Assembly (NCBI RefSeq): GCF_000975055.1
Contig: NZ_BBRB01000002.1
Coordinates: forward strand, 62,001 to 126,000
DNA from: Demequina sediminicola
GTDB taxonomy: Bacteria; Actinomycetota; Actinomycetes; Actinomycetales; Demequinaceae
Direction of reading: 5' to 3'
Length of the DNA: 64,000 nucleotides
Shown: positions 1 to 64,000 of the stretch, one piece after another
Numbering within the stretch: position 1 is the first letter of the stretch
Layout: every line of letters begins with the position of its first letter
The notes under the pieces: generated by a model
Databases searched by the model: none
What the model was told of the DNA's origin: nothing
What the model saw: only the letters and a program-made list of their open reading frames with translations
Position numbers and translations under genes: made by a program

Positions 1-790
1 TTCCTTCGGCGACCGCCATAGAGAGTGCGTCGGCCACCACATCTGGATACGCGGATCCTCCCGCGGTCACGATCAGCGGTGCGTCACCCGTGCGTGCCTC
101 GCGAGCCAACCCCACCAGATCGGTGACAAATGTCTTGACCGTTGCCAGCGCATCGGCCCCACGGCCATGGGTCACGGCACCCTCATAGCCGGCGATGCCT
201 GCGAGCGTGACGCCATCGGAGTGATGGATGCGAGCGATCAGTGCCCGCGCATCGGCGAGGCTCCGTGTTCCCGTACGGCCGCCAGGTCGCCCGACCTCGA
301 CCAGAACGCCGATGGTGGTGCCAGCTTGACGTCCAGCATCGGCGAGGAGGTCGACGGCCAACGGCGAGTCGACCCAGGGGATGACCTGGGCCGACTCGCT
401 CTGGTGGTGTGCCAGCCATTGAGCCGTGTGCGGATCGGCCACTTGGTTAGCAAGCATGATCGTTGCGATACCGGACTCCACGGCGATTCGGGCCTGCCAC
501 GGTGTTGCCACCGTGATCCCGCTCGCCCCGGCATCAATCTGCTCGCGCCACAGTTCAGGCGCCATGGAAGTCTTGCCGTGCGGCATGTGCTCCACGCCCA
601 GCGCTCGCGCCCACGAGGCAAAGAAACCGATGTTGTGGCTCAGTCGGCGGCGGTCCACCAGCAAGAGCGGGGTCCACCACTGGTCAAGCCCGGGTCGTTC
701 GGCGAGTACGTCTGCGACGCTTCGCCCCACCGCCCATGGAGGCAGCGACTTCTCGTCATTGAGAATCAACTCGGAAGGTGTCAGTGGCAT
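1..790 (-). CDS. Alanine racemase N-terminal-fold PLP enzyme (D-threonine aldolase / D-serine deaminase-like), 3' end outside window
   Basis: About 263 N-terminal residues are present; the C-terminus lies beyond the window edge. The fold-type III PLP barrel is recognised from the LLLVDRRRLSHNI strand and the PHGKTSMAPEL segment around residues 70-80, where K73 is the expected Schiff-base lysine. Enzymes of this family (D-threonine aldolases, D-serine dehydratases, 'amino acid deaminases') cleave or deaminate small D-amino acids; the metal-binding C-terminal domain that would discriminate between them is not visible. The ATG at 790 lies 14 bases after the ridA stop on the same strand, so it is the last visible gene of the deacylase-iclR-ridA operon. 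Conversion of a D-amino acid to a keto acid through an enamine fits the RidA neighbour. Family assignment is firm; the exact substrate is inferred. Confidence 0.85.
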   Translation of the reverse strand, partial: MPLTPSELILNDEKSLPPWAVGRSVADVLAERPGLDQWWTPLLLVDRRRLSHNIGFFASWARALGVEHMPHGKTSMAPELWREQIDAGASGITVATPWQARIAVESGIATIMLANQVADPHTAQWLAHHQSESAQVIPWVDSPLAVDLLADAGRQAGTTIGVLVEVGRPGGRTGTRSLADARALIARIHHSDGVTLAGIAGYEGAVTHGRGADALATVKTFVTDLVGLAREARTGDAPLIVTAGGSAYPDVVADALSMAVAEG

Positions 791-804
791 AGCCCGCGCC
801 TTGG

Positions 805-1191
805 CTACTTGTCGCCGATGTAGGCGACGACGTCGATCTCGACCAGGATGTTGGCCAGGTCGGATCCGACGGTGGTGCGAACCGGGTAGGGCTCGTTAAA
901 ACGTTCCCCGTAGGCGCGGTTGTATTCAGCGAAGTCTCGGTCCAAGCGCTCCAAGTGTGTGGTGACCTTCACCACATCATCGAGCGTGGCGCCGTGTGCG
1001 GCGAGGACGGCCTCGACGTTGTTGAGGACCTGGTGCGTCTGCTCGTAGACAGCGCCCGGGACGACTTCGCCGGTGGCCGGGTCCTGGGGTCCGAAGCCTG
1101 CGGTGTAAAGGAACCCGCCGGCAACGACTCCGTGGCTGTATGGGCCTGCAGGCTTGGGGGCGTTGTCGAGCAGAACGGCCTTCTTAGCCAT
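805..1191 (-). CDS. ridA: RidA family reactive imine/enamine deaminase
   Basis: 128 residues, the usual RidA/YjgF length. The conserved elements are GPYSHGVVAGGFLYTAG near residues 16-32, R105 in PYPVRTTVG (position of the substrate carboxylate-binding arginine of RidA) and VEIDVVA at the C-terminus. RidA hydrolyses the reactive enamine/imine intermediates released by PLP-dependent dehydratases to keto acid and ammonia, and works in the cytosol as a trimer. It lies directly upstream of the PLP enzyme gene (14-base gap) and 46 bases downstream of the IclR regulator, which suggests a dedicated partner for that enzyme rather than a general housekeeping copy. The role is inferred from family and context. 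Confidence 0.93.
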   Translation of the reverse strand: MAKKAVLLDNAPKPAGPYSHGVVAGGFLYTAGFGPQDPATGEVVPGAVYEQTHQVLNNVEAVLAAHGATLDDVVKVTTHLERLDRDFAEYNRAYGERFNEPYPVRTTVGSDLANILVEIDVVAYIGDK

Positions 1192-1237
1192 GTATTTCTC
1201 CTTGATTGATGGGATTGGGGATAGTGAGGGTAGGGGG

Positions 1238-1969
1238 TTAACCCAGTTCAGCGCCGATGCGTGCGGCAGCGGCGGCCAAGGCGGGACGGTTGCGTGCGAG
1301 GGTGTCGGCGCCGTCGACGTCTCGCAGTGCCGTCATGGAGAGTGCGCCGACCACTCCGTGGGAAGCGATGATCGGAACAGCCATGCAGCGCACGAAGGAC
1401 TCAAACTCGCCGTCGTCGATGGCGTACCCCTGCTGGGTGACCTTGGTGAGTTGCTCGTCGAGGCGGCGGCGGGATGTGATCGTGGTGGGTGTGTAGGTGC
1501 GCCACGTCACGTCACTGAGCATCTTGTCTCGGCTGAGGGGGTCTAAGCGGGAGAGCACAGCTTTGCCTGACGCGGTGCAGTACGGGATGACGGCGCGGCC
1601 GATCTGCGAGTACAGGCGGATTCCCCGTGGGTCTTCTCGCTTGTCGACGTAGACAATCGCATTGTCAATGAGCGCGGCGAGGTGGACGGTGCCGCCCACT
1701 TTGTGATGCAGGGCGTCGATCGTGGGGCGAGCAACGTCGCGCAGGTCAATCTGGTCGAGTGCGGCCTGTGCGAGTGAGATCAACCGCACCCCGAGCCGAT
1801 AGTCGCCTTGAGGGTCACGGCGCAGCAGCCCGGCCTCTTCAAGCGAGCGGAGTTCGCGGTACATGGTGGTGCGGTGAACGCCAAAGTCGTCCGCGAGGGT
1901 CGTGATGGGCTGGGGTCCATCGGCGAGTCGCGTGAGAATCTCGGCTCCGCGGGTGACGCTTTGAGTCAT
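1238..1969 (-). CDS. IclR family transcriptional regulator
   Basis: 243 residues. An N-terminal winged helix (about residues 5-65; ITTLADDFGVHRTTMYREL resembles the IclR recognition helix) is followed by a C-terminal effector-binding IclR domain (about 80-240, with IVYVDKRED and YCTASGKAVLS). The ATG overlaps the stop of the upstream deacylase gene (ATGA), so the two are translationally coupled. IclR proteins usually regulate the catabolic operon they sit in, with a pathway metabolite as effector. Placement between the deacylase and ridA implies control of this D-amino-acid operon, but no operator was identified with confidence. Confidence 0.9.
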   Translation of the reverse strand: MTQSVTRGAEILTRLADGPQPITTLADDFGVHRTTMYRELRSLEEAGLLRRDPQGDYRLGVRLISLAQAALDQIDLRDVARPTIDALHHKVGGTVHLAALIDNAIVYVDKREDPRGIRLYSQIGRAVIPYCTASGKAVLSRLDPLSRDKMLSDVTWRTYTPTTITSRRRLDEQLTKVTQQGYAIDDGEFESFVRCMAVPIIASHGVVGALSMTALRDVDGADTLARNRPALAAAAARIGAELG

Positions 1970-3585
1970 CGTGCTGCTCCTGTCCGGCGCAGTCCGCGCC
2001 CGGAAAGCTCGCCGGTGAGCTCTCCGTTACTGAGGACAACTTCTCCCGCTACCAGGACATCGTCGATGCCGCTGGCAGGTTGGCGTGGGTTGTCGTAGGT
2101 GGCTTCGTCGCGCACCCCGGTGGGATCGACGATGGCGATGTCGGCTATCCAGCCTGGCCGTACTGCTCCTCGGTCGCCGAGGCCAAACCTTTGTGCTGGG
2201 CGCCCGGAGAGATGAATCGCAGCGCCTGCCCAGGTAAAGGAGCGGCCGACGAAGGTGGAAAGGAATCGTGCGAAGGCCCCGTATGCACGGGGGTGGGGTG
2301 AGCCGCCCAGAACGATGCCGTCGCTGCCGCCCATGAACGCGTCATGGGAGAAGAGTTTGGCGAGGTCATCGTCGGGGCGCTGATCGCGGACCGCCATCAC
2401 GGCACTGACTTCGAGCCGCAGTTCGATGAGGAGGTCGAGGACGGTGTCGACGACGGTCGCGCCGATGCGGCGGGCGATGTCTTCGAGGGTGAGGCCCTCG
2501 GTCCACATCCACTCGAGGTGGGGTGCGTGGGCAATGGTGATCATGGATGGCCATGCGGGGCCCAGGCTGGCTTTCTTGGCGACCTGAGGGAACCATTCGC
2601 TCTGGAGGCGTTGGCGTTCGCGTTGGCTCTTGAGTTTCTCGACGGCATCGTTGACGTCCAGGGCGCTGTATTCCGGAGGTAGGAGAGCCATCGCCAGGAG
2701 AGTGCATCCTCGCGTGTAGGGGTACATGTCGAAGGTGACGTCGTGGCCGGCCGCTGCGAGTTCGCTGAGGAGCTTGCGCCCTTCGGCGGCGTGGACGTGG
2801 AAGTGGGAGATGTGGCCTCGCACTCCAGTGCGTTCCATGATGCGGGCTACCTCGCGGATGCCGAACTCGGAGTTGGCTTCGTAGCCGCCGCGCATGTGGG
2901 TGACGTAGACAGCGCCGGCGGCTGCGACGGGTTCGCATAGCCGGGAGATCTCTTCCGCGTCAGCGTAGAGGCCGGGCACGTAGTCGAGCCCGGTGGACAG
3001 GCCGAGTGCGCCGTCGGCGAGGCCGGTCTTCACCATGCGCTTCATGGTGTTGAGTTCGCGGGCCGATGCGCGGCCGGTGTCCATGCCCATGACTGCGTGG
3101 CGGACGTTGCCTGCAGGGACGAGTGTGCCGACGTTGACGGCAGTGGTTCCGTCGTACGTGGCTAGGAGGTCGCGAATGCGGATATCGGTGGTGGTGTCGG
3201 CGTCTGGGTCGCCGGTCGTGGTGGTGAGGTGAGGGTGGGGGCCGTTGATCGCGGCAAAGTACTGCGTTGCCCAGGGGGTGCTTCCGGGTGCGTAGGAGAC
3301 GCCGTCTTGGCCGGTGATGACGCTGGTCACACCTTGCCGGAGCATGGCGCGTTGGACGTCAGGTGTGAAGATGGCGCCTTCAAGGTGGGCGTGGGTGTCG
3401 ATGAGGCCGGGCATGACAAGCCGTCCGGTGCAGTCGATGACGGTGTCGTGCGATTTTGCGTCGATGGTGCCGACGCCGGTGATGCGGTCGCCAACGATAG
3501 CGACGTCAGCTGCGCGGGTGCGTTGTCGGAGTCCGTCGATGACGGTTCCGCCCCGGAGGACGATGCGCCGGCTCTGGGGCATCAT
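1966..3585 (-). CDS. N-acyl-D-amino-acid deacylase-like amidohydrolase
   Basis: 539 residues from the chosen start. Amidohydrolase superfamily: GGTVIDG strand at the N-terminus, PGLIDTHAHLEG with the HxH metal pair near residues 65-67, THMRGGYE, DMYPYTRGCT, and the C-terminal GSDG followed by HPRAYGAFARFL, which is the hallmark of the D-aminoacylase group. Members remove the acyl group from N-acyl-D-amino acids. The segment where classic D-aminoacylases carry a metal-binding Cys (NCGFS type) reads TGQDGVSYAP, so the metal site may differ. The strand opens with ATGATG at 3585/3582, preceded by GGTGATC, a good match to the 16S anti-Shine-Dalgarno sequence; an in-frame ATG at 3609 lacks such a site. 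First gene of the operon. Confidence 0.85.
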   Translation of the reverse strand: MMPQSRRIVLRGGTVIDGLRQRTRAADVAIVGDRITGVGTIDAKSHDTVIDCTGRLVMPGLIDTHAHLEGAIFTPDVQRAMLRQGVTSVITGQDGVSYAPGSTPWATQYFAAINGPHPHLTTTTGDPDADTTTDIRIRDLLATYDGTTAVNVGTLVPAGNVRHAVMGMDTGRASARELNTMKRMVKTGLADGALGLSTGLDYVPGLYADAEEISRLCEPVAAAGAVYVTHMRGGYEANSEFGIREVARIMERTGVRGHISHFHVHAAEGRKLLSELAAAGHDVTFDMYPYTRGCTLLAMALLPPEYSALDVNDAVEKLKSQRERQRLQSEWFPQVAKKASLGPAWPSMITIAHAPHLEWMWTEGLTLEDIARRIGATVVDTVLDLLIELRLEVSAVMAVRDQRPDDDLAKLFSHDAFMGGSDGIVLGGSPHPRAYGAFARFLSTFVGRSFTWAGAAIHLSGRPAQRFGLGDRGAVRPGWIADIAIVDPTGVRDEATYDNPRQPASGIDDVLVAGEVVLSNGELTGELSGRGLRRTGAAR

Positions 3586-3798
3586 GATCACCTTTTGCAA
3601 TATATGCACAGCGTGTGCGTCCTTCGCACAGCGTCACGATAGCCCGGTTCGGGGGGAAAATCCAGCCCCATTCTGCTGTCCCCAACTCACAGGTACAAAC
3701 CGGGCATATCCACAGATTCCGCGCGGCCCAGGAAACCGGCATTGTGGCCGACGACAGTGTCCATGTCGGAAGAAATCCTCCCGACAGAAAGGACACCC

Positions 3799-3987
3799 AT
3801 GACACGCCTACGCAGCATGATCGCCGCCCGCAAAGAACGCTCACGGCGCGACGACGGCATGGCCACCACCGAATACGCCTTGGTCACCGTGGCTGCGGCC
3901 GCCTTCGCTGGAATCCTCATCGCCATCATTAAGTCGGATGAAGTGCGCAACCTCCTCCTGGGCGTCGTGCAGTCGGCCTTCGGATGA
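3799..3987 (+). CDS. DUF4244 / Flp-type small pseudopilin
   Basis: 62 residues. A charged N-terminus ends in RRDDGMATTEYALVTVAA, in which G-MATTEYA resembles the type IV/Flp prepilin cleavage site with Glu at +5, followed by a single hydrophobic helix. This matches the actinobacterial DUF4244 family (the Rv3656c type), thought to be the major Flp pilin-like subunit of Tad systems. The ATG at 3799 was chosen because AGAAAGGA lies just upstream; the earlier in-frame ATG at 3742 would add a non-conserved leader. It overlaps the TadE-like gene by an ATGA. No tadA/B/C motor or prepilin peptidase is near in this window. Confidence 0.8.
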   Translation: MTRLRSMIAARKERSRRDDGMATTEYALVTVAAAAFAGILIAIIKSDEVRNLLLGVVQSAFG

Positions 3988-4304
3988 GCGACCGCGAGCG
4001 CGGCTCCGTGACCGCAGAGTTCGCGTTGGCATTGCCCGTGATGGTCGTCGTGGTGGGATTGGTTCTCACGACGCTCTCGTGGGCAGGTGAGCACCTCCAG
4101 GCGAAGGACCTTGCTGCGCTCGCGGCCCGCACCGCTGCCGTGGAGGGGGATGAGGCGGGGCGTAGTGTCGTTGCAGGAGTCTCAGCCGACGCTGGCGTAT
4201 CTATTTCCCGCGTCTCACCTTGGATTCACGCCACCGTGACGCTGCCCGGGAATGCGTGGCTTCCTGACATTGCGGCCACCTCCACGGCCCGAGTTCAAGG
4301 ATGA
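3984..4304 (+). CDS. TadE-like pseudopilin
   Basis: 106 residues. RERGSVTAEFALALPVMVVVVGLVL is the TadE-like signature: a Glu five residues into the hydrophobic helix after a Gly-Ser boundary. The rest is a short extracytoplasmic domain. TadE-like minor pseudopilins take part in Flp pilus assembly at the membrane. The gene starts inside the DUF4244 stop (ATGA) and its own stop overlaps the next start (ATGA at 4301), so the three small genes form one coupled transcript. The equivalent order in Mycobacterium is Rv3656c-Rv3655c-Rv3654c. Confidence 0.82.
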   Translation: MSDRERGSVTAEFALALPVMVVVVGLVLTTLSWAGEHLQAKDLAALAARTAAVEGDEAGRSVVAGVSADAGVSISRVSPWIHATVTLPGNAWLPDIAATSTARVQG

Positions 4305-4717
4305 TGCGCGCAAGTGTGGTGAGAATGCGGCTGAGGGCCAGGGCCGCCACCCGTGACGATGGCGCAGCGTCTGTCTTGATGGTGGGCATGGTTGTCGCCG
4401 CAGTCATGGTGGTGGCGCTGGTGCTCACGGGTGCGCAGGCACTCCAGTGGCGAGCCGATGCTCGCATCGGGGCGGATCACGCTGCGCTTGCCGGGGCAAC
4501 GGTGGCTCGCGAAACGTCGCTTTCCGGCGCGAGGGGTGCGCAGGCGGAGGGTGAGGCTCCATGCGACTCGGCTGGCCATGCTGCACGAGCTCACGGGGCG
4601 GCGATCGTCTCGTGCGAGGTGTCTGGGGCGATTGTGCGCGTGACGGTGACGGTGGGCCGTGGTCCTGCTCAAGCATCGGCGTTCTCCGTAGCCGGGCCCA
4701 GCCGGGCGCGAGGGTGA
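4301..4717 (+). CDS. Rv3654c-type TadE-like membrane protein
   Basis: 138 residues. Short basic N-terminus, TRDDGAASVLMVGMVVAAVMVVALVL transmembrane helix at about residues 18-45, then a mostly Ala/Gly extracytoplasmic part containing two Cys (PCDSA and VSCEV) that could form a disulphide. This is the third member of the actinobacterial pseudopilin trio ('helicase/secretion neighbourhood TadE-like'). The helix lacks the Glu of true TadE proteins. Expected to act with the two preceding gene products in a pilus-like or secretion structure; the function is inferred from gene order. Confidence 0.75.
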   Translation: MMRASVVRMRLRARAATRDDGAASVLMVGMVVAAVMVVALVLTGAQALQWRADARIGADHAALAGATVARETSLSGARGAQAEGEAPCDSAGHAARAHGAAIVSCEVSGAIVRVTVTVGRGPAQASAFSVAGPSRARG

Positions 4718-4909
4718 TCACTTCGGCCTCGACCAGAGGTCGGCATTTTGGGGCGAATGTCTGATTTGTGAACGGATTTGGCCAACGAGCGTTGGATAAC
4801 TTCGTGTGCACTCTCCCGTAAAATGGCTGTTAATCCCTCAGCCTTGCATTGCCGCAGAATTCCTGTGGCGACTTTGTGCTGTGCCCAAAACCTGCATCTG
4901 GAGTTCCCC

Positions 4910-6853
4910 ATGTCTTCCCCGAGTACCCGAGCGGGCCGCCTCGCCTCCGTATCGACCGTCACTGTGGTCCTCGCGGCAACTATTGCCGCGACGGCTCAAG
5001 CTCAATTGCCGGCGGGCTACGACCTCCCCGGCGTGGACGGCATCATCCCCGGCGGAAACCCTGCAGGCGGCAACTGGGGTGCTTGTGAGCCTGGTACTGA
5101 CCCCGCGACGGACTGCGCCGACAATACTTATGGGTACCCCACCACGGGAACGGCGTTCTTGGGTGTCGACAATGCGGCGAATGTCATTGTCGGAGGTGAC
5201 TTCACGGCGCAGTCGACACAAAGCAGTGGTGGAGGCGCCGAGACCGAAGGCCTCCTCGTGGTCTATGGAAATGCCGCATTCAACAAGGCGTACAACGTCG
5301 GAGGCGTCGGCGTCGGCTCTCAAGTCACGCCCCAAAACTCGGCTGACATGCTCCTTGTTGAAGGTTCCGTCACTGTGCCAGAAGGCGTGACCGCGGAAGT
5401 GGGTTTCACCTTGGGAGAGAACCGGTACGGAAACATCGGTGTCGTCGGCGACCAGAACTTCAAGAACCCCACCTACGGAGGTTCACAGCCGCATGGCCGC
5501 TTGGGCAATATCGACGCGTTCTGGAACGACAACACCGCAGAGCCAAATACCTACAACACTCTGCTGAGCACGGCACAGACGCAGACTTCGCTGGACCAGT
5601 ACCGCGACCTCGTTGGCGCCAACGGACTGATGAACGTCTACTCCACACAGTGCTACAGCGAGCTTGCCACCACGAATGCTGCACTTGCCAAGAATGGTGC
5701 TGGTCAGTCCCTGAGCGTGGCCCACGGAACCATCGATCTGCAGGGCTCCTCACTGACTTTGACGGGAGACAACTCTTCGGACATCCAGGTGTTCTCGCTC
5801 GATGCAGCAGACGCCGCACTGAGCGCCACCAGCTGGACGTTCCGTGACCTGCCGGCAGATGCCGCGGTCCTGATCAACATCACCGGCACCAACGTGACAC
5901 TCAACGCCGGCTCGTTCTTCATTGATGACACGTTTGACCACACGCGCGCATTCAATGAACTCACCACGCGCATTCTGTGGAACATTCCTGACGCGTCCAC
6001 TCTGCTCATCGACGGCAACGGGCAGTACCCCGGCTCCTGGCTCATGGGCCAAGAGGCATCTACCGCAATCCTCGCCGCACCCGGCCTCAACGGCCGCTTC
6101 TATACCCCGGGCAGCGTTGAGCACGGCAACGCGAGCGCGGCGAGCGGCACAGGATCGGAGTTTCACGCATACCCCTTCACCGCAGGCCTGGGCTGTGTCC
6201 AGGACGCGAACGTGGATCCGAGCACGAGCCCCTCGGCGAGTCCTTCGGTGAGTCCGTCCACTTCGCCGAGCACGAGTCCTTCAGCGAGCCCGTCCGCGTC
6301 CCCCAGCGTGAGCCCGTCGGCTAGTCCTTCAGCTAGCCCGTCCGCGTCCCCCAGCGTGAGCCCGTCGACGTCGCCGAGCACCAGTCCTTCAGCTAGCCCG
6401 TCTGCCTCGCCCAGCGTGAGCCCGTCGACGTCGCCGAGCACCAGTCCTTCAGCGAGCCCGTCTGCGTCTCCAAGCGTGAGCCCGTCGGCTAGTCCGTCTG
6501 CGTCTCCAAGCGTGAGCCCGTCGGCTAGTCCGTCTGCCTCGCCCAGTGTGAGCCCTTCAGCTGACCCGTCCGCTTCTCCAAGCGCGAGCCCCACCGCCAA
6601 TCCGACTGCCGACCCTGCGGACGACCCCACGCCGGTGGCCAGCAATAGTCCTTCTGCAGATCCATCGTCCTCAGCGAGCGTCGACACTCAGGACAACGCC
6701 GCCGGTGCGACGGATAGCGGTGATGCGACTGGCAGTGCCGGGCAGCTGCCTACGACCGGTATTGACTCCACTCAGACCTCGGTGCTCGTGGGCTTCGCGG
6801 CCCTGCTGATGGTCTTGGGTGGAATGCTGATCGCGGCGCGCCGCCAACGCTAA
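4910..6853 (+). CDS. Choice-of-anchor-A domain surface protein with Ser-Pro repeat stalk and LPTTG anchor
   Basis: 647 residues from the ATG at 4910 (GGAG six bases upstream; the signal peptide begins there). A signal peptide (about 1-30, ending TAQA) is followed by a choice-of-anchor-A type beta-rich domain (about 60-430: FLGVDNAANVIVGGDFT, GLLVVYGNAAFN, ILWNIPDA), a long low-complexity SPSASPSVSPSTSPST stalk (about 436-565), then QLPTTG, a hydrophobic helix and the basic tail RRQR. The last three elements form a class-A-type sortase signal, so the protein should be covalently attached to peptidoglycan. No sortase gene is present in the window. A role in adhesion is plausible but inferred. 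Confidence 0.87.
   Translation: MSSPSTRAGRLASVSTVTVVLAATIAATAQAQLPAGYDLPGVDGIIPGGNPAGGNWGACEPGTDPATDCADNTYGYPTTGTAFLGVDNAANVIVGGDFTAQSTQSSGGGAETEGLLVVYGNAAFNKAYNVGGVGVGSQVTPQNSADMLLVEGSVTVPEGVTAEVGFTLGENRYGNIGVVGDQNFKNPTYGGSQPHGRLGNIDAFWNDNTAEPNTYNTLLSTAQTQTSLDQYRDLVGANGLMNVYSTQCYSELATTNAALAKNGAGQSLSVAHGTIDLQGSSLTLTGDNSSDIQVFSLDAADAALSATSWTFRDLPADAAVLINITGTNVTLNAGSFFIDDTFDHTRAFNELTTRILWNIPDASTLLIDGNGQYPGSWLMGQEASTAILAAPGLNGRFYTPGSVEHGNASAASGTGSEFHAYPFTAGLGCVQDANVDPSTSPSASPSVSPSTSPSTSPSASPSASPSVSPSASPSASPSASPSVSPSTSPSTSPSASPSASPSVSPSTSPSTSPSASPSASPSVSPSASPSASPSVSPSASPSASPSVSPSADPSASPSASPTANPTADPADDPTPVASNSPSADPSSSASVDTQDNAAGATDSGDATGSAGQLPTTGIDSTQTSVLVGFAALLMVLGGMLIAARRQR
6217..6600 (+). repeat. 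Degenerate tandem repeat encoding Ser-Pro stalk
   Basis: Built from 6-, 18- and 60-base units reading S-P-S/T. The 60-base blocks 6361-6420 and 6421-6480 differ at only four positions by eye, which makes this a likely variable-number repeat that could change stalk length by slippage while staying in frame. Confidence 0.85.
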
Positions 6854-6860
6854 CCCCCCA

Positions 6861-6924
6861 CCGCCAAGTGGCTCCATTTGCTTGTTTTGGGACCTCAAAA
6901 CAGCGAAATGGAGCCACTTGGCGG
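6861..6924. repeat. Long perfect inverted repeat between convergent genes
   Basis: The 19-base arm 6861-6879 is exactly complementary to 6906-6924. An inner seven-base stem (6883-6889 with 6896-6902) closes a six-base loop, so transcription in either direction gives a hairpin of about 26 pairs with a small internal bulge. It lies eight bases after the LPTTG gene stop and 20 bases before the stop of the convergent gene, as a bidirectional terminator would, but there is no U-run. It could instead be a palindromic repeat unit. Confidence 0.8.
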
Positions 6925-6944
6925 GAAAAGGCGGGGAGTGGGGG

Positions 6945-8711
6945 TTACGGGGTAACAGTCACCGTTCCCATTGACGTCCACAGTTGCAGGTCCACCCAGT
7001 CAAACTGCTCGGCGTCACCCGTGTACCCGGGGCTCACATCAACAGCATCGTCTGCGGGGCGTGGCTCAATGAGTTCAGGCATCTGCTCGGCGCTGTCGTA
7101 GGCGATGATGCCGCCGCCGCTCGACACGTTGAGGGTGGTCAATGCCAGGAGCGTGTAACTGCCGGGTTCCACCGCAGCGGGCTCGTTCGTAGTGTCGCAG
7201 CGCCGGACATCACGCCAGAGCGAGGTCGTCTCAGTGCTCGCGCCGGAGGCGAAGACCTGCTGCTCGGGTGTTGGCCAAATCAACGGTTCGATGGCCTCGT
7301 CGCCGCTACCGGCCGATGCTTCTGCCGAGCCTGGGAGCGTGAGGAGTTCAGGGTATGCCTCAGCGACCACGACTCCGTCGCGTGCGAGGTAGAGGCTCGG
7401 CACGGAGGAATCCCAATAGTTGTAGATGTCGTAGTCGGACACGTTCGAGACTGTGGAGTTCACCTCGGGGTTTCCGTCCACGACATACCCGTAGCTCAAT
7501 GCGATGGAACGCGGGTGGTCGACCTCAAGTTCTAGGAGGTCCATGCTTGAACTCGATGCGGGGAATGCGGCAGTGGGTTCAACACCCCAGGTGCATCCGT
7601 AGGTGAGGTATTCGCTGGTGTTGTAGTCATGCATGAGCCACCGGTGTGACCCTGCGACCATGTCCCAGGTGGTGTCGGTGCGCGATGCTTCGAACAGTTG
7701 CCGTGCAATCTCCGGCGTGAGTGCGTTGTCGGGTAGCTCGGTGGGTTGAGGAAGAGGTTCTGGTTCGATCGGCGTCAGGTATTCGCCGAACGGGTCGTCG
7801 ATGGGGTCTCCGTCGATGGCGAGTGTGGCGGGTTCGGTGGAGATGCGGAAGATCTCCGGAAGCTGGCTCGGCTCGGGTAACGGTACGGCGGTGGCGATTC
7901 CAGAGGTGGCAGCGTCGGACGATGCGTTGTCAGGGGCGGCGGCCGTGTCGGCGGAGGGCTCTGTGTCGGCGGAGGGCTCTGGGGATGGAGCGCTTTCGCC
8001 AGCGTCCTCCTCATCGGCAGGGTAGGCAAGGGTCTTGGCGAGGTGGACCTCATACTTTCCTGCGGGGAGTGGCTCGCCGTCCCAGCAGTTGACGGCGTCA
8101 ATCCCGATGGGCTGCTCCAGGGTAGACATGTCGCCCTCCGGGTCGAGTCGTTCTCCAGTGACATCAGGGCGCAGGAGGGGTTCATCGGCAGGCCCGTACA
8201 TGATGGGCGAGTCCTGAATGAGGCGTCCGACGACGATTCCGTCCCACACGATCACGTAGTCGGTAGCGGTGAGCACGTCGACGGGACGCAGCGCGGTGAC
8301 GGTTTCGGTGACCTGGTGGTCGTCGGTGAAGTCGCCGATGCTGTAGTCGACGCCCGATGTGTCTCCGTACGTCCAGCCGCTGTCGTCTGGTGAGAAGTCG
8401 CTTCCGCACATCCACTGCTCGGCGATCATGGCATCGGCCCTGTCGCCGGATTCTTCAGCTCCACCGGACTGGTCCATGAGGGCTTCGGTGGTGGCCTCGG
8501 AGGCCAGCATGCTGTCCGAGTCGCCAGCGGGGGACGCCCCCCACACTCCCAAACCGATGACCACTACAGCTCCAGCACCGACGATGCTGTTGGCGGCGGT
8601 GTGGATACCCCGGTTGCGCTTGACACGCGCTGCCACGCGGGAGGTGTCGACGGATGCGTCGTCAATGGGTGCGCGGTCTGCTGCACCTCGCATGGAATCG
8701 GACAGCCTCAT
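6945..8711 (-). CDS. Membrane-anchored two-lobed extracytoplasmic protein, partner of the adjacent sigma factor
   Basis: 588 residues, no recognised family. A short cytoplasmic segment (1-37), one transmembrane helix near 40-60 (SIVGAGAVVVIGLGVW), an acidic Pro/Ala/Ser-rich linker (about 245-290, with SAPSPEPSADTEPSAD) and two extracellular lobes. Each lobe has two Cys, the second in a motif of the form C-x(n)-G-x-Y: NCWDGEPLPAGKYEVHL in lobe 1 and RCDTTNEPAAVEPGSYTLL in lobe 2. The start overlaps the sigma factor stop (ATGA), so the two genes are coupled. The position is that of an anti-sigma factor, but no zinc-binding anti-sigma motif (HxxxCxxC) is present. The protein at 25529-27049 has the same layout. 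Function unknown; envelope sensor or sigma regulator is an inference. Confidence 0.75.
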   Translation of the reverse strand: MRLSDSMRGAADRAPIDDASVDTSRVAARVKRNRGIHTAANSIVGAGAVVVIGLGVWGASPAGDSDSMLASEATTEALMDQSGGAEESGDRADAMIAEQWMCGSDFSPDDSGWTYGDTSGVDYSIGDFTDDHQVTETVTALRPVDVLTATDYVIVWDGIVVGRLIQDSPIMYGPADEPLLRPDVTGERLDPEGDMSTLEQPIGIDAVNCWDGEPLPAGKYEVHLAKTLAYPADEEDAGESAPSPEPSADTEPSADTAAAPDNASSDAATSGIATAVPLPEPSQLPEIFRISTEPATLAIDGDPIDDPFGEYLTPIEPEPLPQPTELPDNALTPEIARQLFEASRTDTTWDMVAGSHRWLMHDYNTSEYLTYGCTWGVEPTAAFPASSSSMDLLELEVDHPRSIALSYGYVVDGNPEVNSTVSNVSDYDIYNYWDSSVPSLYLARDGVVVAEAYPELLTLPGSAEASAGSGDEAIEPLIWPTPEQQVFASGASTETTSLWRDVRRCDTTNEPAAVEPGSYTLLALTTLNVSSGGGIIAYDSAEQMPELIEPRPADDAVDVSPGYTGDAEQFDWVDLQLWTSMGTVTVTP

Positions 8712-9259
8712 GACAGCTTCCTTTCTGTGACGTCGGCGTGATCGGCCGTGGCGGCGGCGGCGTCGGCGTCGTCTAACGGGCCGAGCGCCAATTGCAGTTG
8801 GTCAAGACCGTCGCTGACATAGCGTTTGACGGTCCCCTCGGCGATGCCTAGGTGGCGGGCAATCTGGCCGATGGTGAGGTCATCGAAGTAGCGGAGCACC
8901 ACACAGGCGCGGGGCCGGGGTGGCAAGGTGGCGAGGGCCTCGTGGATGTCGGAGCCTGCCTCGACTTGCCCGAACCGGTCCGGTGCGACGTCGGCTGGGG
9001 TGAAGAGGTGTTGGACGCGTTGCCAGCGTTGGCGGCGTCGGTAGCCGTCGACAAAGGCCGATGTGATGGCACGGCGCACGTAGCCTTCCGCTTTTGCTGC
9101 GGTGAGCCCTTTGCGTTCGCGGCTGAAGGTTCGGACCAGGGCATCTTGAACAAGGTCTTGCGCTTGGACGGCGTCTCCGCACACGAGGTAGGCGTAGGAG
9201 AGCAGTGCGCGCTCGCGGTCGCGCACGAGCTGTTCCATGGTGTCCCGCCAGTGGGCCAT
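8708..9259 (-). CDS. SigE-family ECF-like RNA polymerase sigma factor
   Basis: 183 residues. Region 2 spans roughly residues 10-85 (ALLSYAYLVCGDAVQAQDLVQ) and region 4 roughly 110-165 (LPPRPRACVVLRYFDDLTI followed by an HTH, IARHLGIAEGTVKRYV). The match is to the actinobacterial SigE-like subgroup. The ATG at 9259 was chosen for the GGAGG five bases upstream; an in-frame start at 9361 would add an unconserved His-rich leader. It is translationally coupled to the membrane protein gene that follows and diverges from hppA. Region 4 and the conserved length support an active sigma factor; regulation by the coupled membrane protein is inferred. Confidence 0.87.
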   Translation of the reverse strand: MAHWRDTMEQLVRDRERALLSYAYLVCGDAVQAQDLVQDALVRTFSRERKGLTAAKAEGYVRRAITSAFVDGYRRRQRWQRVQHLFTPADVAPDRFGQVEAGSDIHEALATLPPRPRACVVLRYFDDLTIGQIARHLGIAEGTVKRYVSDGLDQLQLALGPLDDADAAAATADHADVTERKLS

Positions 9260-9437
9260 CTGGTCCTCCGATTGCTGTGAACGGTGGTGTGCGTGGTGCC
9301 TTTCATAGTGTCGACGTACAACGTGTGGAAAACGTTGGGTTGCCCTCGCCGCGACTCCCATACTCCCCTAGAGTGACGAATAACCAGGAGGGACACACAG
9401 CGCCGTGTGGCCCCGTGAGCATCGTCAAGGAGGACGT

Positions 9438-11732
9438 ATGCGCACTCTTTCCAATACCCAGGTCGATGTGGGTTCGGACAACCTTGTGATCGTGGCGGTC
9501 ATTGCGGCCATTGCGGTTGTCGCGTTGATCTTCTCATTTGTGCTGCGTCAGCAGGTATTGAAAGCGCCCAACGGCACTGAACGCATGCAAGACATTGCGG
9601 GGGCCGTTCAGGAGGGTGCGTCTGCGTATCTGAACCGCCAGCTCCGCACGCTCGTGTTGTTCGCTGCGGTGGTGTTCGCGTTGTTGTTCCTGTTGCCGGG
9701 GGACGCCGATGTGCGCATCGGCCGCTCGGTGTTCTTCTTGCTTGGCGCAGGGTTTTCTGCCGCGATCGGCTACATGGGGATGTGGCTTGCGGTGCGGGCT
9801 AACGTCCGCGTGGCTGCTGCGGCGACTAAGCCCGGTGGGCGTGCGGCGGGGGCACGGATCGCGTTCCGCACTGGTGGGGCGGTCGGCATGTCTGTGGTGG
9901 GGCTGGGGCTTTTGGGTGCGGCATCGGTGGTGCTGATTTTCCGTGGCGAGGCTGCGGCCGTGTTGGAGGGCTTTGGTTTTGGCGCTGCTTTGCTTGCGAT
10001 GTTTATGCGCGTGGGCGGTGGGATCTTCACTAAGGCGGCCGATGTGGGGGCTGACTTGGTGGGCAAGGTCGAGCAGCATATTCCCGAGGATGATCCTCGC
10101 AATGCCGCGACGATTGCTGACAATGTGGGCGACAACGTGGGTGACTGTGCGGGCATGGCCGCCGACTTGTTTGAATCGTATGCCGTGACGTTGGTGGCGG
10201 CACTGATTTTGGGCAAGGCAGCGATGGGTGAGCAGGGCCTGGTGTTCCCGCTGATCGTGACCGCTGTTGGCGCGTTCGTGGCGGCCATTGGGGTGTTCAT
10301 TACCCGGGTGCGCAAGGGTGAATCGGGGTTGGCATCGATCAACCGTGGCTTTTACACTTCGGCGGCGATTGGCGCCGTGCTTTCTGCCGTCGCGGCATAC
10401 CTGTACCTTCCGTCGAGCTTCGTGGAGTTCACCGGCTCCAGGATTGAATACGAGGCTGGTGACCCGCGACTCATCGCCACCGTCGCAGTCTTTGTGGGCA
10501 TCGGCCTTGCGGGGCTGATTCTCTGGCTCACGGGCTACTTCACTGACACGGGCCAACGCCCGACACAGCGAGTGGCCGCCACCTCTAAGACCGGAGCCGC
10601 AACGGTGGTGCTGTCCGGCATCGGCCTGGGTCTGCAATCTGCGGTGTACACGGCGACTGTCATCGCTGGAGCGATCGTCATCCTCTACTTTGTTGCCGGC
10701 GGAACCGTTGCACTGGCACTGTTCCTCGTGGCGCTCGCCGGCTGTGGGCTCCTCACCACGGTGGGCGTGATTGTCGCGATGGATACGTTTGGGCCCGTCA
10801 GCGACAACGCGCAGGGAATTGCGGAGATGAGCGGCGAGGTCGACGAGGAAGCCGCGCAGATCCTGACCGACCTCGACGCGGTGGGAAACACCACCAAGGC
10901 AGTCACCAAGGGCATCGCCATCGCGACGGCGGTGCTCGCCGCGACCGCACTGTTTGGCTCGTACTCCGATGCCGTGTGGCAAGCGCTCGTCGAGACCGGC
11001 GCCGCGATCGACAGCATCTCGTACGACATCATCCACCCGCTGACGCTGGTGGGAGTGATCATCGGCGGTGCCACGGTGTTCCTGTTCTCGGGCCTCGCGA
11101 TCGATGCCGTGACGCGTGCTGCGAGCGCCATCGTCTACGAGGTGCGGCGCCAGTTCCGCGACAACCCAGGAATCATGACTGGCGAGGTCCGCCCCCAATA
11201 CGGGCGCGTAGTCGACATTTGCACCCGGGACTCGCTGCGCGAACTCGTCACCCCTGGACTGCTTGCGGCAATGGCGCCCATCTTTGTGGGCTTCTCCCTT
11301 GGGGTTGGCGCACTCGCCGGATTCTTGGGCGGCGCGATCGGCACTGGCGTGCTGATGGCAGTGTTCCTCTCCAACTCGGGAGGCGCATGGGACAACGCCA
11401 AGAAGATCGTCGAGGACGGCCACCACGGCGGCAAGAACTCTCCCGCTCACGAGGCAACAGTCATCGGTGACACGGTGGGAGACCCGTTCAAGGACACCGC
11501 GGGGCCCGCCATCAACCCGTTGATCAAAGTCATGAACCTCGTCGCGCTACTGATCGCGCCCGCCGTGGTTGTCCTCAGTTATGGGGACGATGCCGTTCCG
11601 TGGTTGCGCTGGACCATCGCCGGGGTAGCGGCACTGATCGCGATCCTTGCAGTCGTACGCGCGTCGCGAAGCTCGCATGACCGGCCCGTGGATGATGACG
11701 TTGACGCGGTGAACGCGCACGTTGACCACTAG
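9438..11732 (+). CDS. hppA: Membrane-bound proton-translocating pyrophosphatase, K+-independent type
   Basis: 764 residues with about 15-16 hydrophobic helices. The substrate-binding loop DVGADLVGKVEQHIPEDDPRN and the downstream NVGDNVGDCAGM motif are intact. GNTTKAVTKG carries Lys where K+-dependent enzymes have Ala, the known marker of the K+-independent H+-pumping class. The enzyme couples PPi hydrolysis to proton export across the cytoplasmic membrane, recycling biosynthetic pyrophosphate. GGAGG lies four bases upstream of the ATG at 9438; the 11-codon extension to 9405 is unlikely. Single-gene transcript, divergent from the sigma factor. Confidence 0.96.
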   Translation: MRTLSNTQVDVGSDNLVIVAVIAAIAVVALIFSFVLRQQVLKAPNGTERMQDIAGAVQEGASAYLNRQLRTLVLFAAVVFALLFLLPGDADVRIGRSVFFLLGAGFSAAIGYMGMWLAVRANVRVAAAATKPGGRAAGARIAFRTGGAVGMSVVGLGLLGAASVVLIFRGEAAAVLEGFGFGAALLAMFMRVGGGIFTKAADVGADLVGKVEQHIPEDDPRNAATIADNVGDNVGDCAGMAADLFESYAVTLVAALILGKAAMGEQGLVFPLIVTAVGAFVAAIGVFITRVRKGESGLASINRGFYTSAAIGAVLSAVAAYLYLPSSFVEFTGSRIEYEAGDPRLIATVAVFVGIGLAGLILWLTGYFTDTGQRPTQRVAATSKTGAATVVLSGIGLGLQSAVYTATVIAGAIVILYFVAGGTVALALFLVALAGCGLLTTVGVIVAMDTFGPVSDNAQGIAEMSGEVDEEAAQILTDLDAVGNTTKAVTKGIAIATAVLAATALFGSYSDAVWQALVETGAAIDSISYDIIHPLTLVGVIIGGATVFLFSGLAIDAVTRAASAIVYEVRRQFRDNPGIMTGEVRPQYGRVVDICTRDSLRELVTPGLLAAMAPIFVGFSLGVGALAGFLGGAIGTGVLMAVFLSNSGGAWDNAKKIVEDGHHGGKNSPAHEATVIGDTVGDPFKDTAGPAINPLIKVMNLVALLIAPAVVVLSYGDDAVPWLRWTIAGVAALIAILAVVRASRSSHDRPVDDDVDAVNAHVDH

Positions 11733-11777
11733 CGGAGTGCACTAGGGATTGACCGTCACCTAGGGCATCATGGGCGC

Positions 11778-12242
11778 ATGACGACGTACTCGTACCCTGG
11801 TTCTTTTTTCCCTGGTCCGCCGCAGGTGTCTATCGCTGCAGCGGAAGGCTGGGAGGCCAAAGCGGGGCTCGGTCCCGCCATGACGTTTACGCATGAGTCC
11901 GGCGCCAAGCTCGAGGTCCTCGTGACACGTGTGCGACCGGAAGAGACTCTCGAGGACGCAGCCGCTCAGATCACGACGACGTTCACCAAACTCCCCGGGT
12001 TCTCGGAGACCGTGCGCTCCGACGAGGACATCGCCGGGCACCCTGGATTCACGTTGGAGGCGAAGGTCAAGCACCCCGTCACTCGCAAGGGCTACTGCCA
12101 GTTTGTGCGCTACCTCTGGGTGGAGCAGTCGGGTGGAACCCGCGACCTCGTGCAACTGATGGGCACCTGCCCTGCCGCGATGGAAGACGACCGCGCCCCA
12201 GAGATTCGCGCCATGCAGGAATCCGTGGAGATCGCCGTATGA
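11778..12242 (+). CDS. Conserved hypothetical protein, possibly LpqN/DcrB-like fold
   Basis: 154 residues, no signal peptide or membrane helix. It opens with TYSYPGSFFPGPP, then alternating strand-like segments (AKLEVLVTRVRPEET, GHPGFTLEAKVKHP, QFVRYLWVEQSGGTRDLVQL). The general pattern (a product predicting a 'drug' or load value, GHPA-type turn, long paired strands) resembles LpqN/PsbP-like folds, but the family is not certain. The stop overlaps the aroD start by ATGA, so it is co-translated with aroD. No catalytic residues can be named. Alternative: a small cytosolic binding protein of unknown role. Confidence 0.6.
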   Translation: MTTYSYPGSFFPGPPQVSIAAAEGWEAKAGLGPAMTFTHESGAKLEVLVTRVRPEETLEDAAAQITTTFTKLPGFSETVRSDEDIAGHPGFTLEAKVKHPVTRKGYCQFVRYLWVEQSGGTRDLVQLMGTCPAAMEDDRAPEIRAMQESVEIAV

Positions 12243-13003
12243 GCGGAGATCGACGTGTGAGTAGCCTCTTTGCGGCTGAGTCGCCAGCGGTCATCGTGCC
12301 CGTCATGGGGGAGTCGCTGGCGGAGGCACGCTCGCAGTTCACCGCTGCCCTGCAGGCATCCCCCGATGTGATCGAGTGGCGGATCGACCCTCTGATTGCA
12401 GCAGGCGTGGCCGTCGAGGACGTGATGGCAGGCGTCACTCAGACGCATGACGAAACTTCCGCCAACGCTGAGTCTGTTCCCCTGCTCGTCACCCTCCGCA
12501 CCGCAGGTGAGGGCGGCCTGGCAGACGTGACCGACCCTGAGTACTGCAGCATCGTTCAGGCTGTCCTGGCGTCGGGAGCCGGTGAACTGGTGGACATCGA
12601 GATGGCCCGCTCAACAGCGGACTCCCTCGTCGCGGACGCTCATGGCGCTGGCCGCACTGTCGTCGGGTCGCGCCACCACTTCGACGGAACGCCCACACGC
12701 GAACAGATTGTTGCCACATTGCGCGACGTGGCCGAGCGCGGCGCGGACATACCGAAGATCGCGGTGATGCCGCACACTGCCACCGATGTGGTCACGTTGC
12801 TGGCGGCAACGGAAGAAGCCTCCGGGGCCATCGAGCAGCCGATCATCACGATGTCGATGGGGTCCCTTGGGGTGGTGTCGCGCGTCGCTGGCGGCGTGTT
12901 CGGTTCGGCAGCGACCTTCGCGATGGTGGGCCAGCCCTCCGCGCCTGGGCAGGTGGAGATCGCGCGGCTACGCGACACCATGGCAGTGATCCGCGGCGCC
13001 TAA
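12239..13003 (+). CDS. aroD: Type I 3-dehydroquinate dehydratase
   Basis: 254 residues from the ATG overlapping the upstream stop; a GTG at 12257 with GGAG eight bases upstream is an equally good start. All class I signature residues are seen: E46 and R48 (IEWRID), the catalytic His in GSRHHFDGTP (146-147), the Schiff-base lysine K173 in IPKIAVMP, and R215 in GVVSRVAGGVFGSA. The enzyme removes water from 3-dehydroquinate in the shikimate pathway. Most actinobacteria use the unrelated type II enzyme (AroQ) for biosynthesis, so this copy could serve quinate/shikimate catabolism or replace it; no other aro gene is nearby. Confidence 0.93.
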   Translation: MSGDRRVSSLFAAESPAVIVPVMGESLAEARSQFTAALQASPDVIEWRIDPLIAAGVAVEDVMAGVTQTHDETSANAESVPLLVTLRTAGEGGLADVTDPEYCSIVQAVLASGAGELVDIEMARSTADSLVADAHGAGRTVVGSRHHFDGTPTREQIVATLRDVAERGADIPKIAVMPHTATDVVTLLAATEEASGAIEQPIITMSMGSLGVVSRVAGGVFGSAATFAMVGQPSAPGQVEIARLRDTMAVIRGA

Positions 13004-13009
13004 GCCGGC

Positions 13010-13247
13010 GTGAGCGGGCCTTGGTGGCCCAGGCGTTGTCGGTCATGAGGCGTTCGATGCGGGCGAGTGCTGCGGTCGGCCAGTCCGGCCTGACCCTCGG
13101 TCTCGAAGCGCGTGATCCAGGTGTGGACGCACTTGCGGGATACACCCATCACCTTCGCGATGTGAGCTGGGGCTATCCCCGACGGTGACGATCAACGATC
13201 ACTCGCCTGCCGTGCACGGTCAGACTGGCGTTAGCGTGGGACAGGAA
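13010..13247 (-). pseudogene. IS481-type transposase remnant, frameshifted and internally deleted
   Basis: Read on the minus strand from 13247: SHANASLTVHGRRVIVDRHRRG then a stop; a shifted frame continues the helix-turn-helix (PAHIAKVMGVSRKCVHTW) and LADRSTRPHRTP; a third frame then gives ARIERLMTDNAWA, a segment of the DDE core of IS481 transposases. At least one frameshift and a deletion of nearly all of the catalytic domain have occurred. A possible terminal inverted repeat starts with TGTGAAGACGTC near 13259. The remnant abuts the aroD stop and occupies most of the 342-base gap between 13004 and 13345. Confidence 0.75.
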
Positions 13248-13345
13248 AACCTCCGGGTTGTGAAGACGTCAGACATCGCCACTAAGCTCGGAGGGTCTCC
13301 TGTTCGCAACTCGAGCACTGCCACCCATGTCCTGGCCATGTACAC

Positions 13346-13783
13346 CTAGGACGTCGCGGCGAACTGCCCGATGACCGTCCGGCCTTCCTTGTCGTACACA
13401 GGCACCATGTTGCTCGCGCCGCGACCGGAGGCGAGGCGCTCCTCTTGCCACGTCGCCGCGTCCTCGGCGTTGTCGATGTCCGCGCCTGATGCCTTGTTGA
13501 GCTCCGCGGCGCGTACGTATCCCAACTTCCCGTTGGTGGCGACCACGAGGATCAGATCGGGCTCCTGCTCGGGGCTCGCCGCGTCGGCGGCTGACCCGTA
13601 TGTCTCGTGAGATGCGTTCATCGGAAAGGCGGAGTCGTCCTTGACCCTGGCATCGCCCGCCTCCGGAGACGGCACACCCGTGGGTTCGCCCAGAGATGGT
13701 GAGGTCGCCGCGCCCACGACAAAGGCGGCACCTGCGGCAATTCCCACCCCCGCCGCCAATGCGGCATAACGTCGGTTCTTCAT
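13346..13783 (-). CDS. Small exported protein of unknown function
   Basis: 145 residues from the ATG at 13783 (GGGAGG nine bases upstream; the in-frame extension to 13870 overlaps the neighbouring gene). A basic start (MKNRRYAAL) and hydrophobic helix (about 6-28) form a signal peptide or anchor, then a short acidic/Pro-rich linker and a small domain containing DLILVVATNGKLGYVRAAEL near residues 85-105. That segment is reminiscent of short SH3-like or pilot domains in other actinobacterial exported proteins, but no family is claimed. It follows the secreted protein gene at 13815-14291 on the same strand and is probably co-transcribed. Confidence 0.65.
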   Translation of the reverse strand: MKNRRYAALAAGVGIAAGAAFVVGAATSPSLGEPTGVPSPEAGDARVKDDSAFPMNASHETYGSAADAASPEQEPDLILVVATNGKLGYVRAAELNKASGADIDNAEDAATWQEERLASGRGASNMVPVYDKEGRTVIGQFAATS

Positions 13784-13814
13784 TGAGGATCGCCTCCCAG
13801 CGACTCGTCGCGCA

Positions 13815-14291
13815 CTAGGTTGTCTCTGGTTCGGTACGGAGTGTGTTGTAGGTGATGAGGCTTGAGCCATTCGGCACCTTCACCTGCCCCTTCCCGAAGA
13901 ACTTCTGCCCACTTCCCGAGGCTCCCGATACACCGAACTGGAACCACTGGCCGGCTGAGTAAGATCCGACGCTGTACCACCAGCCGGACTGCTTGACCAA
14001 GGCTCCCGAGTAGTACGCATACGCGCGTGCATTGGCGCCCAGATCGTCATTCGCCCCGATGGCAAAGTCGCGTGGGGCGACACGCACGGTTGTGTAGTAC
14101 GTGTTCTCAGCTGGCGCAGTCGACATGTAGTTCTGGTTCTTGAACTTCTGCCCCTCGTGCACAGCGGTCAGACCGACTGGCCCCCAGTTCGATCCTGCAA
14201 AGGCCCCGGTTGCGTATGACAGCGCCAGAACCAGAGCCAGAGCTACCGCAAACATCGCTGTTCGAGTGAGCCGCTTGGCAGGAGTACTCAT
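13815..14291 (-). CDS. Secreted protein of unknown function
   Basis: 158 residues from the ATG at 14291 (GGGGG seven bases upstream). A typical signal peptide (basic RLTRTAMF, hydrophobic core, ALSYATGAFAGS cleavage region around 28-32) precedes an aromatic- and Gly/Ser-rich mature domain (about 33-158, with YSVGSYSAGQWFQFGVSG). No Cys are present in the mature part. No family is recognised. It is followed 31 bases later by another exported small protein. The pair lies between an insertion-sequence remnant and a pseudogene, which suggests a recently rearranged region; acquisition by transfer is only an inference. Confidence 0.68.
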   Translation of the reverse strand: MSTPAKRLTRTAMFAVALALVLALSYATGAFAGSNWGPVGLTAVHEGQKFKNQNYMSTAPAENTYYTTVRVAPRDFAIGANDDLGANARAYAYYSGALVKQSGWWYSVGSYSAGQWFQFGVSGASGSGQKFFGKGQVKVPNGSSLITYNTLRTEPETT

Positions 14292-14530
14292 GAAATCCCC
14301 CTTCAATACATTGCGATACCGCATGCACCGTTGCCGCGATACGCAAGACCGACGCTAGCAGTTGCTGGCACAGGCGGCAATAGGGAAACCCTCGATCGTC
14401 ATGCTCGGCATTGGACAGCCCCAGCAAGGGTGTCCCACGGTCTGATTTGGCGCCGTCGAGCTCGGCTTCAGCGGGCTCGCCTTCCGCCCCGTCCTGCTAT
14501 GCCTTCACGGGCCCGGACGGCGTAAGTAGG

Positions 14531-15282
14531 ATGCCGGCCGTGGCCAGGGATGCGGTTGATGCGAAGGTCTTCAAGTAGGTTGCCGATGCGCTCGACCTAG
14601 ACGGGAACATCGCGGCTTAGCGGGAGCAACGCCTCGCGCTCGCCAAGTTCCTACCGTGGATGCGGGAAGTGCAGAAGTTGGCGTCCATGACAAAGGAAAT
14701 GGACGAACGTCTCGAATGCGCGGCCCGTGCAAACCAGGCGTTCTCTCCGAGGGGCTGGGGAGTCGCCAACATCCCAATGCCCGCGCTGCACGAGGCGCTG
14801 ACAGTAGCGGAGGACGACATCGACGCGGAGGATACGGTTCTCGCGGACGTATGGACCGAGTCTCACGTCAACCGCGGCATTGGCAAGTTGAAGACTGTCT
14901 ACGCGCGCATGGAGCCGGATGGCGTCTCCGACGTTCGTCGCGGTCGTTGGATGCTCATGCAGGAGGCGAAGAGGCTTCACTTTGAAGGCAGGTACGGCGC
15001 CTGTTCTTCACCGTGCGAGAACGTCGCAAGATGGACATGCACGATCCCACGCGCTTGTCGGGACTCGCGTGTGCGCTGACGACGCTGCACGAGCTCTATG
15101 CGAAAGGTGTTGGCCTGACAATTGCAAGAGGGATGATGAGCCGGTACGGCATCGTGCACGGACGGGTGCTCGGCTATGGCGACAAAGCCACGAGCGCCAC
15201 GTGCCTCACGCTGGCCGATGTGGGCGACCCGCCGAGGCGCGAAACGTTACGGTCACACGAGAGTGCCATCATCACTTCATGA
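14531..15282 (+). pseudogene. Decayed gene for a conserved actinobacterial hypothetical protein
   Basis: Starting at ATG 14531 one frame reads through two in-frame TAG codons (at about 14576 and 14618) into a well-formed protein segment (SPRGWGVANIPMPALHEAL, RRGRWMLMQEAKRLHFEGRY, ending near 14995). A different frame then continues with KMDMHDPTRLSGLACAL and MSRYGIVHGRVLGY to a stop at 15282. Together they look like the N- and C-terminal parts of a single protein, with about 30-60 residues deleted at the junction plus a frameshift. Two nonsense mutations, a deletion and a frameshift argue for a dead gene. Its terminal stop overlaps the ATG of the MFS gene. Confidence 0.68.
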
Positions 15283-16817
15283 TGAAGACATCGGGTGCCA
15301 CCCTGGCTGGCGGCGTAGTCGGAGCTCTTGTGGTGGTGGAGGCAACCTCCGGTGTGCTCCAGGGCTACTACACGCCCCTGTTCACGGACATCGCGCGCAA
15401 CCTCGGGATCCATGACGCAGACATCAACTGGTTTGAAGCCGCGCAACTGTTGCTGAGCGCCATCGTGGTGCCAGTGCTCGCGCGACTCGGAGACATGATC
15501 GGTCACCGCAAGGTGCTCATCGCCTCGCTCATCGTGACGATGATCGCCAGCTACCTCATCGCGTTCGCACCCAACTTCCCCCTCTTTGTCGCCGCATGGG
15601 CACTCCAAGGCTTCTACGTGGTGTGGCTACCTCTGAACGTCGCCATCATCTTTGCGCGAGCTCGGCAGCAACCCAATACAGCGGCACTCACCCGCAAAGG
15701 CGCGGGAACCATCGTGGTGGCACTCCAAGCAGGAGCAATCGGAGGTGCACTCCTGGGAGGGCAGGCCGGGGCATTCCTTCCCCTGTGGGGTGCGCTGTTG
15801 GTACCCGCCGTCATGGTGACGATTGCACTCCTGGTGGTGGTGTTCAAGGTTCCTGACACGGGCGTCCGCGGAGGCGGCAGTATCGATACCGCAGGAACGT
15901 CCATCATGACCCTCGGCCTCTTGGCCATCATGGGTGGCCTGTCGCTCGTGCGTCTGGAAGGCATCACCGTCTGGGTCGTGGGAATGGTCGCGATTGGCGT
16001 CGCCCTCATGTTCCTCTTTGTGCGCGTGGAGTCCCGCAAGGAGGACCCCCTCGTCGACATGAAGATGATGCGCGACCCGGCGCTGTGGCCAGTCATCGTG
16101 ACATCGACGCTGTTCGGCGTAAGCGTTCTCGGCGGTCAAGGGCCCCTGTCGACGTTCGCTCGAACCGACCCTGCCGAGGTGGGGTACGGACTAGGCCTGA
16201 ACTCCGCTACCGCTTCCTATGTCATCGGCGCCTACGTGTTCTCCCTGCTCGTGGGTGCAGGTCTCTTTGCGCGCATCTCTGCCGTCCTGACCCCACGCAC
16301 AGTCCTGATCGGGGCATCGTCCCTCGTCGCCGTCGGTTACCTGCTACTGATCCCCTTCCATGGCTCAGTGGCGGAGGTCGTCGCGTGCATGGTCGTCGCA
16401 GGACTGGGATCCGGTGCCCTTGTCGCCGCACTCCCCGCTGCTGCAGCCGCGGCCGCACCACCCGAGCACACGGGAGTCGCCACAGGACTCACCAACACCA
16501 CCAAGACCATCGGTGGAGCATTTGCCTCGTCTGCCTTCGCCCTGGCGCTCGCCTCCGGAGGCGCTGCTGCACTTGACGGGACGGCTACCGAGGCAGGGTC
16601 ACTCAGCGGTTACATGACGGTGTGGGCAATCTGCGGTGGAACGGCAATAGTCGCGACGGTATTTTTGTTTGTGGTGCCCAAGGTGGCCTTCACCTCGGGC
16701 GGCGATGCACTCGTTGCCGAAGCCGGCATCGACCTTGAAACCAGTGCCAGCCAGCCCATGACAACCCAGCCCAGCCCCGCCCCGACCGGGACCGGCCCCG
16801 AAGAGAGCGACAAGTGA
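15279..16817 (+). CDS. MFS transporter, 14-helix DHA2-like
   Basis: 512 residues. Fourteen hydrophobic segments can be counted, with the motif-A-like loop ARLGDMIGHRKVL after helix 2, and a soluble C-terminal tail rich in Thr/Pro. The count of 14 places it in the DHA2-like group, usually drug or metabolite exporters driven by the proton gradient. Start ambiguous between ATG 15279 and 15282; there is no convincing ribosome-binding site, and the start may rely on readthrough of the overlapping frame of the pseudogene. The stop is shared with the GTG of the M20 peptidase gene (GTGA). The substrate cannot be told; coupling with a peptidase suggests a peptide or amino-acid derivative. Confidence 0.88.
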   Translation: MMKTSGATLAGGVVGALVVVEATSGVLQGYYTPLFTDIARNLGIHDADINWFEAAQLLLSAIVVPVLARLGDMIGHRKVLIASLIVTMIASYLIAFAPNFPLFVAAWALQGFYVVWLPLNVAIIFARARQQPNTAALTRKGAGTIVVALQAGAIGGALLGGQAGAFLPLWGALLVPAVMVTIALLVVVFKVPDTGVRGGGSIDTAGTSIMTLGLLAIMGGLSLVRLEGITVWVVGMVAIGVALMFLFVRVESRKEDPLVDMKMMRDPALWPVIVTSTLFGVSVLGGQGPLSTFARTDPAEVGYGLGLNSATASYVIGAYVFSLLVGAGLFARISAVLTPRTVLIGASSLVAVGYLLLIPFHGSVAEVVACMVVAGLGSGALVAALPAAAAAAAPPEHTGVATGLTNTTKTIGGAFASSAFALALASGGAAALDGTATEAGSLSGYMTVWAICGGTAIVATVFLFVVPKVAFTSGGDALVAEAGIDLETSASQPMTTQPSPAPTGTGPEESDK

Positions 16818-18223
16818 GACTCAAGCGAGCATCGGCCCCGTCCAGCGACCACGCCACTGACACCTTGAGCCCGCGGGCCACGAGAGTCGCCGAACACCTG
16901 TCCACGCTGGTCCAAATCCCCACCGTCGCCCCCGCATCGGCCCGACCGCTCACCGACGACGAAGAGGCGATCTTTACCCGCCACCGCGCCACAATGCGCG
17001 AGCTGTATCCACACGTCTTCGAGGCGGGCGAGGAATCGCTGACCGGTCGCGCTGGCCTCCTCCTGCACCTCCCCGGTGCCAGCGATGAACGGCCTATTGT
17101 CCTGATGGCGCACCAGGACGTCGTGCCAGTGCCCGAGGACTGGGCCGCCGAGGGGTGGGAATATCCCCCGTTCGACGGTGTCATCGCTGACGGTCGGGTG
17201 CATGGCCGCGGAACCCTGGATGACAAAGGTGCCCTGGTGGTCATGCTCGACGCGCTGGAAGAGCTCCTAAGCGAGGGATGGACCCCTCCGCGAGACGTGT
17301 GGCTACTCATGGGTGGCGACGAGGAACAGCACGGCGCCTCCGCAATTGCCGCCGTCGAACTCCTTGAGGAACGCGGCGTTGAGCCATGGTTCGTGCTCGA
17401 TGAGGGTGGCGCAGTCGCGAGTCAGGCGCTACCGGGACTCAAGAAGCCCCTGGCTGCCATCGGCGCGTCCGAGAAAGGCATCATCACCGCAGAACTGAGC
17501 GTCGAGTCACTGGGCGGCCACGCCTCGACACCGCCTCGTGAGTCCGCGCCGGGTGTCCTCGCCCGCGCACTCGTCGCGATCGAAGAGAACCCGTTCCCCG
17601 TCTCGCTGCACGATATCTCCGTGGAGATGTTCGAAGACGTGGCGCCCCATCTGCCGATACCAATGCGTACCGTCCTGGGGCGCGCAGGCAAAATCCGTGG
17701 CCCCTTGGCGCGTGTCATGCCGCGCATGGGTGCGGAGCTGGCCGCCATGGTGAGGACCACCGCTGCGATCACGATGCTCCAGGGCTCACCAGCGCAAAAC
17801 GTGCTGGCAACCCAGGCCAAAGCCACTCTCAACTGTCGCATCGCCGTCGGATCCAGCGTGGCAGAGACCCTGGCACACCTGGAGAGCGTCATCGACGATG
17901 ACCGCGTGACGATCACCGTGCTGGAAGGCTCCGAACCATCGCCCGTGTCTCCCACACGCGACGACGTCCGATGGCACGCACTAGTCGATGCCGTGGCGGC
18001 GTCATACCCCGAAGCAGTCACGGTGCCGTACGTGATGATGGCAGCCTCGGACGCCCGGCATGTTGCTCGCATCGCCCCGGCAACCTACCGATTTTCACCG
18101 CTTGCCATGGACAAGACTCAGCGCGAAGCGATTCATGGCCCCAATGAGACTGTCGAGATCACGTCGCTTGAGCGTGGCGTGAACTTCTATCGTGCGTTGC
18201 TCACGGGTCCTGCACTGAACTAG
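16814..18223 (+). CDS. M20 family metallopeptidase (dipeptidase / acyl-amino-acid hydrolase-like)
   Basis: 469 residues. Metal ligands and catalytic residues of the M20 family are in order: H in LMAHQDVVP, D in GRGTLDDKGA, EE in GGDEEQHG, D in LDEGGAV, and H in AIHGPNE near the C-terminus, with the dimerisation/lid domain between (GHASTPPRESAPG). Such enzymes use two zinc ions to hydrolyse dipeptides or N-acyl amino acids in the cytosol. GTG at 16814 overlaps the transporter stop by four bases, so the two are coupled. The length and the carboxypeptidase-S-like sequence fit a broad M20 peptidase; a specific substrate cannot be assigned. Confidence 0.9.
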   Translation: MRLKRASAPSSDHATDTLSPRATRVAEHLSTLVQIPTVAPASARPLTDDEEAIFTRHRATMRELYPHVFEAGEESLTGRAGLLLHLPGASDERPIVLMAHQDVVPVPEDWAAEGWEYPPFDGVIADGRVHGRGTLDDKGALVVMLDALEELLSEGWTPPRDVWLLMGGDEEQHGASAIAAVELLEERGVEPWFVLDEGGAVASQALPGLKKPLAAIGASEKGIITAELSVESLGGHASTPPRESAPGVLARALVAIEENPFPVSLHDISVEMFEDVAPHLPIPMRTVLGRAGKIRGPLARVMPRMGAELAAMVRTTAAITMLQGSPAQNVLATQAKATLNCRIAVGSSVAETLAHLESVIDDDRVTITVLEGSEPSPVSPTRDDVRWHALVDAVAASYPEAVTVPYVMMAASDARHVARIAPATYRFSPLAMDKTQREAIHGPNETVEITSLERGVNFYRALLTGPALN

Positions 18224-18241
18224 TGACCAGTCTCGCAGCGC

Positions 18242-18273
18242 GCGTCGGCTGCTCTCTCACGAGGAGCCGACGC
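18242..18273. terminator. Hairpin between convergent genes, possible terminator
   Basis: GCGTCGGCT (18242-18250) pairs exactly with AGCCGACGC (18265-18273), extended by three inner pairs. It lies 18 bases after the M20 peptidase stop and before the end of the convergent gene at 18324. There is no U-run, so termination is uncertain. Confidence 0.45.
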
Positions 18274-18323
18274 CCGCTTGCGCAGCGTGAGCGCCACGAG
18301 CCGCCGGTCTTCCCGTGGGGTCC

Positions 18324-19007
18324 CTAGGGCAGGTGGTTTTGTCCGAAGTCGCCTGGGTGGTGGGGGATGCGTTTGTTGGCTTTTCTGCCGGTGGGAGCTG
18401 CTTGCCAGGTGCGGGGTTCGGTGTCGAATTGGTGGACGCGTTTACTGACCCAGCGGGAGTAGAAGTCGTAGAGCCGGGTTGGTTCGGGGTAGGCCATGTC
18501 GGGGCGAAGCTCTCGTTGGCTGATGGTGCGGATGATTCCGACGTTGCCGATTTGCAGTGCACCGCACGGGTCACTCGCGATCCCCTGATCCAGTTCAAAG
18601 CGTGCGTTGTTGATGTCGATGGGGTCGTCTCCGCGCCAGCACACCCATTGCATGGTGGGGTCATGTGCGAGGCACATGTCTGCGTAGTAGAGGCCGGTAA
18701 GTTCCCATAGGCGATAGACCTTGGCCGGTACAGGTATGGTGCGCTTTTGCGCTTGCTGTTCCGGGGTAATGCGGGGTCGCCACTGCGGCCACCAGTCCAT
18801 GCCATCGTCCTGGTCTGACAGGCCGAACTCGATCGCCCAGTCATTCAGAACCTGCAGGCTGGCGGGCGTGCCATCGAGCTCGGGGCCGCCCGTATTCGCC
18901 ATCAAAGTGCGTAGTTGCTGACGACGCTCAGGTATCGATGCAACGAACTCCTCGAACTTGGAGTCTGCTTCTTCCCACGAGGCATGAAAGTCAGGTCTCA
19001 GTTTCAT
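18324..19007 (-). CDS. Hypothetical protein
   Basis: 227 residues from ATG 19007. Probably cytosolic: no signal or membrane segment, Trp-rich and acidic (MDWWPQWRPRITPEQQAQ, MQWVCWRGDDPIDINNARF, LYDFYSRWVSKRVHQF). The ATG overlaps the stop of the small gene upstream (ATGA), the normal sign of a two-gene unit. No family is recognised, though the organisation (small gene plus 227-residue gene with HADPT-like acidic segments) could be an immunity or toxin-antitoxin type pair. That idea rests on architecture alone. The end of the gene converges on the M20 peptidase gene. Confidence 0.6.
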   Translation of the reverse strand: MKLRPDFHASWEEADSKFEEFVASIPERRQQLRTLMANTGGPELDGTPASLQVLNDWAIEFGLSDQDDGMDWWPQWRPRITPEQQAQKRTIPVPAKVYRLWELTGLYYADMCLAHDPTMQWVCWRGDDPIDINNARFELDQGIASDPCGALQIGNVGIIRTISQRELRPDMAYPEPTRLYDFYSRWVSKRVHQFDTEPRTWQAAPTGRKANKRIPHHPGDFGQNHLP

Positions 19008-19207
19008 GGGAGAAACACTACAAAATCGAGTCCGTTGTCGATGAGGTAGTCGAGCAGTTTCTGGTCGGGCCCCACCACGCCGTCCCTGGGCACGAAGCGC
19101 CATTCGATGCCGCAGATCACGTCCGCGGCCTCTGTGCCTTCACGCAAATCCGACTTCGCCGTACTGACGATGGCGCAGTCCTCGGGAGGTGAACTGGGCG
19201 GATCCAT
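19004..19207 (-). CDS. Small hypothetical protein coupled to the downstream gene
   Basis: 67 residues from the ATG at 19207; an in-frame start at 19351 is possible but that leader looks non-coding. It contains LREGTEAADVICGIEWRFVP and a C-terminus LLDYLIDNGLDFVVFLP. The stop shares ATGA with the next gene. No Shine-Dalgarno site was seen. Because the methyltransferase gene starts on the opposite strand from about 19426, the promoter would have to lie in the short divergent gap. Function unknown. Confidence 0.42.
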   Translation of the reverse strand: MDPPSSPPEDCAIVSTAKSDLREGTEAADVICGIEWRFVPRDGVVGPDQKLLDYLIDNGLDFVVFLP

Positions 19208-19425
19208 GTGCCGTAGGTGGGAGTGCTGTTGCGGCGAGTGCAGAAAGAGCACGTGCAAAAGCAGTTCGTGCGAGAGCACGCGACGCCAATGCGTGCATGC
19301 ATACCGTCCCTGACCTGCGGCACCGAATGCCATCAGCACCACCCGCGCCATGGCAGGGGTTCCAACTATCCGCGCTCCCGCTCAGGGTCAGGGACGGGAC
19401 AGGCTCCGCGGATATCCTTGTGGAT

Positions 19426-20973
19426 GTGAGTTCCATTCCTCCCTCGTTGACCTCGGACGCTGCCTCGTACTTGCGAAGCGACCTGGCCGGGTGGACCGTC
19501 GACACAGTGCAGGACACGCTTGGCGACCGCGCGATGCGGGCGTTTGGGCGCGAGCAGATTGTCCCCGCACGCCAATCCGCCCGCGCTGCCGGAGACGACC
19601 GAGTCGCGCTGCTCAGCCGACTATTCCTGCTCGGTGACACCTTGACGCGCTCTCAGGTCGACGCCGCGCTCCCGTCTCTGACCACTGAGGGCGCAGTCAA
19701 CAGTGGGCTGCTTGCTGCCGCGGGCCATGGTGCTCATGATGAGGTTCGTGCAACGTGCGATCTGCGTCCTACGAGTGCCACCACGGCGGACGGGGACCTG
19801 CACTGGTGGGTGGCTCACGATCAGGGTGAGATTGTCACGGGCCGTGCGGTCAACGATGACCATGTCCTGGGAGTGGGCGGCGCGTCCAGCACCCTTGCCT
19901 CCGTCACCATGCGCACGCCGGTCGCCCGCACGCTGGATCTCGGGACGGGCTGCGGAATCCAGGCGTTGCACGCCTCCCTTCACTCCGACCAGGTGGTTGC
20001 GACAGACATCTCCCGCCGCGCGCTCGCGTTTGCGCGCTTCAACGAGGCGCTCAACCGGCCCGAGGGTGCCCGCTGGGACATCCGTGAAGGAAGCATGCTG
20101 GAGCCGGTTGCCGGCGAACAGTTTGATCTGGTCGTCTCGAACCCGCCGTTTGTCATCAGCCCGCCCGGTACACCGCAATTCGAGTACCGCGATGGCGGCC
20201 TTGAATGGGATGGCGTTGTGGGCGCGCTGACCACGGGCGTTGGCCGACACCTCAACCCTGGCGGCGTTGCGCAGTTCCTGGGCAACTGGCTCATTCGTGA
20301 CAACTGGACCGAGCGGTGGGAGGAGTGGCTCGCCGCCTCCGATGTGCCATTAGACGCGTGGGTCATTCAACGCGACGTGCTCGACCCCGCCGAGTACGCC
20401 GAGACCTGGCTACGGGACGCCGGCGTGACGCGTGAACGCGATGAAGCCCGCTTCACTGCCGCCTACGAGGCTTATCTCACGGGCTTTGATGCGGCGGGAG
20501 TTGAGGGCGTCGGCTTTGGGGCAGTGCTTCTCAGACGGCCGATGCAGGGGGCGCCCACACTTCGACGTCTCGAAGAACATGAGGGCGCCATGCAGAGCCC
20601 GCTCGGCCCGCATCTCATTGAGGTGCTCGCGGCGCACGACTGGCTGGCGGGCGCGAGTGACGCTGAGGTGTTGGACGCGGCCTACACCGTCGGGTCGGAC
20701 GTCACCAAAGAGACTTATGGCCGGCCGCTGCAGTATGAGCCCGAACACATCTTGATTCGCCAAGGCGGCGGGCTAGGACGATCCATCAAGGCAGATACCG
20801 CGCTCGCGGGACTGGTCGGCACGTGTGACGGCGAACTCACCGCCAGCCAGATCGCCCACGCGCTCGCGGCCCTCATGGACGTCCCCGCCGCTGACATGCT
20901 CAGCGGCCTGGTTCCGGCTATCCGCGACCTGGTTCAGGACGGATTCCTCGTGCGTTCGACGGAAGGCAACTGA
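19426..20973 (+). CDS. Class I SAM-dependent methyltransferase (HemK/PrmC-like, with N-terminal DUF7059-type domain)
   Basis: 515 residues from GTG 19426. An all-helical N-terminal domain (about 10-120) precedes a Rossmann methyltransferase domain: motif I LDLGTGCGIQALHA, VVATDIS, and the catalytic NPPFVIS motif IV characteristic of enzymes that methylate amide or exocyclic amino nitrogens (PrmC, RsmC and N6-adenine types). A C-terminal helical segment of about 130 residues follows. The methylated target (protein, rRNA or tRNA) cannot be read from sequence. Start uncertain: another GTG at 19420 and an upstream in-frame extension to 19189 exist, but the extension lacks conserved character. Confidence 0.85.
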   Translation: MSSIPPSLTSDAASYLRSDLAGWTVDTVQDTLGDRAMRAFGREQIVPARQSARAAGDDRVALLSRLFLLGDTLTRSQVDAALPSLTTEGAVNSGLLAAAGHGAHDEVRATCDLRPTSATTADGDLHWWVAHDQGEIVTGRAVNDDHVLGVGGASSTLASVTMRTPVARTLDLGTGCGIQALHASLHSDQVVATDISRRALAFARFNEALNRPEGARWDIREGSMLEPVAGEQFDLVVSNPPFVISPPGTPQFEYRDGGLEWDGVVGALTTGVGRHLNPGGVAQFLGNWLIRDNWTERWEEWLAASDVPLDAWVIQRDVLDPAEYAETWLRDAGVTRERDEARFTAAYEAYLTGFDAAGVEGVGFGAVLLRRPMQGAPTLRRLEEHEGAMQSPLGPHLIEVLAAHDWLAGASDAEVLDAAYTVGSDVTKETYGRPLQYEPEHILIRQGGGLGRSIKADTALAGLVGTCDGELTASQIAHALAALMDVPAADMLSGLVPAIRDLVQDGFLVRSTEGN

Positions 20974-20996
20974 GGCATCGTCCCTGTGCGGTGCCT

Positions 20997-21833
20997 TTAG
21001 GCGCCGGTGTTCGAGGAGGCGCTGTTGAGTCCGTCGGTGATGACGTCGAACTCTCCCGGTCGGGTCACCAGGAACGGGCGTCCAGGCAGTCCTGGTCGGT
21101 ACGGCTCGCCATTGTCGATGTAGCGGACCTCAAAACCGGCGGCAATACAGATGGCGGCACCGGGGGCGTGGTCCCACGGCTTCGCTCGTGAGTACAGCAG
21201 GAAGTCCACCTCGCCGGTGAGGAGGTCCCAGTAGTCCCAACCGGCGCACATGCGAGGCTCGGTGTGCGTCCCCAACTGTGCTGTCATCGCTTCCACTTGC
21301 TCCTTGAGGCCAGGGGGTGTGAAACGAGTCACCGCCATGCCATGAAGCTTGTTCAAGGCACGTACTGGACCAGTGGGCGCAGAGAGTTCACGCGCAACGC
21401 CATCGGCGCCGGTGACTTGCGCGCCGCCGCCGACCACACCATCGACGAGCTGGCCTGTCTCGGGGTGCAGGATCCAGCCCGCATGCGGGTCGCCGTTGAG
21501 CACATGCGCAACCATCACCGCATAGTCATCACGGCCGTGAGCGAAGTTCCAGGTGCCATCCACCGGGTCAACTGTCCAGGCGGCGGGCGCGTCAGCGAGG
21601 AGGTCCGGTAGCGCGGGGTCGTCGGCAGTGGCTTCCTCTCCCACCACCGGGATGTCCTCGATCTCCTGTAGCAGTGGCGTGATGGCACGTTCCGCTTCCA
21701 CATCGGCAATTGTGACGAGGTCACCGGGGCCCTCCTTGGTGGAGATCTGCCCCTCGGTGAGAGCACGGAATCGGGGGCGAATGTACTCGTCTGCGATCGA
21801 GCGCATGAGCGGGGAGACGGCATCGGAAGTCAT
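20997..21833 (-). CDS. Inositol monophosphatase family protein (HisN/FIG-superfamily phosphatase)
   Basis: 278 residues. The three metal-binding motifs are intact: VVGEEA, WTVDPVDGTWNF (DPxDGT) and the C-terminal PWDHAPG. These Mg2+-dependent, Li+-sensitive enzymes remove phosphate from inositol-1-phosphate, histidinol phosphate or PAP. The closest guess in actinobacteria is a HisN-like or inositol-phosphatase role; the two cannot be separated from motifs alone. GGAGG lies only one base from the ATG at 21833, an unusual spacing; a later ATG (residue 10) is possible. Single gene between the methyltransferase (convergent) and topA (divergent). Confidence 0.88.
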   Translation of the reverse strand: MTSDAVSPLMRSIADEYIRPRFRALTEGQISTKEGPGDLVTIADVEAERAITPLLQEIEDIPVVGEEATADDPALPDLLADAPAAWTVDPVDGTWNFAHGRDDYAVMVAHVLNGDPHAGWILHPETGQLVDGVVGGGAQVTGADGVARELSAPTGPVRALNKLHGMAVTRFTPPGLKEQVEAMTAQLGTHTEPRMCAGWDYWDLLTGEVDFLLYSRAKPWDHAPGAAICIAAGFEVRYIDNGEPYRPGLPGRPFLVTRPGEFDVITDGLNSASSNTGA

Positions 21834-21995
21834 GCCTCCATCGTGTCACGCCCCGGTGACGCGGGTGGCTCTGACCAGTTGTTGGACCATCCGTCCCGGT
21901 CGACAGTCCTTTATATGTATGTATTCTGTGAGCGGCTGGGCCTCGCCGATCCGGTAGCCCGCATCATCACTTTGACCCGAAGGTAGGACACCCAT

Positions 21996-24710
21996 ATGGC
22001 CCAGAAGCTCGTCATTGTCGAGTCGCCCACCAAGGCAGGCACGATCGGCGGCTACCTCGGGGACGACTTTGAGGTCTTGTCCTCCGTGGGTCACATCCGC
22101 GACATCCCGGCCCCCTCGGATATGCCTGCGGAAATGAAGAAGGGCCCTTACGGCAAGTACGGAGTCGACGTCGACAGCGATTTTGACCCGTACTACCAAA
22201 TCTCGCCTCGCGCCAAGAAGACAGTCGCGGAAATCAAGCGCCGTCTCAAGGAAGCCGACGAGCTCTACCTCGCAACAGATGAAGACCGCGAGGGAGAGGC
22301 CATTGCGTGGCACCTGCTTGAGGTCCTCAAGCCCAAGGTTCCCGTGAAGCGGCTCGCCTTCCACGAGATCACGCGGGAAGGCATCGAGCGTGCTCTCGCT
22401 GCCCCGCGTGAAGTCGATATGGAGATGGTGGAGGCGCAGGAGACGCGCCGCATCCTTGATCGCCTGTACGGCTGGGATATGTCCGATGTGATGCGGCGCA
22501 AGGTGGGGCCGGGATCCTCGGCGGGCCGTGTGCAGTCGGTGGCTTTGCGTTTGGTGGTGGATCGCGAGCGCGAGCGGATGGCGTTCCAGGCCGCCGAGTA
22601 TTGGGACCTCACCGCGCGCTTTGCGGCCACGCAGGGGGCCGATGCCGGTGTGGGCTTTGTCTCGCGGCTTTCGAAGGTCGATGGCAAGCGTGTGGCGTCG
22701 GGTAAGGACTTTGACGACCGCGGTGTGCTGACGAACTCGAGTGCTCACCACGTGACTGCTGCTGAGGCTGCCGCGCTGGTCTCGGGCCTGGCCCACTCAG
22801 ATTTCTCTGTGCTCGATGTGACGTCGAAGCCTTACAAGAAGCGTCCTGCCGCGCCGTTCATTACGTCGTCGCTGATTCAGGAGTCTTCGCGCAAGTTGGG
22901 CTTGGGTGCTCGCCAGGCGATGTCCGTGGCGCAGGGTCTGTATCAGCAGGGTTTCATTACGTATATGCGTTCTGACTCGCCCGCGTTGTCGAGTGAGGCA
23001 ACCAAGGCTGCACGGTCGCAGGCCATGGAACTTTTCGGTTCGGACGCTGTGCCGAGCTCTCCCCGGGTATACGCCTCCGGCGACGCCAATGCTCAGGAAG
23101 CGCACGAGGCCATCCGTCCTGCCGGAGACCGCTTCCGCACTCCAGAGTCCCTGCGTAGTGAACTGCGCGGTGACGAGTTCCGTATGTACGAGATGATCTG
23201 GAAGCGCACGCTCGCGTCACAAATGGCCGATGCCGTGGGCACCACCTCGACCATCACTGTGGGTGCGAAGTCCTCGGCCGGTCACGCGGTCGAGTTCGCG
23301 AAGTCCGGCACGATTTTGACGTCGCCTGGCTTCCGCGCGCTTTACATCGAGTCGAAGGAAAAGGCCCGGTACGAGGACGAGGACGGTAAGCAGCCCGCCG
23401 ATGGCGATGCACGCCTCCCGCAGGTGAAGGCCGGGGACGCGATGGATGCGTCCGAGATGGATGCACTGACGCACACCACAAACCCGCCGCCACGCTTCAC
23501 TCAGGGCTCCATGATTAAGGAACTCGAGGACCGCAAGCTTGGCCGTCCGTCGACGTATGCCTCGACCGTGGACGTCATCATCGACCGTGGCTATGTGCGG
23601 CTCGACAAAAAGGTCTTGGTCCCGACCTGGGTGGCATTCAACATCATCGAACTGTTGGAGCAGCACTTCCCGACACTGGTGGACTATGGCTTTACGGCTG
23701 AGATGGAAGCGGGCCTTGACCGCATCGCGGCGGGTGAGCGTGCCATGACTGACTGGCTGCGCGAGTTCTACTTTGGCGGCGAGGGCGCTGCCCAGGAGGG
23801 CTTGCGTGAATTGCTCGACGACTTAGGCGACATCAACCCCCGTTCGGTCAACACATTCGAGATCGGCGACGGCATCACCGCACACAACGGCCGCTACGGT
23901 CCGTTCGTGGAGCGCATGGTGGACGACGAGAAGCAGACCGCGTCGATTCCCGAGGACCTCCCTCCCGCTGACCTCACTGTGGCCAAGGCCCTCGAATTGT
24001 TCGAGAACCAGGGCGGTGACGAGCGTGAACTCGGCACCCACCCGGACAGCGGTTACCCCATCGTGGCCAAGGCCGGGCGGTTCGGGCCCTATGTGACCGA
24101 GCAACTGCCCGAGGATGCCAAGGGCAAGCCCAAGACTGCCTCGCTGTTCAAGTCGATGGACCTCGCCACCGTGACACTGGAGGACGCTCTGCGCCTGATG
24201 TCGTTGCCGCGTGTCGTCGGGGAAGACCCCGAGTCTGGCGAGCCCATCACCGCACAAAACGGGCGCTACGGTCCCTACCTGAAGAAGGGCACTGACTCGC
24301 GGACCATCGAGTCCGAGGAGCAGCTCCTGTCGATGACGCTTGACGAGGCATTGGCCATCTATGCCCAGCCCAAGCGTGGACGCGGCCGCACGGCCAAGCC
24401 GCCGCTAAAGGAGTTCGGCGCAGACCCCGTCTCGGGTAAGCCCGTAGTCGTCAAGGATGGGCGTTTTGGTCCATACGTGACTGACGGTGAGGTGAACGCG
24501 ACCATCCCTAAGTCCGACAACGTCGAAGCCTTGGGTGAGGCTCGCGCCTTTGAACTGCTCGCTGACAAGCGTGCCAAGGGACCGGTCAAGAAGAAGGCCA
24601 CAGCCAAGAAGGCGCCAGCGAAAAAGAAGCCGGCTGCGAAGAAGCCTGCGGCCAAGAAACCTGCCGCGAAGAAGGCCGCACCCAAGAAGGCGGACCCCAA
24701 AGAGAAGTAG
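21996..24710 (+). CDS. topA: DNA topoisomerase I (type IA) with lysine-rich tail
   Basis: 904 residues. The Toprim domain begins at residue 5 (IVESPTKAGTIGGYLG) and includes ATDEDREGEAIAWHL; the catalytic tyrosine is Y323 in FITYMRSDSPALS. The C-terminal region carries several topoisomerase repeat segments (NGRYGPFVE, AGRFGPYVTE, NGRYGPYLKK, DGRFGPYVTD) instead of zinc fingers, followed by about 40 residues dominated by KKKATAKKAPAKK-type lysine repeats, as in other actinobacterial TopA proteins where the tail assists processivity. It relaxes negative supercoils. AAGGTAGGA precedes the ATG. It runs alone; the sigma-like gene begins 67 bases later. Confidence 0.97.
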   Translation: MAQKLVIVESPTKAGTIGGYLGDDFEVLSSVGHIRDIPAPSDMPAEMKKGPYGKYGVDVDSDFDPYYQISPRAKKTVAEIKRRLKEADELYLATDEDREGEAIAWHLLEVLKPKVPVKRLAFHEITREGIERALAAPREVDMEMVEAQETRRILDRLYGWDMSDVMRRKVGPGSSAGRVQSVALRLVVDRERERMAFQAAEYWDLTARFAATQGADAGVGFVSRLSKVDGKRVASGKDFDDRGVLTNSSAHHVTAAEAAALVSGLAHSDFSVLDVTSKPYKKRPAAPFITSSLIQESSRKLGLGARQAMSVAQGLYQQGFITYMRSDSPALSSEATKAARSQAMELFGSDAVPSSPRVYASGDANAQEAHEAIRPAGDRFRTPESLRSELRGDEFRMYEMIWKRTLASQMADAVGTTSTITVGAKSSAGHAVEFAKSGTILTSPGFRALYIESKEKARYEDEDGKQPADGDARLPQVKAGDAMDASEMDALTHTTNPPPRFTQGSMIKELEDRKLGRPSTYASTVDVIIDRGYVRLDKKVLVPTWVAFNIIELLEQHFPTLVDYGFTAEMEAGLDRIAAGERAMTDWLREFYFGGEGAAQEGLRELLDDLGDINPRSVNTFEIGDGITAHNGRYGPFVERMVDDEKQTASIPEDLPPADLTVAKALELFENQGGDERELGTHPDSGYPIVAKAGRFGPYVTEQLPEDAKGKPKTASLFKSMDLATVTLEDALRLMSLPRVVGEDPESGEPITAQNGRYGPYLKKGTDSRTIESEEQLLSMTLDEALAIYAQPKRGRGRTAKPPLKEFGADPVSGKPVVVKDGRFGPYVTDGEVNATIPKSDNVEALGEARAFELLADKRAKGPVKKKATAKKAPAKKKPAAKKPAAKKPAAKKAAPKKADPKEK

Positions 24711-24776
24711 CCCGCGCCGCACCGTTGCGCTTGCCTTGCTCTGGCATAGTGTTCAGACTCGGAAGGGGAGCGCAAC

Positions 24777-25532
24777 GTGGCGGAACGGCAGCAGTTGATC
24801 GAAGACCTGCTTGAGCAGGCAGGTGAGAGCCTGGGCACGTATGGCTGGATGCTCACCGGCTCTGAGGACGGCGCCACTGAACTTGTCCGTTCCGGCATTG
24901 TTCAGGCCTTGGGGCGGGCCAGGCGCCCGGGCACTGTCGACGATGCCGAGAAATCTGTCAAAAAGCAGATGCAGAGGCTTGCTGCCCGCGGCGTGGGTGA
25001 CCGTAGCAACAATGGGCACGAGGCCACTGCAGGCCCAGAGAACTCGATACCGGCCAGCAACTCTGCCACCTCGAGCCCTCCCTCGCCACCGTCAGCGACT
25101 GACAGCCACAGTGACTTCGACCCCGCGCTGTGGGCGCCGCCTGAACCAGGTCAGACTGACATCGCTTTCGACGCGGATCCTGGCCGCACACGTTCCGGTG
25201 AGGTTCCGGAGACAGCCCGGCAGACCCCTCCCGTGGCGCCTCGTCACGCACGCCCCGACCCAGCACCACCTCAGCCCCACGAGGAGGCCTCGTCGGCGCC
25301 TGAAGGCAACGTGGCATCGGCCCTCTCCGGACTGGAGCCACCCATCAGGGCCGCGACGGTCATGCGGCACGTCGACGGGTTGAGCGTGGCGAAGATCGCC
25401 CGCCGACTGCGCATCACTCAAGGCCGGGTGGAGGCCTACACGTCCTACGGCCACGGTGCCCTCGCCCCTGCTCTAGGGCTGCCAGCGCCGCAGGCCGAAT
25501 ATGTCGAGATCATTCCCGGAGGCAAGGCGTGA
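24777..25532 (+). CDS. Sigma-factor-like protein with long inserted Pro-rich linker
   Basis: 251 residues from GTG 24777 (GGGGAG six bases upstream). Residues 1-75 resemble a degenerate sigma region 2 helix pair (LGTYGWMLTGSEDGATELV), and 190-235 form a sigma region 4-like HTH (ALSGLEPPIRAATVMRHVDG, then AKIARRLRITQGRVEAYT). Between them about 110 residues are Ser/Pro/Asp/Glu-rich and predicted disordered. SigE-family proteins lack this insert, so it may be a sigma-like regulator rather than a canonical sigma factor. The stop overlaps the GTG of the membrane protein gene. Promoter recognition has not been shown; weak region 2 conservation limits confidence. Confidence 0.65.
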   Translation: MAERQQLIEDLLEQAGESLGTYGWMLTGSEDGATELVRSGIVQALGRARRPGTVDDAEKSVKKQMQRLAARGVGDRSNNGHEATAGPENSIPASNSATSSPPSPPSATDSHSDFDPALWAPPEPGQTDIAFDADPGRTRSGEVPETARQTPPVAPRHARPDPAPPQPHEEASSAPEGNVASALSGLEPPIRAATVMRHVDGLSVAKIARRLRITQGRVEAYTSYGHGALAPALGLPAPQAEYVEIIPGGKA

Positions 25533-27049
25533 CAGGCCTCGGTGATGAACTAGAGAGCACCGCCCGGAGCCATGGCGCTGACGTCGCGCGGCACCTCACG
25601 GGCACTGATGCTGCTGTGGCGATGTCGGCTGACGCGGCGGCGGTGCGGAAGCGTCGGACCCGCGTCGGAATAGGAACGGGGGCGGCGCTGACAGGCGCCG
25701 TCGCCCTGGCGGCTTGGTTGGTTGCTCCCGAACCGCCACTGCCTGCCATGCAAGTCGACGATGCGATCGTGGCTGATGTGCCACCTATCCCAACTGACTT
25801 TCAGGGAATGACGTGTGACGTCGTAGAGAACCAGGCCTATGTTCCATGGGCGGAGCCCGGTGTGACCATTGCCTCAGATGATGTGAGAGACCTCGGGATC
25901 ACCGTCAACGCGAGCCTGTGGGACTTCAATCAGGGAGCAGCCGCCGCGTCCGAATCCGAAGTACCGGACCGCGACTGGACTTCAGTGGAGGCGGGTACCG
26001 ACCACACCATCAACGGGCTTCCCAACCCCTTCGAGCCCGGAAGGTCGCTCAGCGTCATCTTCGACATCTCCTGGGAAGGTGAAGCCCACTTCGAGGTCGA
26101 TGCCGCGGCGTTCGCGGTAGCCCAGAATCGCGTCGTGACCAGACTCGGTTCCGTTGATGCGCGCTACGTCGGGGTGACGGAAGTTGAGGAGTTCCAGCAA
26201 GCGGCAACGCCGGCTGAAGACGGCCGCACACTTGTGCAGAGGATCGCGCTCATCGACGCCAGCAATTGCCTCTCAGGTGCCGGGTCCGGGGAACTCATGG
26301 GCTACCTAGGGGCCACGGAGATTCACACGGTGGTGCAGGTCAAGAACGAAGACGGTGAGCCGCTCGTGACATACGTTGATTCCAACGGGATTGACGGCAC
26401 TACTCTCGAATGGGTTGCCCCGAGCCCCACGGGGATGACCTTCACTTTCCCTCCGGTGGAACCCGACGAAGTGGAGCAACTTCGTGCGGAGCGTGCGCAG
26501 CTGACGCCGGTACCGTCGTCCGCCGCGATCATTCGAGACGCTGCTGCCAAAGACGGAGCCCCCTTGCAGGAGCTCGGCGAGGGTTTTGCATCGTATGAGA
26601 TGTGCCCATCCACCGACCTGCGAGTACTTGAGGAGCCGGTCATTCCTTCCGGCCAAGACCCTGACGCGGAACCACGCAGAACTCTTCCGCCATTGCCTGA
26701 CTCGCTGTCGCTCGCGGCAGTTCAAGAAGGCGGAACGGTCCAGATCAGTGAGGGATCGCCCGAGCCTGGCCTCAGCCTGTGGGCGTGGCTGTACTTCGTT
26801 GACGAGGCAGGGGACACCGCTGGCGTCACACCCGCAATCTTCAGTGGGGTGGGTTACGGAGGCGGCTGGGAGTTCCAAGCATGGGAGGGCTGTAGTACGA
26901 CGGCGAACCTTGACGCCGGTCAGGAGTACACCGTCGTGGGTGAGGCGCAATCGTTTGCTCCGTGGTGGACCGATCCGGAGCTTCCAGGGGTTGACTTCTT
27001 TGACCTCGTGAGCCGCGCGGTCGTAGGGGACACTACGCTCGAGGAGTAA
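25529..27049 (+). CDS. Membrane-anchored two-lobed extracytoplasmic protein, second copy of the sigma-partner type
   Basis: 506 residues. N-terminal cytoplasmic segment (1-45), transmembrane helix (about 50-66, GAALTGAVALAAWLV), then a large extracellular part with two lobes. Each lobe has a Cys pair: TCDVVENQAYVPW and NCLSGAGSG in the first; MCPSTDLRVLEEP and GCSTTANLDAGQEYTVVG in the second. The same C-x(n)-G-x-Y signature and overall layout are found in the 588-residue protein at 6945-8711, although sequence identity is low by eye. It is coupled to the sigma-like gene by GTGA. No anti-sigma zinc motif, no enzymatic residues recognised. A sensor or sigma-sequestering role is inferred from gene order. 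Confidence 0.7.
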   Translation: MTGLGDELESTARSHGADVARHLTGTDAAVAMSADAAAVRKRRTRVGIGTGAALTGAVALAAWLVAPEPPLPAMQVDDAIVADVPPIPTDFQGMTCDVVENQAYVPWAEPGVTIASDDVRDLGITVNASLWDFNQGAAAASESEVPDRDWTSVEAGTDHTINGLPNPFEPGRSLSVIFDISWEGEAHFEVDAAAFAVAQNRVVTRLGSVDARYVGVTEVEEFQQAATPAEDGRTLVQRIALIDASNCLSGAGSGELMGYLGATEIHTVVQVKNEDGEPLVTYVDSNGIDGTTLEWVAPSPTGMTFTFPPVEPDEVEQLRAERAQLTPVPSSAAIIRDAAAKDGAPLQELGEGFASYEMCPSTDLRVLEEPVIPSGQDPDAEPRRTLPPLPDSLSLAAVQEGGTVQISEGSPEPGLSLWAWLYFVDEAGDTAGVTPAIFSGVGYGGGWEFQAWEGCSTTANLDAGQEYTVVGEAQSFAPWWTDPELPGVDFFDLVSRAVVGDTTLEE

Positions 27050-27084
27050 ACGACCCGAATGTGTGCTGGTCGCGCAGTCTGTCC

Positions 27085-27119
27085 TGTCTGTGGTGTCTGT
27101 GGTGTCTGTGGTGTCTGTA
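27085..27119 (+). repeat. Nine-base tandem repeat (TGTCTGTGG)
   Basis: Three complete copies of TGTCTGTGG plus a partial fourth, in the 136-base gap after the 506-residue membrane protein gene. Nothing else is recognised in that gap. Confidence 0.9.
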
Positions 27120-27185
27120 CCGCCCCTGGTCACCCCTACGGACCGGATTTGTCGTAGCCCGCACCAATCGCACTAGTGTGGGCAC

Positions 27186-28232
27186 ATGTGCAACGACGCT
27201 AACACCGACATTCCCGCCGACTTCCTGATGCCCGCAACAGCGCCCAACCCGATGGACGCGCCTGCCTACCGCTGGGGCATCCTCGGCGCCGGCGGCATCG
27301 CGCGCAAGCTCACCGACGCCGTGCAGAACTACACCACGTCGCAGGTCTTGGCCGTAGCGTCAGCCTCGAGCCTCGCCAACGCGCAGGCGTTTGCTGAAGA
27401 GCAGAACATCGAGCGCTCCTATGGTTCGTACGCGGAACTCGTCGGCGACCCCGATATCGACATCGTTTATGTCGCGACGCCGCACTCGAACCACCTCGAC
27501 CCGGCGCTCCTGGCAATCAACGCCGGCAAGCACGTGCTCGTCGAGAAGCCCTTCATGCAGAACGCCGCCCAGGCCCAACAGGTCGTGGATGCGGCCCGCG
27601 CACGTGGAGTATTCGTGATGGAAGCCATGTGGGCTCCGCATTTGCCGCACATGTACGCGGTCCGTGACCTCATTGCACGAGGTGAGATCGGCGACGTGGT
27701 CTCCGTGCAGGCAGATCACGGTCAGAGCCTCGGCCACGTCGAGCGTCTGGTGCGTCCCGAGCTTGCCGGTGGCGCACTCTTGGACCTCGGTGTGTATCCA
27801 GTGACGTTGGTGCACAACGTGCTGGGCGTTCCCGACAAGGTCACGGCTGCAGGGCGCCTCGGAGAGACTGGCGTTGACGCGCAGGTTGCCGTGGTGATGG
27901 ATTACGCGAAGGCGCAAGGCGTCGCGACCACCACCATGGAGTCCCGTTCAGCGAACACTGCTCAAATCGCCGGAACCCAGGGGTGCATCACACTCGATGA
28001 CATGTTCTACAGCCCCACCACGTTTGCGCTGCACCGGGAGGACGGCACTGTGATCAACTTCGACGGCACCGTCGCTAACGGCTTCCAGTTCGAGGTGGCT
28101 GAGGTCGCACGTTGCGTCGCCGCGGGGCTCACGGAATCTCCGTTGCACTCTTTGGACCACACCCTGGAGATCATGCGCACTCTCGATGAGGTGCGCGACC
28201 AGATTGGTCTGGTGTACCCGAACGAGCGCTAG
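27186..28232 (+). CDS. Gfo/Idh/MocA family NAD(P)-dependent oxidoreductase
   Basis: 348 residues. The Rossmann domain begins at about residue 29 (WGILGAGGIARK), the EKP motif (VLVEKPFMQN) that places substrate and nicotinamide is at about 120, and the C-terminal alpha/beta domain carries the substrate-side residues (GGALLDLGVYPVTLVHNVLG). Family members oxidise or reduce sugars, sugar-derived aldehydes and related polyols. No substrate can be assigned, and no catabolic genes adjoin. Monocistronic by position, convergent with the lipoprotein gene at 28240. Confidence 0.88.
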   Translation: MCNDANTDIPADFLMPATAPNPMDAPAYRWGILGAGGIARKLTDAVQNYTTSQVLAVASASSLANAQAFAEEQNIERSYGSYAELVGDPDIDIVYVATPHSNHLDPALLAINAGKHVLVEKPFMQNAAQAQQVVDAARARGVFVMEAMWAPHLPHMYAVRDLIARGEIGDVVSVQADHGQSLGHVERLVRPELAGGALLDLGVYPVTLVHNVLGVPDKVTAAGRLGETGVDAQVAVVMDYAKAQGVATTTMESRSANTAQIAGTQGCITLDDMFYSPTTFALHREDGTVINFDGTVANGFQFEVAEVARCVAAGLTESPLHSLDHTLEIMRTLDEVRDQIGLVYPNER

Positions 28233-28239
28233 GCAGTGA

Positions 28240-28872
28240 CTATTCGCCTGCGATGACGTTGGAGGTCAGTTCCGCGAGGACCTGGTGGCCTTCAGCATTC
28301 GGTTGCGTACCGTCAGCGGTCAGCAGCTCTGGCCGGTCGGCAAGTGCGTCCTCGAGATCGATGTAGACGGCACCGATCTCTTCTGCCGCTTCTGCCACGG
28401 CGCTGTTGACGCGGTGGAGGGCCGATGCCGGGGCTACGTCTGAGGCGATTCCTGAGACTGCGTAGATGGTCGCGTCGGGGTAGGTGTCGCGTACTGAGAG
28501 GTATGTGGCGCGGACGGCCGCCGCGATCTGCTCGCCGGTGGCGTCCACATCGTTGGTGCCGCCTGAGAGCACGATGATTTCAGGCGAGTCTTCGATGTAG
28601 GCGGGGAGTTGTTCGCGGAACGTGGTGGTGCAGATTGCGCCTTGCTGCGTGTAACCCGCGCCGGCACAGCCTGCGTTGATTTCTTCCCAGCCCAGTTCGG
28701 TGGCGAGCGTCGTACTCCAACGTGCGCCAGCGTCGGCCGCGGGGAGCGACTCGCCCTCGGTGAAGGAGTCTCCGACGAACACGGCAGTGGGAGGTTCGGG
28801 CGGCGTAGCGCATGCGCCGAGCATGACGGTCACTGCCGCCGCGATCGTGAGCAACCTTGCCTTCGCCACCAT
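28240..28872 (-). CDS. SGNH/GDSL-type hydrolase lipoprotein
   Basis: 210 residues. An N-terminal signal peptide with lipobox (VMLGACA, Cys at about residue 21) suggests a membrane-tethered extracytoplasmic lipoprotein. SGNH blocks are present: AVFVGDSFTEG (Ser nucleophile), the Gly oxyanion segment NAGCAGAGY, VLSGGTNDVD (Asn) and the terminal catalytic DGTQPNAEGH (Asp/His). Such enzymes hydrolyse esters of lipids or deacetylate carbohydrates. The substrate is unknown. It is convergent with the oxidoreductase gene; the 144-base gap to tmk contains no other recognised feature. Confidence 0.86.
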   Translation of the reverse strand: MVAKARLLTIAAAVTVMLGACATPPEPPTAVFVGDSFTEGESLPAADAGARWSTTLATELGWEEINAGCAGAGYTQQGAICTTTFREQLPAYIEDSPEIIVLSGGTNDVDATGEQIAAAVRATYLSVRDTYPDATIYAVSGIASDVAPASALHRVNSAVAEAAEEIGAVYIDLEDALADRPELLTADGTQPNAEGHQVLAELTSNVIAGE

Positions 28873-29016
28873 ACTTTTCCACTCCCTCGTGCTCTCTATT
28901 GTGGCCCTTCCCGATCGTTCACGGGAACGGTCGTGTGGTGTGTTTCACAACTCGGTACGCATTTGTGATGACCAGGCGCGGTGACGGCCGTCGGTGGGCG
29001 CGGGTAGGTTGTTCGC

Positions 29017-29676
29017 ATGAGCGGGTTTTTCGTGGTGTTTGAAGGCGGCGATGGTGTGGGCAAGACCACGCAGATCGAGCTCCTAGCGCGAGCGTTGCGC
29101 GCGGGCGGCCGTGAGGTTGTGGAAACACGGGAACCAGGGGGCACTGAGCTCGGTCGCGAGTTGCGGCAAGCCATCATGCACGGCGGCCATGTGGCACCGC
29201 GGGCAGAGGCGCTCCTTTACGCCGCAGACCGCGCACACCACATCGCCACCAAAGTGCGCCCCGCGCTCGAGCGTGGTGCTGCCGTGGTGCAGGACCGCTA
29301 CATCGACTCCTCGGTGGTCTATCAAGGGGGAGCGCGTGGTCTCGGGGATGAGGTGGCACGCGTATCGGAATGGGCAACCGAAGGTTTGGTACCTGATCTG
29401 ACGGTTCTGTTGGACATGGAGTCCGTTCCGGAACGGCTAGCCCGCGAGCTTGACCGAGTGGAGCGTGAGACGGGCGGGGATCGCGCGCTGATCCGCGAGT
29501 CGTTCCTTGCCTTGGCTTCACGCGAGCCCGAGCGGTACGCCGTTGTCGATGCGTCCCAGAGCGTCGATGACGTTGCGGCCGATGTTCGAGTAGCAGTGGA
29601 CTCGGCGCTCACCAAAGTGGGGCTGGCGGGGCTACCTGCGGCGCACGCCGGCGTTGAGCCGTGGGGAACACCGTGA
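29017..29676 (+). CDS. tmk: Thymidylate kinase
   Basis: 219 residues. P-loop FEGGDGVGKTTQ at residues 7-18, the DR(Y/H) region (AVVQDRYIDSSVVYQGGARG), and the LID region near 145-160 (ERETGGDRALIRESF). It phosphorylates dTMP to dTDP in the cytosol. The last codons overlap the GTG of holB (GTGA at 29673), a tmk-holB arrangement common in many bacteria, with DNA polymerase accessory genes downstream. Length and motifs match canonical TMK. No unusual features. Confidence 0.96.
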   Translation: MSGFFVVFEGGDGVGKTTQIELLARALRAGGREVVETREPGGTELGRELRQAIMHGGHVAPRAEALLYAADRAHHIATKVRPALERGAAVVQDRYIDSSVVYQGGARGLGDEVARVSEWATEGLVPDLTVLLDMESVPERLARELDRVERETGGDRALIRESFLALASREPERYAVVDASQSVDDVAADVRVAVDSALTKVGLAGLPAAHAGVEPWGTP

Positions 29677-30839
29677 GTGCCACGCCTGTGAGTGCCGCAT
29701 CCGTGTGGGCCGATGTGGTGGGACAAGACCGCGCCATCGCGCCTTTGCAGGCGGCTGTGGAACGACCAGCGGCGATGACTCATGCGTGGCTCGTGACCGG
29801 CCCTCCCGGTTCCGGTAGGTCAGTTGCCGGGCGTGCGTTTGCGGCAGCGTTGCAGTGTCCCGAGGGCGGATGCGGGCAATGTCACGCCTGCACTACGGCG
29901 CTCGCCGGAACCCACGCCGACGTGACGGTGCTGGCCACCGAGAAAGTCACCATTGGCATCGACGAGGTGAGGTCGCTTGTGGCGACAGCGCACACGTCTC
30001 CCACCGAGGGTCGGTGGCGCGTCATTTTGGTTGAGGATGCGGACCGCATGACGGAGCGGACGTCGAACCTGCTGCTGAAGTCCATCGAGGAGCCGCCTCC
30101 GCGGACCGTCTGGATCTTGTGCGCGCCCTCAGCGGAAGACGTCATGGTCACCATTCGCTCGCGCTCACGGCACGTGAATCTGAGCGTGCCCGACCCTGAG
30201 GCCGTCGCGCAACTCTTGGTGGACCGCGACGGCGTTGAACCCGACCTGGCCCGCGAGTGCGCCTACGCGGCCCAGAGCCACATCGGTATGGCGCGACGCT
30301 TGGCGCGCGACAGCGATGCCCGAGCTCGCCGATCACAAGTGCTGGCACTCGCGACCGAGATTCGTGGCGTGGGTGATGCCGTGCTGGCAGCCGCCGACCT
30401 GGTGAAGGTTGCTGAGGACGATGCTGCTGCCGCCACCGCGGAACGTGACATCGAGGAACGCAACTCCCTGCTCAGGACGCTAGGGGCCGACGACGGCGGG
30501 CGGCTGCCGCCAGCATTGCGCTCCCAAGTGAAACAACTCGAAGAGGATCAGAAACGGCGCGCCACTCGTCACAAGCGGGACGTCTTGGACCGCGCCATCG
30601 TCGACTTGCTGTCGCTGTATCGCGACGTCGTCTGCTTGCAGGTGGGCGCCACCGTACCCCTGGTGAACGAGTCGCATCGCGGACATATTTCTGATCTTGC
30701 GGGGCGCACCACGCTCGCGGATTCCATGCGGTGTTTGGATGCCCTGGCACTCACGCGCGAGCGTCTTGCCGGCAATGTTTCCCCACTTCTGGCGCTTGAG
30801 GCCATGGCTCTCGCGCTCCGACCGCGTACTGCCGCGTAG
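29673..30839 (+). CDS. holB: DNA polymerase III subunit delta'
   Basis: 388 residues from GTG 29673, chosen because it overlaps the tmk stop and has GGGGA five bases upstream; an in-frame start at 29661 would add four residues. AAA+ clamp-loader fold: GPPGSGRSVAGRAF P-loop-like segment (Arg in place of the usual Lys), the four-Cys zinc-binding element CPEGGCGQCHAC, sensor-region TERTSNLLLKSIEEPPPRT. The Lys-to-Arg change in the P-loop fits a delta' subunit that does not hydrolyse ATP. It loads the sliding clamp as part of the clamp loader. Operon with tmk. Confidence 0.94.
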   Translation: MSATPVSAASVWADVVGQDRAIAPLQAAVERPAAMTHAWLVTGPPGSGRSVAGRAFAAALQCPEGGCGQCHACTTALAGTHADVTVLATEKVTIGIDEVRSLVATAHTSPTEGRWRVILVEDADRMTERTSNLLLKSIEEPPPRTVWILCAPSAEDVMVTIRSRSRHVNLSVPDPEAVAQLLVDRDGVEPDLARECAYAAQSHIGMARRLARDSDARARRSQVLALATEIRGVGDAVLAAADLVKVAEDDAAAATAERDIEERNSLLRTLGADDGGRLPPALRSQVKQLEEDQKRRATRHKRDVLDRAIVDLLSLYRDVVCLQVGATVPLVNESHRGHISDLAGRTTLADSMRCLDALALTRERLAGNVSPLLALEAMALALRPRTAA

Positions 30840-30848
30840 GGTTGGCCT

Positions 30849-32384
30849 ATGGTTTCCCGTTCACACAGCGCGTTTGCCGTTATCGCAGCATCGGTCCTGG
30901 TTCTTGCAGCCTGCACTCCAAGCAAGGAACAGGTGACGCCGGATCAAGGTGGGAGCACGGATTCGTCCGAGAGTTCCTCTGCCGTCCCCGATGGTGACCT
31001 GTACGGCCAGGAGATTGCCTGGGAAGAGTGTGGCTCACTCGAATGCGCGACCATTCAGGTGCCCGTGGACTGGTCTAAGCCTGAGGGCGACACCATGGAT
31101 CTCGACATCAACCGTTCCGTGGCTCGCAGTGAGTCGGACCGTCTTGGCTCGCTTCTGATCAACCCCGGGGGCCCGGGTGGTTCGGGCCTCGACTACACGG
31201 AGTACTTCACGCTTAGCGCCGGTGACGACCTGCTCGACGCATACGACATCGTGGGCTTCGACCCGCGCGGGGTGGGGCAGTCCACACCCGTGATGTGTGG
31301 CAGTGATCAACTCATCGATGACTACTACATGCCTGACTACCCGCTCGAATCCCAGGAGGATCTCGACGCCGGCGTCGAGCGCAACGAGATCTTCGCGGCG
31401 GCGTGTGAAGACGCTTCAGGTGACGTGGTGAAGAACGTCGACACGGCATCGGCCGCCCGCGATATGGACCTGATCCGTGCCCTCGTGGGGGACGAGGCGC
31501 TCAACTACCTCGGCTTCTCGTATGGCACGCAGTTGGGTGCTACCTACGCAGAACTCTTCCCCGAGAATGTGGGCCGGCTCGCGCTCGACGGAGCCGTCGA
31601 CTTCCTCCTTCCCGGTGAAGAGCAGTCGATCGGTCAGGCAGAGGGCTTTGAGCAGGCGCTCACGAACTTCTTGGTGTGGTGCGATTCGCAAGATGACTGC
31701 GCACTCGACGGGGATGTGGAGGCTAAGCGCCAGCACATCTCGGATCTGATGGACCAGGCCCTCGCGGAGCCATTTGCCACGGGCGAGGACTGGGACCTGA
31801 ACGGGAACCTGATGGTCTACGGCATTGTTGTCACGCTGTACGACGAGGCCTCGTGGACATTGCTCAACACGGCGTTGACGGAGTTGGTTGAGCAAGGCAC
31901 CGGCGGCGTGATGTTCCAGCTCGCCAACTTCTACCTCGACCGTGACGCCGCTACCGGCACCTATGCAGGCAACTCGACGTGGGCCTTCACCGCGATCGGT
32001 TGCCTGGACGCAGGCGACGAGGAAGCGTGGGACTACAACGATGTTGCAGAGTTCCGGGAGGTCATGCTCGAAGCATCGCCCACATTCGGATGGTGGTTCT
32101 CCTCCGGAACCGGCTGTGACGGCTGGCCGTGGGCCGCTGACGACATCATCACGTCACTGGACAACGCCGCATCGGCACCGCAGATGCTGGTCATCGGCAC
32201 CACTAACGATCCCGCCACACCATTGAAGTGGTCCGAGTCCCTCGCCGAGCGGCTGGGCGCCGAACTGCTGGTCTATGACGGTGAAGGTCACACCGCCTAC
32301 GGTCGCTCCAACCAGTGCATTATCGACAACGTCGATGGCTTCTTGGTGGACGGTGTGATGCCGGATTCGGGAACTGAGTGTTGA
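30849..32384 (+). CDS. Secreted tripeptidyl-aminopeptidase-like lipoprotein (alpha/beta hydrolase)
   Basis: 511 residues. Signal peptide with lipobox (LVLAAC, Cys about residue 22). The alpha/beta-hydrolase core carries LGFSYGTQLG (nucleophile Ser in GxSxG), LVIGTTNDPATP (Asp) and YDGEGHTAYG (His), and the C-terminal TAP-like domain (ATPLKWSESLAE onward). The family cleaves N-terminal tripeptides or other short peptides from the outside of actinobacterial cells. The start at ATG 30849 lies nine bases after holB; it may be read from the tmk-holB transcript. Extracellular peptide acquisition is the likely role; the exact substrate is unknown. Confidence 0.9.
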   Translation: MVSRSHSAFAVIAASVLVLAACTPSKEQVTPDQGGSTDSSESSSAVPDGDLYGQEIAWEECGSLECATIQVPVDWSKPEGDTMDLDINRSVARSESDRLGSLLINPGGPGGSGLDYTEYFTLSAGDDLLDAYDIVGFDPRGVGQSTPVMCGSDQLIDDYYMPDYPLESQEDLDAGVERNEIFAAACEDASGDVVKNVDTASAARDMDLIRALVGDEALNYLGFSYGTQLGATYAELFPENVGRLALDGAVDFLLPGEEQSIGQAEGFEQALTNFLVWCDSQDDCALDGDVEAKRQHISDLMDQALAEPFATGEDWDLNGNLMVYGIVVTLYDEASWTLLNTALTELVEQGTGGVMFQLANFYLDRDAATGTYAGNSTWAFTAIGCLDAGDEEAWDYNDVAEFREVMLEASPTFGWWFSSGTGCDGWPWAADDIITSLDNAASAPQMLVIGTTNDPATPLKWSESLAERLGAELLVYDGEGHTAYGRSNQCIIDNVDGFLVDGVMPDSGTEC

Positions 32385-32389
32385 CGCGC

Positions 32390-32395
32390 TAGTAT
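32390..32395 (+). promoter_or_regulatory. Possible -10 element for the tRNA-Thr gene
   Basis: TAGTAT lies 24 bases upstream of the mature tRNA 5' end, just inside the end of the upstream hydrolase gene region. No convincing -35 hexamer at the normal spacing was seen, so the call is tentative. Confidence 0.35.
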
Positions 32396-32419
32396 GTCTA
32401 CTCGCACCCTCGGGTGCAC

Positions 32420-32492
32420 GCCGCCTTAGCTCAGTCGGTAGAGCGATTCACTCGTAATGAATAGGTCAGGAGTTCGATTCTCCTAGGCGGCT
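32420..32492 (+). tRNA. tRNA-Thr (anticodon CGT)
   Basis: Complete cloverleaf by eye: acceptor stem 32420-32426 with 32485-32491, D-arm, anticodon stem 32446-32450 with 32458-32462, anticodon CGT at 32453-32455, variable region and T-arm (32468-32484). Discriminator T is followed by an encoded CCA at 32493-32495. It decodes ACG threonine codons. Confidence 0.97.
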
Positions 32493-32500
32493 CCACAGAA

Positions 32501-32531
32501 AAACCCTCCGGTCTTGTGACCGGAGGGTTTT
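32501..32531 (+). terminator. Intrinsic terminator after tRNA-Thr
   Basis: A 13-base arm (32501-32513) pairs with 32518-32530 around a four-base loop, with a GC-rich core and a terminal TTTT. It lies immediately after the tRNA CCA end. Confidence 0.92.
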
Positions 32532-32601
32532 GTGGTTTCTGGATGCGCCTCGGCGTCCGCCCGCACCCCGCCCGCCATCACCCCTCCCCGCCCGGCCCCC
32601 C

Positions 32602-32697
32602 GACACTTTGAACCAAAGGTGCTACCGACGCGCCGAGGGCGGCCAGCGCATCGGCGCTCCTCTCGGCGTGTCGCACGTCCTGCCGGTTCGCAGTGTC
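32602..32697 (-). repeat. 96-bp interspersed element, copy 1 (inverted relative to copies 2 and 3)
   Basis: Bounded by GACACTTTGAACC on the left and GGTTCGCAGTGTC on the right: imperfect terminal inverted repeats (11 of 13 match). On the minus strand it ends with CACCTTTGGTTCAAAGTGTC, identical to the right ends of the copies at 33441 and 37536, and it is the same length. No coding frame within it makes sense. It lies 70 bases after the tRNA-Thr terminator. Confidence 0.78.
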
Positions 32698-32746
32698 GGG
32701 AAGTTGCGTCGTTTCGGGAAATCGCGCCGTGTCAGGAAATCCGGGG
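32693..32746. repeat. 18-base imperfect tandem repeat, three copies
   Basis: Three successive 18-mers share the core TCGGGAA / TCAGGAA with the flanks GT-T and A-GCG, starting at 32693, 32711 and 32729. The first overlaps the right end of the 96-bp element copy 1. It looks like a local expansion of that element's end. Nothing coding was recognised between 32532 and 32785 apart from these repeats. Confidence 0.6.
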
Positions 32747-32785
32747 CGGGCCTGGCTCGCAGGCAACGTGATTCCTTGGCAGCGT

Positions 32786-33013
32786 CTATTCGCAGACTCG
32801 CGCCGCGCGCCCCGCAAATGTCACGACGTCGCCAACTTTGAGCTGGCGCCCACGGCGAAGATCAACCTCGCCGTTGACGGACACGTCGCCCTCGCGGATG
32901 GCCTCTTTAGCGTTGCCGCCCGAGTCAAGCAGCCCTGCGAGTTGCAGGAACTGCCCCAAGCGGATGCCGTCGGTGCCGATGGAAACGTCGTCAACTGGTG
33001 CGGAAGGTGCCAT
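32786..33013 (-). CDS. S4-domain RNA-binding protein (YbcJ/RqcP-like)
   Basis: 75 residues that are essentially one S4 domain: RLGQFLQLAGLLDSGGNAKE, then GDVSVNGEVDLRRGRQLKVG and VVTF. Proteins of this size bind structured RNA, typically 23S rRNA or tRNA on the ribosome; RqcP-type members aid ribosome quality control. The role here is inferred from the domain only. It is 20 bases downstream of the Rho_N-like gene on the same strand and could be co-transcribed. Confidence 0.85.
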   Translation of the reverse strand: MAPSAPVDDVSIGTDGIRLGQFLQLAGLLDSGGNAKEAIREGDVSVNGEVDLRRGRQLKVGDVVTFAGRAARVCE

Positions 33014-33033
33014 TCCCGCATGCTATCCGACGC

Positions 33034-33360
33034 TCAGTCGTCGACGGCGTCCTTGAGTTCTTGCTTGTTCATCGTGGAGCGACCGCGGATGTTCTTGCGG
33101 CGGGCTTCCTCCAGCAACTGCTGCTTGGTGCGTCCCTTGGCGCCGGTGTGTGATCGCTCGCCCCCGCGCTGGCCGCTGGACTTGTCCTCCAATGACGTGC
33201 GTGACGCCTCCTCGGACTCCCCGGCGCGTGCGCGTTCCTTGTTGACGGTGCGCGCGGCGATCTCCTCGGCGCGTTCTTCGGGTTCTCCGCGCTCTTGGGC
33301 GGAGTCCTTGATGTGCTCGTACTGGCGCTCGCGCTTGTCGGACCATGCTTCGGGTGTCAT
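33034..33360 (-). CDS. Small Lys/Glu-rich protein with C-terminal Rho_N/SAP-like motif
   Basis: 108 residues from ATG 33360 (GGAGG six bases upstream). The N-terminal part is highly charged and likely helical (KRERQYEHIKDSAQERGEPE), and the C-terminus has TKQQLLEEARRKNIRGR followed by TMNKQELKDAV, which resembles the helical Rho-N/SAP-like nucleic-acid binding motif. Homologous small proteins in actinobacteria are often labelled 'plasmid stabilisation protein', with no demonstrated function. Could bind DNA or RNA; the name is not evidence of a plasmid. Confidence 0.78.
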   Translation of the reverse strand: MTPEAWSDKRERQYEHIKDSAQERGEPEERAEEIAARTVNKERARAGESEEASRTSLEDKSSGQRGGERSHTGAKGRTKQQLLEEARRKNIRGRSTMNKQELKDAVDD

Positions 33361-33440
33361 CGTGAACCTCCGTTCGTCTGTGGTCACTGGCGACAACGTC
33401 GATGCACTGCCTGATCTTCCCTGCGCCCGCCCTTCCCTTT

Positions 33441-33536
33441 GACACTACGAACCGGTCCAGCGCCCGACTCGCCGCTAGGACGGCCGATGTCGGTGCCGGC
33501 ATCGGCGCGCCGACCCCACCTTTGGTTCAAAGTGTC
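33441..33536 (+). repeat. 96-bp interspersed element, copy 2
   Basis: Starts GACACTACGAACCGG and ends CACCTTTGGTTCAAAGTGTC, exactly 96 bases, same orientation as copy 3. Lies in the gap between the Rho_N-like gene (minus) and the PadR gene (plus), 65 bases upstream of the palindromic operator. Confidence 0.8.
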
Positions 33537-33600
33537 ACGGAGAAGTCAGGAGAAAGCCGTCACGAGGGGTTGCCAAAACGCTCGCGCGGTGTTCTCATGG

Positions 33601-33636
33601 GATATATCGCTATATATCGTTCACTATCGATAGTGA
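33601..33636 (+). promoter_or_regulatory. Putative PadR operator
   Basis: Two direct ATATATCG units (33603-33609 region and 33612-33619) precede a perfect 16-base palindrome TCACTATCGATAGTGA (33621-33636), all 20-55 bases upstream of the padR-type start codon. AT-rich TATCGATA-like palindromes are typical of actinobacterial PadR regulators, so autoregulation is likely. The site could overlap the promoter. Confidence 0.65.
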
Positions 33637-33655
33637 GTGGGATGAGGAGCACATC

Positions 33656-34201
33656 ATGAGTACTGGATTCCGATCTGGACGCGGCGGCGTCAACCCGGCA
33701 GACGCTATGTGGGAGGCCATGCAGCAGGTCCGCGCGACCGTCGAGAAGAAGGTCGGCCCGCAGCGCATGGGCCGAGGTGATGTCCGTTCAGCAGTGCTCG
33801 CCCTCCTGTCCGAAGAGCCGATGCACGGGTACCAGATCATTCGCGAGATCGAGGGGCGTACTGGTGGCCGCTGGACTCCGAGTGCAGGTTCCGTGTACCC
33901 GACTCTGCAGTTGCTTGCCGATGAGGGTCTCGTCACTGCCGAGACGGTCCAGGACCGCAAGGTGTACACGCTGACCGACGAGGCTACCGAGCACGCTCAG
34001 GCCGCTGCCGCCACCGCTCCGTGGGCTGAATCGACCGAGACCGACGAGAGCCAGCTCGGGCTCCTACCTAAGGCCGGTTTTGACCTTGCGCAGGCCGCAG
34101 GACAGGTCGCAACAACGGGTAACAAGGAGCAGCAGCGTCGCACCGCTGAGGTTCTTGACGAGGCGCGACGTAAGATTTACTCGATCCTTGCTGAAGGCTG
34201 A
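33656..34201 (+). CDS. PadR family transcriptional regulator
   Basis: 181 residues. Winged helix at about 40-115 (RGDVRSAVLALLSEEPMHGY, QIIREIEGRTGGRWTPSAG SVYPTLQLL pattern), then a charged C-terminal helix (about 140-180) used for dimerisation. The wing motif TPSAGSVYPTLQ is diagnostic for PadR. GAGGAG precedes the ATG at 33656. PadR proteins repress phenolic acid, drug-efflux or stress genes; the target here is unknown. Candidates are itself, through the upstream palindrome, and the AarF-like kinase gene that follows 38 bases downstream. Confidence 0.9.
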   Translation: MSTGFRSGRGGVNPADAMWEAMQQVRATVEKKVGPQRMGRGDVRSAVLALLSEEPMHGYQIIREIEGRTGGRWTPSAGSVYPTLQLLADEGLVTAETVQDRKVYTLTDEATEHAQAAAATAPWAESTETDESQLGLLPKAGFDLAQAAGQVATTGNKEQQRRTAEVLDEARRKIYSILAEG

Positions 34202-34239
34202 CACTTTCCGTCGGCGCTGGGCGGGGCCGAGGAGAGTAG

Positions 34240-35919
34240 ATGTCTGACACGACCACGGGGCGTGCCCGGTACCGGCGCATCGTCCGGTTTTTTGCCCGTC
34301 ACCTTGTGGCGATCTGGTGGTACGACATCCTCTTGGCGCGCATCGGTCTGGGCCGCATCGGCGACGGGAATCGTGTGGCTCGCATGGAGAAGTTCGCGCG
34401 CCACTATCGTGTCTTGGCGGTCGATCTTGGTGGCTTGATGATCAAGTTGGGCCAGTTCATGTCGACGCGACTCGATGTGCTGCCTCCACAAATCACCAAA
34501 GAACTCGAGGGACTCCAAGATGAGGTCCCGGCAGTGCCATTCGATGTTGTGCGGACTCAGGCTGAGGCTGAACTGGGGACATCGCTCGACCAGGTCTACG
34601 ATTCCTTTGACCCTGACCCCGTCGCGGCTGCCTCACTCGGGCAGGCCTATCGTGCGACGCTCCGCGAAGCCGATGCCGAGATGGTGGGGTTTCACAACGT
34701 CATCGTGAAGGTGCAACGCCCAGGCATCGAAGATGTGGTGACGGTGGACTTGGCAGCGCTGAGGCGCGTGGCTAGTTGGCTTCACCGGCTGCGCGTCGTG
34801 AAGAGGCGTGTGGACATGCCTGCGCTGATCGAAGAGTTCGCGCGCACCAGCTTTAACGAAATTGACTACCTGCATGAGGCGGCGGCTGTCGAGAAGTTCA
34901 CCGAGAACTTCGCTGACAATCCCAGGGTGCGCGCACCGAAGGTGGTGTGGGAACGGACGTCGACTCGAGTCTTGACGATGGAGAACGTGACCGCGATCAA
35001 GGTCTCGGATCGCATCGGGCTGCGCAAAGCCGGGCTCGATCCCGCGGTGGTCGCGACCACGTTCGCGTCGATCATGTTCGATCAGTTCTTCGACCACGGC
35101 TACTTCCACGCGGACCCGCATCCCGGAAACCTCTACGTGCAGCCCGGTCCCGAGGACGCCCCGGATTCTTGGACCATCACGTTCATCGACTTCGGGATGG
35201 TCGGAGAGGTGCCTGAGCACTTACGGAGTGCGTTACGTGCACTCCTTGTGGCATCGGCCGCACGTGATGGACATGCCATGGTTCGTGCGATGCAGGATGC
35301 TGGAGTGCTCCTCGATGGGGCCGACACCGTTGAGATTGAGCGCGCGGTGACCAAGGTGTTTGCGCGTTTCGGCGGCATGGCCGTGACGGAGCTGCGCGAT
35401 GCTGACCCGCGTGAACTTGAGGCCTTCGCGCTCGAGTTTTCTGACCTCATTGTGGAACTGCCGTTCCAAATGCCGGTGGACTACTTGTTGTTGGTCCGTT
35501 CCGTATCACTGACGTCGGGCGTCTGCAGCGGCCTCGACCCCGCCTACAACGTCTGGGATTCTGTCGAGCCGTATGCCAAGAAGCTCCTCCGTGAGGAGAG
35601 CGGACACCTGGTGGGCGATGTCGCGCGTGACGCTGTCGACATGCTCGGGATTGCCTGGGGTCTGCCTCGGCGGCTTGACGCTGCATTGGAGCGTATCGAG
35701 GAGGGCCGTATTGGCATTACGGCTCCCAAAGTTGAAGCGCTCATGGGACGTTTGGAACGCACCGGAGGTCGACTGATCTCGGCGATGATCTTTGGTGCTT
35801 TGCTTGTGTCGGGCGCGCTCGTTTATTCGACGAACTCATCGCTTGGTCACGTGTTGATGATTGCCTCGATTGCTCCGTTGTTGCACGTCATTTTCGGCCG
35901 TCGTCGCCGCAATCCTTAG
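34240..35919 (+). CDS. ABC1/AarF/UbiB-family atypical kinase
   Basis: 559 residues. Conserved: MIKLGQFMSTR (KxGQ motif), the Ala-rich loop AASLGQAYRATL, IVKVQRPGIED (catalytic Lys), YFHADPHPGN (catalytic loop), FIDFGMVG (DFG metal loop), and two C-terminal hydrophobic helices (about 515-550) that could anchor it. UbiB-family members support quinone or isoprenoid metabolism. In actinobacteria without ubiquinone the role is unclear. GGAG lies six bases before the ATG. It follows the PadR gene by 38 bases and may share regulation. Confidence 0.92.
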   Translation: MSDTTTGRARYRRIVRFFARHLVAIWWYDILLARIGLGRIGDGNRVARMEKFARHYRVLAVDLGGLMIKLGQFMSTRLDVLPPQITKELEGLQDEVPAVPFDVVRTQAEAELGTSLDQVYDSFDPDPVAAASLGQAYRATLREADAEMVGFHNVIVKVQRPGIEDVVTVDLAALRRVASWLHRLRVVKRRVDMPALIEEFARTSFNEIDYLHEAAAVEKFTENFADNPRVRAPKVVWERTSTRVLTMENVTAIKVSDRIGLRKAGLDPAVVATTFASIMFDQFFDHGYFHADPHPGNLYVQPGPEDAPDSWTITFIDFGMVGEVPEHLRSALRALLVASAARDGHAMVRAMQDAGVLLDGADTVEIERAVTKVFARFGGMAVTELRDADPRELEAFALEFSDLIVELPFQMPVDYLLLVRSVSLTSGVCSGLDPAYNVWDSVEPYAKKLLREESGHLVGDVARDAVDMLGIAWGLPRRLDAALERIEEGRIGITAPKVEALMGRLERTGGRLISAMIFGALLVSGALVYSTNSSLGHVLMIASIAPLLHVIFGRRRRNP

Positions 35920-35930
35920 CGGTGCCGATC

Positions 35931-37391
35931 TCACCGTGGGGTGAGGGTGTATTTGGTCTCGAGGTATTCGTGGATTCCTTCGGCGCCGCCTTCGCGGCCC
36001 AGCCCGGACATTTTCCAGCCGCCAAACGGCGCGGCAGCGTTCGACAGCACTCCAACATTGAGCCCCACCATGCCCGCATCGAGGTGTTGAGTCATGCGTT
36101 GGCCACGCGCAAGGGACTCTGTGAAGACGTAAGACACCAAGCCGAACTCAGTGTCATTGGCGCGGGTCACGGCTTCGTCCTCGGTGGCAAACGTGCTGAT
36201 CGCGAGCACCGGCCCAAAGATTTCCTCGTGAACGATGTCTGCATGAGGTGGGACGTCTTTCAGCACGGTCGGCTCGTAGAACGTTCCACCGCGCGCTGAG
36301 GGGTGCCCGCCGGTGGTGACCGTGGCGCCGAGTTGGCGTGCGTTGTCCACAAGGCGTTCGACTTTGGCGAGGGCGTCGCTGTCGATGAGAGGGCCGATGT
36401 CGACGCCGTCTTCCGTACCTGGGCCCACCTTCATCTCACGGACGCGTTGCGTCACCGCGGTGACGAAGGCATCGGCGATATCCCGGTGTACAAAGAATCG
36501 GTTGGCAGCGGTGCAAGCCTGGCCGATGTTGCGGAACTTCGCGGCGATCGCCCCGTCGACGGCGGCTTCGAGGTCCGCGTCGTCGAAAACGATGAAGGGG
36601 GCGTTGCCGCCAAGCTCCATTGAGGTGCGCAGGACGTTGCGGGCGGCTTGTTCGAGAAGAGTGACGCCAACGGGGGTGGATCCAGTGAATGAGAGCTTGC
36701 GCAACCGAGGGTCTCGGATGAGTGGCTCGCAGATGGTGCCCGAGTGCAATGTGGGGATGACGTTGACGACGCCTGGAGGCACGCCTGCTTCTTCAAGCAC
36801 CGCGGCGAACAGCATTGTGGTGAGCGGGGTGGCTGAGGCGGGCTTGATGACTACCGTGCATCCGGCAGCGAGGGCGGGTGCAATTTTGCGTGTCGCCATT
36901 GCGAGCGGGAAGTTCCAGGGTGTGACGAGGAGGGAGGGGCCAACGGGGTGCTGAGTGACCATGATGGTGCCGGTACCTTCAGGGTTGCTGCCGTGGCGGC
37001 CTTGGACGCGTGGGCCTTCCTCGGAGAACCAGCGTAGGAACTCGGCGCCGTATGTCACTTCTCCGCGCGATTCAGCGAGTGGTTTGCCCATCTCGAGGGT
37101 CATCAGCAGTGCGAAGTCCTCGGCTCGCTCAGTCACGAGGTCAAACGCACGGCGCAGGATGACGGACCTATCGCGCGCCGATGTTGCTGCCCACTCGGAC
37201 TGTGCGGCGCAGGATGCGTCGAGCGCTTGCGTGCCGTCGGCGACGGTTGCCGATGCCACGTTGACGAGGGTGGTGCCGTCCGCTGGGTTGGTGACGCCAA
37301 AGGTGCTTCCGTCGGCGGATTCGCGCCAGGTGCCGTTGATGAACAGCCCCGTGGGGATCGTCTCCAACAGTGCAGTGTGTGCGTCAGTCAT
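35931..37391 (-). CDS. gabD: Succinate-semialdehyde dehydrogenase (NAD(P)+)
   Basis: 486 residues. Aldehyde dehydrogenase fold with the general base E259 (MELGGNAP) and the catalytic Cys C293 (GQACTAANR), NAD site LLVTPWNFPLAMATRKIAPA. The GabD-type features PFGGWKMSGLGREGG and YLETKYTL are present. It oxidises succinic semialdehyde to succinate in GABA degradation; other semialdehydes are possible. GGAGG lies four bases before ATG 37391. No transaminase gene is adjacent. The 281-base gap upstream holds the third interspersed repeat. Confidence 0.93.
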   Translation of the reverse strand: MTDAHTALLETIPTGLFINGTWRESADGSTFGVTNPADGTTLVNVASATVADGTQALDASCAAQSEWAATSARDRSVILRRAFDLVTERAEDFALLMTLEMGKPLAESRGEVTYGAEFLRWFSEEGPRVQGRHGSNPEGTGTIMVTQHPVGPSLLVTPWNFPLAMATRKIAPALAAGCTVVIKPASATPLTTMLFAAVLEEAGVPPGVVNVIPTLHSGTICEPLIRDPRLRKLSFTGSTPVGVTLLEQAARNVLRTSMELGGNAPFIVFDDADLEAAVDGAIAAKFRNIGQACTAANRFFVHRDIADAFVTAVTQRVREMKVGPGTEDGVDIGPLIDSDALAKVERLVDNARQLGATVTTGGHPSARGGTFYEPTVLKDVPPHADIVHEEIFGPVLAISTFATEDEAVTRANDTEFGLVSYVFTESLARGQRMTQHLDAGMVGLNVGVLSNAAAPFGGWKMSGLGREGGAEGIHEYLETKYTLTPR

Positions 37392-37494
37392 GGGTCCTCC
37401 CGTGTGGCGTGTCAGGTGAGTGACGGTGCGGGCTGGGACTGCATCGTCCGTGTTTCCCTACCTCATCACACTACGAGGTGACGTGCGTTCCTCG

Positions 37495-37631
37495 GACACT
37501 GCGAACCGGTCAGACCCGCGCCACGCGGTCCCTCGGGCACTGCGAACCGGTCAGGCCCGCGCCACGCCGATGCTTCAGTGCCTTAGCGCGCGTGGCACGG
37601 CGCGCCGAGGCCACCTTTGGTTCAAAGTGTC
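37495..37631 (+). repeat. 96-bp interspersed element, copy 3, with duplicated left end
   Basis: The complete 96-base copy is 37536-37631 (GGCACTGCGAACCGG to CACCTTTGGTTCAAAGTGTC). It is preceded by an extra 41-base copy of its left portion (37495-37535), which gives a tandem duplication of the end. Lies in the gap between gabD and the polyprenyl-phosphate glycosyltransferase gene, both on the minus strand. Confidence 0.8.
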
Positions 37632-37672
37632 GGGGTGGTGGGCGGGGGAGGCGGCGAGCGAGGGGCAGGGAA

Positions 37673-39154
37673 TCAGTACGCGCCGCGGCCGGCTAGGACC
37701 GCCCACATCGTGCGCAGAACAATCACCGTGTCGCCTGCAATCGACCAATTCTCTGCGTAGTAGACGTCGAGCCGCACGCCCTGTTCCCAGTCCAGATCGG
37801 AGCGCCCGCTGACCTGCCACAGGCCGGTGAGCCCAGGCTTGACGAGCTGGCGGCGTGACACACCACGATCCCAGTGAGCGACCTCACTAGGAAGCGGTGG
37901 ACGCGGTCCAACCACGGCCATATCGCCCTTGATGACGTTCAGCAATTGAGGCAGTTCATCGAGCGAGAAGCGCCGCAGGAACTTGCCAACCGGGGTCACA
38001 CGGGGATCATCGCGCATCTTGAACAGCACGTCATTGCCTGCGTCGCCGGACTCGCGCTCGAGCTGCGCGAGGCGCTCATCGGCATCCACGTACATCGAAC
38101 GGAATTTGTAGATGGTGAACTCACGGTGGTCCAGTCCCACCCGCGTTTGCCGGTAGAACGCGGGTCCAGCACTCGTGGCCTTGACGGCGATCGCGATGAT
38201 GGCCATAGGGATGGCCGCGACAGCGAGAAAGATCACGCCCCAGATGCGGTCCACGGTGTACTTCAGGAGGAACTTGCCGCCGCGGAACTGGGGCTCGTCA
38301 ACGTGCAAGAGGGGGAGGCCCTCGACGGGGCTCACAATGACGCGAGGGCCGGTCACGTCGGCCATCGCGGGCGCAATGATCAGCCCCACACCGGTGCCTT
38401 CAAGCGCCCATGCGAGGTCACGAGCCTCGGCGGAGGACATGTCGTCGGTTCCAGAGAGGATCAGGTACTCCGCACCTACACGTTGAGCGATATCTGCGGC
38501 GTCACGGATGCGCCCGAGCACAGGCACATCGGCAATGTCGTCGGAGAGTTCTCCGCTACTTGTGGGAGGGAGGCACACTCCCAGCACGTGATAGCCGGCG
38601 CGCTTGGTGTTGCGGAGCCGGCGAATCATTTCTTCAGACTGCTTCCACGGACCTACCACGAGCACTTGCGCTTGGAGGTTGCCGAGGTCTCGCTGGTGGT
38701 GCATGCGCAGCCGCCACAATGCGCGACCGAGGAGTAGTAGCAGCAACCCCACGGGCATCGCGAACAGCAGGTAGCCGCGGCTGATCTGCCATTGGGTCAA
38801 GAAGCCGATGATCGCAACCCACGCAAAGGTTCGCCAGGTCGCACGGAAGAGCCGTAGAAACTCCTGCGGGCCGTGGCCGAGGTTGCGGACTTCGAAGGCG
38901 CGTGCTCCCACGAGGTGCGCGAACCACAGTGCACCAATGGCGACGCTGACGACGCCGTATCCGGGGGCCGATGGGCCCGAGACTGATGCGAGCAGGTCGG
39001 GGCCAAAGCGGAAAAGGTGGGCCAAGCCCATGCCGAGCGCGATCATGGCCGCGTCGGTCAACATCAGGCGCCTGCGATACCGCTGCGCCCAGCCGTGGGA
39101 GCCACCCATGCGTTCCGACGGGCCGGTCACGGCGCGTGGATCAGGGTGTGCCAT
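37673..39154 (-). CDS. Polyprenyl-phosphate glycosylphosphotransferase (priming enzyme for surface polysaccharide)
   Basis: 493 residues. Five N-terminal transmembrane helices (about 30-160), a central Rossmann-like domain (about 165-290, with VLVVGPWKQSEEMIRRL), a further helix (about 305-325, DRIWGVIFLAVAAIPMAIIAI) and the catalytic bacterial sugar transferase domain with KFRSMYVDADERL, RRFSLDELPQLLNV and MAVVGPRP. WcaJ/CpsE-type enzymes transfer a sugar-1-phosphate to undecaprenyl phosphate, the first step of exopolysaccharide or capsule assembly. AAAGG precedes the ATG. It is the probable first-step enzyme for the polysaccharide made by the locus at 54321-64000. Confidence 0.93.
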   Translation of the reverse strand: MAHPDPRAVTGPSERMGGSHGWAQRYRRRLMLTDAAMIALGMGLAHLFRFGPDLLASVSGPSAPGYGVVSVAIGALWFAHLVGARAFEVRNLGHGPQEFLRLFRATWRTFAWVAIIGFLTQWQISRGYLLFAMPVGLLLLLLGRALWRLRMHHQRDLGNLQAQVLVVGPWKQSEEMIRRLRNTKRAGYHVLGVCLPPTSSGELSDDIADVPVLGRIRDAADIAQRVGAEYLILSGTDDMSSAEARDLAWALEGTGVGLIIAPAMADVTGPRVIVSPVEGLPLLHVDEPQFRGGKFLLKYTVDRIWGVIFLAVAAIPMAIIAIAVKATSAGPAFYRQTRVGLDHREFTIYKFRSMYVDADERLAQLERESGDAGNDVLFKMRDDPRVTPVGKFLRRFSLDELPQLLNVIKGDMAVVGPRPPLPSEVAHWDRGVSRRQLVKPGLTGLWQVSGRSDLDWEQGVRLDVYYAENWSIAGDTVIVLRTMWAVLAGRGAY

Positions 39155-39177
39155 CGAGGACCTTTCAGTGAAAGGGT

Positions 39178-39702
39178 TTACGCCTCGTCGTCGGTGTTGC
39201 GACGGCGCATGGCCAGAACCACTACGGCCCCGCCGGCCCCTACGAGTGCGACGGCTCCCGCGATGAGCAGGCCAGTGTTTTCGGCGCCGGTCACTGGGAG
39301 GTTGTCACCGTCGGCGCTGGTGTTGTCGACAACCATGACGGTGGCGGAGTTCGTGGTGATTTCGGCCGTGGTGTCGAATCCGGTGATGGTGATGGGGCCG
39401 GTCTGGTCTGGCGCGGTGATGGTCCATGTGGCGGTGCCATCGGTCATTGTCTGTGTGGACGACATTGTGGCGCCGGCGATAGAAGCGTCATGGCCTGCGA
39501 ACTCGGTTTGGATTGTGGCGTCGTGTCCTGCTTCACCAGTGACGGTGCAGGTGAACTCTGTGACCATGGGTGTTTCTTGTGACGAGCACACCAGTTGAGC
39601 ATCTTGAGCTGGGTAGGTGTCTGCCATCGCGGCCGCGGGCACTGCGAAGGCTGCGACTGTGAGCGCGCCAACGGCGAGCGTGCGTCGAATCATTCTGGTC
39701 AT
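39178..39702 (-). CDS. Small LPVTG-anchored surface protein
   Basis: 174 residues from ATG 39702; the in-frame ATG at 39693 (MIRR) is equally possible. A signal peptide (about 1-30, AAAMADT cleavage region) is followed by a short Thr-rich beta domain with two Cys (QLVCSSQ and FTCTVTG), and a C-terminal sorting signal: NLPVTG, hydrophobic stretch, basic tail MRRRNTDDEA. It should be linked to peptidoglycan by sortase. Located between the DUF4012 and the priming transferase genes on the same strand, so probably part of one surface-biogenesis cluster. Function unknown. Confidence 0.82.
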   Translation of the reverse strand: MTRMIRRTLAVGALTVAAFAVPAAAMADTYPAQDAQLVCSSQETPMVTEFTCTVTGEAGHDATIQTEFAGHDASIAGATMSSTQTMTDGTATWTITAPDQTGPITITGFDTTAEITTNSATVMVVDNTSADGDNLPVTGAENTGLLIAGAVALVGAGGAVVVLAMRRRNTDDEA

Positions 39703-39750
39703 TCCGATCTGTTGCAAATGCGTGTGGGCCAGGCCCATCCCACGGACATT

Positions 39751-41562
39751 CTAACAATCGGTCGATGGCGATAGGGCTGATGTGACAAAGTCGCCACCAG
39801 CTGGCCCGGGTGTGACGACGATCGGCATGTCGGCGTCGGCTGTTTCCGGGGCGGTGAGGGTGAACGTGAATGTGGCGCTTTGTCCGGGTTCCAAAGCAAC
39901 TCTGGCTACTGAGAGTGCGCGGTCATGGTGCATCTCGGGGAGGAACGATGCTGGCTCGCCGTTGACGGTGAGGCGTGAGACGCCGGCGCCCTGGGGCGAG
40001 TAGAGCATGAGGTTGCCTTCGAAGTTGCCTGAGGGGACAAAGACGCCGCCCCCGGACACGTATTCGGGGAGGTCGCTGACGGAGCCGTCGTAGGTGTGGG
40101 TGAGTGTCACGGTGACGTCGCGTCCTGCGATGGGCGCACTCTGCTCGGTTTCGGCGCCGCAGATTGCTGTCTTCACGTCGACTTCGGTGTGAATGTAGTA
40201 GCCAATCTTGGATCCTGAGCCGTCGTTGAGGAACACGCCGAGCGCATCGGCTCGACGCACAAAGTTTCCGTCGATTCCTGTGGTGGACAGTAGGGCCTGC
40301 TCTTCTGCGTTCGCGGACCACAGGGAGATCCGGTCCTCCGCTGCTGCTTTCTCTAGGCCGGAGGCGAGTGCTGAGTTGTCTGCTGACAGGAGGTCGCCAA
40401 ACAGGGTGCTGGCGGTGAGCGCGAAGAAGGCGTCCGCGTTGCCGGGGTCGTCAAAGTCGAAGTACACCTGGTTGAGCATGACGGATGCAAGATTGTCCCC
40501 GGTGAGCGTGACGCCGCCAATGTCTGTGGGTTCCATGTCGGCGAGCATGTATTGCAGCGCGACGGGGTCGACGGACAGTACTCCGTCAGGGGTTACGCCG
40601 AACTCGCGTTCCCAGAATGCCGCCATGAGTTGGGCCGCGCGCGGGAACTCGGGCGTGAAGTTGACGTCCTGGGGATACCAGGCCATGCGGTTGGTGAAGA
40701 TGCGTGTCTCGTCGTCGGTCAGTGGTGCGACGAGCGTGGAGTTGTCGCTCATGTCGGCTGCAGCGACGTAGTTTGTCAGGGACAGCACCCCGTCGTTGAC
40801 GCTCAACCCTATGGTCGCTCCCGGGATGCCTCCCGAGGCTCGTGGCTCGGCGTTGTTTTGCACCATCACGACGTAGGTGCGTTCGCCCTCTGCCCCCAGC
40901 ATGCTGGGCATGAGTTCCGCGGCCACATGGGCACCTTGGACGAGGTTCCCGACTTGCGCGATCTGGCTGCCGAGTGAGTCGATCTGGTCGGCGACCATGT
41001 CGATGCTTCCGGATGTGTCGACCCCCGCCAGAGCCGCAGTCTCCGACGCCAACGCATCGGCCGCCTGCGCCAGAGTCTCGCGGTACGGCTCAAGGACGTA
41101 CGGGTCGATACGGCCGTTGTCGATGGGTGGAACTTCGAGGATGGTGAGGTCGTCGATGTCGCTGAGTGGCTTGAGAGCGTCGTCGGCGAGCACCTGGACC
41201 GATGCCCCTGCCTGTTGTACGGGCACGGTTTGGTCTTTGAGCCAGGGGATCCATGACGCGATGGTCCATTGCGGGCCTGTAGTGTGCTCGGCGAAGTCGG
41301 CCGCGGACGCTTGTACGGCGGTCACTTCACGTCCCAGGGTTTCAGCATCGCGTTCTTTGACTGCAGTGCTGGCGGCGGAGGCGCTTGTCTCCATGTCGGA
41401 TGCGATGGTGCGTAGCTGCCATACGTCCCAGCTCAGGAGCCCTGCCCATGCCACCACCAGGGCGATTGCGGCTAGCAGCGCCCAGCGCCACCAGTGCCGA
41501 GTGCTCTTGCGGGCGGCGGCAGCGTGGGAGGCGGGGCGGCGGGGCGGCGGTACCGTGGTCAC
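39751..41562 (-). CDS. DUF4012 membrane-anchored protein
   Basis: 603 residues. An N-terminal helix (about 25-47, ALLAAIALVVAWAGLL) puts the rest outside the cell. The DUF4012 region is recognisable from ASGGIPGATIGLSVNDGVLS, IFTNRMAWYPQDVNFTPEFP and the QYMLADMEP segment. DUF4012 proteins are frequent in actinobacterial polysaccharide and cell-wall clusters, but no activity has been shown. It starts 39 bases from the divergent phosphatase gene. Likely a surface-assembly accessory factor; the role is inferred from location. Confidence 0.85.
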   Translation of the reverse strand: MTTVPPPRRPASHAAAARKSTRHWWRWALLAAIALVVAWAGLLSWDVWQLRTIASDMETSASAASTAVKERDAETLGREVTAVQASAADFAEHTTGPQWTIASWIPWLKDQTVPVQQAGASVQVLADDALKPLSDIDDLTILEVPPIDNGRIDPYVLEPYRETLAQAADALASETAALAGVDTSGSIDMVADQIDSLGSQIAQVGNLVQGAHVAAELMPSMLGAEGERTYVVMVQNNAEPRASGGIPGATIGLSVNDGVLSLTNYVAAADMSDNSTLVAPLTDDETRIFTNRMAWYPQDVNFTPEFPRAAQLMAAFWEREFGVTPDGVLSVDPVALQYMLADMEPTDIGGVTLTGDNLASVMLNQVYFDFDDPGNADAFFALTASTLFGDLLSADNSALASGLEKAAAEDRISLWSANAEEQALLSTTGIDGNFVRRADALGVFLNDGSGSKIGYYIHTEVDVKTAICGAETEQSAPIAGRDVTVTLTHTYDGSVSDLPEYVSGGGVFVPSGNFEGNLMLYSPQGAGVSRLTVNGEPASFLPEMHHDRALSVARVALEPGQSATFTFTLTAPETADADMPIVVTPGPAGGDFVTSALSPSTDC

Positions 41563-41601
41563 GTAAGGAAAACTCTCCAGCTGTCATAGTGAGGGCCAAC
41601 C

Positions 41602-42141
41602 ATGGCGTTCAAGATTCTCACCGTGTGTACGGGCAATATTTGCCGGTCACCCGCGGCAGCCATGTTGCTCAGATCGTACCTGGGGGAGGCTGCCCTGGTG
41701 GCGAGCGCCGGCTTGCAGGCGGTTCCGGGGGGAACCATTCCGGCTGAGATGTTGGCCCACCTTGATGCGGCGGGTTGGGATGGGCGAGCGCATACCGCTT
41801 TTCAGATCAATGAGGGCGCCATCAAAGAAGCGGACCTTGTGGTGACGATGACCGTTCAGCAACGGACGGATGTGTTGCGCCTGGTGCCGGCAGCGATGAA
41901 GCGCACTGTCGTGCTTGATGAACTTCGGCAGGCGGCCGATGCTCGCTTGCCTCTGGCGGGGGAGGTTCTGGAGGAGCGGCTCAGGTCTGTCACTTCCGCT
42001 GTGGCGGTATGGCGTGCAACGCCTCACGCGCCGATTCGTGATGTGGCTGACCCGTATCGGGGCTCTATTGATGCGTACGATGCCGCGTTTAAGCAGATCG
42101 ACGGGAGTTGCCGGGACTTTGCGGCGTGGGTGAGGGATTGA
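41602..42141 (+). CDS. Low-molecular-weight protein-tyrosine phosphatase (Wzb-like)
   Basis: 179 residues. The catalytic P-loop VCTGNICRSP (C9 to R15, CxxxxxR) and the acid Asp in VADPYRGS (D150) are in place. Such enzymes remove phosphate from tyrosine kinases of the Wzc/BY type, so controlling capsule or exopolysaccharide length. No BY-kinase gene is present in the window, though this gene sits next to the DUF4012 and priming-transferase genes. Divergently transcribed from DUF4012 with only 39 bases between, which leaves little room for two separate promoters. Confidence 0.92.
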   Translation: MAFKILTVCTGNICRSPAAAMLLRSYLGEAALVASAGLQAVPGGTIPAEMLAHLDAAGWDGRAHTAFQINEGAIKEADLVVTMTVQQRTDVLRLVPAAMKRTVVLDELRQAADARLPLAGEVLEERLRSVTSAVAVWRATPHAPIRDVADPYRGSIDAYDAAFKQIDGSCRDFAAWVRD

Positions 42142-42144
42142 CCG

Positions 42145-42606
42145 TTATTGCTCGAGCATCGAGCAGGTGGTGAGTGACCCTGCTTCTACGCAGCCCACTC
42201 CGCCGACGCTGAAGTCGGCGTCCATGATGTTGGCTTCGTGTCCGGCGGACGCCATCCAGCGCTCGACTACTTCGGCTGGAGTGCCATTGAGTCGGGACAG
42301 GTTTTCTCCTGTGCGTTCTCCATCGCCGCAGCTGACGAGCAATGCTTCGTGCTGGAGTTCGTCGGTTCCTGCTGCTTGGCGGGCACGTTTCAGGGCTTCT
42401 TCCGCGAGGCAGTCGTCCCATTCCAGCGGGGTGAGCGAGGCGACAGTGCGTTCAGCGTTGACGGCGACAAAGACGTCGTGAGCATAGGCGGCCGCACTGG
42501 TGGCGTCTTGGCTGGGTGACGAGTTGGGGAGCGTCGCATTGGCGCAGGCGCTCAGTGCTGTGAGCGCGGTGCATGTGACGGCAATGCGGATACGCCGTGC
42601 GATCAC
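42145..42606 (-). CDS. CAP-domain (SCP-like) lipoprotein, copy 1
   Basis: 153 residues from GTG 42606, coupled to the upstream paralogue by GTGA. Lipobox LTALSAC (Cys at about residue 21), then a CAP domain: VAVNAERTVASLTPLEWDD, GENLSRLNGTPAEVV, SAGHEANIMDADF. The His in SAGHEANI corresponds to the second conserved CAP His. CAP proteins on bacterial surfaces bind lipid or peptidoglycan; enzyme activity is not generally established. It is a tandem paralogue of the gene at 42603-43121. Confidence 0.83.
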   Translation of the reverse strand: MIARRIRIAVTCTALTALSACANATLPNSSPSQDATSAAAYAHDVFVAVNAERTVASLTPLEWDDCLAEEALKRARQAAGTDELQHEALLVSCGDGERTGENLSRLNGTPAEVVERWMASAGHEANIMDADFSVGGVGCVEAGSLTTCSMLEQ

Positions 42607-43121
42607 GGTGTGTAGCCGAGGAAGATCATCGAGCAGGCCATTCCACCGATGGCCTCATCGCCCTGCGCTACCTCTGAGTTGTCGGCTGCGGAGACGGGGA
42701 CGCAGCCCACTCCTGCGATCTCGAACTGTGGGTCGACGAGGTTGGGGTACTGATTTGTGTTGCCTGCCCAGGTGTCAACGACCTCGACGGCTGTCTGGTC
42801 GGACCGAGACACGTTTTCCCCGGCGTAGTCGTAGTCGCCGCAGTCTGCGGGCAGGTCTTCGCGGGGAACGTTGACGGATCCGGGAAGCAGGGCCGCGCGC
42901 TCCTCTGCGTATGCGTCGAGGCAGGCGGAGCGTTGCAGGAGGTCGACGCCTTCCTCGACTCGCATGGCGTTGACGGTGGCGAACACTTCGGACGCGAATT
43001 CTCCTGCGGCCGGCAGTTCCACGCTGTCTGACGATTGGGTGCAGCCCGTCAGCGCCACCGCGGCACCAAGCATCAGTGCGGACGCAACGGTGGTGCGGAG
43101 AGGTCGTGGGTGAAGTGGCAC
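42603..43121 (-). CDS. CAP-domain (SCP-like) lipoprotein, copy 2
   Basis: 172 residues from GTG 43121 (the in-frame start at 43178 would disrupt the signal peptide). Lipobox AVALTGC at about residue 26, then a CAP domain with FATVNAMRVEEGVDLLQ, AGENVSRSDQTAVEVV and YPNLVDPQFEIAGVGC. The conserved His of CAP copy 1 (SAGHEANI) is replaced here by NTNQYPNL. Four or more Cys in the mature domain may form disulphides. First gene of a coupled two-gene unit; tandem duplication and divergence are evident. Confidence 0.8.
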   Translation of the reverse strand: MPLHPRPLRTTVASALMLGAAVALTGCTQSSDSVELPAAGEFASEVFATVNAMRVEEGVDLLQRSACLDAYAEERAALLPGSVNVPREDLPADCGDYDYAGENVSRSDQTAVEVVDTWAGNTNQYPNLVDPQFEIAGVGCVPVSAADNSEVAQGDEAIGGMACSMIFLGYTP

Positions 43122-43196
43122 GCTCTCAGAATACGTTGCGCGAGGCAGATGTGTGTGTGCGTGTGGTGTTCCTGCCATCGGGTTGGTGTCTGGACC

Positions 43197-46100
43197 TTAT
43201 GTGCGGGGCGTCGTTGCGGAGCTCAGGCGCTGGGCGAGCAGTTCCGCAAGGTGCATGCCGCGCGTGCCGTGGAGGTCTTCTGCTTGCGTGCGGCAGCTCA
43301 CTCCGTCGGCGAGGTAGATTGCGCCTTCGGGAGCATTGCGCAGGGCTGGGAGGAGTGAGTTCTCGGCGACGGCCACAGAGGTGTCGTAGTGCCCCTTCTC
43401 GGTTCCCCAGTTTCCCGCAAGGCCGCAACACCCGGATGTCTCGGTGACGGTGGCGCCGGCTGCCGCGAGTAGTTCGCGGTCTGCCGTAAAGCCAGTGACC
43501 GAGTATTGGTGGCAGTGGGGTTGGACCACGGCAGTGACATCATCAAGTCGAGGCATGTGCCAGTTCTCGCGTGGTTTCACGGGCGCTTTGCCGGACAGCA
43601 TTTCGGCGAGTGTGTAGGTGCCGTTGGCGACGGCGTGGGCGCGGGGGTCGTCGGGCAGGAGTTCCACGAGGTCTCCACGCAGGACGGCGGTGCAGGAGGG
43701 TTCGATGCCGACGATGGGGATGGAGTTCACGGCGACGGGACCCAGCACGCTGAGGAGATGCTGGAGTTGCTTGCGGGCGCCGTCGAGTTGTCCTGTTGAG
43801 ATCCACGTCACGCCACAGCAGGCCGATTGTTCTGGGACCACGACCTCGAATCCTGCGTCTTCAAGGACTGCGACCACGGCTTCGGGTACCTGGGCATCGA
43901 GACCATCGGTGAAGGAGTCAGTCCACAGCACGACGCGACGCTCGGTTGCGCTCGGGCTGGCGCCATGACGCCCGGCCGATGCTCGCCGAGACTTAGCTGC
44001 GTCACTCTTGCGGAAGGGGGTGGCGGAGAAGGTAGGGAGGTGGCGTCGAGTGTCCATGCCTGCGGTGGACACTGCCATCTTTTGGATCCATGTGGGCTTG
44101 AGTATCGCGTTGAAGAAGCGGGGTGCTTTGCCCACGAGCTTCAACCACCGGGGCAGCCAGCCGATGCTGTAGTGGGTGATGGGCCGGAGTTTGCCTTGGT
44201 ATGTGCGGTGGAGGGCCTCAGATTTGTAGGCCGCCATGTCGATTCCTGATGGGCAGTCCGTGGAGCAGGCTTTGCAGCTCAGGCACAGGTCGAGGCTTTC
44301 GCGCACCTCGGGAGCCGCGAGTCCGCCGATGAGTTGACCGTTGATGGCTTCTTGAAGGACGCGTGCGCGGCCGCGGGTGACGTCTTTCTCGTCCTTGGTG
44401 GCCTGATACGAGGGGCACATGAAGCCGGTCCCGGAACCAATGGCATCGGCCCGGCACTTGCCGACGCCCGTGCAGCGGTGGAGTGCTTCGGTGAGGTCGC
44501 CGTGGTCGTGGAGGTATGCGAAGCCGGTGCTCTTGGGAGTGCGTGGCGCTGCAGGGCGGCGGAGGTTCGTGTCGAGGGGTGCAGGATCAACGATGACCCC
44601 GGGGTTGAGTACCCCGTCCGGATCCATGAGTGCCTTGACTTGACCAAACAGGTTGATGGCTTCAGGGGAGTACATGTGGTGAAGAAGTTCGCCGCGTGCG
44701 CGGCCGTCGCCGTGTTCGCCGGAGAGCGAGCCCCCGTGGCTGGTGACGAGTGCGGCAGCGTCCTCCATGAATGCGCGGAGCGGTCGCCCGTCCTCCTGCA
44801 TCGGAATATCGAGGCGGACGTGAATGCAGCCGTCGCCAAAGTGGCCAAAGGGCTGTCCCGTGACGTCGTGGCGTTCCATGAGCGCATCGAACTCGCGCAA
44901 GTAGGTTCCCAGGCGCTCGGGTGGCACGGCGGCGTCTTCCCAGCCGGGCCAACATTCCTTGTTGTCTGCGCTTCGTCCTGCCAGTCCTGCACCGTCCGCG
45001 CGGATGGCCCACAGTCGGGCGGCTTCTCGCGGGTCGGTGAACACGGCTACGGAGGTGCTGGCGGCATCGGCCGTGATGCGGGCCAGAATGTCGCGTGCTT
45101 CCTCTTCGCTATCGGCGCCCACCTCGATGAAGAGCCAACCTGCACCCGGCGGGAGGGCCGGAATGGCTTGGTCGCCCTTGGCTGCGCGAATACGTTCCAC
45201 CAAGCGTGCGTCGAGGCCCTCCACCGCGTGAGGTTTGTGAGCCATGATCGGCATCACCGCATCGGCCGCAGCCGGCATGTCGTCATAACCGAAGGCCACA
45301 GTGAGCCGCACGGGAGCAATAGGCACCAAAGCAACGGTCGCTTCGAGCGTGGTCGCCAGCGTGCCCTCGGTGCCGACGAGGAACTTTCCGAGGTCACCGC
45401 CGAGCTCCGGCAGGAGGTGTTGCAGTGAATAGCCGCTGACCTGTCGGTCGAATCGGCCGAACTCGGTGCGGATCAAGCCCAGGTTTGCATCGACCAGGTC
45501 TTTGAGGCCGGCGATGGAATCCACGCCCTTGCGAGTAGCTTCGATGCGCTGTCCGGAACCGGTGACCGCGTCAACACTGATGACGTTGTCGACGGTCTTT
45601 CCGTAGGCCACCGCGTGAGGACCGCATGCGTTGTTCCCGATCAGTCCGCCCAAGGTTGCACGGTTGGTGGTCGATGGGTCAGGGCCAAACCGAAGCGCAT
45701 GTGGGGCCGCAGCTTTTTGTAGTTCGCTGAGGACCAGGCCGGGCTGGACCCGTGCGGTACGCGCCTCGGGGTCGAGTTCCAGCACTGCATTCATGTGGCG
45801 GGAGGTGTCGATCACGACGCCGGGGCCGATGCTGTTGCCAGCCACGCTGGTGCCGCCGCCACGCATCGTGACGGGGGCGTGTGCCTCGCGCGCTGCATCA
45901 AGCGCGGACATCAAGTCGGCGCTGTCTCGGGGGAAGACCACCACCTGCGGTGGGACGCGGTAGTTCGAGGCGTCCGTGGAGTACTCGGCACGTCGCCGCG
46001 CTGAGTCATCGACATCACCGTCGACTCGGTCGCGAAGGTGGGCAGCAAGTGCTGCGTAGTCGAGGTCTTCCGCGGCGGAGGTCGTGGTCACATTCGACAT
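43197..46100 (-). CDS. FAD- and Fe-S-binding dehydrogenase (D-lactate dehydrogenase / glycolate-oxidase-like fusion)
   Basis: 967 residues from ATG 46100 (GATGGA upstream). Domain order: FAD-binding type 4 (about 35-250, TMRGGGTSVAGNSIGPG, GLIGNNACGPHAV), FAD-oxidase C-terminal domain (about 260-510, GEHGDGRARGEL), two Fe-S motifs (CTGVGKCRADAIGSG..CPSY and CLSCKACSTDCPSG), and a C-terminal CCG region with two CCG motifs (SACCGVTWISTG, SGCCGLAG). This layout is that of the Dld/YdiJ group that oxidises D-2-hydroxy acids such as D-lactate into the respiratory chain. It diverges from the 1746-residue protein across a GlxR-like region. Confidence 0.91.
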   Translation of the reverse strand: MSNVTTTSAAEDLDYAALAAHLRDRVDGDVDDSARRRAEYSTDASNYRVPPQVVVFPRDSADLMSALDAAREAHAPVTMRGGGTSVAGNSIGPGVVIDTSRHMNAVLELDPEARTARVQPGLVLSELQKAAAPHALRFGPDPSTTNRATLGGLIGNNACGPHAVAYGKTVDNVISVDAVTGSGQRIEATRKGVDSIAGLKDLVDANLGLIRTEFGRFDRQVSGYSLQHLLPELGGDLGKFLVGTEGTLATTLEATVALVPIAPVRLTVAFGYDDMPAAADAVMPIMAHKPHAVEGLDARLVERIRAAKGDQAIPALPPGAGWLFIEVGADSEEEARDILARITADAASTSVAVFTDPREAARLWAIRADGAGLAGRSADNKECWPGWEDAAVPPERLGTYLREFDALMERHDVTGQPFGHFGDGCIHVRLDIPMQEDGRPLRAFMEDAAALVTSHGGSLSGEHGDGRARGELLHHMYSPEAINLFGQVKALMDPDGVLNPGVIVDPAPLDTNLRRPAAPRTPKSTGFAYLHDHGDLTEALHRCTGVGKCRADAIGSGTGFMCPSYQATKDEKDVTRGRARVLQEAINGQLIGGLAAPEVRESLDLCLSCKACSTDCPSGIDMAAYKSEALHRTYQGKLRPITHYSIGWLPRWLKLVGKAPRFFNAILKPTWIQKMAVSTAGMDTRRHLPTFSATPFRKSDAAKSRRASAGRHGASPSATERRVVLWTDSFTDGLDAQVPEAVVAVLEDAGFEVVVPEQSACCGVTWISTGQLDGARKQLQHLLSVLGPVAVNSIPIVGIEPSCTAVLRGDLVELLPDDPRAHAVANGTYTLAEMLSGKAPVKPRENWHMPRLDDVTAVVQPHCHQYSVTGFTADRELLAAAGATVTETSGCCGLAGNWGTEKGHYDTSVAVAENSLLPALRNAPEGAIYLADGVSCRTQAEDLHGTRGMHLAELLAQRLSSATTPRT

Positions 46101-46206
46101 TGTTCCATCTGACGCTGGGGGCGCTGAATCGCGCCTCGGAGTGCGTCGCAGTTCGCGAATATCCTTTATCAATTTCGGGAGCGCTGTGGATAACTCTTCG
46201 ATAATC

Positions 46207-46280
46207 GTGTGACTTTCGTCACACGCTATACATCTGTCACATCAGTCACATGCGTTACACGCTCACGTTGCAAATGTGAG
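46207..46280. promoter_or_regulatory. CRP/GlxR-like operator cluster in a divergent promoter region
   Basis: GTGTGA-N6-TCACAC at 46207-46224 is a perfect match to the CRP/GlxR palindrome (TGTGA-N6-TCACA). Two GTCACAT half-sites follow (46236 and 46245) and CTCAC-N9-GTGAG (46262-46280). The region is the only intergenic DNA between the dehydrogenase start (46100) and the secreted giant protein start (46368), so it could control either or both. Confidence 0.65.
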
Positions 46281-46367
46281 ATATGTCACTAGCGTTGATT
46301 ACGTGTCAGGCGACGCATGAGGTCTATTTGGGGAACTTCACGGGCCTGACGGGGAGGCAATAACATC

Positions 46368-49300
46368 ATGAAGCTGAGGACAAGGGTGGTGGCGATTCTC
46401 GCCGCCACCGCACTAGCAATCGCCGGCTGGGCTATTCCAGCATCGGCGGGCGACACCGGAATGGCCAAGGTCTTCCAAATGTTGCCGCGCAACGTCGAGG
46501 AACCCGCAGCAGCGGACGAGTCCGACGACAAAGAGGATCCGAAGCCGGTGACCACGTCCGCGACGTCGTCAACCGCTGATCCCATTGACCCGCCGGCGGA
46601 GGAAAAGAAAGCCACGCCCAAGGCAACTCCGACACCCAAGGCAACGTCAACGCCCAAAACGACTCCAACCGAGAAGGCAGAGCCCAAAGAAGAGAGCTCG
46701 CCCGCTGGTGGATCCGACGAAGCCCCGGCGGAAGAGTCCAAGGACTCCAGTACCGAGCCAAAGCAGGCAGAGGCGTCTGAAGAAGCTGCACCATCGACCC
46801 AGTCGGCACGCCGAGGTGACGATGACGACGATGATGATGACGAACCCTCGACCAAGATTCTGAGTAAGCAGGAAGTGTTCGACCTGTACACCGAGCACAC
46901 GTCAGATATTCGATACTGCTACAAGTACGAAGACGACCGTGAGGGAAACTCGAACTCCCACGCCAAGATCAGCCGCGACGGCAAGTCCGTGATCCTCAGG
47001 GAGTATGGCAGCAGCTGGCCAGGTGACCACTGGGAGGTGCTATACGTCAAGGGTGGCGACGGCTACCAGGTCTACCCCCACCCCGTCGCAGGCGAGAGCT
47101 ATTCCTCGGTCCTCAACAATGGCGGCAATGTGCCAGACGTGTCCCACTACATCGTCTGTAAGGGCGATGAAGAAACCACAGTCGACGTCTGCACCAACCT
47201 TGACGGCGACCAGGAGACTCTGCCCGAGGGGTGGTTCTACTCCAACGAGGCTCAGACCGAGTGTGCGTATGAAGTGTTCGTGTGCTGGGAGGTCATGAAC
47301 AAGGACATTCACGCCGGAAACAACCCCGGTGTGCAGGCCCTGTTCGAGCCGCCACAGCAGAAAATCTGGGCCAAGTATCAAGGTCAGGACACCAACTACA
47401 CTCTCGACAACCTCGTCGCAGACTGCGAGCCGCCACAGCAGGAGTGCGGACCAAGTAACTGGTATCAACTCGATCGTTATGTCGCGACCAGTCTGTCCGC
47501 TGCCGGCAATCTTGATGCGTTGATCGCATCGGGCCAGTTGGGGTGGGACTCGAACCAGAACGCTGGACAGGACTGGCCATTCGAGCAGGGCTGGCGTTTG
47601 ATTGGCTCCGAGGCGACAGACGACTGTGTTGTTGAAGAGTGCCCGGAGCTCGTTGAGGGCACTCAGTTCGACACGCTGGAAGCTCTGCAGGAAGCACTTC
47701 CTGCTGGCGTGACGGTTGACGCGGACGAGTGCTCCTTCACCATCTACGTGTGCTGGGAGATCGACAACGAAGGCGGCGTCGTCCTGACCGAAGGTGGCAT
47801 CCCCGCAGTTGTCGAGGCCAACTTCACCCCGCCGCAGACCTTCATTGACTGGGCGGCGAGCTTCGACGCATTGTCGGATGAATGTAACCCCGAGGTCCAG
47901 ACCTGCGTGGGTGACTCCCACTACCAGCTCGACAAGTACTTCATCGACTCCAACGGAGACTTGAAGCAGCTGCTGAACATCAAGGAGAACGGACTGGGCT
48001 GGGTCGACGGAAAGCCAGGAGACCAAGCTCCGAACAAGATCTACGCTGGCGAACACCGGTTCACCACTGACAGCACCGGCGAGCCCTGTGGCACCGGTGA
48101 AGTGCAGATCTGTCACTGGGACAAGGACGACAAGAAGTTCGAGTCCAAGACCATCAGCTGGACGGTGTTCCGCGACAGCCACGAGTACAACTCTGGTGGC
48201 GACCACATCACCCGGCACGGCAACGATGTGATTCCGCCGTTCACCATCACCTATGGCGATGAATCAGAGTTCACGTTTGACGGCAAGAACCACTTGACTG
48301 ACCAGGGAGCGTACCTCCTTGCAAATGACTGTGAGCTGCCTGACGACGTATGTGTCGCTGAAGTCCTCGACCCCGTCGGTGACCAGGAGGCAGCACGTGG
48401 GTCAGAGAGCGCCGAGACGCAGACCCTGACCTTCGGCAAGGGCACGGGCTGTGAGCCAGAGGTGCTGATCTGCCACTGGGATAAGAAGGACAAGCAGTAC
48501 GAGCAGGTGGTGGCAAACCCCAAGGTCTACGAGACACAGTACTTCGGGGCGTTTGTGGTCTACGAAGACCACCCAGCGCTTCTCCACCCCAAGGACATCA
48601 TTCCTGCGATCTCCGTCGACTTTGGGCCGTTCTTCGACCAGCAGACGGTGACCCACAGTGGCCGGAACTGGACCCCCGCAGGTCAAGAGATTCTGGACAA
48701 TGGTTGTGAAATCAGCGTTCAGGTGTGTGTCAATGTCGGAACCGACAACGACCCAGTCTGGGAGATCGGCACCATTCGCGAACGCGACTACGACGCCGAC
48801 GACCACCAGTTGGCTACCAACGCCGAGGACTGCGGCACCACAGAGATTGTCTGCTGGGAGATGCCTGACACCCTCACATTCAAGACAGTGAATGGCGTAC
48901 GGGTTCCACGCATCAACGCCGCCGCGTTCCCCCAGGACCGCATGGAGGACTGTGACTTTGAGCCCCTCGAATGTGGAGTCTGGGTTCAGAAAGACTGGTA
49001 CCTCCTGGACACGGACGCCAAGCTCGAAGCCTATGAAGAGCTCGGTCAGACCCTCGAGTGGGTCAACGGTGGACCTGAAGACCGACTGTTCTACTTCGAC
49101 CACGAGTTCTTCAACGGTGGCGACTGTGTAGCAATGGGAACCCTTGAGGTCTGTGTCGAAGATGACAGCGCATCCGGATACGGCGTGGGCGAGATCTCGT
49201 GGACCTCGACCACCAACATCTACGGAGAGCAGTCCCACGTTGTAGTGCCGGATCCCATCCCGGGCACCACGCTTCACCCCGCGTTTGAAGTGAAGGACTA

Positions 49301-51608
49301 CGACGGAGCCGTGGTGCAGGCGTTTGCTAGCCAGCATGGCTTTGCTTCAGACGAGATGCTCCTTGAGTACCTCGCCAACGGCTGCCAGGAAAGCCTGCAA
49401 ATCTGCGTCGAAGACGACGACTCGAACGGTCAAGGGCCTGCACTGGCTCGCAACTACGGCGGAGGATCCGGTTGGATCCTCATGACCGTCACGGAACAGC
49501 AGTACGCCGATTACTACTCCGGCGCACCGCTGGCCATCGACGGCAACTGTGAGGTCAAGACCGGCAAGGTCAAGTTCTGTGAGGCCAACGAGGGCGAGGG
49601 CGGCATGTCAGTCGCAACCGCCCGCTGGATGACCGTAGGTGACCAGTCCTGGTTTACCCAGGGTGGTTCGGGCCTGACGTTCGATCACGCTGATCACACA
49701 GCAGACATCATCCCGCCGTTCTCGTTTGGTCAGGGCGACTACGCCTTCGCTCACGCGGGCACCAACTGGGATGAGTGGAGCGACAGCACGTTCAAGAAGC
49801 TCCTCAAGTACGGCTGCGCTGACCCGGTCGAGTACTGCCCGACCGAGTTGAGTGGTGACGCCAACGAGTGGGTTGCGACGGAACTGTACCCATGGGAGAA
49901 GGAACACGGCACGCTCTACATCAAGTGGACCGGCGACCCGAACGACTGCTTCGTGCCCTTCGGTTCAGTGCAAGCGTGTGTCCCTGATTCCGACGGAGGC
50001 TGGGACCTCACCACCGTGGGCTGGAGCGCCTTCTGGGTAAGCGAGGAGGACCGTTGGTTCTTCGAGGGCGCGTACCTCAACTCGACCTTCCCATGGCTCC
50101 ATGTAGGAGCGTTCGATGCTGCAGATCGTCTGGTCTTCGCGTCGATGGAGGAACGCGGAGTCATCATCCCGCCCATCAATGAGGACTGGTACGGCGTTGA
50201 CGTGGATCACGCTGGCGTGAACTGGACCATCGCAAACGAGCGCATCTGGAACACCGGATGTGACCCCGTGGAACGCGAGGTCGAGGTCAGCAGTACCCCC
50301 ATCACCTGTGAGGCAATAGACGGAGGTACCATCAGCGCGGCGTACCGTGCAGCCACCGTCGACGGCCCCATCGACATCCTGTTCTACCGCGTCATTGAAG
50401 ACCCGGAAACCCGTTCGCTGACCAAGGTTTACCTTGACGCAGACGGCAACCCGGTACTCAACCGAGACGCCGCACCCGCGGTTCTCCAACTCGGCGACGG
50501 CAACCTGCATGAACTCAATGTGGGCGGCCTGACGCACGGCACCTACGGATTCGAAGTCGCAGGCGATGAGTACGGAGAAGAATACGGACGCGAGTTCGTG
50601 GTGGACCGGCCCGAAGGTGAATGTGCAGAGATCCTGCCCGACATCTTGGCAAGCGAATGTGTGGAAGGAACGCCATACATGACCTACACCATCTCCGTCG
50701 TCGACGAGCTCGAGGAAGTCAACTTTGAGGATGGTGCAGTGTTCACCCTCACAGATGACACCAACCCCGCCCTGCAGCACGTCATGCCGACCATTCCGCT
50801 GAACTTCGCTTCACAGGACGGGATCGAGTACAGCTACGACCCCGAGACTATGACGCACACGTGGACCGGTCGGATGCTGTGGCCCGGAGCCTCGGAGTCG
50901 CCTCAGAACTGGCCCGGCTGGGCTCTGGATGAGGCCACCGGTGAGTACATCAACGTCGGCGAGAACAACTTCGGTTGGACTCGTGAGGACATCAACGTCA
51001 ACCTCACGGTGAACCCGTCGATCGACCTTGAAACTGCTACCTACTACCCGAATGAGAGCCCGGACTGCAACGGCCCGGAGCCCGATTTGGGTGGCTCCTT
51101 CCTCAGTTCCATCTGTGTCGCCGACTCGCCGTGGATTGACTTCAGCGTCGAGCTCAACGACCCCGCAAACCGCTATGAAGGTGACGGCAGCGTCACGATC
51201 ACCTTCATCGGCCGCGACGGTCAGACTCACGTGATGGACGAGGACCTGGTACTTGATGACGACGGATTCATCAAGGGTCGGTTCCTCTGGCCTGGAGCAT
51301 CAGTGGCTCCAGCAGAGGGGTACACCGCAGACCAGATCGATCCCTACAACTCGGACACGTTTGTCCCAACCGGCTGGCCCGGATGGGGACAAGACGAGAA
51401 CGGTGTGTGGGAAGCCATTGGAGACGAGAACTTCGGATGGACACGCAACGGTGTGACGATCCGGGTAGAGGTCAACCCCACGTTTGATGTGGTGGTCAAC
51501 TACCCGCCGCCCACGCCCACCTGCGCTACCAACCCGGTCACGACTGTGAGCGCAGTCGCATCTGCAGCAACACCTGTGGGAGCGACAGTGATCACCTACA
51601 CCGGCTGA
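46368..51608 (+). CDS. Giant modular secreted protein with Cys-bounded beta modules
   Basis: 1746 residues. Signal peptide (1-27, AIPASAG), a 120-residue acidic/Pro/Ser/Thr linker (about 40-160, ending in a run of Asp), then modules each starting and ending with Cys. Recurrent types include CHWDKxDKxFESKTIS...IIPPFTI...GKNHLTD...ANDC (also CHWDKKDKQYEQ, CEANEGEGGMS, CVPDSDGGWD), VCWEx..., and NWYQLDRY/SHYQLDKY segments. The C-terminus has two longer repeats (about 50638-51070 and 51100-51540) with RMLWPGASESP and RFLWPGASVAP. Such modules occur in other actinobacterial surface proteins. There is no LPXTG signal or transmembrane helix: the protein ends ATVITYTG. A strong terminator follows. 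Anchorage and function are unknown. Confidence 0.82.
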   Translation: MKLRTRVVAILAATALAIAGWAIPASAGDTGMAKVFQMLPRNVEEPAAADESDDKEDPKPVTTSATSSTADPIDPPAEEKKATPKATPTPKATSTPKTTPTEKAEPKEESSPAGGSDEAPAEESKDSSTEPKQAEASEEAAPSTQSARRGDDDDDDDDEPSTKILSKQEVFDLYTEHTSDIRYCYKYEDDREGNSNSHAKISRDGKSVILREYGSSWPGDHWEVLYVKGGDGYQVYPHPVAGESYSSVLNNGGNVPDVSHYIVCKGDEETTVDVCTNLDGDQETLPEGWFYSNEAQTECAYEVFVCWEVMNKDIHAGNNPGVQALFEPPQQKIWAKYQGQDTNYTLDNLVADCEPPQQECGPSNWYQLDRYVATSLSAAGNLDALIASGQLGWDSNQNAGQDWPFEQGWRLIGSEATDDCVVEECPELVEGTQFDTLEALQEALPAGVTVDADECSFTIYVCWEIDNEGGVVLTEGGIPAVVEANFTPPQTFIDWAASFDALSDECNPEVQTCVGDSHYQLDKYFIDSNGDLKQLLNIKENGLGWVDGKPGDQAPNKIYAGEHRFTTDSTGEPCGTGEVQICHWDKDDKKFESKTISWTVFRDSHEYNSGGDHITRHGNDVIPPFTITYGDESEFTFDGKNHLTDQGAYLLANDCELPDDVCVAEVLDPVGDQEAARGSESAETQTLTFGKGTGCEPEVLICHWDKKDKQYEQVVANPKVYETQYFGAFVVYEDHPALLHPKDIIPAISVDFGPFFDQQTVTHSGRNWTPAGQEILDNGCEISVQVCVNVGTDNDPVWEIGTIRERDYDADDHQLATNAEDCGTTEIVCWEMPDTLTFKTVNGVRVPRINAAAFPQDRMEDCDFEPLECGVWVQKDWYLLDTDAKLEAYEELGQTLEWVNGGPEDRLFYFDHEFFNGGDCVAMGTLEVCVEDDSASGYGVGEISWTSTTNIYGEQSHVVVPDPIPGTTLHPAFEVKDYDGAVVQAFASQHGFASDEMLLEYLANGCQESLQICVEDDDSNGQGPALARNYGGGSGWILMTVTEQQYADYYSGAPLAIDGNCEVKTGKVKFCEANEGEGGMSVATARWMTVGDQSWFTQGGSGLTFDHADHTADIIPPFSFGQGDYAFAHAGTNWDEWSDSTFKKLLKYGCADPVEYCPTELSGDANEWVATELYPWEKEHGTLYIKWTGDPNDCFVPFGSVQACVPDSDGGWDLTTVGWSAFWVSEEDRWFFEGAYLNSTFPWLHVGAFDAADRLVFASMEERGVIIPPINEDWYGVDVDHAGVNWTIANERIWNTGCDPVEREVEVSSTPITCEAIDGGTISAAYRAATVDGPIDILFYRVIEDPETRSLTKVYLDADGNPVLNRDAAPAVLQLGDGNLHELNVGGLTHGTYGFEVAGDEYGEEYGREFVVDRPEGECAEILPDILASECVEGTPYMTYTISVVDELEEVNFEDGAVFTLTDDTNPALQHVMPTIPLNFASQDGIEYSYDPETMTHTWTGRMLWPGASESPQNWPGWALDEATGEYINVGENNFGWTREDINVNLTVNPSIDLETATYYPNESPDCNGPEPDLGGSFLSSICVADSPWIDFSVELNDPANRYEGDGSVTITFIGRDGQTHVMDEDLVLDDDGFIKGRFLWPGASVAPAEGYTADQIDPYNSDTFVPTGWPGWGQDENGVWEAIGDENFGWTRNGVTIRVEVNPTFDVVVNYPPPTPTCATNPVTTVSAVASAATPVGATVITYTG

Positions 51609-51626
51609 TCCCCCCTCAGCCGCCAC

Positions 51627-51667
51627 AAAGAGGCCCTCCTCGCGAATCTCGCGGGGAGGGCCTCTTT
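51627..51667 (+). terminator. Strong intrinsic terminator after the giant secreted protein gene
   Basis: An 18-pair stem (51627-51644 with 51650-51667) around a five-base loop, with one G-T pair, 18 bases downstream of the stop. The stem begins with AAAGAGG and ends with CCTCTTT, so it would also work in the opposite direction for the L,D-transpeptidase transcript. Confidence 0.93.
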
Positions 51668-51722
51668 CTTGTGCCTTCAGTGGTGCGCGTGGTGTTCATT
51701 GCTACCGCAACCAGCGGAAGTG

Positions 51723-52532
51723 CTACACGCTGTCGAGCGGAGCGATCTCGTCGGAGATGTAGACGGGTGTGCCCAATGGCAAGCCGACCTCGAGGACGAT
51801 CTCGGAGATCACATCATTGGTCATGCGGATGCAGCCAGAAGACACGTAGTCGCCGATCGACTCGGGTTCATTGGTGCCGTGCATTCCAATGATGGCCTCG
51901 CCGCCATTGAACGAGTCGAGTGTGGGTGAGTATCCCGAGAGTCCGTAGGCGTAGGTGCCGTAGGGGCCGTCGTCGGTGGGAGGTTGAAGAAGTTCACGAA
52001 TGTAGTAGACGCCCCCAGGCGTGGGGTGATCTGTGGTACCAACACCGATGTCGGTCGTGAGCACGGCATCCGTTCCCTCGAAGACGGTGAGAGAGAAGTC
52101 GTCGAGGCCCACCTCGACCGAGAAGTCCGTAGAGGACAGGGCTACGTCCTCAGCTTTGACCCAGCCGGTGGTCTCATTGGGGCGAACCGGAAGGTATACC
52201 TCGAGCCAGGTTCCTTGGTTCTCCTTCACCAGAAACGTCATGGGAGTCTCATCAGGGACCGACAACACTGCGTCGGCTTCGACCACCTGCTGCTCGTCTC
52301 CGTCCGGAGCGGTGTACACCGTGAGCGAAGTGTCCTTCGCCGTGGCGATGTGCGATGTCGACTGCGCCTGAGCCACTCCCGAGTCTCCGTCGGGAGAGAG
52401 CGATTCTTGCGTTGATGCTGACGGGTTCGGGCTGGTGGATTCGGAGTCATCTGACCCCGAGCACCCCGCCACCACCAGAGCCAAAATTCCTATGCCGGCG
52501 CCTGTGCGCATCGGCCGTGTCCACGCCCTCAT
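51723..52532 (-). CDS. L,D-transpeptidase lipoprotein (YkuD domain)
   Basis: 269 residues from ATG 52532 (AGGGG upstream; a second ATG at residue 8 is possible). Lipobox LVVAGC (Cys at about residue 25), acidic/Ser/Gln linker (about 27-70), SH3-like segment with VLSVPDETPMTFLVKENQGT, and the YkuD domain with the catalytic pattern IIGMHGTNEPE and SSGCIRMTND. Such enzymes link peptidoglycan stem peptides by 3-3 cross-links or attach proteins. Convergent with the giant secreted protein gene across the shared terminator. Confidence 0.93.
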   Translation of the reverse strand: MRAWTRPMRTGAGIGILALVVAGCSGSDDSESTSPNPSASTQESLSPDGDSGVAQAQSTSHIATAKDTSLTVYTAPDGDEQQVVEADAVLSVPDETPMTFLVKENQGTWLEVYLPVRPNETTGWVKAEDVALSSTDFSVEVGLDDFSLTVFEGTDAVLTTDIGVGTTDHPTPGGVYYIRELLQPPTDDGPYGTYAYGLSGYSPTLDSFNGGEAIIGMHGTNEPESIGDYVSSGCIRMTNDVISEIVLEVGLPLGTPVYISDEIAPLDSV

Positions 52533-52659
52533 TGACGTACCCCTGCCCTCGTTGTTTAGCCCTCCCAGTCTAGTCCTCGAATTCCCATATAGCGAGGTCT
52601 CTCCACAGGCGCCAATGCGCCGTAATATGAGCACAACAGGCCTGGGAAGAGGTGGATTC

Positions 52660-54324
52660 ATGAGCGGCACAATGCTGGCCCGGGACGCGATTGGCACCCG
52701 CATTCATGATGGCGCCCGCGCCATGGCAAATCCCATCGCCGCGAAGGGCCTCACGGCCTCCATATCGGGTGCCGCGATCCTCCTGATGCCCAACGTGGCG
52801 ACCTTCCTCGTCAGTATGATTTTGTTCGTTGCGGTTGCGGTGGCCGGCGTGCTGGATATCGTCTTCTCCTTCACTGGCAAGCACCGCCTGCTCCGGCGTA
52901 TCAACAAGTTCTTCGCCTTGCTTCGAGGACTTGTGACGTTGGCATTCGCTGTGGTGCTCATTTTTGTCGCTTTTCACGAGCGTGGCGGTGCTGAACTCGG
53001 CCTTGAGCTCATCGTCGAACTGCTAGGCATCTATGTGGTTGTCAGGGGCCTGATCTATGTGATCTCGGCATTGGCTAACCACGAGATCGTTCACCGGGGC
53101 GTGCGGATCACCGGGGGGATCACCGCCATTGCTCTTGGTGTGATTTCGATCATCTCTCCGGGAACTGTCGCGAGAGCGATGATCTCCGGCGGAGCACTTG
53201 CTGCCATCATCTTTGGCTTGGTCCTCATCACCTGGAGCCTCCGCCGCGACGAGGGACTCCTCCCCACCAAGGCCGATCCCTATTCCGACGGCGTCTTTGT
53301 GGTGCTGTGGGATTGGATCCGCGGCTCGGACATCGGTCGTGAACGTCGGGAAGAGCTCGCCGACGCGTTGTACTTCGAGTCTCCCGCACGGCTAGCGAAA
53401 CGCACCGCGTGGTGGGTGATGTTGATTCTGTCCGTGGCGATTGCGACCTTTGCCGTCCTTGCAGACTCGACCGCCGTGGTGATTGGCGCCATGCTCGTCG
53501 CGCCGCTCATGGTGCCGATTCTGGGCTTGGCGGGTGCCATCGTCAACGGGTGGCGGCGGCGTGCGTTGGACTCGGCCGTGATGGTAGGCCTGGGTGTGGT
53601 CGCATCAATCACCTTGTCTTACGGCTTGGCGGCGTGGACGCCCGTGGCCCTCGCCTACGACAGCAACTCGCAGATTGTGTCGCGAGTGAACCCGACCTTG
53701 ACTGACATGCTCATCGCCATTGCCGCCGGCGCGGCAGGTGCCTTCGCCACAGTTGACAAGCGTGTCTCCGCGAGTATCGCCGGTGTGGCAATCGCGGTGG
53801 CCTTGGTGCCGCCGCTGTCTGTGGTGGGTGTTGCGTTGGGCGGTGGTCAGATTGACGATGCCTTCGGTGCATTTCTACTGTTCTTGACCAACTTTGTGGC
53901 CATCGTGTTGACCGCCAGTGTGGTGTTCGTCTTGACCGGTTTTGCGCGGCCCCGGGTCTTGCAGTCGAAGGCGTCTGGAATTCTGACCACCGTGATCCCA
54001 TTTATCGCCCTCGCTGCGGTCATCTTGGTGCCGCTCATGTTTACGTCGCAAGGCCTCTTGTCGACCGCGTCATTGCAGGCCACGTCAAAGGACGTTGTCG
54101 ATGAGTGGTTGGGGGACGACACTGACTTGGTGGTGCAGAACATCAGCGTCTCTGCCGGCGCGGTGAAGGTTGACCTCATTGGGACGGACACTCCGCCCTC
54201 GGCTGAACTATTGCAGGACGACTTCGACAAGGCGCTCGGAGAGGACGTTGAGGTGACGGTGCAGTTCACTCCTGTCACCATCACGACTGTTCCCATTGCC
54301 GACGAATCGGGCGGCACAGACTAG
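52660..54324 (+). CDS. DUF308-DUF389 membrane protein
   Basis: 554 residues from ATG 52660 (GAGGTGGA upstream; in-frame starts at 52435 and 52627 lack one). The N-terminal half has about six helices of the HdeD/DUF308 type (about 25-200; GAAILLMPNVATFLVSMILF, LLGIYVVVRGLIYVISAL). The C-terminal half carries the DUF389/TIGR00341 type (about 245-550; SVAIATFAVLADSTAVVIGAMLVAPLMVPILGLAGAIV) with several more helices. The two domains are usually separate proteins, so this is a fusion. The function is unknown. It converges with fcl, with a shared CTAG carrying both stop codons. Confidence 0.8.
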   Translation: MSGTMLARDAIGTRIHDGARAMANPIAAKGLTASISGAAILLMPNVATFLVSMILFVAVAVAGVLDIVFSFTGKHRLLRRINKFFALLRGLVTLAFAVVLIFVAFHERGGAELGLELIVELLGIYVVVRGLIYVISALANHEIVHRGVRITGGITAIALGVISIISPGTVARAMISGGALAAIIFGLVLITWSLRRDEGLLPTKADPYSDGVFVVLWDWIRGSDIGRERREELADALYFESPARLAKRTAWWVMLILSVAIATFAVLADSTAVVIGAMLVAPLMVPILGLAGAIVNGWRRRALDSAVMVGLGVVASITLSYGLAAWTPVALAYDSNSQIVSRVNPTLTDMLIAIAAGAAGAFATVDKRVSASIAGVAIAVALVPPLSVVGVALGGGQIDDAFGAFLLFLTNFVAIVLTASVVFVLTGFARPRVLQSKASGILTTVIPFIALAAVILVPLMFTSQGLLSTASLQATSKDVVDEWLGDDTDLVVQNISVSAGAVKVDLIGTDTPPSAELLQDDFDKALGEDVEVTVQFTPVTITTVPIADESGGTD

Positions 54325-55295
54325 CCGCGTAGGTGCTCCCTGTTGTCGCGGTACCACGCGACCGTGCGTTCCATGCCTTCTTCCAAGCCGATGCTGGAAC
54401 GCCACCCGCTCTCGGCCAACGTGGAAATGTCGAGTAGTTTTTGTCGGGTTCCGTCGGGCTTGGTCGTGTCCCACTCGGTGGCGCCTTCGAAGCCGGTGAC
54501 CTCGGCAATGGTCGCCGCGATCTCGCGGATCGTGACGTCGCTCCCGGTGCCAACGTTCACGTGCTGCGCGCCGTCGTAGTTCTCCAGGAGGTGGAGGCAC
54601 GCATCGGCCATGTCGTCGGAATGAAGGAATTCGCGGCGCGGTGACCCGGTGCCCCAATTGGTGACTGTCGGATCGCCGGCTCGCGCGGCATCGTCGTAAC
54701 GGCGGATGAGGGCCGGGAGCACGTGTGATCCCTTGGGTGAGAAGTTGTCGTGAGGGCCGTAGAGGTTGGTCGGCATCGCGGAAATCCAGGGCAGCCCGTA
54801 CTGACGGCGTGCGGCCTGAATGTGCAAAATGCCTGCGATCTTAGCGATCGCGTAGGCGTCGTTAGTGGGTTCCAGGTGGCCGGTCAGGAGTGAATCCTCG
54901 CGCAGCGGTTGGGGTGCCATCTTGGGATAGATACAACTGGAACCGAGGAAGAGTAGGCGCTCAACGCCGGTGTCGATGGCGGCGTCGATCACGTTGGTCT
55001 GAATGCGCACATTCTCCGACAGGAAGTCCACCGGGTAGGTGTTGTTCGCCATGATCCCGCCGACCTTGGCTGCCGCCAGCACCACGTAGCGTGGGCGCAC
55101 GTCACGCATGTAGGCAAAGGTGGCGTCGCGATCCTTGAGGTCCAGCGCGGCCGATGGTTGTCCCACCAGATTGGTGAAGCCGGCTCTCTCAAGGCGGCGC
55201 CAGATCGCAGAACCGACGAGCCCACGATGGCCTGCCACATAGAACGGTGCATCGCGGTCAAGCGGCCCTGGCGTGAAGTCGACGGCGTCGGCCAT
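54321..55295 (-). CDS. fcl: GDP-L-fucose synthase
   Basis: 324 residues from ATG 55295, which overlaps the gmd stop by one base (TGATG). The short-chain dehydrogenase/reductase signature is complete: GHRGLVGSAIWRRL NADP-binding loop, LGSSCIYP (Ser), and YAIAKIAG (Tyr-xxx-Lys). It converts GDP-4-keto-6-deoxymannose to GDP-L-fucose by epimerisation and reduction, the final step of the pathway started by gmd. Cytosolic, supplies activated fucose to the glycosyltransferases encoded immediately upstream. Confidence 0.95.
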   Translation of the reverse strand: MADAVDFTPGPLDRDAPFYVAGHRGLVGSAIWRRLERAGFTNLVGQPSAALDLKDRDATFAYMRDVRPRYVVLAAAKVGGIMANNTYPVDFLSENVRIQTNVIDAAIDTGVERLLFLGSSCIYPKMAPQPLREDSLLTGHLEPTNDAYAIAKIAGILHIQAARRQYGLPWISAMPTNLYGPHDNFSPKGSHVLPALIRRYDDAARAGDPTVTNWGTGSPRREFLHSDDMADACLHLLENYDGAQHVNVGTGSDVTIREIAATIAEVTGFEGATEWDTTKPDGTRQKLLDISTLAESGWRSSIGLEEGMERTVAWYRDNREHLRG

Positions 55296-56323
55296 CAGGC
55301 TTCCCACGAGGCGAGCGAAACGCTGTCATGCCAGGGACGGCCCTCATGAGCGAGCTCCTGGATGTCCGACTCGACCATGAGGCGAGCGAGTTCGGGGCCG
55401 TGCACCGTGGCCTTCCAGCCAAGCTCGCGCTCCGCCTTGGACGCGTCGCCAATGAGCGCATCAACTTCAGTGGGCCGCAAATACCGTTCATCGAACTTGA
55501 CGTGGTTATGCCAGTCCAGACCCGCTGCCTCGAAGGCCCCAGCCAAGAACTCCTCGACGGTGATGCCCACGCCTGTCGCGAGCACATAGTCAGTCGGGGC
55601 ATCGGCCTGGAGGGACCGCCACATGCCTTCCACGTATTCGGGCGCATAGCCCCAGTCTCGAATTGCATCCAGATTTCCCAGGTAAAGCTCGTGCTGAGTC
55701 CCTGCCTGAATGCGCGCCACAGCGCGAGTGATCTTGCGCGTCACGAACGTCTCACCGCGGCGTGGAGATTCGTGGTTGAACAGGATGCCGTTCACCGCAT
55801 ACATGCCGTACGCCTCACGATAGTTGCGGGTCATCCAGTACGAGTAGACCTTCGCGGCGCCGTAGGGGCTGCGGGGGTAGAACGGGGTGTCCTCAGCCTG
55901 GGGCGGTGGGCTCGCGCCGAACATCTCTGAGGTACTTGCCTGGTAAATCCGGGTATCAATGCCCGCGCGGCGCACGGCCTCCAGCATGCGCGTGGTGCCC
56001 AAGCCGGTGACATCACCGGTGTGCTCGGGCTCATCAAAACTCACACGCACATGCGATTGCGCAGCGAGGTTGTAGACCTCATCAGGGTTGATCTCCGCGA
56101 GTAGGCCAGCCAAACGCGACCCATCGGACAGGTCCCCATAGTGAAGGAACATTTTCACGCCGCGGTCGTGCGGGTCTTCATAGAGGTGGTCAATGCGACT
56201 GGTGTTGAACGTCGAGGCGCGGCGAATCAGGCCGTGCACTTCATAGCCCTTGCGGAGAAGCAATTCCGCCAAATACGAACCGTCCTGGCCAGTGATGCCA
56301 GTGATGAAAGCGGTTTTGGTCAT
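55295..56323 (-). CDS. gmd: GDP-mannose 4,6-dehydratase
   Basis: 342 residues from ATG 56323 (GGGAG eight bases upstream). NAD(P) loop [14 protein letters not shown] at residues 7-20, catalytic [11 protein letters not shown] and [12 protein letters not shown] (Tyr/Lys), [15 protein letters not shown]. It converts GDP-mannose to GDP-4-keto-6-deoxymannose. Operon with fcl, which begins at the last base of the gmd stop. Together they make GDP-fucose for the surface polysaccharide. Identity is secure. Confidence 0.97.
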
Positions 56324-56355
56324 GGTGGGAACTCCCTCGACGTCTTGGGGCAATC

Positions 56356-57360
56356 CTACCGGCGCCGTAAACGCGCATATAGGGCCGTGGTCACGTCCGA
56401 TATCCATTTCATGGTGGTGTTCGTGGGGACACCGAGACGTCGGGAGAGATACTTGCTCCATTGGGTGTCGGCCATGCCGTCCCAGTCGACTCCCCGTTTG
56501 CTGAGGTCGCGATACATGCGTCGCAGCCCGTACTTCTTCTCTGCCGGTACGTGCCAGAGCGCGCGCTCGAGATCCTCGGGCACGGTGTTGTGTGGCTTAA
56601 GTGGCTGCGTCCACATCCTCCTGATAGGTGCGGGATGGGGGAGCGGTGCTGCGCCGAGTTTCGCGTAGGCAACGCTCAGGACGTGAGCTTCCTCAAACGC
56701 GAAATTCGGGTTGTCGTGATGGTGTGAGTTCAGTTGGTCGCGGGCGGAACGCGCCGCACCCAGTAGCCGGCCGATGGATCCGCGACGTACAGAGACAAAC
56801 TCTCCCCCGCAGTAGTAAACGTGGGGCGTCGAAGTGAGGGCACTGATCTGCTCGCAGGAGGCGCCATTGACTACTTTTGTACGGGGGTAGCCAATGGGCA
56901 TGGTCGTGATCTCGGCGCGTGCGAGCGTGGACCAGAGCGTGTCGACAGACTGTTGACCGGCCCACACGATGTCGCTGTCGAGCACCAGGCAGAGGTCATC
57001 TTTTGGTCCTTCGCGCAGGTGGTCGAGGACATCTAGCACGTAGAACTGGTTGCGCCACTTGGCAGTAAATGTCTGGGGCGGTTCCGAGACGTACGGAACT
57101 ATCGAAATGGTGACGTGCAAGCGTGTCAAAAGCGCCTGGACCTCGTTGGCAATCGTGGACGCGGACGCGTCCCACGGGGCGTTGACCACCAGTTCTAGCC
57201 GCGCGTCGGGATTCGTGCGTCGCGCGCTCGCAAAGAAGGTCGCGATGCAGCGCCGGTAGACATCTCGGAATTGTTCAGTGCGCGAATCGCCGGACACCTG
57301 GGCATAGCTGCCCTGTTCTGCGTCGTCCGTGTGGAACCAGGTGACGATATGGGCTGTCAC
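56356..57360 (-). CDS. Probable glycosyltransferase-like protein of unknown family
   Basis: 334 residues from GTG 57360, coupled to the GT2 gene upstream by GTGA. Contains [15 protein letters not shown], a DxD-like motif near residue 135, and [14 protein letters not shown] further along. The alternating strand/helix pattern around the DSD is that of a GT-A-fold nucleotide-sugar transferase, but no CAZy family is recognised. It lies 32 bases from gmd inside the polysaccharide cluster, so a sugar-transfer role is likely. Substrate unknown. Confidence 0.6.
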
Positions 57361-58214
57361 CGCTGTCCTCCACGCCTGCGGATCCTGCTTGTGGGTTCTC
57401 TGAGCCACCACGTCACGTAGGTCGACGCCCACCAGAGGGGCCACGTGCCGGGGCGGTCCTTTTTGAGGACACGCGCGGCCGATGCCGGGTTGCCGCCGCC
57501 CTTGGGGGACAAGAAGCGTCGCCAGGCGGTGAGGAGAGGCTCGCGTGGAGGCGCAGGATTGCGGGCGCAGGTTCCGAGGGTGCCCGGCGCCACGACAACG
57601 TGGATCCCTAGGCGGCGCGCCCTCAGCCCGTAGTCAATGTCTGCCAGGGCGTGCGCAAACTCGCCGTCGATAGGGCCGATTCTGTCCGCTGCGGTGGCCG
57701 GAATGAGGACCAAGTTGCCGTTGAGGGTATCCGCGTGTTGTTGATGCGACGACCATGGAATGAGGTCAAACCTGAGGGGGTGAATTCCCGCCGTTGCGAA
57801 ACCCCCATAGGTGAGTTCACTCGAGTCTGGATCGCGCATCGGCCCGATGACGATGCTGTGCGGATTCTCAGCGGAAACTGACACCAGCCGCGAAAGCGCA
57901 TCGGCATCGAGTCTCACATCATCATTGAGCCAGACGAGCGAGAAATCACGGTCGCTCCGGCGGTACAAGACCGTCTTCTCTGCCCACGCCATCGAGGCAG
58001 CCCAGAAGAGCGAGCCGTCCCCGGTGAGCACAGTGAGATCAGGGCCCGCTATCGACGCGAGTGCGTCCGCTGTCCCGTCGGTCGAGCCATCATCCACCAC
58101 CGTGATGTGAGTCCGTACGGGGGCGGTGGCGCGGACTCTCTCAACGGCTCGGACCGTCAACTCCTTGCGGTTGTGGCATGCAATGAGGACCTCAAGGTCG
58201 GCGGTGATACTCAT
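57357..58214 (-). CDS. Family 2 glycosyltransferase
   Basis: 285 residues. GT-A fold: VLIACHNRKELTVRAV N-terminal strand, VVDDGSTDGTADAL nucleotide-binding loop, and LVWLNDDVRLD metal-binding segment. The C-terminus resembles rhamnosyltransferase-type GT2 enzymes (DIDYGLRARRLGIHVVV). Starts at ATG 58214, coupled to the neighbouring GT4 by ATGA. Adds one sugar of the repeat unit; which one is unknown. Confidence 0.88.
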   Translation of the reverse strand: MSITADLEVLIACHNRKELTVRAVERVRATAPVRTHITVVDDGSTDGTADALASIAGPDLTVLTGDGSLFWAASMAWAEKTVLYRRSDRDFSLVWLNDDVRLDADALSRLVSVSAENPHSIVIGPMRDPDSSELTYGGFATAGIHPLRFDLIPWSSHQQHADTLNGNLVLIPATAADRIGPIDGEFAHALADIDYGLRARRLGIHVVVAPGTLGTCARNPAPPREPLLTAWRRFLSPKGGGNPASAARVLKKDRPGTWPLWWASTYVTWWLREPTSRIRRRGGQR

Positions 58215-59317
58215 GCGTCAAGGGCCTTTCCGATGCCGTCGACGAACCGCTGGGCCATGGCTTCAACGGAGAGACCCGCCGAGGCTGCGAGGGCTGCGCT
58301 GCGAATCCTCGAGCGGCGATCGGCATCTTGCAGTATCGAGATCATCGCGTGGGCGAAAGCCGCCGGTCGTTGAGCCGTGACAACGCTTGTCGACTCGTCA
58401 AGGTAGTCGCGTTCAGGCCCGTGCCAGGGGTAGTCGGTCGTGAGCACAGGCAATCCCGCAGTGAGCGCGTCCACCGCGACGAGGCCCACGCGCCCAGGCA
58501 TCACCAGCGCTTCCCCTGCGCTCAGGGCAAGTGCGAGGCTGCCTCCAGTGGCGTGAGGAATCCTCTTGAGCCAGGAAGCGTCGGGCAAGGTCGCTGAGGC
58601 GGGTCCACTTCCCACGATCAGCAACCGGAACCCCGGAATGCGCTGAGCGGTGATCGTGCTCGCTTCGACCAGCAGTGGAAGGAGTTTGGAGTCGTCAAGA
58701 CCGCCCACGAATACCACTGTGCGATTCGTGAGGTCATGGTCACGTTTGAAGGAAGTCCGTTCGTCAGTGGTGATGGCATCGAGATGTGAGCGCAAGGTGG
58801 CTGTGTCGGTGGAGTTGCGCAACACGGTGATCCGGTCGCGGGACAGTCCGGCGGTCACAGCCGCATCGGCGCCGGCGTCGGTGTAAGCGAAGAACCAGTC
58901 AGCGCGCGAAGTCATGGTGCGTAGTAGTCGCGCTTCAAGGCTGCCGACCTGTTGAGTGGTGTCGGCTCCGTGCCCCCAAAGCCCGATCGTGGCTCGGCGG
59001 GTGGCCAGTGCACGGTAGGCGTCAAGATTGCGCCGCGCTTGCTCAAGGACAACGAGGTCCGACCGTGCATACACCTCGTCGAGGGACCGTGTCACCACGC
59101 GCCTGCCGGCGATCTTCAACTCCCGCTGACGGACGTGTCGGTCCGGCACAAACTGTCGAGCCGCATCGTCCCTCTGGTGTTGTTGAGGACCAGCCTCCCC
59201 GGCAGCGATGCACAGTTCGAAATCCCTCGACTGCGCTAGGTCCCGCATGGCCTCAAACAGGGGTGCCCGATAGGCGGGAACGTATTCCTGGACGATGGTG
59301 GCCATGGGTTTGGTCAT
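58211..59317 (-). CDS. Family 4-type glycosyltransferase
   Basis: 368 residues from ATG 59317, overlapping the upstream glycosyltransferase stop (ATGA). GT-B fold, Rossmann-like N-domain (ATIVQEYVPAYRAPLF) and a C-terminal donor-binding domain with LSAGEALVMPGRVGLVAVD, the usual E-x7-E type region partly preserved. Part of an unbroken ATGA-linked series of four glycosyltransferases on the minus strand. Donor and acceptor unknown. Confidence 0.82.
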   Translation of the reverse strand: MTKPMATIVQEYVPAYRAPLFEAMRDLAQSRDFELCIAAGEAGPQQHQRDDAARQFVPDRHVRQRELKIAGRRVVTRSLDEVYARSDLVVLEQARRNLDAYRALATRRATIGLWGHGADTTQQVGSLEARLLRTMTSRADWFFAYTDAGADAAVTAGLSRDRITVLRNSTDTATLRSHLDAITTDERTSFKRDHDLTNRTVVFVGGLDDSKLLPLLVEASTITAQRIPGFRLLIVGSGPASATLPDASWLKRIPHATGGSLALALSAGEALVMPGRVGLVAVDALTAGLPVLTTDYPWHGPERDYLDESTSVVTAQRPAAFAHAMISILQDADRRSRIRSAALAASAGLSVEAMAQRFVDGIGKALDA

Positions 59318-60444
59318 GAAGTCACCTTGTCGTAGACCCGTGCCATCGCCGCAATCCATGAGGATTCGGTGTAGCGGTTTTCGAACCGGGCTCGACCGGC
59401 AGTTGAGTACGTTGAGTGCCGAGCCATGATGCGAGCGATGCCGCTGGTGGTGTCTTCGGGAGCCACCACGACGCCGGTGCCGGCCTCCTCGATGTCGTCC
59501 GATACTGAGTTCCCTGGCCACGCGAGGACAGGGGTGCCAGCTGCAAGACTCTCCAGGTACACCGTCGGGATGCCCTCGCGCCAGACACTCGGGAACGCCA
59601 TCCCACGTGCCCTCGCGATTCGCGACTGAGCCTCCGCGCTGTCGACCTGCCCGAGGAACACAATGCGTTTGCCCGCTGATGCGGTTGTTGCCTGATCCAG
59701 CAGAGGGCCACTGCCGATCACCGTGAGTGGAACGTCAGCGGGCCAGTGGGCGATCAGTTCGAGGATTCCTTTTTCGGGACTCAGGCGACCGACGTAGACC
59801 CAATTGTCGGAGTGCTCTGACTGAGTAACGCTATCCGGGCAAAAGTTAGGCACGACGGTGACGGGAAGGTCTGGGCCGCCGTGCGCAAGGAGTTGATAGG
59901 TATCTGCAGCTCGAGACGTGAGAGCGACAAGGGCATCTGCGCGTTGCAGCACGGGATCATGTGCACCGGCTCCGCGCGATGCGACCGCCAGGGGGATAGA
60001 GGCGGCGCGACTGCCGCGGTAGCACTGATGCTTGACCGCGTGATGCGAGCCTGCCGTGGGGCACAGGGTGCAATCTGAGCCATCGCGAAAGAGCGTTCCT
60101 GCGGCGCACAGCGGCCGGTAGTTGTGCAATGTCGCCACAATGGGTGACTGGTGCCACGATGAAATCCAGCCTGAGCCCCAGTTCGGGAACTGGTTGTGGA
60201 GGTGAACCACGTCCGGTGTGATCTCGGCGAGTTCCTCCGCAGGTGACTGACCATGACGCGTCGCAACGCGCAGCGCAGACCGCAGCGCATAGGCAGTCTC
60301 ATGCTCGCGGTCGTCGGTGTGTGTCGCGACCAGATGGACATCGTGGCCCGCGCGTTCGAGTGCGCGGCGCTGCAACTCAACGACGATGTTCTCGCCGCTT
60401 GGCTGGGCCGATGAGTAGAAACTGTGAACGATGGCAATCCTCAT
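59314..60444 (-). CDS. Family 4-type glycosyltransferase
   Basis: 376 residues from ATG 60444, again with an ATGA overlap to the gene upstream. GT-B architecture, N-domain beginning VHSFYSSAQPSGENIVVEL, C-domain with SVWREGIPTVYLESLAAG (the E-x7-E region) and GTGVVVAPEDTT. Middle enzyme of the polysaccharide cluster. Specificity unknown. Confidence 0.85.
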   Translation of the reverse strand: MRIAIVHSFYSSAQPSGENIVVELQRRALERAGHDVHLVATHTDDREHETAYALRSALRVATRHGQSPAEELAEITPDVVHLHNQFPNWGSGWISSWHQSPIVATLHNYRPLCAAGTLFRDGSDCTLCPTAGSHHAVKHQCYRGSRAASIPLAVASRGAGAHDPVLQRADALVALTSRAADTYQLLAHGGPDLPVTVVPNFCPDSVTQSEHSDNWVYVGRLSPEKGILELIAHWPADVPLTVIGSGPLLDQATTASAGKRIVFLGQVDSAEAQSRIARARGMAFPSVWREGIPTVYLESLAAGTPVLAWPGNSVSDDIEEAGTGVVVAPEDTTSGIARIMARHSTYSTAGRARFENRYTESSWIAAMARVYDKVTS

Positions 60445-61184
60445 GAACGCCTCGCAATCCGCAAGAACTTGGCGTTGCCAATCAGGTAGCGACGCCACAG
60501 TCGACGCGGCTCACTGAGCAGCCGGAACAGCCACTCGAGCCCGATGCTCCGCATCCACCGCGGTGCCTCACGGGTGGTTCCAGCGAGAAAGTCAAAGGCC
60601 GCACCCACGCCCGCACACGGGCGCTGAGTGCGCTCCGCTAACTCTGCTGCAGCGAAGTCCTGTTTGGGCGTGCCCATCCCTACCCACACAATGTCCGCGT
60701 CCGAAGCTTCGATGCGGGGGACACAGTCGGCATAGAAAGCCTCGTCGAGGGGTCCGAAAGGCGGTGCGTAGCTGCCGACAATAACGGCCCCCGGAAAACG
60801 TTCGGCGACCTTGGCCGTCAGCCGTTCTATCACCTCTGGGGTAGAGCCCAGGAAGTAGTGCCGGATGCCGAGCGCTCTGCCGTCCCCCAGCGCGTCAGGG
60901 AATACGGAAGGCCCGCGCACCTGCTCAGCCTTCCCGGCATCGGGCGCCTTGCGCATCTCTTTCGCCACCGGTCGGCCATCGGGAAAATTGAGGCCGGGCG
61001 TGTTGAGGAGAGCCGCGTATTCAGCATCCTCATCAGCGAGAACCACGCACCACGCGTTCGCAAACCTGATCGGTACGGGCGAGCGGTCCTGGGCGCACTG
61101 GAGAATCTCCGCGACAGCCCCATCTTGGGTGCGGACATCAAACGGGACGGCACCCACAGCAACGCGGTGTGGAGTGCTGGCCAT
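60441..61184 (-). CDS. WecG/TagA/CpsF-family glycosyltransferase
   Basis: 247 residues. The family signatures are seen: NFPDGRPVAKEMR near the N-terminus, HYFLGSTPEVIERL, and WVGMGTPKQDFAAAEL. Family enzymes add N-acetylmannosaminyl or related residues to a polyprenyl-linked intermediate. First gene of the ATGA-linked glycosyltransferase series; AAAGGTCGG precedes ATG 61184. It starts 76 bases from the divergent GT4 gene. Confidence 0.92.
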   Translation of the reverse strand: MASTPHRVAVGAVPFDVRTQDGAVAEILQCAQDRSPVPIRFANAWCVVLADEDAEYAALLNTPGLNFPDGRPVAKEMRKAPDAGKAEQVRGPSVFPDALGDGRALGIRHYFLGSTPEVIERLTAKVAERFPGAVIVGSYAPPFGPLDEAFYADCVPRIEASDADIVWVGMGTPKQDFAAAELAERTQRPCAGVGAAFDFLAGTTREAPRWMRSIGLEWLFRLLSEPRRLWRRYLIGNAKFLRIARRS

Positions 61185-61260
61185 CTGCCGGTCCGACCTT
61201 TCTGGTGACGAATGCCCATTATCTCATTGGTGGCAGGGACGATGCGAGTAGCGTTGAGAC

Positions 61261-62292
61261 ATGGCTATGACCGTTCTGCACCTCTTGGGTCCCCTGCGAC
61301 CAAGCGGGATGGAACGGATGCTCATCTCGTCGGCACCTTACTGGGATGATCACGACGTCACTCCCATCGTGGTGGGGCAGGGGGCCGATCACCCTTTCAG
61401 GGCAGAACTTGAAGGCGCCGGGTACGACGTTCGACATATCGTCCCTGTGCGCTCCCGAGCTGGCCTCCAGGAATGGCGAGCGCTCGTCACTGAGATCAAT
61501 CCATCCATCGTGCACATCCACACCGAGCAAGCATTTGTGAGTGCGGTGTGGGGTGCACGCCACGTGCCGCAAGTGCGTACAGTCCACAATGCTTTCCCGG
61601 TCCGTGGAACTTCGAGTTGGAGCAGGCGCATCCAGGCACGACTGGCTGATGGGCGCGTCAACGCATTCATCGCACCGTCCCAGGACGTCGCCGCTAATGA
61701 AGCAGTCGTCGGCCGGAGCTGCGAAGTAATACTGAACTGGGTTGACGATCGTTTCCAAGGGATAGGTGAGGGGCCTCGCGAACCTTACGCGGTGATCGTC
61801 GGCAACGCTTCCCCCATCAAGCGGCACTTGCTTGCACTCGAAGCTCTCGTCGCAACCGCGTCCCCCGTCGCCTATGTGGGTTCAGAAGCGAATGCGTCAC
61901 CTCACGAAAAGGCCCTGCTCGACGAACTTGAATCCAAAGGACTCTTGCTCCATCGCGGGGTCGGTGACCCTGAACAGTGGCTGCGCAGAGCAAGTGTGTT
62001 CTTGATGCCGTCAGTACACGAGGGCATGGGTGTCGCGCTTGCCGAGGCCCTTTCGGTGGGGACTCCGGCACTTGTCTGTGATGTGCCAGGCCTCAGGTGG
62101 TCACAGAGTGAGCCCGGAGTGACGGTGCTGGAACCGACCGTTAAGGCGTGGGCTGCCGCGATCAAGCGCGCTCTCCGCGACGCGTACAGCAGTGCGTCAC
62201 CTGAACATGACTTCTCTGCAAGCAGGGGAGTGCACGCGTATGTGCAGGTCTATGTGCGTGCGATCGCAGCGTCGACGCGAGCGGACGGGTGA
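61261..62292 (+). CDS. Family 4 glycosyltransferase
   Basis: 343 residues. GT-B fold: LHLLGPLRPSGMERML at the N-terminus, VHIHTEQAF, and a C-terminal donor site PSVHEGMGVALAEALSVG, a clear E-x7-E match. Divergent from the main glycosyltransferase block and followed seven bases later by the polymerase gene, so it probably forms a two-gene transcript. Donor sugar unknown. Confidence 0.88.
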   Translation: MAMTVLHLLGPLRPSGMERMLISSAPYWDDHDVTPIVVGQGADHPFRAELEGAGYDVRHIVPVRSRAGLQEWRALVTEINPSIVHIHTEQAFVSAVWGARHVPQVRTVHNAFPVRGTSSWSRRIQARLADGRVNAFIAPSQDVAANEAVVGRSCEVILNWVDDRFQGIGEGPREPYAVIVGNASPIKRHLLALEALVATASPVAYVGSEANASPHEKALLDELESKGLLLHRGVGDPEQWLRRASVFLMPSVHEGMGVALAEALSVGTPALVCDVPGLRWSQSEPGVTVLEPTVKAWAAAIKRALRDAYSSASPEHDFSASRGVHAYVQVYVRAIAASTRADG

Positions 62293-62299
62293 CGCGCAC

Positions 62300-63634
62300 A
62301 TGTCAGATCAGGTAGTCGGGCTGCTGTGGGAGGGCGTGCAGGCCGCGGGGGCACTCACTCTGCTCGTGGCGCTGATGGGTGCATTTGTCCGGTGGCCGAT
62401 GGCCGCGATGGTTTTTCTTTCCCTCTCCGTGCTGGTTCTGTGGGAGTGGCCAGCACCTCCCGCCCTGGTGTCAGTGGGCGGAGCCGCCGTCTACCCCAAT
62501 GACGTGTTAGTCATCGCCATGGTGGGTGCCGCCGGCATCAATCTCATACGAAACACCGTGAGGCGCGGTGCGCTGTTCAACGTCGCTGCCCTTGTCACTC
62601 TGCTCCTCCTCGTTTCACTACTGCGGGGTATCTCGGATAACGGCGTTGGTTCCGCAATCAATGAAGCTCGGTCGATCCTGTTCGTGCCGTTGGTGTTCCT
62701 GTGGGCCTTATCGGTCGACTGGAGCCAAAGAGGGGACAAGGACCGCCTTCTCAGGGTATGGAGTGTGGCAACGGGAATCGCGCTGACGACGTTGGGGTTT
62801 TATCACGCAATCCGTTATGGGGTTGGGGCCGCGGATGAGTTCGTTGATGTCGGAGGCGAAACGCACAGCGGACGGATCCTCGTCTCTGCCCAGGCGCTCG
62901 TGCTGGCGATGTGCATTTTCGTCGTGGTCGCCACCGCCACTCAGCGACACTGGGCGAGATCAGCGCTTGCGGTGGTACCGATGGCCGTGGTTCTTGTTCT
63001 CAGCCAGCAACGATCGGTGCTCGTCGCTGTTGCGGTAGCACTGGTGGTGGCGTTCTTTCGCGCGGGCCTCGTCAAAAAGGTTCAAGCCCTTTTCCTCGGT
63101 GTCGCCGCAGGCATAGTGGTGCTCGTGATTGCGGTGTTTGTCGACGGGAACGTGACCTCGAAACTCCTCCAATCCGCGTCTTCCGCGGGCACCTACGAGG
63201 GGCGGACCGCGGCGTGGAGCTCGCTGATCGATGCGTCCGTCGAGCAGGGGCTCCCCACCATTCTCTTTGGGGCCTCGATGGGTTCTGGTTGGAGGCGGCT
63301 CGATGAAGACGGCGTGTGGGTCGAGTACTCGCCACACAATTGGTACGTATCTATCTATCTGCGCATCGGGCTCGTCGGGCTCATCGCTCTTGTGGTGTGG
63401 TGCTTCGCAATGTTCGCGCGCGCCCTGCGTCGGGACGCCAACGCAGCTGCGATTGTCGTTGCTGTCACGTTGATTGTCTTTGGCTGGGGCTACTCCTGGC
63501 CTTTTCAAGCCATGGGCGTACTTGGGATGCTTCTTGCGGTCACGACCGGAGCCTCCGATCCCACACCGGGTAAACCCCGCGAGTCCAAGATCGGCTCCAG
63601 CAGTTACCGCCGTCAGCCGATTGCCCGCTCGTAA
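62300..63634 (+). CDS. Wzy-like O-antigen/exopolysaccharide polymerase or ligase
   Basis: 444 residues from ATG 62300. About ten hydrophobic helices with a large extracellular loop in the second half, as in Wzy/O-antigen ligase-type proteins (VLVIAMVGAAGINLIRN, GVWVEYSPHNWYVSIYLRIGL). Probably polymerises repeat units outside the membrane. The weak GGGTGA upstream suggests coupling to the GT4 stop at 62292. Its last 22 bases overlap the end of the convergent glycosyltransferase gene. Confidence 0.82.
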   Translation: MSDQVVGLLWEGVQAAGALTLLVALMGAFVRWPMAAMVFLSLSVLVLWEWPAPPALVSVGGAAVYPNDVLVIAMVGAAGINLIRNTVRRGALFNVAALVTLLLLVSLLRGISDNGVGSAINEARSILFVPLVFLWALSVDWSQRGDKDRLLRVWSVATGIALTTLGFYHAIRYGVGAADEFVDVGGETHSGRILVSAQALVLAMCIFVVVATATQRHWARSALAVVPMAVVLVLSQQRSVLVAVAVALVVAFFRAGLVKKVQALFLGVAAGIVVLVIAVFVDGNVTSKLLQSASSAGTYEGRTAAWSSLIDASVEQGLPTILFGASMGSGWRRLDEDGVWVEYSPHNWYVSIYLRIGLVGLIALVVWCFAMFARALRRDANAAAIVVAVTLIVFGWGYSWPFQAMGVLGMLLAVTTGASDPTPGKPRESKIGSSSYRRQPIARS

Positions 63635-64000
63635 AACTCCTGATGAGCAAGCGCCAGAGCGTGGGCACTAAAGCGCTCATCGATTTCTTTGAGACCCAGC
63701 GCATGTAGCTCGTTCCGGCGTGACGAGTCCTCGAGGAGTGACACCATCGCGGATGCGAGCTTCGCCGGGTTTGAAACATCGCACACCAGCCCCGCATCGC
63801 CGAGCACCCAAGGAGCGGCGCCCGCTGCTTCTCCCGCGATCACCGGTGTGCCCATTGCCATCGCCTCGACGAGGGTGTTTCCGAAACTCTCCTCTAAGGC
63901 GGCATGGACGTGCGCCCATGCCTGCATCAGTTCTGTCTGAACGTCCGAAGGCTCCAACGGGCCTACGAAAGTCACACCGTTAGCGAGGCCTGCCTCGCGA
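63613..64000 (-). CDS. Glycosyltransferase, GT4-like C-terminal part (5' end outside window)
   Basis: About 129 C-terminal residues are visible; the frame continues past the window edge. EESFGNTLVEAMAMGTPVIAG is the GT-B donor-site signature (E-x7-E), followed by AAPWVLGDAGLVCDV and SNPAKLASAMVSLL. Probably another sugar transferase of the same cluster. It overlaps the polymerase gene by 22 bases on the opposite strand, both 3' ends. Confidence 0.85.
   Translation of the reverse strand, partial: REAGLANGVTFVGPLEPSDVQTELMQAWAHVHAALEESFGNTLVEAMAMGTPVIAGEAAGAAPWVLGDAGLVCDVSNPAKLASAMVSLLEDSSRRNELHALGLKEIDERFSAHALALAHQEFYERAIG

What the first reader, a model, noticed from the sequence alone, without database searches (positions are those of the whole stretch)
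6945..9259. Two coupled sigma-plus-two-lobed-membrane-protein modules in one window (also 24777-27049)
Both modules have a sigma-like gene overlapping (ATGA/GTGA) a single-pass membrane protein with two extracellular lobes, each with a Cys pair and a C-x(n)-G-x-Y motif. Neither partner has an anti-sigma zinc motif. This resembles an undescribed class of membrane partner that might sense the envelope and control the sigma factor.
Basis: partly seen in the sequence, partly recalled or inferred. Interest (0 to 1): 0.65.

Follow-up and report, generated by a model that had tools for sequence, protein, structure and literature searches.

The report
Sigma factors paired with disulfide-lobed membrane proteins
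Two gene pairs in a Demequina bacterium each couple a transcription sigma factor to a membrane protein with paired outside lobes: one looks like a working, self-activating surface sensor, while in the other the sigma factor has lost the part that reads promoters, a broken form whose counterparts in related species seem to be kept by selection.

Summary
The anatomy is real. Module 1 (6945-9259, - strand) is a SigE-like ECF sigma gene overlapping (ATGA) a one-pass membrane protein with two Ig-like, Cys-paired lobes. The partner was found in 37 of 37 same-genus (Demequina) genomes searched. The sigma gene is adjacent in 30 of 30 loci read, and an ECF-type promoter, consensus CCAACGTTT-N13-CGTC, lies upstream in 30 of 30. 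A lobe profile from non-Demequina proteins finds both lobes. Lobe genes adjoin a SigE-type sigma in 26 of 30 loci, 17 of 20 outside the own family and the seed genomes. No Pfam or NCBIfam model matches either partner.

Module 2 (24777-27049) belongs to a variable array behind topA. Its sigma kept region 4 but lost regions 2.3-2.4, one of 17 such; 2 of 17 have an ECF promoter against 27 of 35 intact. dN/dS is 0.28-0.67 in five pairs from other species. G-x-Y is absent from its lobes, and their homology to module 1 is not shown.

Best reading: membrane-anchored, non-zinc, anti-sigma-like regulators with a minimal tail. Binding was not tested.

The parts
9313..9338 (-). ECF-type promoter of module 1: CCAACGTTT (9338-9330), 13 nt, CGTC (9316-9313)
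   Evidence: AAC...CGT present in 30 of 30 Demequina module-1 loci; printed sequences show the same 13-nt spacing; 28 of 30 fit a tight form that also asks for A four letters after CGTC. Zero-mismatch pattern occurs once in the own genome; reversed-pattern control 0. Same CCAACGTTT, 13 nt, CGTC in the S. coelicolor sigmaE target sco2334 printed in PMC6767563 (passages).
8708..9259 (-). Sigma 1: intact SigE-like ECF sigma factor (regions 2 and 4)
   Evidence: TIGR02983 127 bits (cut-off 141.55), Pfam Sigma70_r2 and Sigma70_r4/r4_2 over cut-off; PDB relatives are ECF or other sigma factors, best SigE 3.6e-14
6945..8711 (-). Partner 1: one-pass membrane protein, 588 aa, overlapping sigma 1 by ATGA
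8607..8711 (-). Cytoplasmic N-terminal tail of partner 1 (aa 1-35), predicted helices 2-12 and 23-44, putative sigma-binding segment
   Evidence: Column conservation 0.69 against 0.45 (lobe 1) and 0.58 (lobe 2); AF2 helices, low confidence
8538..8606 (-). Transmembrane segment of partner 1 (about aa 36-58)
   Evidence: Hydropathy; best 19-residue window starts at 37-56 in all 84 partners
7776..8423 (-). Lobe 1 of partner 1 (aa 97-312; C102, C209), Ig-like beta sandwich whose last strands follow a disordered loop
   Evidence: AF2 blocks mostly 91-97 pLDDT; VIA best Z 9.0, rmsd 3.0, 109 aligned, to Ig-like folds; lobe profile 3.0e-7
6948..7721 (-). Lobe 2 of partner 1 (aa 331-588; C373, C505)
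   Evidence: AF2; lobe profile 8.2e-6; hhalign to lobe 1
24777..25532 (+). Sigma-like 2: degenerate, keeps remnants of regions 2.1-2.2 (by eye) and region 4, long Pro-rich linker, lost regions 2.3-2.4
   Evidence: profile bits: regions 2.1-2.2 1.0, 2.3-2.4 -3.5, region 4 36.8
25529..27049 (+). Partner 2: one-pass membrane protein, 506 aa, overlapping sigma-like 2 by GTGA
25529..25663 (+). Cytoplasmic tail of partner 2 (about aa 1-45; predicted helices 2-22 and 26 onward into the membrane)
   Evidence: AF2, low confidence
25751..26443 (+). Lobe 1 of partner 2 (aa 75-305; C96, C247)
   Evidence: AF2; VIA best Z 6.2, rmsd 3.4, 126 aligned
26510..27046 (+). Lobe 2 of partner 2 (aa 328-506; C359, C455)
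   Evidence: AF2; the A1-A3 hhalign match aligns it in register with lobe 2 of partner 1, probability 47%, E 2e-4
21996..24710 (+). topA, the fixed left border of the variable sigma-partner array
   Evidence: Found in 40 of 41 genomes of the genus at E 1e-50

Best explanation
Module 1 is a self-contained envelope-signalling unit. Sigma 1 reads a SigE-type promoter (AAC...CGTC) directly upstream of its own operon and so amplifies itself (sigma family and promoter conservation shown; transcription inferred). Partner 1 is made from the same operon, sits in the membrane with a roughly 35-45-residue two-helix tail inside and two disulfide-stapled Ig-like lobes outside, and probably holds sigma 1 inactive through that tail, in the manner of short class II anti-sigma domains such as CnrY, until the lobes bind or lose something in the wall and the tail is released or cut (all inferred). 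Module 2 is a diverged unit of a fast-evolving array behind topA. Its sigma has lost the -10-reading part and has no self-activating ECF promoter, so it is probably no longer a working sigma; degenerate sigmas of this kind are kept as proteins in the pairs measured, most likely as binding partners of the membrane protein or as competitors of intact sigmas.
For: Sigma 1 identity. Adjacency in 30 of 30 loci with gap -8 to +2. Promoter 30 of 30 (shuffled mean 1.6). A strict form of it gives 28 matches in 27 of 41 genomes of the genus, 26 of the 28 at this gene (reversed control: 1). It matches a published sigmaE target (PMC6767563 passages). Conserved tail. Sigma distances track tail distances more than ectodomain distances: 0.70 versus 0.64 over 70 pairs, partial 0.54; partial 0.44 in the array group, 0.61 in module 1 with four downstream units. 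Lobe-sigma co-occurrence 26 of 30, 17 of 20 outside own family and seed genomes. SigE-family sigma genes elsewhere are followed by the same layout in 25 of 26 and 21 of 28 loci, against 10 of 78 control pairs taken from the window and array loci. Some have cell-wall-type ectodomains (YceG/MltG 7.5e-51; Germane plus Gmad2). CnrY-type domains are two helices, the first on sigma4 and the second on sigma2 (PMC7406223 passages). Degenerate sigmas: region 2.3-2.4 score at most 2.5 bits in 17 against at least 9.3 in 36 intact; promoter 2 of 17 against 27 of 35, p 1.2e-5; dN/dS 0.28-0.67.
Against: No binding, expression or phenotype data exist. The tail matches no anti-sigma model in Pfam or NCBIfam in the proteins scanned and no solved chain (best E 0.26, an unrelated stretch). 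Tail-sigma correlation can come from shared descent, and mixing module 1 with four other units inflates the 0.61. The disulfides are inferred from conserved Cys only; no distances were measured. The partner could as well be a co-activator or tether. For degenerate sigmas, dN/dS was measured in pairs of other species only (seven genes; three of the five pairs share three genes), and one intact pair is as high (0.66); the window copy was not measured. One of the 17 (L093, 115 aa) is a short ORF with region-2-like sequence just upstream of it, so it may be a broken intact gene instead.
Confidence: 0.62

Rival explanations
1. The partner is not an anti-sigma but an envelope effector (for example a wall-binding adhesin or scaffold) merely co-transcribed with a SigE-type sigma that is controlled at the level of its own transcription, as S. 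coelicolor SigE is by CseABC.
For: SigE-family members can be regulated without an anti-sigma (ECF39; PMC8999054 passages). Ectodomains are very diverse, some enzyme-like. One lobe protein looks like a lipoprotein without a tail (L171).
Against: The tail is one of the best conserved segments and tracks sigma beyond the ectodomain. Overlap or close spacing of the two genes is kept across the order sample. No two-component genes are coupled to the module among the ORFs listed around it (read by eye).
Confidence: 0.2
2. Degenerate sigmas are simply decaying copies on the way to loss; the array is a graveyard of duplicated units.
For: Loss of region 2.3-2.4 and of the promoter go together. dN/dS is higher (0.28-0.67) than in three of four intact pairs (0.08, 0.12, 0.24; the fourth 0.66). 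Sigma count varies, 0-4 per locus.
Against: dN/dS stays below 1 in 5 of 5 pairs; the ORFs and their partner genes are open in the loci read; 17 genes in 16 of 39 loci; region 4 is partly kept (median 23.0 bits).
Confidence: 0.35
3. Sigma-like 2 is the sigma4 half of a split sigma, with a separate region-2 protein elsewhere, like B. subtilis SigO-RsoA (recalled; only a search listing seen).
For: Region 4 is present, region 2.3-2.4 absent.
Against: It keeps remnants of regions 2.1-2.2 (by eye), and no region-2-only gene was seen among the ORFs next to it; no genome-wide search for one was made.
Confidence: 0.05
4. The two modules share only a common layout; lobes of module 2 are an independent Ig-like ectodomain, so there is no single two-lobed class.
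For: BLASTP E 0.30; iterated lobe profile never reaches partner 2; hhalign of its two lobes finds only 8 columns, probability 0.8%; lobe-by-lobe comparison with module 1 is weak (0.4% and 15.5%).
Against: Whole-partner hhalign in register, probability 47%, E 2e-4; same order of Cys pairs and beta-rich lobes; both Ig-like by VIA.
Confidence: 0.4

Closest known systems
CnrH-CnrY (class II anti-sigma domain), Cupriavidus metallidurans
   Same: Very short cytoplasmic domain of two helices acting on an ECF sigma (class II features from passages of PMC7406223 and PMC8103513); membrane anchoring and operon layout of CnrY recalled
   Different: No sequence match shown; ectodomain of tandem Ig-like Cys lobes; SigE-like sigma; binding untested
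BldN-RsbN (class III anti-sigma domain), Streptomyces
   Same: Actinobacterial, membrane-anchored, sequesters the sigma (PMC8103513 passages)
   Different: Different sigma; no sequence link found; the ectodomain was not compared
S. coelicolor SigE with CseABC (ECF39)
   Same: Same sigma family (TIGR02983 named after it, recalled); promoter letters AAC...CGTC, with sco2334 nearly identical
   Different: SigE is controlled through a two-component system and a lipoprotein (PMC8999054 passages); here an overlapping one-pass partner takes that place
Zinc class I anti-sigma factors (RsrA, ChrR type)
   Same: Regulator gene beside an ECF sigma gene
   Different: No Hx3Cx2C in 84 of 84 partners and no anti-sigma Pfam model in the proteins scanned

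Membership tests
ECF sigma factor, SigE family (TIGR02983): sigma 1 | Match to the family model over its cut-off | tested here: not met
   127 bits against 141.55; it is the best NCBIfam hit, so 'SigE-like', a relative under the curated line
ECF sigma factor (general): sigma 1 | Regions 2 and 4 present, no region 3 | tested here: met
   Pfam r2 34.3 bits, r4_2 58.2 bits, both over cut-off; no region 3 model among the hits; sigma70-ECF 70 bits against 42.9
ECF sigma factor: sigma-like 2 | Region 2 including 2.3-2.4 for -10 recognition | tested here: not met
   No Pfam region 2 hit; profile score -3.5 bits against at least 9.3 in 36 intact sigmas
Zinc anti-sigma factor (class I with ZAS) | Hx3Cx2C motif | tested here: not met
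   0 of 84 partners
Class II anti-sigma domain (CnrY type) | Anti-sigma domain short, about 50 residues or less | tested here: met
   TM window starts at residue 37-56 in 84 partners, median 44
Class II anti-sigma domain (CnrY type) | Domain made of two helices | tested here: inconclusive
   AF2 gives helices 2-12 and 23-44, and 2-22 and 26-65, but at low confidence
Class II anti-sigma domain (CnrY type) | Sequence relation to CnrY | tested here: inconclusive
   Profile search of solved chains found no relative; short tails are beyond its reach
Class II anti-sigma domain (CnrY type) | Binds the sigma and blocks RNA polymerase | not testable with these tools
   No complex prediction or bench work available
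BsuPI or other named Ig-like domain family | Match to the family profile or fold | tested here: inconclusive
   No Pfam hit at E 1 for partners 1 and 2; VIA to BsuPI 3isy Z 7.8, rmsd 3.3, 105 aligned, among other Ig-like folds of similar Z

The most novel reading that the evidence does not exclude
The degenerate sigmas are a selected kind of their own: sigma mimics that kept the surfaces touching the membrane partner (and perhaps core polymerase or -35 DNA) but gave up promoter opening, so that they tune the intact sigmas of the same array by competing for tails or polymerase. With interchangeable lobes outside and a variable number of units behind topA, the array would be a fast-evolving set of surface-sensing switches with built-in decoys.
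Probability: 0.25. Interest if true: 0.78.

Novelty: new variant of a known kind. Interest (0 to 1): 0.58.

Why it matters
SigE-family sigma factors are common in Actinomycetota (matches at E 1e-35 in 26 of 80 genomes of the phylum sample), and how most are controlled is not known to me. The evidence here points to a shared, zinc-free, minimal-tail membrane partner for them, and it defines an ectodomain (tandem Cys-paired Ig-like lobes) that Pfam does not model in the proteins scanned. It makes a direct test possible: does a roughly 40-residue tail silence its sigma? The degenerate sigmas add a rarer question: whether bacteria keep broken sigma factors as regulators.

Tried and rejected
Direct homology of the two partners by BLASTP and of all lobes by iterated profile search: fails for module 2; one array protein (L068) drifted in at 2e-10 with a misplaced range and is not used. 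Foldseek against PDB for partner 1: no match at E <= 0.001 (best 0.012). VIA gave generic Ig-like folds only, so no named fold family is claimed and absence from those lists is not used as evidence.

Rows set aside: the module-1 profile hit 11 genomes outside the own family at E 0.01. Six loci were kept by the tool's list; four (L169-L172) showed lobes and became seeds, two (L173, L174) are sigma-coupled but showed no lobe and were dropped. The same profile hits an own-genome protein at C7 at 5.9e-6; reading the locus I judged it, from its sequence and from memory, to be a cyclophilin-like protein with an Arg-rich stretch before its membrane segment. For this reason tail-plus-TM profile hits near 1e-5, including that to the L002 partner, are not used. 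L117-L119 (same genus) were left out of the 26-locus order count, and L121, counted there, has four hydrophobic segments. The seven phylum misses are two contig ends (L188, L190), two loci of one 9.2-Mb genome (L176, L200) and three where the script picked a short overlapping ORF (L186, L187, L191).

Regulon of sigma 1: five sites with up to one mismatch in the own genome (reversed control 0). One is the sigma gene itself, one lies upstream of a predicted lipoprotein on contig C11, three fall inside ORFs. The second strict site outside module 1 is on G060 contig C14 and was not read. So only autoregulation is argued. Sigma-70 promoter scan of module 2: none found. Literature: the searches listed no paper whose title or abstract start describes this partner type; the 2021 ECF reclassification paper is not held, so it may already list the group. 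The claim that the type is undescribed rests only on those searches. Two-Cys array partners with about 35-residue Cys spacing (L069, L076, L077, L079, L082, L088, L089, L091) are probably another ectodomain and are not counted as lobes in the argument, though they are inside the 77 pairs.
Full report
What is in the window. Module 1 reads 9259 to 6945 on the - strand: a 183-residue SigE-like ECF sigma and a 588-residue one-pass membrane protein overlapping by ATGA. Module 2 reads 24777 to 27049 on the + strand, directly behind topA: a 251-residue sigma-like protein and a 506-residue one-pass protein overlapping by GTGA. Neither partner matches Pfam or NCBIfam at E 1.

Module 1 across the genus. 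The partner was found in all 37 same-genus genomes searched (own plus 36; some as fragments) and in none of 22 genomes of other genera at E 0.001. In the 30 of those 37 that were read as loci, the sigma gene precedes it with a gap of -8 to +2 nt in 30 of 30. Twenty-eight of 30 partners have four Cys beyond residue 70; one has five and one, a shortened ORF, has two. The tail is well conserved (0.69) against lobe 1 (0.45), the stalk (0.37) and lobe 2 (0.58); only the last strand is higher (0.71).

The promoter. Upstream of the sigma gene a consensus CCAACGTTT, 13 nt, CGTC is kept: 30 of 30 loci carry AAC-N16..21-CGT within 110 nt, against a shuffled mean of 1.6. In the own genome the 13 fixed letters occur without mismatch once, here. 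A stricter form gives 28 matches in 27 of 41 genomes of the genus, 26 at module 1 and two elsewhere, with one match for the reversed pattern. The S. coelicolor sigmaE target sco2334 in PMC6767563 (passages read) has the same letters and spacing. This argues for a working, self-activating sigma; transcription was not measured.

The lobes. AlphaFold2 models both lobes of partner 1 as beta-rich, many blocks above pLDDT 90; the best solved matches, to lobe 1, are generic Ig-like folds (VIA Z 9.0, rmsd 3.0, 109 aligned, several rows tied). A profile from 15 lobes of eight non-Demequina proteins and one fragment, with no Demequina sequence in it, finds lobe 1 at 3.0e-7 and lobe 2 at 8.2e-6 in the window protein. 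The choice of seeds was not fully independent: L169-L172 had come from the Demequina profile, L120 and L122 from the sigma search. Four rounds give 76 domains in 40 of 93 proteins, and none in five shuffled copies of each. The tool's search with 14 such lobes finds the domain in 50 of 297 genomes of the order at E 1e-5, 20 of them of the own family; four same-genus genomes that carry module 1 were missed, so it is not exhaustive. Of the 30 loci returned (one per genome, best first), 26 have a lobe gene directly next to a SigE-type sigma. Without the six genomes that gave the seeds and the four of the own family it is 17 of 20. The four exceptions: L237, L244 and L247 show lobe genes and no sigma within the stretch (the neighbouring lobe gene of the L237 genome does adjoin a sigma, L171), and L254 shows a sigma but no lobe call by my profile. 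Lobe number varies from one to four.

The layout is wider than the lobe. SigE-family sigmas (TIGR02983) of other genera are followed by a protein whose first TM lies at residue 25-85 in 25 of 26 loci of the order sample and 21 of 28 of the phylum sample (misses listed under Tried and rejected). Control: 10 of 78 adjacent gene pairs without a sigma, taken from the window and the array loci, not from the sampled genomes. Ectodomains differ: YceG/MltG in two same-genus loci, Germane plus Gmad2 in two others, Cys lobes in L120 and L122.

Module 2 and the array. Within at most 10 kb behind topA, genomes of the genus carry 0-4 detected sigma genes: at least one in 28 of 38 relatives read (some stretches are only 3-7 kb), and in the window. 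Partners in this group have two, four or six Cys beyond residue 70 (19, 26 and 2 of 49, two with three, with L002, which is not in the array, set aside). Of 52 array sigmas, 35 are intact (profile score 100 bits or more) and 17 degenerate. The degenerate ones keep part of region 4 (median 23.0 bits; intact 69.7) but not 2.3-2.4 (maximum 2.5 bits; intact minimum 9.3; the intact group holds L002 as a 36th). In 12 of 16 loci with a degenerate sigma an intact one lies in the same stretch; the window, L056, L078 and L084 are the exceptions. In G036 an intact sigma with its partner directly precedes the degenerate one (L057), which fits tandem duplication followed by decay. Two of 17 have the ECF-type promoter, also after correcting start codons, against 27 of 35 intact (Fisher p 1.2e-5). 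dN/dS in five degenerate pairs (seven genes) is 0.28-0.67; four intact pairs give 0.08, 0.12, 0.24 and 0.66, the last at 52% identity and perhaps not orthologous. In those pairs the degenerate sigmas are thus under weaker, but still purifying, selection; the window copy itself was not measured.

Are the two modules one class? By layout yes; by ectodomain sequence not shown. BLASTP finds nothing, partner 2's own lobes do not match each other, single-lobe comparisons with module 1 are weak, and the lobe profile does not reach partner 2. Profile comparison of the whole partners aligns the second lobes in register at probability 47%, E 2e-4, and both models are Ig-like, partner 2 more weakly (Z 6.2).

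How it most likely works. Sigma distances follow tail distances beyond what the ectodomain explains (partial 0.54 over 70 pairs; 0.44 array group; 0.61 module 1 with four downstream units), which fits, but does not prove, a contact. The tail's size and two predicted helices resemble class II anti-sigma domains (CnrY: helix 1 on sigma4, helix 2 on sigma2; PMC7406223 passages). I therefore commit to: the partner sequesters sigma through the tail, the lobes sense the envelope, release starts self-amplification. Shown: genes, overlaps, promoter conservation, lobe family, co-occurrence, region loss. Inferred: binding, inhibition, signal, disulfides, release step, role of degenerate sigmas.

Novelty. 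ECF sigma plus membrane regulator is a known kind. New here, as far as the searches listed under Tried and rejected reach, are the unmodelled tandem lobe domain, its tie to SigE-type sigmas over four families, and a recurring set of degenerate sigmas without their own ECF promoter. The main ECF reclassification paper could not be read.

Noticed in passing
L117:458-1432 (-), L118:464-1444 (-): In two other genomes of the genus a SigE-family sigma overlaps a protein whose ectodomain is a YceG/MltG-like transglycosylase domain (Pfam 7.5e-51, 4.7e-35); its membrane segment is under my hydropathy threshold but visible by eye. A possible sigma coupled to a wall enzyme.
   Followed up: partly
L171:2020-3144 (+): A two-lobed protein whose start looks like a lipoprotein signal (read by eye) instead of tail and TM, directly behind a sigma-coupled two-lobed protein: perhaps a secreted or anchored decoy of the sensor.
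   Followed up: no
L248 (G314), L239 (G137): Sigma-coupled proteins with four tandem lobes, with further lobe genes in the same cluster.
   Followed up: no
L208 (own genome C11:582191): The only other strict copy of the module-1 promoter in the own genome lies just upstream of a predicted lipoprotein gene: candidate second target of sigma 1.
   Followed up: partly
window 4778-6853 (+): A surface protein with a long SPS repeat tract and a C-terminal LPTTG-TM-Arg sorting end (read by eye), next to module 1.
   Followed up: no
L023, L031, L034, L036 downstream of module 1: In four genomes a second intact SigE-type sigma with its own 246-255-residue partner follows module 1; its Cys lie 13-15 residues apart in pairs in three of the four, and none of the four sigmas has the AAC...CGT promoter.
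   Followed up: no
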